In this document: positions 1 to 21,635 of the stretch, piece after piece
How positions within the stretch are numbered: position 1 is the first letter of the stretch
How the letters are laid out: each line of letters starts with the position of its first letter
Origin: a virus
Length of the DNA stretch: 21,635 nucleotides
Strand: one strand, 5' to 3'
IMG/VR virus record: IMGVR_UViG_3300012920_000330
Coordinates: 1-21,635 of that record
Translations under genes and position numbers: made by a program
Notes under the pieces: generated by a model
Seen by the model: the letters and a program-made list of their open reading frames with translations, nothing else
What the model was told of the DNA's origin: nothing
The model's database searches: none

Positions 1-756
1 ATTTTCCATCATTCTCAGCTGGTTTGCTGGTCTAATGGCTTTATGCAAATATGATAGAGGGATATTTTTATCTTGATCAAGTAAGCCAGAAGGAATATAA
101 GTTATTGCATCCTTCGATATCTTAAGAGATCTATCGCCAACATTATTAGACTTATACTGTCCAGGTTTTGAAGCGATCCCCTTATCATCGTAAACAAAAT
201 ATTCGTTTACTTCTTTGACCATACTAACGCCAGTCTTAGGATCTTTTTCCTTTTTGACATCACGTATCTTTTTTATCTTACGTGGGTCAATATACCTAAC
301 GTCGTACAGACCTTTTTTAGGATTGGTTTTGTCGACAATTTTATGAAAATAAATTCTGCCATCAATATACCAACGCCTATAATAATCTTGCGCTCTATTG
401 TTAAAGTCTATTAACGATAATACATTTTCATATTCTTCAGCAATCGCTTTTTTAATCGTTGCTGAAACTTTCATATCATCTGTATTAATCGTTACAGGCT
501 TCTCATCATCAAGGTTAGAGATAGAATCGTTTACGATATCTTCAATTGCCGTATCAATATCGGCATACATTGAAATATCTCGATATCTCTTGATCAGTTG
601 CTCTTCAGTATTTGCAACTCCCTCAACATCAAAATACGTGCCATAATAACCACCACCACGGATGGCTTCCAAAGCACCGTCGGAGTCAGGAGCAACGAAA
701 GACTGCGCTGTCTTCGGCTCCTTCTTCCTGTTTATTTCAAATCCAAATAATTCCAT
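1..756 (-). CDS. 20: Portal vertex protein gp20 (3' end cut by window)
   Basis: This is the N-terminal 252 residues of a T4-type portal protein, which forms the dodecameric ring at the capsid vertex, nucleates head assembly and is the channel for DNA packaging by gp17. The frame is open from the ATG at 756 to the window edge. Recognisable gp20 stretches are LIKRYRDISMYADIDTAIED near residues 56-75 and IRPANQLRMME near the edge. The start is supported by an AGAGGAA ribosome binding site just upstream. It follows the tail tube gene after 32 nt, the usual 18-19-20 order of T4-like phages. A late-promoter-like CATAAATA overlaps the end of gene 19. Family assignment is firm; the C-terminal part is not visible. 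Confidence 0.93.
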   Translation of the reverse strand, partial: MELFGFEINRKKEPKTAQSFVAPDSDGALEAIRGGGYYGTYFDVEGVANTEEQLIKRYRDISMYADIDTAIEDIVNDSISNLDDEKPVTINTDDMKVSATIKKAIAEEYENVLSLIDFNNRAQDYYRRWYIDGRIYFHKIVDKTNPKKGLYDVRYIDPRKIKKIRDVKKEKDPKTGVSMVKEVNEYFVYDDKGIASKPGQYKSNNVGDRSLKISKDAITYIPSGLLDQDKNIPLSYLHKAIRPANQLRMMEN

Positions 757-785
757 TATAATTCCTCTATACGTTTATGTATAAC

Positions 786-793
786 TATTTATG
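786..793 (-). promoter_or_regulatory. Probable late promoter for gp20
   Basis: On the minus strand this reads CATAAATA, one mismatch from the T4 late promoter box TATAAATA. It overlaps the stop codon of gene 19 and lies 30 nt before the gp20 start. The mismatch and the A+T-rich sequence keep confidence moderate. Confidence 0.45.
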
Positions 794-1304
794 CTACATC
801 ATAATGTGTATATTGGAAAGTCACCGTAAATTCTTCAAAGATATCATTCTGTGCATATTGTAAAGTAATCTCTGACATATTGATTGGGAAAGCGTTACGC
901 AAAGTGTAGACGCCACCTTCCAATACCTCATCATTACGATCCAAATGTTCAACCGTGATATCAGCTTGATACTCACTAGGAGTAAGAACACCAGTGTTAC
1001 TTTCACGATCGTTTAAGCCATTCATCCATTGCTCGAAAGGTGAACGAAGTGAAAAATCTGAGTCATTCACGATTGTAATTGTGAATGGATCAAATATTCT
1101 TTCACCAGCTAGTTTCACTTCACGACCCCTATACTGGATAATGGCAGGGTTTACGTTAGAAGCAGGTAATGCTGCTCCAGTTACCAACAGGCTAAAGCTA
1201 GTGTCAACATTTGGCACATAGCTAGGGAAGGCGAGACTTACCCTAAACTGGTTAGGACGAGCACCACCAGCACCTAATCGAGCCTTAAATTCTTCAATAT
1301 TCAT
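789..1304 (-). CDS. 19: Tail tube protein gp19
   Basis: This is the subunit of the non-contractile inner tail tube through which DNA passes, polymerised on the baseplate and surrounded by gp18 sheath. At 171 residues it is close to the 163 of T4 gp19. The N-terminus (MNIEEFKARLGAGGARPNQF), the strand PAIIQYRGREVKLAGER near residues 53-69 and the C-terminal ITLQYAQNDIFEEFTVTFQY region are typical of tube proteins in this phage group. An AGGAGAA ribosome binding site precedes the ATG. It sits 26 nt after gp18, so the two are probably co-transcribed; no separate late box is visible in that gap. The assignment is firm from sequence and order. Confidence 0.93.
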   Translation of the reverse strand: MNIEEFKARLGAGGARPNQFRVSLAFPSYVPNVDTSFSLLVTGAALPASNVNPAIIQYRGREVKLAGERIFDPFTITIVNDSDFSLRSPFEQWMNGLNDRESNTGVLTPSEYQADITVEHLDRNDEVLEGGVYTLRNAFPINMSEITLQYAQNDIFEEFTVTFQYTHYDVA

Positions 1305-1330
1305 TTGTTATTTTCTCCTATAAGTCTTGA

Positions 1331-3544
1331 TTAAGCACCTAACTCCTCAAACGAGATACCAGTTCTGGTAGCTACGAATGTAAGAGTGATGAAGTTAATA
1401 GATTTCGCAGGTTTGATAAAGATATCTGCCCTGAATTCATTCGCGTCTATGACCTGACCAGTGTTGTTTGTTTCGTCACAAACCACTCTAAAGTCATAAA
1501 CACCCCTTCTGCCTTGAACGTCTCTCATGAATGGCTCAACCAAACTTCTAAACTGCGCTCTTGTAAAGGCATCGTTGAATTCAAACAGCTGGAATTTAGC
1601 AGCTGCAGCAACCGCTTTTTCGATTACTATGAACAACCTACGAACATTGATTCTGTTAAATGCAGAGGATCTAGCCAGAAGCGTTTTATCACCGAACAAG
1701 ATAATTCCTTGTGCAGCTGACTGTACGATTGGGTTTACACCTGCAGAATAGAGCGTATCACGATCTGATTTCTTAGGATTAAACGCCAACTTAACAGCAT
1801 TTTTGATAGAACCACGATTTACACCAGCAGGTGAGAACCAAGGATCTGCTTCTAGGTCAGCAGTAACACAGCAACCAGCTGTATCACCATTTACTGGAAC
1901 CCATACATAGATATCGTTGTACTTGTCATACATATACTTCCAACCACTATCCATCACAGCGTAGGAAGATCTTGTATAGTTAGCCAACTCGCCAGTAATC
2001 GAAGTTACCTCAGAACCAGTGTTATTCACAACACTTGATTTCTGTGGCGATACGAATACTAGGCAATCTTTTCTAATTTCAGCAACATTATCGATGATAT
2101 AATCACCAACTGCTGCACTATGACCACCAGCAAAGATTAAGCTGACGTCAGTCTCTTCGTCGTTTGAGAAGAGTAAGTAAGATGTTTGCAAGTTACCATC
2201 TGTTGGGGCTTCATCAACACCACCAGAAAGTGAAAACTCGTCTGTATCGTAATCACAAAGAAGTAATTTTGGAGACTTCACTGTTGCTGCTTGAATAGTA
2301 GCGAGGTCAGTTCCCCATGGTTGTCCAGCAACAAAAGAAGTTGTTGAAACGTGATCAGTAAATCTAATAAATTCTGATTTGTTATTGATTACATCTTTGT
2401 AGTAATTTGATTCGTTAGAATCGCTTCTTGCTGATGGGATTTTAGAAACACCAGCGAATTTTTCAAGAACCGTACCAGCTGCGCCAGTAAATGCTCCATC
2501 TTCATCGATGACGATTATGTGTACTTCGTCAAAGTTTACGTTATTATTTGCTGCCCACTCAGTAGTTCCTGGAGTGTTATCAAAGTTTGAAGCGTATGTC
2601 CAAGCAGTAGAAAGGACAGCTGTTGCAGTCGCACCAGATCCTCCACCACCAGAGATTGTTACTGTTGGAGCAGAAGTATATCCAAATCCTGTAAATGCGA
2701 CTTGGATTCCGTTTACTGCGCCACTATCAACCGTTGCAATAGCAGAAGCACTACCACCAGTCGATGGTGATGCTGATATTGTTACTGTTGGAGCAGAACT
2801 ATATCCTGACCCACCAGCTGTTACATTAATAGATGCGACAGATGTTGCGGTAAAGTTACCAAGATCAGCTACTGATACTTTTAGAGAGTTACCTCTTGAA
2901 CCAGCACATTTTGCAGCAAATGGACCAACACCGTTAGTTCCGCTGTAAAAATTAGAGTCATACTCGTCATCGTTTCTGATCAGTTTACCAGAGTCAGTAG
3001 TATCTAGTGTTGCGGTTGCAGTTCCACCAGAACCACTACCACCAGATATTGTTACTGTCGGTGCAGTAGAGTATCCAAATCCTGGATTTGTTATTGTTAT
3101 TGCAGTTACAGCACCACTTTCAACCGTTGCTGTGGCTAATGCTTTGACACCACCGTTTGCAACAGTGACACCAGTCGGATCAGCGACAGTGACAGTAGGA
3201 GTAGATGTGTAACCAGATCCACCAGCAGATACTGCGATGGAAGCTACTTTTTTAGAAGGTGTAGCAACTGCGTTTCTTGCGCCATCGCCCACTTCTCGGG
3301 AAACCAACAGGTTTGAACCATATGCTAAGAATGAAGAAGCTGTTAGAAAGTCAACATTAGTAGCAGAGGCAGGTTTACCAAAACGCGATAAAAGTTCGTT
3401 TTCTCCAGAAATTGAAACTAATTCACGTGCTGGACCCCAAGCGAAATCGCCCACGAATCCACCAACTGTAGTTCCAACTGCAGGAACGACAGCTGTTGCG
3501 TCTTGTTCTCTTACGAGAACTCCTGGACTTAATTGAAATGCCAT
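1331..3544 (-). CDS. 18: Tail sheath protein gp18 with two inserted repeat modules
   Basis: This is the contractile tail sheath subunit. The N-terminus ([20 protein letters not shown]) and the C-terminal domain ([20 protein letters not shown] and [10 protein letters not shown]-like end) are classic myovirus sheath features. At 737 residues it is clearly longer than the 659 of T4 gp18. The excess is explained by two insertions at about residues 100-181 and 236-312, each a pair of Gly/Ser/Thr-rich beta units of the form GGSGYTSxPTVT followed by [15 protein letters not shown]. Insertions early in the sheath protein are expected on the outside of the tail, so these modules may be surface exposed (inference). 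A perfect late box lies 70 nt upstream, and a GAGGAG ribosome binding site precedes the ATG. Confidence 0.95.
2609..2839 (-). repeat. GGxGYT module 2 within gp18
   Basis: Residues about 236-312 of gp18 form a double unit: [15 protein letters not shown], then [28 protein letters not shown] and an Ala/Thr-rich tail. It is about 60% similar by eye to the module at 3002-3247 and to copies in gp15 and the large virion protein. Confidence 0.8.
3002..3247 (-). repeat. GGxGYT module 1 within gp18
   Basis: Residues about 100-181 of gp18 read [14 protein letters not shown], an [20 protein letters not shown] link, then [19 protein letters not shown]. This is the same double-unit architecture as module 2. 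The two lie 54 residues apart, suggesting duplication or repeated insertion at a permissive loop. Confidence 0.8.
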
Positions 3545-3613
3545 TTTGTTATCTCCTCGATATTAATTGGATAAATCGTTATTATAATTGCTCAATTGCG
3601 TTATTACTGAAAT

Positions 3614-3621
3614 TATTTATA
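3614..3621 (-). promoter_or_regulatory. Late promoter for gp18
   Basis: On the minus strand this is a perfect TATAAATA box. It overlaps the stop codon of gene 17 and lies 70 nt before the sheath start, in the largest gap of the gp17-gp20 block. A strong promoter here fits the very high demand for sheath protein. Confidence 0.72.
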
Positions 3622-5254
3622 ATAATGACGTTTTCTCGTTATTGGTAGTATACCAGACGTCACCACCCATAACTTCGACCTCTTCTTCTGTTCCATCAAC
3701 TATTTGACCAAATGGAGTCAGATCGTTTTCAATCATACGCATTTCGGCGTTGAACAAACCTTCTCTGACATTTACATTTGTAAGATCTGCGAAAAAAGAA
3801 TTGGTCGTAACCCATCCAAACAAGACTAACGTCATTGCTAAGTCATCGTGATATCCTTCATCTGCTTGAAATGTCTGTCCTCTTTCAGTAAAAACAGACA
3901 ACTCGCCGATAATATCTGCGTCGTGGACGAGTAATTTTGTGTCTTCAATAAGAGATTTGATAGCAAAACACCCTTGTCGCTTCACTGCTTTTGATGTTGT
4001 AACTCCTAATTTTGCAGATCTACCAAATCCAGGAGTCAAATATTGCTTACCATTCTCTGTGAGAGTTGTAAAGACATTCTCATATTCCTCTTCTTGATGT
4101 AATATATCCAAAACTTGTTGTCCAATATCGTTTGCTTCAACTAAAACAAACGCATTATTAAAGTCTTTTGCTACTTTTGCTATGATACTCGGATATAACA
4201 TCGGAGAAATTTTATTGTGTTTATACTTTCCGACCAACTTATACGGCATATCAGTTACATCTATAAGTGAAAATGCTGAATAATCACCGCCTATACCACG
4301 AGCCACATCTACCGTCATTACATAAAAGTGGTCTGGTTTTGGTTCTTCATATAAATCAAGACCGTCTTTGCTATATTCTGGCTGTACTGCCGACATAACA
4401 GACAAAGTCTTACCATTGATCAGTGTATTTGTTGAACCGAGAAACTCACATAAAACTTCCTGATTGAATTTAAGTTCGCCAAGAAGTTTGAGTTGTTCCT
4501 CTGCCCACACTTCGTCTCTTCCAGGAATCTCGCTATATGGTATGAACATACGTTTGAAACCATTTTTACCCTCTTCAGATTCATTCCAAAACTTCCAGAA
4601 ATGATTATATCCAAGAGGTGTAGAAGTGAGAAGGATTTTTGTAGTTTCACCAGCTGAAATCGTAGGATATACAGCCGTGAAAAATTCATCTGCAATATTA
4701 TTAGGGATGATTGCAGCCTCATCAATGTAAAGCCAGTTAACAGATTTACCACGAATACCAGAGGAAGTTGTTGCAGCTGTAAAGATTACAGATCCGTTTT
4801 CTAGATCCACATTACCTTTGTTCCAAGTTTTTACTCCTTGCTGCATCCAAATCGGTAAACCTTCATACATAATTTGATAACGACTTAAAACTTCTCTTGC
4901 TGCAGTTGTTTTGTTTGCGAGAATCGCAACGGTTTTGTTTTCATTGAATATTGTATAATGAAGAATACATGCAGCTGCGACGACAGTCTTACCTTGCTGA
5001 CGTCCTTCCATTAGAATTGTTTGTCGATTTTCCATAATGAAATCGACTTTTCTTTTTTGACACTCGTATAGTTTAAATGGTTGTAAACCTTTATCTAGAG
5101 TTACAATCTGACAATATGTTTCAATAAAATATTTCGGATCTTCTCGGCACTTTACCAATTCTTTGATTTGTTCTTTAGTAAACTCGTGCTGATGACCTAT
5201 TGACTTTAGATTAGGATTACCGTGATACGAGGTGTCTTCAGTCGCTGTTGCCAT
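3617..5254 (-). CDS. 17: Terminase large subunit gp17
   Basis: This is the DNA packaging motor: an N-terminal ATPase docks on the portal and drives DNA into the head, and a C-terminal RNase H-like nuclease cuts the concatemer. All key motifs are visible: Walker A GRQQGKT at residues 84-90, Walker B LYIDEA at 175-180, coupling motif LTSTP at 210-214, and nuclease acidic residues in TVDVARG (D317), VLVEAND (E374) and GYHDD (D471/D472). Length is 545 residues, shorter than the 610 of T4 gp17 and usual for marine relatives. The ATG start overlaps the end of gp16 by 17 nt, which suggests translational coupling of the two terminase subunits. Confidence 0.96.
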   Translation of the reverse strand: MATATEDTSYHGNPNLKSIGHQHEFTKEQIKELVKCREDPKYFIETYCQIVTLDKGLQPFKLYECQKRKVDFIMENRQTILMEGRQQGKTVVAAACILHYTIFNENKTVAILANKTTAAREVLSRYQIMYEGLPIWMQQGVKTWNKGNVDLENGSVIFTAATTSSGIRGKSVNWLYIDEAAIIPNNIADEFFTAVYPTISAGETTKILLTSTPLGYNHFWKFWNESEEGKNGFKRMFIPYSEIPGRDEVWAEEQLKLLGELKFNQEVLCEFLGSTNTLINGKTLSVMSAVQPEYSKDGLDLYEEPKPDHFYVMTVDVARGIGGDYSAFSLIDVTDMPYKLVGKYKHNKISPMLYPSIIAKVAKDFNNAFVLVEANDIGQQVLDILHQEEEYENVFTTLTENGKQYLTPGFGRSAKLGVTTSKAVKRQGCFAIKSLIEDTKLLVHDADIIGELSVFTERGQTFQADEGYHDDLAMTLVLFGWVTTNSFFADLTNVNVREGLFNAEMRMIENDLTPFGQIVDGTEEEVEVMGGDVWYTTNNEKTSLL

Positions 5255-5687
5255 CTTCTACTTTACCTTCAATGATTTTCTCATCATTATCCACTATGCT
5301 TTTCAGTTCTTTCATAAGATCTGTCGTGCTTCCATTAAATAAAACATTGGTTTGATGACCTATTTTTGGTTGATTTGTTTTATCATCTCCATCGATAGTC
5401 TTTTTCTGTTTTTGTAATTCGAGGATATCTTTGGCTTGATCACCAAACATTTTAATAAGTTGTCCTGCAACTTCGTATGCACGAGGATTGTCGCTGTTTT
5501 CTGCGACATTGACTATACCTTGAAGAGTCGATTCGCTATATGCCATCGCTCTTTTCAGTGCTGCTCTTGCTTCGTCAAAATCTTGTTCAACCGTACCTGT
5601 TTTTACTGCTGGAACTTTCGTTTCAGTTTTCTTGGTTTCAGTTTCAAAGGTTTTGTCTAATGCGTCAAATATCTTATTCTTACTCAT
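5238..5687 (-). CDS. 16: Terminase small subunit gp16
   Basis: The small terminase recognises the packaging substrate and stimulates the gp17 ATPase, acting as a ring in the cytoplasm before capsid docking. The product is 149 residues from the ATG at 5687 (MSKNKIFDALDKTFE). A TTG at 5699 would add four residues but is less likely, since the MSKNKIFDAL start looks like the family start. The middle part, around EARAALKRAMAYSESTLQGI and EVAGQLIKMFGDQAKDILEL, is strongly helical, as expected for the oligomerising core. The N- and C-terminal tails are polar and charged. It sits directly before and overlaps gp17, and its start lies inside the end of gp15. Sequence similarity in this family is weak, so position carries much of the call. 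Confidence 0.87.
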   Translation of the reverse strand: MSKNKIFDALDKTFETETKKTETKVPAVKTGTVEQDFDEARAALKRAMAYSESTLQGIVNVAENSDNPRAYEVAGQLIKMFGDQAKDILELQKQKKTIDGDDKTNQPKIGHQTNVLFNGSTTDLMKELKSIVDNDEKIIEGKVEDGNSD

Positions 5688-6708
5688 AAATTGTATCAAA
5701 CTCTTCTAGGAATCTAAAAGTGTCATCGACACCTTGATTTCCGTCGTCTGGTGCTTCAAATGTTACTGTTGGCACACTTGTATAACCTGTGCCACCATCG
5801 TTTATTGTAACTGACTTAACTCTAAACTTACCAGTATTTATAGGGTCTATTTCCATTGTTACTGATGCTCTCGCTCCAGAACCACCACCGCCAGATATGG
5901 TTATATTTGGACCATTCTCAGTATAGCCACCGCCTTTATATTGAGTAACGATAGAAGATACTGCTCCATTTTCGATTGTAGCGTTAGCAGTGGCAGTTGA
6001 TGCAACAACTTCATATGATTGACGAGTCCTTGTGCCACCTGTAGTTCCGTCTGGATTTGCATATGTTTCTACAACTGCTTTCCTGATCAGATCCTGATCA
6101 GCAACGTGCCCATAGAAATTAAGTTTCATATTAAATGTAAGAGTCCACACAATACTTGCTCTGTCTGCAAAAGTACCTTGTGACTGGTCTTCATAACCGA
6201 CAGAGTCGAGTGTTATTTTAATATCACGTTTGATTCCTAGTTCTGGAAGGTCATTGACAGTAATACTAAAATCTGGATTGAAGAATGGTAAAATTTGTTC
6301 AATGATTTGTAAACCATCCTCTTGATTCTTTGCAAAACAATATAGTTGTAATGATAAATCATATGGTGTTGATGTAAATACTTTTTTTACAGAAGTTGCC
6401 GAGTCTGTTGCTTTTTTGTGATGGTGTATAGGTGATGTTCTTCTTGCTGCATCGTATGTAAGTGAAATAATCTCAAACCCCATACGCGGTAAAACAATCG
6501 CAACTTCACCACGACTCTCAATAGTAGGAACTTGCTCAATCCTAGAAATAAATTTTTGTTTGGTTGAATAAGCAAGTGGTACTCTAAGACTCTGTACTAT
6601 GTTTCCACTCGAGTCTTTACGTTCGATGTTTATGTTATTAAATATTGTACCGAATGCAGCAACTGCTTTTCTTATGTGACTGTGGTAAAAGGTCTTTCCT
6701 TTAAACAC
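5680..6708 (-). CDS. 15: Tail completion / sheath terminator gp15 with C-terminal repeat module
   Basis: In T4, gp15 forms the hexameric ring that caps the tail and joins it to the neck. The N-terminal part (MFKGKTFYHSHIRKAVAAFG), the VLPRMGFEIISLTYDAARR region at residues 72-90 and PFFNPDFSITVNDLPELGIK at 141-160 are typical. The start is GTG, whose G is the last base of the gp14 stop codon, so the genes share one base. At 342 residues it is about 70 longer than T4 gp15 (272). The extra length is the module at residues 231-318, with [10 protein letters not shown] and GGTGYTSVPTVTF units like those in the sheath. After the module comes a short acidic tail (GVDDTFRFLEEFDTIYE). Confidence 0.9.
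   Translation of the reverse strand: MFKGKTFYHSHIRKAVAAFGTIFNNINIERKDSSGNIVQSLRVPLAYSTKQKFISRIEQVPTIESRGEVAIVLPRMGFEIISLTYDAARRTSPIHHHKKATDSATSVKKVFTSTPYDLSLQLYCFAKNQEDGLQIIEQILPFFNPDFSITVNDLPELGIKRDIKITLDSVGYEDQSQGTFADRASIVWTLTFNMKLNFYGHVADQDLIRKAVVETYANPDGTTGGTRTRQSYEVVASTATANATIENGAVSSIVTQYKGGGYTENGPNITISGGGGSGARASVTMEIDPINTGKFRVKSVTINDGGTGYTSVPTVTFEAPDDGNQGVDDTFRFLEEFDTIYE
5755..6018 (-). repeat. GGxGYT module in gp15 C-terminus
   Basis: Residues about 231-318 of gp15 contain [36 protein letters not shown] and NDGGTGYTSVPTVTF. They match the modules in gp18 and in the large virion protein near 18.8-19.0 kb. Confidence 0.78.
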
Positions 6709-7454
6709 TATTCAAAGTCTCCAAATGGATTTGATTCTGTAAAGTCTAGAATATTACTTGCTTTTTCTATTTCTTCAAAGTCATCGCCTTGTACTGCTGG
6801 TTTGATTGCATAATCCTCTTTGATAAGAGAACCACCGTCCTCTAGGATAATATTACCAGTTGCGTCTTCAAGCACCAATTGGAATAATCTCTGATCAATC
6901 GTGTTATCATCTTCGAGTAAATCAATGGATGCATTACCAGTATCAATAACTTCTGACGAGTATTCAAACAATTCACAACGCATTTTAAATACGTTGATTT
7001 TACCTAATTGATAAAACGGATCTTGGAAATCTACAAATTTTATTTCAAACAGCGATCTTGTTTTTGGAAAGAATAATAAATCTCCTTCCATCGGTCTTGC
7101 ACCACCGCCTGTAAATGTACCACCATCAGCAGTTTCTACTGTATCTTCCCATCTTCTACGAGCCATGACAAAGGTTGCTTGGTCTCTAATTTCAAGACCA
7201 AATCTTTGAAATAACTCACCATCGCCTTCATATCCTTCAACATTTTCGAGATACATCTCGATAGGATATGCTTGTTCAAATTTTGATAACTCATCCTCAT
7301 CAAACATAGTGTCTTTGTTGACGAAGGTACGAGGCATATAGAAAACATCGTGACCATATATCTTCAAGGATTCGACAACAAGATCCTCTACGAGTCTCTG
7401 TTCGGACGTAGTTCCTTGCGTATTGCCTGATTGAAAATAAAAATTTGTAGCCAT
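6708..7454 (-). CDS. 14: Neck protein gp14
   Basis: In T4, gp14 joins gp13 to close the packaged head and form the neck to which the tail attaches. The product has 248 residues against 256 in T4. Typical stretches are the start MATNFYFQSGNTQGTTSEQ, YGHDVFYMPRTFVNKDTMFD at residues 34-53, ATFVMARRRW and the KTRSLFEIKFVDFQDPFYQL region. The C-terminus is acidic (TESNPFGDFE). The ATG follows the gp13 stop after 4 nt and the gene shares its last base with the GTG of gp15, so gp13-gp14-gp15 look like a translationally coupled unit. Confidence 0.93.
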   Translation of the reverse strand: MATNFYFQSGNTQGTTSEQRLVEDLVVESLKIYGHDVFYMPRTFVNKDTMFDEDELSKFEQAYPIEMYLENVEGYEGDGELFQRFGLEIRDQATFVMARRRWEDTVETADGGTFTGGGARPMEGDLLFFPKTRSLFEIKFVDFQDPFYQLGKINVFKMRCELFEYSSEVIDTGNASIDLLEDDNTIDQRLFQLVLEDATGNIILEDGGSLIKEDYAIKPAVQGDDFEEIEKASNILDFTESNPFGDFE

Positions 7455-7458
7455 TAAT

Positions 7459-8418
7459 TTAGCCTGTCATAAATGTAGGTGGTAATTCATATCTGTTTTG
7501 CATCTCTTCTTCTATTTGTGCAATTTCGTTTACAGCTTCACTGTAGATCTGATCACCATTTAGTGTTACACCTCCAGGAAGTTGAATACCGCCAAACTTC
7601 TTCATATTTTCTCCCCACTGTCTCTTGATCAGAGCAGTAGTATATTTTTTGAGCCACATGTCATCGTAGACTTCGGCATAATCTGCCCCTGCAACAAGTG
7701 CATATCCCTCTGCAATGACATAATCTCCGATATTGAAAGTTCTATCCATATCGGTATCAATATAAAGTTTGTTTGTTTTTCTATTAAATCTAATTGCTCG
7801 GTCGTTTACGAAAAGACTTTCTAGCACATTCATGTGCGTTTTGACCATTGAATAATATGTTACATCAGCAGCCAATAGATTGTAAAGATCGTTTTGTGCG
7901 AATTGATAATCAATATCGAATAAGCCATCTGAATTTGACGTTGAACCGATACCACCAAATTTAAACATTCTTGTAACACCAAGAATATTATCTGCGATAT
8001 CAATGTATCCGTTTTCGATATTACCTTTTACGATCGAACTGATTGTGGCAGTTGTGCCAGAGTCTGCACCTGTGATAGTTTCATTTGCTGCAAACTTTTC
8101 TACAGTCGTTACGTTTTCATAAATTACTTTTGTCCCAGAACTGCTTTTGTCTACAATAGCTTCTGCGCCAGATGTTCCACCTGTAATCTTTTCTCCTGCA
8201 TTAAATGTTGCCGATGAAGTAAGATTTAATGTCGTTCCTTCAAGTGCTTTTTTAATATAAACACGCTCGACACCATCAAAATGATGCTCTTGCCATAACT
8301 GTATGGCGTCATCGACACGATCGCTTATTTGATCGTCATCTACATTAATTTCGATTACAGGGAATCCTAATCTTCTGAGGGAGTAATCTATAAGTTCTTG
8401 TCTAGTAGTTAGAGCCAT
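7459..8418 (-). CDS. 13: Neck protein gp13 with inserted repeat domain
   Basis: This is the head completion/neck protein that binds the portal after packaging. The N-terminus (ALTTRQELIDYSLRRLGFPV), VDDAIQLWQEHHFDGVERVY at residues 35-54 and the C-terminal WGENMKKFGGIQLPGGVTLN with EMQNRYELPPTFMTG are typical of T4-like gp13. Length is 319 residues (309 in T4). Residues 64-130 hold two beta-repeat units (FNAGEKITGGTSGAEAIV and FAANETITGADSGTTATI) that interrupt the family sequence and look inserted. A perfect late box lies about 40 nt upstream and an AGGGG ribosome binding site precedes the ATG, so this gene probably heads the gp13-gp17 transcript. Confidence 0.93.
   Translation of the reverse strand: MALTTRQELIDYSLRRLGFPVIEINVDDDQISDRVDDAIQLWQEHHFDGVERVYIKKALEGTTLNLTSSATFNAGEKITGGTSGAEAIVDKSSSGTKVIYENVTTVEKFAANETITGADSGTTATISSIVKGNIENGYIDIADNILGVTRMFKFGGIGSTSNSDGLFDIDYQFAQNDLYNLLAADVTYYSMVKTHMNVLESLFVNDRAIRFNRKTNKLYIDTDMDRTFNIGDYVIAEGYALVAGADYAEVYDDMWLKKYTTALIKRQWGENMKKFGGIQLPGGVTLNGDQIYSEAVNEIAQIEEEMQNRYELPPTFMTG
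8029..8229 (-). repeat. FxxGExIxGxxSG repeat pair within gp13
   Basis: Two units of about 33 residues, FNAGEKITGGTSGAEAIVDK and FAANETITGADSGTTATISS, follow one another in gp13. Small Gly/Thr-rich units of this pattern occur in many phage structural proteins. Here they separate two otherwise contiguous gp13 segments. Confidence 0.65.
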
Positions 8419-8456
8419 CTAAACCCCTGTTTGTTAATATTGTTAAGTCTATTCAC

Positions 8457-8464
8457 TATTTATA
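8457..8464 (-). promoter_or_regulatory. Late promoter for gp13
   Basis: On the minus strand this is a perfect TATAAATA box 38 nt before the gp13 ATG. It lies in the intergenic gap, just downstream of the structured stretch at 8480-8604. Confidence 0.72.
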
Positions 8465-8479
8465 AGAGTTTAAAGTGGG

Positions 8480-8604
8480 AGTGGGCGAGGATTTGCTGAC
8501 GACTATGTTATGACTGGCTTGGCTTATCTTCTGCCCTTAACATATGTCCCTCGAGGATGTCAGCTTCAGCGCACTACTGCCAGAGTTATGCGCAACTCGC
8601 CCAC
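8480..8604 (-). ncRNA. Candidate structured RNA with loop-loop pseudoknot
   Basis: This non-coding stretch is 52% G+C, well above its surroundings, and almost every base fits one fold. Closing helix: 8481-8489 with 8596-8604, nine perfect pairs. Inside it, 8495-8500 pairs with 8559-8564 (GCTGAC/GTCAGC). Nested in that, 8501-8510 pairs with 8538-8548 (ten pairs, one bulge), and CCTCGAGG at 8549-8556 can form a mini-hairpin. A separate hairpin pairs 8569-8573 with 8589-8593 (GCGCA/TGCGC). The two large loops can join through CTGGC 8514-8518 with GCCAG 8579-8583. The minus strand is preferred because neighbouring genes read that way and the unpaired bases are then A-rich (TGAA, AGAAGATAA). It starts one base after the upstream stop codon. 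No known family is recognised; wcaG and manA RNAs of marine phages were considered but cannot be checked here. Confidence 0.6.
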
Positions 8605-8605
8605 A

Positions 8606-8932
8606 TTATTTCGTCACTTGGGGTGTAACTGTAACAATTCCTTCGACAACTCTTATTGTCTCGGATGCTGAAGCAGATTCAACGTCATAAACGTATCTTC
8701 CTGCCTTTAAATTTCCTGTCTGGGCTGCGGTTAAAGATAGTGTAATAACACCTGTACCGTCTACTTGCGCAGTAGTAAAATCTGTTGATGACGAACTGTA
8801 ATAGCTTTTTCTTATTTGTGCTGTTGTTGTATAGCCAGTCAGGTCTTTTGCTGAACCTGTACTATCTTTGGCAGTAACCGTCGTAGAGAATGTTGTTCCC
8901 TGATCAATTACTATGTTCTGTTGAGTTGCCAT
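8606..8932 (-). CDS. Small beta-rich virion protein (BppU N-domain/Ig-like)
   Basis: This encodes 108 residues with alternating Thr/Ser-rich strands. The pattern is NIVIDQGTTFSTTVTAKDST, then AKDLTGYTTTAQIRKSY, VITLSLTAAQTGNL and GRYVYDVES, ending in EGIVTVTPQV. This resembles the small Ig-like fold at the N-terminus of BppU-type baseplate proteins and stand-alone proteins common in T4-like marine phages. A structural role, perhaps as a decoration or fibre attachment subunit, is inferred from that resemblance and from its late promoter. There is no signal peptide and no cysteine. It has its own TATAAATA box 22 nt upstream and an AAGGAG ribosome binding site, so its transcript would run straight into the candidate RNA downstream. 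Confidence 0.7.
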   Translation of the reverse strand: MATQQNIVIDQGTTFSTTVTAKDSTGSAKDLTGYTTTAQIRKSYYSSSSTDFTTAQVDGTGVITLSLTAAQTGNLKAGRYVYDVESASASETIRVVEGIVTVTPQVTK

Positions 8933-8953
8933 TAATTTTACTCCTTTTGCTCT

Positions 8954-8961
8954 TATTTATA
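8954..8961 (-). promoter_or_regulatory. Late promoter for the 108-residue virion protein
   Basis: On the minus strand this is a perfect TATAAATA box, 21 nt before the ATG at 8932. It leaves a leader just long enough for the AAGGAG ribosome binding site. It is 4 bp from the -35 element of the opposing promoter. Confidence 0.78.
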
Positions 8962-8965
8962 AGAC

Positions 8966-8994
8966 TTGACTTATTACAAATATTAGGGTAATAT
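8966..8994 (+). promoter_or_regulatory. Sigma70-like promoter of the glycan cassette
   Basis: TTGACT (8966-8971), a 17-nt spacer and TAATAT (8989-8994) make a good host-type promoter in front of the first plus-strand gene. Transcription would start near 9001, only about 4 nt before the ATG at 9005, so the message would be nearly leaderless. No late box is seen for this gene, which suggests expression before the late phase (inference). Confidence 0.6.
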
Positions 8995-9004
8995 ATAGAT
9001 TGCT

Positions 9005-9697
9005 ATGCTTACAATACATACATTATTATATGGTGACAAGTATAATTACGATGACGTAAATCGGATTGCTGCAACAATAGGCATTGGAGCAGGTTTCCAA
9101 TATCGTTATGTTTGTCATACTGATCAGGGTGAACGCCTTCGTGCTGAAGGTCTTTATCCTGAAATTAATTTGCGATGGGCAGACTCAGAACTTGGAACAT
9201 TCGAGAAAGTAAATATCTTGGGACAAGACTGGGGACAATCATTATATTTAGATTTAGATGTGGTAATACAAAAACCAGAAAAGGTCTGGGATTTGTTTAC
9301 TGAGGGTTTGAAGATTTGTAAAACACACTGGAAACACGATGGCTTCGAATCTGAACACGGTGGCGGTGATTTCAATTCAAGTGTAATAGCTTGGAAGGGG
9401 ATTCAAGGTCTTAATATCAAAAAACACTTCAATGAAAATCCATACAAATGGATAAGAGAATATAAGGGTTGTGATGATAAATACCTATTCCACGAGCATA
9501 AAAATGACTTTGATACATATGAAAAAGGAGTGTTATACTCCTATATGTATGGAATTGACCACGAAACGGATGTAAGTCCACGTGGCAGAAAATACAGACC
9601 TGACCCAACAATTTGTTTGTTGAATGGTCAGGATCGACATAATTTTGATTTGAGGACTGATTACTATACTCACTTTTCTAACGATAAAGTGGGGTGA
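9005..9697 (+). CDS. Glycosyltransferase, DxD type (cassette copy 1)
   Basis: This is a 230-residue nucleotide-sugar-dependent transferase of the kind found in T4-like marine phages. The N-terminal strand MLTIHTLLYGDKYNYDDVNR and YRYVCHTDQGERL at residues 33-45 form the nucleotide-binding start of a GT-A fold. YLDLDVVIQ at 81-89 carries the metal-binding DxD (D83, D85), and GGDFNSSVIAW at 120-130 fits the acceptor side. The sugar and acceptor cannot be told. It is the first gene of the cassette and the closest match in layout to the copies at 9666, 11042 and 12787. The start is supported by alignment to those copies; no good ribosome binding site is near, consistent with a leaderless message. 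Its last 32 nt overlap the next gene. Confidence 0.8.
   Translation: MLTIHTLLYGDKYNYDDVNRIAATIGIGAGFQYRYVCHTDQGERLRAEGLYPEINLRWADSELGTFEKVNILGQDWGQSLYLDLDVVIQKPEKVWDLFTEGLKICKTHWKHDGFESEHGGGDFNSSVIAWKGIQGLNIKKHFNENPYKWIREYKGCDDKYLFHEHKNDFDTYEKGVLYSYMYGIDHETDVSPRGRKYRPDPTICLLNGQDRHNFDLRTDYYTHFSNDKVG
9652..9656 (+). promoter_or_regulatory. Ribosome binding site that points to an ATA start
   Basis: GAGGA at 9652-9656 lies inside the end of the first glycosyltransferase and is followed after 9 nt by ATA at 9666, in the frame of the next gene. The first ATG in that frame (9735) lies inside the conserved domain and would remove the family's KWGxKY motif. Confidence 0.6.
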
Positions 9698-11051
9698 AAA
9701 ATACTCTCCTGATTATGTAAATAATCTATATGGAATGATTGATGCTAATTATGTCAATCAGTTTCGTATGGTTTGTTTCACAGATGAGCCAGAAGGCATT
9801 CGCGAAGAAGTAGAAGTACATCCCATTCCTGATATAAAACCACTTCATCCAAAGTATTGGTTCGGAGAGGAGAATTATTGCTGGGATCGTTCTAAATTTT
9901 TATTGTTCAATGCAGAAGAATGGCTTGCAACGACTGGACCATTCTGTTACTTTGACCTTGATGTAATTATCCAAGACTCTATTGACGAGTTTTATGACCT
10001 TGCATTCAAACCACATATCTTATACTCACACTGGCAACCTGAAGGACAACTCAAATTAAGAAGATTTAGAGATATACGAGGAACATATTTTAACTCCAGT
10101 TGTATGATGTGGTGGTCTGATCAGCCGAAAAAAATATATGAAGATGTGATAGAGAACCCAGATATATTCAAAACATTCTATAAGGGTTCAGATAATTACC
10201 ACCAATGGCGTAGACCAGCAGGAACTGAATTCTGGAACTTCTTACCACACGAATGGTATTATAGTTATAACTATCAAGATACAGATTATGATGCAAAACT
10301 CGCTCTGTTTAATCAGAATGTAATAGAGAGCGAAGATACAATATCAATAGACCAGTTGGAAGATTCTATACTTCTTAATCATTGGTATGGTAAGTATGAT
10401 ATGTATAAAGACTTTCCTACTCGTGTTGTATTGGAACTTACTAACAAACACAACGATACAGGAAACTCGTTCAATGATATATTTGTTGAAGATGACGAAC
10501 TTACATTGCAAGATGTAAAAAGAATATTCCAAGAAACACCTGAATATGTAACTTTCCTACACACACTTTCTAAACCGAGTCGCTGTAAAGATTATATGAA
10601 AATTATAGAGTGGTTTGAAGAACAAGGAAGTCAAATAATAATTCCAGCTATGCCTGAAGAAGTCCCAGTTGAAGTGTCAAATATGCCTGACATTAAGAAA
10701 TCTGATCAAGTAACGAGAGAAAACATTAAGAAATTTAAACAGAAAGAAGAATATAGGAATGTTGCAAAAGAAGAAAAATGGGTGATTGATTGTGAAGCTA
10801 GAAACGAAAATATGGTTTACATCAATGCAAAGGGACAAGTTTTTCCTTGTTCATATATCGCGAGAGATATTTTAGAGAATAGACTCTACCCTCTCCACCC
10901 AATAGACTATCCGTACAATCCTAAATATAATAACGCGAAGTCCTTTCCATTAAAGGAAATTGTATATAATGCGGACTTTGAATGTTATAATGATAGTCTT
11001 AAAAAAGACCATTTAAAAATTTGTAAAGAGACTTGTGGAAGATGCGTGTAA
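9666..11051 (+). CDS. Glycosyltransferase fused to degenerate radical SAM/SPASM-like region
   Basis: From ATA at 9666 the product has 461 residues; from the first ATG (9735) it has 438 and lacks its N-terminal strand. Residues 1-240 are a DxD glycosyltransferase: IKWGEKYSPDYVNNL at 7-21, YFDLDVIIQ at 95-103, YFNSSCMMWW and a Tyr/Trp-rich acceptor region. Residues about 250-335 resemble the start of a radical SAM barrel (VVLELTNK then an LTLQDVKRIF helix and KIIEWFEEQG), but the CX3CX2C positions read H262, G266, F269. Residues 372-461 resemble a SPASM domain: C376, YINAKGQVFPC (C395), C440 and CKETCGRC (C453, C457, C460). So the cluster-binding tail is kept but the catalytic cluster site is lost. 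The 3' end overlaps the next gene. Function beyond glycosyl transfer is not predictable. Confidence 0.75.
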   Translation: MLTFLTIKWGEKYSPDYVNNLYGMIDANYVNQFRMVCFTDEPEGIREEVEVHPIPDIKPLHPKYWFGEENYCWDRSKFLLFNAEEWLATTGPFCYFDLDVIIQDSIDEFYDLAFKPHILYSHWQPEGQLKLRRFRDIRGTYFNSSCMMWWSDQPKKIYEDVIENPDIFKTFYKGSDNYHQWRRPAGTEFWNFLPHEWYYSYNYQDTDYDAKLALFNQNVIESEDTISIDQLEDSILLNHWYGKYDMYKDFPTRVVLELTNKHNDTGNSFNDIFVEDDELTLQDVKRIFQETPEYVTFLHTLSKPSRCKDYMKIIEWFEEQGSQIIIPAMPEEVPVEVSNMPDIKKSDQVTRENIKKFKQKEEYRNVAKEEKWVIDCEARNENMVYINAKGQVFPCSYIARDILENRLYPLHPIDYPYNPKYNNAKSFPLKEIVYNADFECYNDSLKKDHLKICKETCGRCV

Positions 11052-11842
11052 ATTTTGTATGTGCTAAATGGGGTACAAAGTATGGGGCACACTTTGTCAA
11101 TAGACTATGCAACATGGCTCGTAGAAACTGCCCTGATCAGTTTGACGTACACTTCTATTGTTACACTGATGATGATACTGGTCTTCAATCTGATATTAAA
11201 GTTATCCCCTTTCCAGATATTCCGAACATCCATCCTAAGTATTGGTTTGGGATGGACGATTTTAAATACGGAATGGCTCGTTGTTGGGATCGTGCAAAAA
11301 CTTTTGTTTTTAACACCCATAATTTCGCCGATGACAAACCTACTGGTCGGTTCGTCTTTCTAGATCTTGATGTAATAATTCAAAACGACCTAACTCCTAT
11401 AATTACTTACAATATGGAACAACCTACAAAGATGCGTTCTTGGTGGCAAGATCCCAGACCAATGAATAGTCGTAGATTTAAACTGTCACACGGTGCATTT
11501 ACCAATGGCAGTTGTCAAGTATGGAGTGATGACCAATGTGAACCAATATGGGAAGATGTACTAAAACATCAGGAAAAAATTTGGTTTACATTCACAGACG
11601 GCACTGATAATTACCACAGTTGGCGTTGGAAAGAACTATGGGATTATTTTCCAAGTTGGATGGCATACTCGTATAATCGAGGTCGCTCTTGGGATGAAGA
11701 CGATTTGAACGTAGGAATTTATAGAGAGAATTGTATCCTCTGCGTATTCAATGTCGACCTTCTTCCTTTCGAAGATGCATCGCGAGGTACAACAAAACAA
11801 GATGAATTAGTCGACCCAAAATTATTGGAACACTGGAAATGA
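11042..11842 (+). CDS. Glycosyltransferase, DxD type (cassette copy 3)
   Basis: This 266-residue protein begins MRVNFVCAKWGTKYGAHFVN, matching the N-termini of the other three cassette transferases. A TTG at 11033 would extend it by three residues, but alignment favours the ATG at 11042. Motifs are FYCYTDDD at residues 38-45, HPKYWFG at 64-70, CWDRAKTFVFN at 81-91, FLDLDVIIQ at 106-114 with D108/D110 as metal ligands, TNGSCQVWS and GTDNYHSWRW. HPKYWFG and DNYHxWR also occur in the 9666 gene, so these two are the closest pair. The gene overlaps the previous one by 10 nt and the next by 4 nt (ATGA), pointing to coupled translation. Substrate unknown. Confidence 0.82.
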   Translation: MRVNFVCAKWGTKYGAHFVNRLCNMARRNCPDQFDVHFYCYTDDDTGLQSDIKVIPFPDIPNIHPKYWFGMDDFKYGMARCWDRAKTFVFNTHNFADDKPTGRFVFLDLDVIIQNDLTPIITYNMEQPTKMRSWWQDPRPMNSRRFKLSHGAFTNGSCQVWSDDQCEPIWEDVLKHQEKIWFTFTDGTDNYHSWRWKELWDYFPSWMAYSYNRGRSWDEDDLNVGIYRENCILCVFNVDLLPFEDASRGTTKQDELVDPKLLEHWK

Positions 11843-12234
11843 AGATAGGATTTACTGCAAGTGCATTTGATTTACTACATACTGGTCACGTTGCTATGTT
11901 GCAAGAAGCAAAACAACAATGTGATTATTTGATATGTGGATTACATTTTAATCCTAGATGGGAAAGGAAAGAGAAAAATAAACCTGCACAGAATATCGTT
12001 GAACGATATACACAACTAAAAGCAGTGAAATATGTAGACGAAATTATACCATATTCAACTGAAAGAGAACTGTTAGATATTTTAGAACTATATCCAATTG
12101 ATATAAGAATCATTGGTGAAGAATATAGAGATAAAGATTTCACAGGTAAAGATATGGGAATAGAAATTTACTATAACAAACGACAACACAGATTTAGTAG
12201 CAATGAATTACGAAACAAGATTCTGGAGAAATAA
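11839..12234 (+). CDS. Cytidylyltransferase, TagD/glycerol-3-phosphate type
   Basis: This 131-residue enzyme belongs to the HxGH nucleotidyltransferase family, which joins a phosphorylated small molecule to CMP (or AMP). The start MKIGFTASAFDLLHTGHVAM carries the catalytic H14-TG-H17, and GLHFNPRWERKEKNKP is the usual substrate loop. ERYTQLKAVKYVDEIIPY at residues 55-72 and the HRFSSNELRNKI end correspond to the TagD ERxxxLxxxxxVDEVIP and RTxGISTTxI segments, the latter with replacements. Length matches TagD (about 130). It would supply a CDP-activated group such as CDP-glycerol to neighbouring transferases; whether the substrate is glycerol-3-phosphate cannot be decided. Start codon and previous stop overlap as ATGA. 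Confidence 0.83.
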   Translation: MKIGFTASAFDLLHTGHVAMLQEAKQQCDYLICGLHFNPRWERKEKNKPAQNIVERYTQLKAVKYVDEIIPYSTERELLDILELYPIDIRIIGEEYRDKDFTGKDMGIEIYYNKRQHRFSSNELRNKILEK

Positions 12235-12790
12235 GGATTGGTTATGGACTGCTGATGACCACCATGCTTGGAATCATTTGACTATACAACATCCTGATAT
12301 TCCTAAACAGATACTTGAAGAAGTTGATGGTGTGAATATGGTCGTTCAAGCAGGTGGACATTGCGGTTTATATACATGGCAATATTGTTCCGCAGTTGAT
12401 GAAGTTGTAACATTCGAACCAGATTCTTGGAATCTAAAATGTTTGAAAGAAAACTTAAAAGAATATAATAATGTTTCAATATATCCATATGCTCTCGGTA
12501 ATGAAGATAGAAAATGTGGAATAAAAAGAGACAGAGTAAATAGCGGTGCAACAAGAGTAAAACGAAGAGGTGAAATACTGCAGGTTACATTAGATAAATT
12601 TCATTTAGAACCTGATTTAATTCACCTAGATATTGAAGGTATGGAAAGAAGTGCACTCAAAGGAATGTTAGGTACGATAAAAATAAGTAAACCTGCGATT
12701 GTATTGGAAAGAGCAAACGGCGAGGATATATTGACAGATATGGGTTACAAAAGACATAAACAGTTTGGATTAGATTGGCTATACCTATGA
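12203..12790 (+). CDS. FkbM-family SAM-dependent methyltransferase
   Basis: This 195-residue protein has the FkbM pattern of O-methyltransferases that often act on sugars. Motif I is VVQAGGHCGLY at residues 47-57, the acidic ribose-binding residue is E72 in VVTFEPD, and the family signature is LDIEGME at 142-148, following a VTLDKF segment. N-terminal residues about 1-40 (WRNKDWLWTADDHHAW) are an extra phage-type lead region rich in Trp and His. It probably methylates the glycan made by the neighbouring transferases (inference from context). The start lies 32 nt inside the cytidylyltransferase gene, and its stop overlaps the next ATG as ATGA. Confidence 0.85.
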   Translation: MNYETRFWRNKDWLWTADDHHAWNHLTIQHPDIPKQILEEVDGVNMVVQAGGHCGLYTWQYCSAVDEVVTFEPDSWNLKCLKENLKEYNNVSIYPYALGNEDRKCGIKRDRVNSGATRVKRRGEILQVTLDKFHLEPDLIHLDIEGMERSALKGMLGTIKISKPAIVLERANGEDILTDMGYKRHKQFGLDWLYL

Positions 12791-13461
12791 ACATATACAC
12801 AGTGAAATGGGGAGACAAATACTCCTCTGATTATGTCAATAAGATTGCATATGATGTTGCTTCTGATTTTCCAGAAACTAATCGTCAGATGTATTGTATA
12901 ACTGATAATCCAGAAGGATTGGCTGAATTTATTGAACCTATCTTGATTCCCAAATATAATGATTTAGAGAAATGGTGGAACAAAATGTATTTGTTTTCGC
13001 CGTTGGTTGATCAGAAAGGAGAAAAACTTTTCTTTGACCTTGACATTCTAATTCAGCACGATATAAAAGCATTTGAAGAGTTTGAACCTGAAGATTGTTT
13101 AGGTATTGTAAAGACTTGGTGGCACGATCTCGAGCGGATGCGCGAGGAGACAAAGCACGTACCACATAAATTCAGCGATATTAACTCAAGTATATTACGC
13201 TGGAATGATAGTTTCGACTCTGCAAAGCTGTGGGAATACTTTAATAAATATAAACAACAGATACTTTGGCAATATCGAGGTATAGATAATTTTCTTTGTG
13301 ATAAGAATATAATCCCGATGAAACTGTTCCCTCTAGGATGGGTTTACAGTTTCAATCAAGGTTATATCTATCCACAAGATATTGAAAAGCACGTGTATCG
13401 TGACTTGCCATATATATGTTTATTTGACTCTATGGGTAAAAGTGAAGATGTTAAAATCTAA
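12787..13461 (+). CDS. Glycosyltransferase, DxD type (cassette copy 4)
   Basis: This 224-residue protein starts MNIYTVKWGDKYSSDYVNKI at an ATG overlapping the FkbM stop; a TTG twelve bases upstream is disfavoured. QMYCITDNPEGL at residues 34-45 is the nucleotide-binding strand, LFFDLDILIQ at 81-90 holds the DxD (D84, D86), and INSSILRWN gives the acceptor-side motif. IPMKLFPLGWVYSFNQGY near the C-terminus matches the Tyr-rich acceptor region of the paralogues. It is the fourth related transferase in the cassette and the most compact. Its last 14 nt overlap the next gene. Donor and acceptor are not predictable. Confidence 0.82.
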   Translation: MNIYTVKWGDKYSSDYVNKIAYDVASDFPETNRQMYCITDNPEGLAEFIEPILIPKYNDLEKWWNKMYLFSPLVDQKGEKLFFDLDILIQHDIKAFEEFEPEDCLGIVKTWWHDLERMREETKHVPHKFSDINSSILRWNDSFDSAKLWEYFNKYKQQILWQYRGIDNFLCDKNIIPMKLFPLGWVYSFNQGYIYPQDIEKHVYRDLPYICLFDSMGKSEDVKI

Positions 13462-14119
13462 TTTTCTAAATAATTTTAAGTTCTATGGTGAAGCATTATA
13501 TTTCATCGAACAAAAAGCACCACACAAACTTACCGACTTACGCCAATGTCACGAGCAAAACCATGTCGAAGCTGCAACATGGCTCGTAGAAGAACTGATC
13601 ACAAATATTGACAACTGTGCAAGGCAGGAAAAACTAAAAGTATTAGTTCTAAACTCTTGGTTGGGTATGCCACTTGTTCCTTTACTTTGTGAAAATATCG
13701 ACATCGGAGAGTTACATTTAGTCGATCTCGACAAAGAAGCATTGGATATATCTAAAATACTACACAAACATTATGCACAAGAGAAGTTTGTAAAGTTTAG
13801 ACATCATTGTTTAGATATTCCGTTTGCATTTGATGACTTAAATAAAATAGATGCGGATATCGTAATCGCTATCAATACTGAACAAATGTATCCGCTAAAA
13901 GAACTTACAACAAAAAACCCAATGGCATTGTTTGCTTGTCAGAATAGTAATGTTATTGAAGAGATGTATGGTATCAACTGCGTCAATTCAGTAAAAGATT
14001 TAACCGAGCAAATCGGTCTAGATGAGATATACTATGAAGGACAAAAAGAGCAAACATACTACTCTTGGGATGGGCAAAAAAAGTACGATCGCTTTATGGT
14101 GATTGGCTCAAAAGAATAA
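13448..14119 (+). CDS. Class I SAM-methyltransferase-like protein
   Basis: The product has 223 residues from the ATG at 13448, preceded by GTGAAG; longer readings from a TTG at 13382 run through the previous gene and are rejected. A Rossmann-like core is visible: KVLVLNSWLGMPLVPLL at residues 64-80 in the place of motif I, ELHLVDLDKEALDISKIL at 88-105 with the usual acidic residue, LDIPFAFDDLNKIDADIVIA at 122-141, and NTEQMYPL. Motif I lacks the common GxGxG, so cofactor binding is likely but not proved. It is the last gene of the cassette. No terminator hairpin is seen after it. Confidence 0.6.
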   Translation: MLKSNFLNNFKFYGEALYFIEQKAPHKLTDLRQCHEQNHVEAATWLVEELITNIDNCARQEKLKVLVLNSWLGMPLVPLLCENIDIGELHLVDLDKEALDISKILHKHYAQEKFVKFRHHCLDIPFAFDDLNKIDADIVIAINTEQMYPLKELTTKNPMALFACQNSNVIEEMYGINCVNSVKDLTEQIGLDEIYYEGQKEQTYYSWDGQKKYDRFMVIGSKE

Positions 14120-14148
14120 GTATATAATCTAATTTTTCACACACCTTT

Positions 14149-14156
14149 TATAAATA
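14149..14156 (+). promoter_or_regulatory. Late promoter for two small membrane protein genes
   Basis: This is a perfect TATAAATA box on the plus strand in the 100-nt gap after the glycan cassette. Transcription would start near 14168, giving a leader of about 50 nt before the ATG at 14220. It is the only clear late box on the plus strand here. Confidence 0.7.
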
Positions 14157-14166
14157 GTTTTAGGTT

Positions 14167-14192
14167 GTTATAAAAATTAATTTTTTTATAAC
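14167..14192 (+). other. A/T-rich hairpin at the 5' end of the late leader
   Basis: GTTATAAAAA at 14167-14176 and TTTTTATAAC at 14183-14192 are perfect complements around a 6-nt TTAATT loop. The hairpin begins where transcripts from the late box should start, so it would cap the message. It could instead be a weak DNA palindrome. Confidence 0.55.
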
Positions 14193-14219
14193 TTTTAGTA
14201 ATACTTAACAGGAAAAACC

Positions 14220-14360
14220 ATGACCACAGTTATATTAATAACGAAGAGCATGGTGCGAAAAACCAAAGCGTTCGCCGAATTTCTAGCATACATTGCTCTT
14301 CCTTTAGGAATCCCTTACATGATAATCGTGCAAACGAGAGCAAGTTATTTTGGATTCTAG
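14220..14360 (+). CDS. Small one-helix membrane protein (46 residues)
   Basis: This short gene starts at an ATG with AGGAAA five bases upstream, downstream of a perfect late box. The product begins with a basic lead (KSMVRKTKAF at residues 9-18), followed by a hydrophobic helix FLAYIALPLGIPYMIIV at 21-37 and a short polar tail. That is the layout of a single-pass inner-membrane peptide. It ends 3 nt before the next small gene, which also encodes one membrane helix. The family is not recognised. Candidate roles are lysis (holin or antiholin-like) or envelope modification, based only on size, helix and late promoter. Confidence 0.6.
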   Translation: MTTVILITKSMVRKTKAFAEFLAYIALPLGIPYMIIVQTRASYFGF

Positions 14361-14363
14361 AAT

Positions 14364-14579
14364 ATGAAACCAGACCATGTAAAAAAATTTGAAGATTCGC
14401 TAAACTATCCAGACTATACGTCAGAACAAAAAAAACTTGGGTTGAATGAAAAAGATATGGATTGGATTTGCGAACACCCAATGTTTTACATGGTCTTCAT
14501 ACCAACTTTAGTTGCAACAGTACCTGCAACAATAATGGCTTGTGTTGTATGGTATCATCAGTATTACTTCGGGATTTAA
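14364..14579 (+). CDS. Small membrane protein with C-terminal helix (71 residues)
   Basis: The product has a charged soluble N-terminal part (MKPDHVKKFEDSLNYPDYTS, then KKLGLNEKDMDWICEHP) and a C-terminal membrane helix FYMVFIPTLVATVPATIMAC at residues 41-60, ending in WYHQYYFGI. It lies 3 nt after the 46-residue membrane protein and shares its late promoter. Its TAA stop overlaps the stop of the convergent gene in the palindrome TTAA. No family is recognised. A late role at the membrane is inferred. The N-terminus could face the cytoplasm, given its many charged residues before the helix. Confidence 0.65.
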   Translation: MKPDHVKKFEDSLNYPDYTSEQKKLGLNEKDMDWICEHPMFYMVFIPTLVATVPATIMACVVWYHQYYFGI

Positions 14580-15184
14580 GTAATATCCTCAACCATCATT
14601 TCCCACATACTCTGATCAGGAATAACAAAACCGAGTGTAATCCTTGGACCACCACCTGCACAATGCCAAAAAGGATTATCTTGCCCACCGTAATATCCAA
14701 CTTTTGCTGACCACCCTATTGGATCTTGCATTGTTTTGACTTCATCATTATCTAGATACTGAAACCAACCATCACCGTCGCTATAATTAAATAGAATATT
14801 GAATCCAGGAACATCCCAATTATTATGCCATCCCATATATCCATCTGGAGGATAATAAACGTGGACAGCACTATGTCTTGCCCCTAGAAATTTAACAAGT
14901 TTATCGTTGAATTTTTCAGATTCTTTTTTGAATTTATCAGGGGATCTTGCACCCACACCAAAATAAACATTGCGTATTAATTCTGGTGGACCAGCGTGTT
15001 GACCTTTTTCTTTTCCCATTGGCTTTTGTAACATCAAATCAAGATATTCTCTAGACGATGCATACATAACATCTTTATCGCCCTTTTGGTCAACATATAA
15101 CTCTGACAAATCCTGATCAAAGAACCACTTTCTGTGTTCCTCGAGTATTTCTAAGATCTCATTATTAAGGTCTATAAACTTCAC
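14576..15184 (-). CDS. 2OG-Fe(II) oxygenase-like protein
   Basis: This 202-residue protein has the layout of iron/2-oxoglutarate oxygenases common in T4-like marine phages. AVHVYYPPDGYMGWHNNWDV at residues 106-125 gives the first metal histidine (H120), GWFQYLDN at 139-146 a core strand, and WHCAGGGPRITLGFVI at 173-188 the distal histidine (H174) and the arginine (R181) that should bind 2-oxoglutarate. The usual HxD/E carboxylate is Asn here (H120-N-N122), with D124 two residues on, so metal binding may be unusual. The start is GTG, 20 nt inside the preceding gene, with GAGG upstream; no ATG fits. Substrate unknown; a link to the adjacent glycosyltransferase is suggested by the overlap. Confidence 0.62.
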   Translation of the reverse strand: MKFIDLNNEILEILEEHRKWFFDQDLSELYVDQKGDKDVMYASSREYLDLMLQKPMGKEKGQHAGPPELIRNVYFGVGARSPDKFKKESEKFNDKLVKFLGARHSAVHVYYPPDGYMGWHNNWDVPGFNILFNYSDGDGWFQYLDNDEVKTMQDPIGWSAKVGYYGGQDNPFWHCAGGGPRITLGFVIPDQSMWEMMVEDIT

Positions 15185-15875
15185 TTGCCATTAACCTCGT
15201 ATGTGCTATTGTATAATGCTGTATCACTATTTCTTCGCCCATTAATTCTTCTTCCTTATAACCATTTACAAAGTTCCACTTTGCATCTGGTGCAGGAAAC
15301 TCTCCTACTTTAACCTGAAAATTGCCATTAGTCAATAGATTCCACATAGTAAATGTATCCCATTTTCTAACTTCTTCTGGATATGGAGAAGGATCCCAGC
15401 GTGGATCGTTTTGTTCTAGATACCCAGTATACCAACTATCCATTAAATCTTTGGTCGTTTTTGTGTTGTAAAGAAATAAACCACAGTGATAAATCATTTC
15501 TTCTGTTTCAGACAGCTTGGTAATCTTTGCGTTGTATGGACGATTCCTTGTAAAAATTATATCATTGTCGCCGAGTAAATCGAAAACCTCTGATATTTCT
15601 TCGCTTTGTATAGTAGTATCACAATCAATATAAAGAGTTGTATCGTATGGAGATTTAGATAGTGCCCAAAGTTTCGCTCTTATATGATTCGGCACACCTT
15701 CAGTTATAATCTGATCAAATATTTCACGTGCTTCATCACACACCCACGTTTCATGAGTGAACAAAGTAATCTTCGCTTCGGGATAAAAATCTAAGAGAGA
15801 CTGTGCACTATATAGTGCTGCATAATAGAATTGTTTATTTACTGAAGCAACGTAAACAAATCCATTATTCTTCAT
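15165..15875 (-). CDS. GT8-like glycosyltransferase
   Basis: This 236-residue protein differs from the plus-strand transferases and resembles glycosyltransferase family 8 and related glycogenin-type enzymes. NGFVYVASVNKQFYYAALYS at residues 4-23 is the nucleotide-binding start, HIRAKLWALSKSPYDTTLYI at 64-83 leads into the metal-binding DCD (D84, D86), YHCGLFLYNT is the core strand, and VIQHYT near the C-terminus gives the last metal-ligand histidine. It probably transfers a hexose from a nucleotide donor. The ATG overlaps the end of the coiled-coil gene by 11 nt, and the end overlaps the oxygenase gene by 20 nt, so the three are probably one operon. Confidence 0.77.
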   Translation of the reverse strand: MKNNGFVYVASVNKQFYYAALYSAQSLLDFYPEAKITLFTHETWVCDEAREIFDQIITEGVPNHIRAKLWALSKSPYDTTLYIDCDTTIQSEEISEVFDLLGDNDIIFTRNRPYNAKITKLSETEEMIYHCGLFLYNTKTTKDLMDSWYTGYLEQNDPRWDPSPYPEEVRKWDTFTMWNLLTNGNFQVKVGEFPAPDAKWNFVNGYKEEELMGEEIVIQHYTIAHTRLMASEVYRP

Positions 15876-16317
15876 TCGCCAATGCTTCCTGTATCAACAG
15901 GGTTGCAAATGCTTGGATTTCGATTGGTGTCTTTGCTTTTCTAAGACGTTTCTTTAGATCTCTGTTTTGTGAGTTTTTGATTTCCTCGATTTCAAACGCT
16001 TCGAGTTTCATATTAAAAAGAGTTTCTTGTCTACGTCTGACCTTATCAGCTTCAACTCTTTCACGATGAACCTGTTCTTGTCTTATTTGCTCTTCTTTAT
16101 GTTTGGCTGTTAGTTCGTCTAACTTTTCTTCGCCAAAAGTTTCTAGGATTTCGTCATAATCCTGATTGACTCCACCAGATGCATCAATATGAACAACCGC
16201 ATATTCACCAGTACCAGTTAATCTTCTGGCGACCATGCGTCTATTCTCCTTATCTTTCCAGATAGGATCTTTCCACATTGGTTTGATTTCGTCGTTTGAG
16301 GTTGCAATAACGTCCAT
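15865..16317 (-). CDS. Conserved-looking coiled-coil protein, function unknown
   Basis: The product has 150 residues. The N-terminal third (MWKDPIWKDKENRRMVARRL, then GEYAVVHIDASGGVNQDYDE) looks like a small folded domain. Residues about 63-125 are a long, highly charged helix (EEQIRQEQVHRERVEADKVR and following), probably a coiled coil. The rest is a short helix. A start at the ATG with GGAG upstream is clear, and a near-consensus late box lies 20 nt before it. A virion or assembly role fits the late promoter and the tail-fibre neighbours upstream, but the family is not recognised. Tail-fibre chaperone is one possibility and is untested. Confidence 0.65.
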   Translation of the reverse strand: MDVIATSNDEIKPMWKDPIWKDKENRRMVARRLTGTGEYAVVHIDASGGVNQDYDEILETFGEEKLDELTAKHKEEQIRQEQVHRERVEADKVRRRQETLFNMKLEAFEIEEIKNSQNRDLKKRLRKAKTPIEIQAFATLLIQEALANEE

Positions 16318-16336
16318 AATTACTCCATAATAAATT

Positions 16337-16344
16337 AATTTATA
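16337..16344 (-). promoter_or_regulatory. Possible late promoter for the coiled-coil operon
   Basis: TATAAATT on the minus strand, 7 of 8 matches to the late box, lies 19 nt before the ATG at 16317. Its spacing is like that of the perfect box at 8954-8961. Confidence 0.42.
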
Positions 16345-16351
16345 TTTCTAT

Positions 16352-17431
16352 TTAGCCAATTCTAACAAACAGTTTTTTAGATTCTTGTGTGCTTGAAGAA
16401 CTGATAATCGTCACACCATCATAATAACCTGTGTATGTACCTGAATAAGATCCATCATAAGAACCTGTATATCCTCCAGTATATGAACCTGTGTAAGATC
16501 CAGTATATGAAGTTCCAGAGTATCCACTAAAAGATGCTGCATAAGATCCAGCATATGCTCCATCATATGTACCAGAATAAGTTCCATCATAAGAACCTGT
16601 GTATGAACCAGTATAAGAACCAGCATATGCATAGGTCGCTGTATCTTTCGCCTGATCAGTCATCGTTTCACCTTGCTGTTGCCAAGTTCCAGTTCCTGGA
16701 GCAGCTGATTCAAAGTCATATGTGCCAATTTGTGAACCTGTGGCGTCTTGAATTCTGTTTACAAAAGGTGCATATAATGCTTCAACTTCAGCTGTTGACA
16801 TAGCTTGTAAAGATTGATCATCTGGTTTTTTAACTAAACTCTCGAATGTTTGAAGAGTATGTGGAGTAGTTGCTGCAGTTTTTTGCCAAAGTGTTTTTGT
16901 TACAGAAGTTCCGTCCACTTGTGTGTCAGTAATAGTTCCTCTACTTGTCCACGTACCACCAGATGGAGCAGAAGCTGATAGGTAATAAAGACCTGCTGTA
17001 TTCGTATTCCCTGCAACCATAGCTGCAATAATTGGATCGCAAATTTCAGATGCAATTTCAGCGTCTGTCATCTCAAGTAAATCAGCTTCGGCATTTACTC
17101 TTACTGGTCTTTCAAAAGTACCACTATCTGCAGTAGTACCCATTGCAATGGTATAAACATTTACATTAGTTGTTGCACCATCTGTTGGGTGTGTACCAAC
17201 TGCATCGTTTCTTTTTCTGTCTGTGAATGTTCCAATATCAGTGAACCCAGAAGGGACACTACCTGAAGTTCTTAATCTTAGAGATGCGGTTCCATCAACA
17301 CTAGCATATTTTGTTGTGATCAGATTTGCTGTAGTGGTTTTTAACTCAGTGAGAGTCATCTCACGGACACCACCTTCGTAGTTATTACCGTTGCTGTCTG
17401 TAGTACCTTCTATTCTTATTGGACCAGCCAT
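16352..17431 (-). CDS. Repeat-rich tail-fibre-like protein with YTGS tail
   Basis: This 359-residue protein is built from repeats. Residues 24-71, 120-172 and 210-262 are three copies of one unit: a helix-like MTxxE(I/L) segment, then a strand, then SxPxxGTWxxxGxxTD (SGSVPSGFTDIG, SASAPSGGTWTSRG, SAAPGTGTWQQQG). Residues 267-339 are a run of YxGS/YxGT tetrapeptides with a Tyr at almost every fourth residue, then a short C-terminal strand (KLFVRIG). The N-terminus MAGPIRIEGTTDSNGNNYEG resembles other phage fibre-type starts. Together with its neighbours this suggests a host-contact fibre or fibre-associated protein. The Tyr/Gly repeat could form a beta-helical or adhesive shaft (inference). 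The start has AAGGA upstream. Confidence 0.7.
   Translation of the reverse strand: MAGPIRIEGTTDSNGNNYEGGVREMTLTELKTTTANLITTKYASVDGTASLRLRTSGSVPSGFTDIGTFTDRKRNDAVGTHPTDGATTNVNVYTIAMGTTADSGTFERPVRVNAEADLLEMTDAEIASEICDPIIAAMVAGNTNTAGLYYLSASAPSGGTWTSRGTITDTQVDGTSVTKTLWQKTAATTPHTLQTFESLVKKPDDQSLQAMSTAEVEALYAPFVNRIQDATGSQIGTYDFESAAPGTGTWQQQGETMTDQAKDTATYAYAGSYTGSYTGSYDGTYSGTYDGAYAGSYAASFSGYSGTSYTGSYTGSYTGGYTGSYDGSYSGTYTGYYDGVTIISSSSTQESKKLFVRIG
16415..16633 (-). repeat. Tandem 12-bp units encoding YxGS/YxGT repeats
   Basis: Units such as TAYACTGGTTCN coded on the minus strand repeat with a 12-bp period for about 220 bp, giving YTGSYTGSYDGTYSGTYDG-type protein with one irregular patch (ASFSGYSGT). 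Codons vary between units, so the protein pattern is probably selected rather than freshly expanded. Confidence 0.85.
16646..16804 (-). repeat. Unit 3 of threefold repeat in the fibre-like protein
   Basis: Residues about 210-262, with MSTAEVEALYAPFVNRIQDA followed by SAAPGTGTWQQQG. The counterparts are at 16916-17074 and 17219-17362. Confidence 0.65.
16916..17074 (-). repeat. Unit 2 of threefold repeat in the fibre-like protein
   Basis: Residues about 120-172, with EMTDAEIASEICDPIIAAMV followed by SASAPSGGTWTSRGTITD. Confidence 0.65.
17219..17362 (-). repeat. Unit 1 of threefold repeat in the fibre-like protein
   Basis: Residues about 24-71, with EMTLTELKTTTANLITTKYA followed by SGSVPSGFTDIGTFTD. 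It is the most divergent of the three; Phe replaces the Trp. Confidence 0.55.
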
Positions 17432-17441
17432 TATAAAATCC

Positions 17442-18485
17442 TTAGTTTAACAAGTCGCCGTTTGAACCATAAATTGCTATTGGTCTTAACACTTCCCAGT
17501 TTGTAGCGTCTTTACATACCAAAACCATAGATGTTTTGGAAGGTAAATCTTTTGCAGCATTTGCAGATCCTGCATCAATTGTATCTGAAGTATTAGGATA
17601 AACTTTGATATCATTCGCCGTTGTGTTATAAATTTCTACTCTTAAACCTGTTGCAGCTGCTTTTAGTTTCACACCTTGACCAGCGGTAGCAGTACTAACA
17701 ATATTGATTGTCTCTGTAAGTGCAGTTGCATTACCCTGAACATCACCAGCTGCCGTTACTGCTGCAGTTATGCCGTATTTTAAATCTCCTGAAAGAGTAG
17801 TTGCTCCTGTTACACTCAAGTCACCAGCAGTTGCTACGTTACCTGTAGTTGCAACAGTAAAGTTTGAACCGTTTACGTCAATACCGCCATCTAAAGATGT
17901 AAGACCATCTACTGTTAAAGTTCCTGTTGTGGCGACGTTACCTGTTGAGTCAGCTACTGTAAATGCGCTATCAACATCAATACCACCATCGAGAGATGCT
18001 AGACCTGTTGCAGTTAAAGTAGTTGCAACAACTGCATCACCTTCGTCAGTAGACTGCCATTGAGTTGCAGAAACAGCTACAAAATCACGACCCTTTTCTG
18101 GACCAAGTGATAGTGCAGCATTTGCTGATAAATCATTAATAGATTCTCCAGGATATGGATAAATCTTAACTGTGTTTGCAGTAGAGTTAAATATAGTTAC
18201 ACGTGTACCAGTTGCTGCATCGAGTAGCTGAACCCCTTGGTTCGCACTTGCTGTATTAATGATATTATATGTTTTTGTCAGAGCAGTTGCATCGCCCTGA
18301 ACCGTTCCAGCTGCAGTAACCGAAGCATCAACACCGACAATAAATCGACCTGATACCGTAATATCATCAACAACAATGTCGTCACCGCTTTGATACTTAT
18401 CGGTGTTTAAATTGGTAAAGTTACTATCTACTTCCGTGTTAGTAAGCGGAGAGCCTTTACCTGATCGAGTTGTAAGTGTTGACAT
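17442..18485 (-). CDS. Tail-fibre-like virion protein with duplicated domain
   Basis: This 347-residue protein begins MSTLTTRSGKGSPLTNTEVD, followed by SNFTNLNTDKY, the usual N-terminal pattern of tail-fibre-like proteins of marine T4-like phages. Residues 51-146 and 238-333 are two copies of a domain of about 96 residues: VTAAGxVQGxATALTxTxNI, a turn, TGxRVxIxNxTANxxKxYP, and ATxWxSTD/ATNWEVLRP at the end. Between them residues 157-187 and 189-218 are a shorter repeat, TLTxxGLxSLDGGIDVx followed by FTVAxxTGNVAT, a pattern found in beta-helical or trimeric fibre shafts. A receptor-binding or structural role is inferred. AGGTAAG precedes the ATG; a late box lies 70 nt upstream inside the previous gene. 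Confidence 0.75.
   Translation of the reverse strand: MSTLTTRSGKGSPLTNTEVDSNFTNLNTDKYQSGDDIVVDDITVSGRFIVGVDASVTAAGTVQGDATALTKTYNIINTASANQGVQLLDAATGTRVTIFNSTANTVKIYPYPGESINDLSANAALSLGPEKGRDFVAVSATQWQSTDEGDAVVATTLTATGLASLDGGIDVDSAFTVADSTGNVATTGTLTVDGLTSLDGGIDVNGSNFTVATTGNVATAGDLSVTGATTLSGDLKYGITAAVTAAGDVQGNATALTETINIVSTATAGQGVKLKAAATGLRVEIYNTTANDIKVYPNTSDTIDAGSANAAKDLPSKTSMVLVCKDATNWEVLRPIAIYGSNGDLLN
17487..17774 (-). repeat. Second copy of the 96-residue domain
   Basis: Residues 238-333 of the fibre-like protein align along their whole length with residues 51-146. Shared points are VTAAG, QG, ATALT, TGxRVxI, TANxxKxYP and the W near the end. Confidence 0.8.
18048..18335 (-). repeat. First copy of the 96-residue domain
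   Basis: Residues 51-146 of the fibre-like protein. They are separated from the second copy by the short TLTxxGLxSLDGGIDV repeats. Confidence 0.8.
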
Positions 18486-18495
18486 TTTTTCTTAC

Positions 18496-18696
18496 CTATT
18501 TTTTTAAAATTACCTGAATGGCATCTTTTATCATTGCCAAATCTTCTTTCAGACTATTTATATCGTCGCAAACTTCATCTAACTTCTTAGATTGTTTTTT
18601 TTGCTTCTTATATTGTTCGAGTCCAGCTAAATCATTACTGAGTAATGCATTAGTATCTGGATCTCTTGTGTATTTATCAGTTGTAAAACCAGACAT
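18496..18696 (-). CDS. Small coiled-coil protein (66 residues)
   Basis: The product starts MSGFTTDKYTRDPDTNALLS and continues with a short segment NDLAGLEQYKKQKKQSKKLD, then a helix DDINSLKEDLAMIKDAIQVI at residues 44-63 with hydrophobic residues in a heptad-like pattern. Such a helix suggests an oligomer, perhaps a fibre connector or assembly helper; the family is not recognised. It lies 8 nt after the large virion protein and 10 nt before the fibre-like protein, so it is probably co-transcribed with them. The ATG has AGGTAAT upstream. Late-box sequence for the next gene lies inside it. Confidence 0.68.
   Translation of the reverse strand: MSGFTTDKYTRDPDTNALLSNDLAGLEQYKKQKKQSKKLDEVCDDINSLKEDLAMIKDAIQVILKK
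18555..18562 (-). promoter_or_regulatory. Possible internal late promoter for the fibre-like protein
   Basis: On the minus strand this is a perfect TATAAATA, followed by G, inside the 66-residue gene and 69 nt before the fibre-like protein start. The distance matches that of the gp18 promoter. A coding-sequence coincidence is possible in A+T-rich DNA. Confidence 0.4.
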
Positions 18697-18704
18697 TTAA
18701 TTAC

Positions 18705-21635
18705 CTATACCTGCAGAGCGATAGCCCTTAAATTTTTCAACTGAGGAACATTCGAGGTATTATCAGTCAACATCACAATCTTTATTGCAAACTGCTTAAA
18801 GGTTGTATAAGTTGTAGTACCAAGAGTGGCTGTTGCTGTTGCACCAGAGCCACCGCCCCCAGAAATTGTTATTGTTGGAGCAGCTGAAGATGTAGAGTAT
18901 CTTCCTGGATCCGTAATAATGATCGAGGCAACTGCTCCACTGCTTAGAACTGCTATACCTTTTGCTTGTCTGGTAGCTGTACCACCAGAGAAAGTTACCG
19001 TTGGTGCAGTGGTATAACCAGAGCCACCAGCGGATATTGTAGTTGCGCTAACACGCTTGACTGAATATTCAAGCACATCACTTCCATTGAGGTTTGCATT
19101 ATCAATAGTGTATTTTTTCTCAATGAATTGAGTTTGTGCTAGACCTTGACCGTCAGGAACTGATTCTTCTTTTAATTCAAACCAATCAAGTTCTTCTCTG
19201 ATATCCGCATCATCCTCTGCAGCCAAGAATTTACCATATACTTTCGTTGAAGAACCAAATGGAGTTTTCTCATCTAAAAAGACTTTTAGATCTTGAGCGT
19301 CTTGACCGTCGGAAAGTCTTACAGTTTTAGAAATATATCTTGCAAGAGCGTTACCGTTATTATTTGAATTCTCATTTGTAGAATCATTATTGATTTTATT
19401 CTTAGTTGTAATAAATCCACAACGAGATAGGTCGATTACTGGGCTGACAAACTTATTATCAGTTGTAAGAACTGCTGTGTTATTGAATGACTTATTACTA
19501 CTAAGGTTTGCATCTTCGTTTGATTTAGAATATACAGCAAACTCTTTTGTAGTTATTTGTTGTTCAACTTTAGTAATCTTACGGTCAACAGTTCCTTTAG
19601 TAGAAACTCCAGTAGATTGAGTACCAGCATATGTGTGATCAATCTTAGTTTGTGGTAAGACTAATTCACCAAAATTAAGCTGTATTTTATTAAATATTTT
19701 ATTTTCAATAGAAGCAAGAGTTCCTTGTGTCGTACCGTTTGAAATGATATCATTCACACTAAAGTCAGACTTTGTAAGCTGTGTTCTAGCGACATCATTT
19801 AATACCGAATATCTTTCAACTGCTGCAGTCTTAGTTACGACATCAATAATAAATCCAGTACCTGAACCAGTTGATGCAGATTGTGCTACGTTTGTTCCGT
19901 CTGCAGTAAATCCAGATCCCATTGTATCAATACTGAATCCAGTTACTGCACCAGAACTTACAGTTGTTACTTTAAGTTTCAAGCCAGTTCCGTTACCAAA
20001 ACCAGCAAAGGTTACAACATCATCGACTGCGTGACCAGAGCCACCACTGTCAAGAGTAATATCAAATCCGTGGAGTTGATCACCTGCTGCAAATGCACCA
20101 GCTGTAAAGTCAGTCATTTTCAGATAATCTATTGGACCATTTGTAAACTTAGCTGTACCAGTTCCACCAGCTGTAAAGTTACAACGATATATTCTATGCA
20201 TTAAGTCTTCAGCTTGGAATGCATTCCAAGTTTTGTTGTTCGATGATACAAAAAGAACACCAGAAGAAACATCTTCAGCTACAATTCTTTCTGTAGTACC
20301 AACTTTGTTTTCACCAAGTTCTGATACCCAAACTTCATAATCTGGGCTGTTTGCTTGAGGAAGTGTAACAATACAATACTCTCTACCGCCCTCGAGGAAG
20401 ATCGGTGAGTCAAATGTTACTTCAGTGGCAGCAAATGTTACTGTTCCATCAGATGCTTCTGATGATATATTTACTTCAGAAGGTGAAAGATATTTAGAGC
20501 CATAAGGTACAACCCTCGCTCCAGGATAGCCATTCACCACTTCTCTTATCTGAATTGTAATACCGTCAGTGGAAGATTTATTTCTGAAGTATAACTCGAC
20601 TTTAGGGCAGAAGATACCTTCAGCGTTTGTAATTGTGAAGGTTTGCGCTGTTGGGTCATCCGCTGTTAGATTAACATCAATATTTACGTTTGACGTTACA
20701 TCTTCAACACGGACATCTGTTACTAAGTTTGCAACCGTTTGTGGATTACCAGCGTTTGTGCCTGTCGCAAATGAAGGCACTTGAGTAGAAATAATAGATC
20801 CTTGACTTACTGCATCTAGACCGAATGACGAGAATGTCGCTTCGGCAGAAGTAGTTGTAAAGCCATCTCTGTTTAAAATATCATCTGTAAGACGTAATAC
20901 TTTTTCACCAATACGGAAAGTGTCCGATGGTATTCTAAACTGTGCTGCAAGTCTACCTTCAGAGTCAGTTACAAGAGCAGAACCAAATGCATTGGTTGTT
21001 TCATTAAAGTCTGACCAGAAGTTATTTACACCAGCTGCAAGTCTAGAAGTAAATGTAGAATATGTTAATGCACGACAATGATCAGAAACTGGATCTCCAT
21101 CAAAGTATGCATACACACGAGTATTTGGTTTTAATCTTGTGGCATTGAAAGTTACGTTTTGAGATCTCATAAATGGTGAGAACCCAATATCAACAATCCT
21201 ATCGCCCAAGTCTTGGTTAAGTGTTGTGCTTCCTGTTGATTGAATTGTAAGAGTATCTACTGATTGTTGTAAGTTTGATGAATCTACAACTTGATTCATA
21301 GATGCGTTAAAATCAACAGTCGCAGATGATGTTACTCTGTTTCTTCTGCCACCCCTGTCAGAATCAGAATCTCTACCACCAAATTCAATATCTTGTGATT
21401 GAGAAGTTGTACCAGTCATACTGGTTTCAATACCATTTACGATACCAGCATTGTTCAGACTGTCAGCTAGGTTTTCAAGTGATGCACCGATCGCATTATT
21501 TTCAACGACTATATCACCACCGTCTTCCATTGCAACAAAGTTATCTGATTGTGGATAAAGTTCTATATCACCTTTATAGTTAAACAATAACGATCCGATA
21601 CAGTTACGGAATTTAGAAGCGTTAATGTTTCTTTG
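18705..21635 (-). CDS. Large virion structural protein, probably baseplate or fibre related (5' end outside window)
   Basis: The frame is open to the window edge: sixteen codons upstream of a TTG at 21587 continue without a stop (reading QRNINASKFRNCIGSL), so the true start lies beyond. At least 976 residues are present. VDIGFSPFMRSQNVTFNATR followed by LKPNTRVYAYFDGDPVS, about 150 residues into the visible part, is a sequence common in large myovirus structural proteins that act in the baseplate or fibres. The C-terminus (FKQFAIKIVMLTDNTSNVPQ, then LKNLRAIALQV) is also typical of such proteins. Two Gly-rich modules are seen: a diverged one (LDSGGSGHAVDDVV to the FIIDVVTKT end) and, near the C-terminus, one like those of gp15 and gp18. 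The exact T4 counterpart is not clear. Confidence 0.78.
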   Translation of the reverse strand, partial: QRNINASKFRNCIGSLLFNYKGDIELYPQSDNFVAMEDGGDIVVENNAIGASLENLADSLNNAGIVNGIETSMTGTTSQSQDIEFGGRDSDSDRGGRRNRVTSSATVDFNASMNQVVDSSNLQQSVDTLTIQSTGSTTLNQDLGDRIVDIGFSPFMRSQNVTFNATRLKPNTRVYAYFDGDPVSDHCRALTYSTFTSRLAAGVNNFWSDFNETTNAFGSALVTDSEGRLAAQFRIPSDTFRIGEKVLRLTDDILNRDGFTTTSAEATFSSFGLDAVSQGSIISTQVPSFATGTNAGNPQTVANLVTDVRVEDVTSNVNIDVNLTADDPTAQTFTITNAEGIFCPKVELYFRNKSSTDGITIQIREVVNGYPGARVVPYGSKYLSPSEVNISSEASDGTVTFAATEVTFDSPIFLEGGREYCIVTLPQANSPDYEVWVSELGENKVGTTERIVAEDVSSGVLFVSSNNKTWNAFQAEDLMHRIYRCNFTAGGTGTAKFTNGPIDYLKMTDFTAGAFAAGDQLHGFDITLDSGGSGHAVDDVVTFAGFGNGTGLKLKVTTVSSGAVTGFSIDTMGSGFTADGTNVAQSASTGSGTGFIIDVVTKTAAVERYSVLNDVARTQLTKSDFSVNDIISNGTTQGTLASIENKIFNKIQLNFGELVLPQTKIDHTYAGTQSTGVSTKGTVDRKITKVEQQITTKEFAVYSKSNEDANLSSNKSFNNTAVLTTDNKFVSPVIDLSRCGFITTKNKINNDSTNENSNNNGNALARYISKTVRLSDGQDAQDLKVFLDEKTPFGSSTKVYGKFLAAEDDADIREELDWFELKEESVPDGQGLAQTQFIEKKYTIDNANLNGSDVLEYSVKRVSATTISAGGSGYTTAPTVTFSGGTATRQAKGIAVLSSGAVASIIITDPGRYSTSSAAPTITISGGGGSGATATATLGTTTYTTFKQFAIKIVMLTDNTSNVPQLKNLRAIALQV
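18820..19042 (-). repeat. GGxGYT module in the large virion protein
   Basis: [18 protein letters not shown], a SSGAVASIIITDPGRYSTSS link and [18 protein letters not shown] form the same double unit as in gp18 and gp15. It precedes the conserved C-terminal 30 residues of the protein. Confidence 0.78.
19830..20070 (-). repeat. Diverged GGxG module in the large virion protein
   Basis: DITLDSGGSGHAVDDVVTFA, then VSSGAVTGFSIDTMGSGFTA and a Ser/Thr/Gly-rich end keep the spacing of the GGxGYT module but have lost the PTVT consensus. Boundaries are approximate. Confidence 0.55.

Follow-up and report, generated by a model that had tools for sequence, protein, structure and literature searches.

A stable RNA fold in the probable remnant of a tail-fibre-like gene upstream of gp13 in a T4-like virus

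Late genes of T4-like phages carry intercistronic or 3'-terminal hairpins, usually a single short one. Other structured RNAs, the manA and wcaG motifs, are located in possible 5' UTRs of metabolic genes in T4-like cyanophages and are represented by Rfam models (PMC2864571). Template-switch mutation is documented to create and mend stems, in that case in RNA genes (PMC8794818). The element described here is located on the minus strand of a virus sequence of 21,635 nt (IMG/VR record IMGVR_UViG_3300012920_000330, positions 1 to 21,635), hereafter the window. Like the late-gene hairpins it is a stable structure between two late genes, and like manA and wcaG a structured RNA of a T4-like marine phage. 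It differs from the former in being a 124-nt multi-helix fold that appears to derive from a dead gene, and it matches neither of the latter. With the template-switch stems it shares paired changes in inverted-repeat arms, which here, in contrast, affect a gene relic and are isolated single-pair changes in several helices. A counterpart with an intact frame is a 517-aa tail-fibre-like gene in the record IMGVR_UViG_3300020446_000161 (loci L002 and L085, a single record). It occupies the same slot, is homologous along the whole element and has the same three main helices, whereas the window retains about 124 of its 1,554 nt in a broken frame. The gp13 and the terminase of the window match T4-like phages, the closest among the isolates listed being 41% (Synechococcus phage S-T4) and 49.5% identical. 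The features of the locus, in the direction of the minus strand, are the following.

8954..8961, minus strand: putative T4-type late promoter TATAAATA of the 108-aa gene (sequence match)
8606..8932, minus strand: upstream 108-aa gene (PHROG 1084; weaker match to tail-fibre assembly families)
8481..8604, minus strand: probable structured relic of a tail-fibre-like gene, P1 to P1' (fold z -4.0; synteny and homology with L085:5117-5247; broken frame)
8596..8604, minus strand: P1 5' arm GTGGGCGAG, pairing with 8481-8489; one pair G-C versus A-T in L085
8569..8593, minus strand: P2 hairpin GCGCAT...GTGCGC with loop CTGGC (MFE fold; one clear double change and one U-A to U-G change versus L085)
8495..8564, minus strand: P3 GCTGAC/GTCAGC around a mini-hairpin and P4 (10 bp), large loop with GCCAG (MFE fold; P3 double change versus L085)
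8481..8489, minus strand: P1 3' arm CTCGCCCAC, pairing with 8596-8604
8457..8464, minus strand: putative T4-type late promoter TATAAATA of gp13 (sequence match)
7459..8418, minus strand: gp13-like neck protein / head-tail adaptor Ad2 (family matches)

A sequence-only reading of the window had described the stretch as a G+C-rich structured RNA with two complementary loops, starting one base after a stop codon and ending just before the gp13 late promoter, and the computed properties agree with this description. Folded as minus strand, the 125 nt have a minimum free energy (MFE) of -47.2 kcal/mol (z -4.0), and none of 200 dinucleotide shuffles was equally stable; the minus-strand fold of 8604-8481 has about -46 kcal/mol (z about -4). 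The helices are P1 (9 bp, arms 100% complementary, enclosing 106 bases), a hairpin of 6+3 bp, a 6-bp helix with a nested 10-bp helix (one bulge) and a 2-bp mini-hairpin. The plus strand of the element is nearly as stable (-46.9, z -3.6). Among 861 sampled minus-strand stretches of 125 nt, none was lower in energy, while some in coding regions were lower in z. The loop pentamers CTGGC and GCCAG are present, with a chance of approximately 4% for such a pentamer in a shuffled loop. The G+C content is 52% compared to 37% for the window. The element starts one base past the stop codon of ORF 8606-8932, and the predicted gp13 promoter follows 16 bases downstream, so that the two late-promoter matches flank the element together with the 108-aa gene. 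The sequence 3' of P1 on the minus strand is TCCCACTTTAAAC.

No match at gathering score was obtained in the window with Rfam 15, including manA, wcaG, ribozymes and riboswitches, in agreement with the earlier statement that no known family is recognised. A lax Rfam search returned only ceN108 at chance level (E 4.1, 14.9 bits with 50 needed), and neither tRNA nor tmRNA was found in the window by ARAGORN. The suggested likeness to riboswitches or processed RNAs gained no positive support. The designation as an unrecognised RNA family does not hold: the element is very probably what is left of a tail-fibre-like coding sequence, and it occurs in one small phage clade only.

The region upstream of gp13 was read in 56 of 80 related loci, and the element was located before gp13 in only two of them (L001 and L003). 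A pattern search yielded one more element-bearing record (L164), and the element is carried by the window and three IMG/VR records. Further IMG/VR pattern scans recognised no additional relic; the 54 matches of one scan, known records aside, are presumed chance matches to short patterns. When the element was compared by blast with the fetched loci, one further, weaker match was obtained, to L085. The gp13 of this record is 98% identical to that of the window, and the corresponding slot, flanked by the 108-aa gene and gp13, contains the 517-aa tail-fibre-like gene (L085:4340-5893), whose product matches PHROG tail-fibre families at both ends. The element aligns over its full length with L085:5117-5247, a GC-rich in-frame segment of this ORF. 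With 51% G+C compared to 40% in its gene, the segment accounts for the composition that had first drawn attention to the element. The translation of the element is recognisable in a broken frame, SGSSALKLTSSRDIC*GQKI...SQASHNIVVSKSSPTP-TLNSY, with an in-frame stop and a frameshift, and the relic differs from the L085 gene by the frameshift, by stops and by a P4-loop deletion. The four element-bearing records, all of them fragments, gave no match to the 517-aa protein. The full-length alignment and synteny with an intact copy, the broken frame and the absence of the intact gene from these four fragmentary records make it almost certain, as judged from sequence comparison, that 8481-8604 (minus strand) represents what survives of the middle of a tail-fibre-like gene, with a dead frame. 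What is new about the element is where it comes from: a coding segment that died but retained its fold.

A search with model R1 covered 99 distinct viral records and matched the relic clade only, plus the coding relatives ever more weakly, with a single match in the window. Named phage isolates gave a chance-level match of 33 bases to the element and none to the fibre gene or its segment. Some homologous tail-fibre-like genes have a domain of 33-34 aa (VDELHIG...AKA; L085:5117-5215 and homologues) at a fixed position, while others, among them a group of more distant genes, are without it. A template repeat of a diversity-generating element was considered and dropped by reasoning, as the differences go beyond adenines and no target gene is present in these records.

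The coding segment of L085 contains P1 (GTGGACGAG/CTCGTCCAC), P2 (GCACATTG/CAATGTGC), P3 (GCTGAA/TTCAGC) and a variant P4. In a window-like fold it reaches -38.2 kcal/mol compared to its own minimum of -41.5, and it is more stable than synonymous-codon shuffles (z -3.45, p 0.0025). Helices P1-P3 are thus predicted to be present in this segment while still coding, and the predicted fold predates the death of the gene. In other coding relatives, 18 (L004), 14 (L095) and 9 (L170) of the 21 P1-P3 pairs are kept. The L004 segment also exceeds its synonymous shuffles (z -3.9), but was not counted as the same structure since its own best fold is unlike that of the window. Fold stability against synonymous shuffles was not significant for L095, L008, L006 and L170.

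The window and L085 differ at 24 of 122 aligned positions (20%), compared to 5-7% in the flanks. Despite seven changed paired bases, all 21 pairs of P1-P3 are kept, with three double changes, all from A-U to G-C or C-G, and one U-A to U-G change; this comparison rests on three distinct sequences. Compensatory changes, the absence of which from homologous regions had been named as evidence against the structure, are therefore found in these helices. At each of the three double-change pairs, A-T is present in L004 and L095, and both changes of each pair consequently most likely occurred on the relic side. Of 100,000 random placements of the same substitutions, a single one retained every pair with as many double changes, for helices picked out after the fold and the result had been seen. 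For the whole fold, with no choice of helices, the corresponding values are p 0.0045 for the double changes and p 0.013 for the pairs kept, and shuffles made with the tool reached the observed value in 6 of 500 cases. P4 has been rebuilt and is out of register with L085. L163 breaks one P3 pair of the minus strand, at a double-change pair, and of the wobble changes one favours the minus and one the plus strand. The postulated loop-loop pairing is without covariation support, as the complementary pentamers are invariant among the sequences that have them. Between the two relic sequences, 2 of 126 bases are different, and one of these differences breaks the P3 pair; since about 7% (6.8%) of same-length stretches between the same phages differ as little, this conservation is weak evidence. 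The full fold is found in three distinct sequences and the intact gene is supplied by one record, which limits all claims made here. Taken within these limits, the fold is probably maintained rather than accidental, while selection as the cause, and not a mutation mechanism, is an even call.

The best explanation as a whole, to which we assign a probability of about 0.4, is a relic fold that is kept by selection and acts as a passive 3' structure. According to this explanation, an RNA fold of a coding sequence would have outlived its gene and now be located at the 3' end of a late message. The late transcript carrying the 108-aa gene would be the target of selection, and within it the fold is located downstream of this gene and ahead of the gp13 promoter. 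With its 9-bp stem closed and its hairpins stacked, the fold might slow 3' decay of the upstream message or, alternatively, keep it separate from that of gp13. Either role, protection or separation, is put forward tentatively; a passive structure would be the most economical and the likeliest reading. That a structure of use inside the coding region went on as an independent non-coding RNA once the protein had been deleted, which would amount to the birth of a non-coding RNA from a phage structural gene with both states extant in close relatives, is rather unlikely. The sequence-only reading had placed the element at the 3' end of the message from the promoter at 8954-8961, or had it released from there; the former agrees with a structured, non-coding element towards the 3' end of this predicted late message, whereas release of a processed RNA found no positive support. 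With a functional fold, close relatives would show it both within a coding sequence and without the protein, and the passage from messenger to non-coding RNA would be datable and testable in one small phage clade.

The main rival is template switching, i.e. a functionless relic in which quasipalindrome mutation during DNA replication perfected the inverted repeats by copying arm onto arm, with apparent compensation in the absence of selection. This is a possibility to be taken seriously, although we hold it to be somewhat improbable. The mechanism is documented (PMC8794818), the changes in the arms of P4 are clustered and have made these arms fully complementary, and the relic has diverged at about three times the rate of its flanks. 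The two strands are about equal in fold stability, and conservation between the relics is not exceptional. The changes in P1-P3, on the other hand, affect one isolated pair at a time, in arms separated by as much as 106 bases, and each helix would have required an event of its own; the pair changed to U-G is not a product of arm copying, and the fold is above expectation already in the coding gene. A functionless fold would be a natural case of a covariation-like signal without selection, which matters for covariation-based RNA searches.

An active regulatory RNA is improbable. The multi-helix fold with complementary loops and its position 63-186 bases upstream of the gp13 start codon would suit an element acting in cis on gp13 in read-through transcripts, or an RNA that is released from the 3' region of the 108-aa message and acts in trans. 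However, a separate late-promoter match for gp13 is located downstream of the element, and the element is lacking in relatives with the same gp13 gene and confined to one small clade, with an invariant loop-loop contact and no Rfam match. Even less probable is an element acting at the DNA level, as a recombination edge or structured site where tail-fibre genes are swapped. The content of this slot, from the 108-aa gene to gp13, does vary among relatives, and the relic and the 33-34-aa domain share their left edge, but the right edge appears to extend past P1, no copy was found in other slots or records searched, and most relatives swap genes here without the element. An intrinsic terminator for the 108-aa message, suggested by the GC-rich closing stem after the stop codon and by hairpins with a T run before gp13 in three relatives, can practically be dismissed, as the closing stem encloses 106 bases, no T run follows P1 and no compact GC-rich hairpin with T run was found at the element on the minus strand. 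These hairpins (L029, L030 and L032), which resemble intrinsic terminators, are located upstream of the gp13 late promoter at the place of the relic in the window; structure at this junction is thus not unusual.

Upstream of the 108-aa gene, a block of plus-strand ORFs (9005-14119) is located amid the minus-strand late genes. Several of its ORFs look alike, and their sequence suggests sugar-transfer functions; ORF 9005-9694, the one scanned, is without PHROG or Pfam match. Strong RNA folds are present in plus-strand ORFs of this accessory cluster at 9500-9650 (z -5.2) and 13286-13410 (z -4.0). An ORF at 16352-17431 (minus strand), without PHROG match, is rich in short Gly/Tyr/Ser repeats (SYTGSYTGSYDGTYSGTY...).
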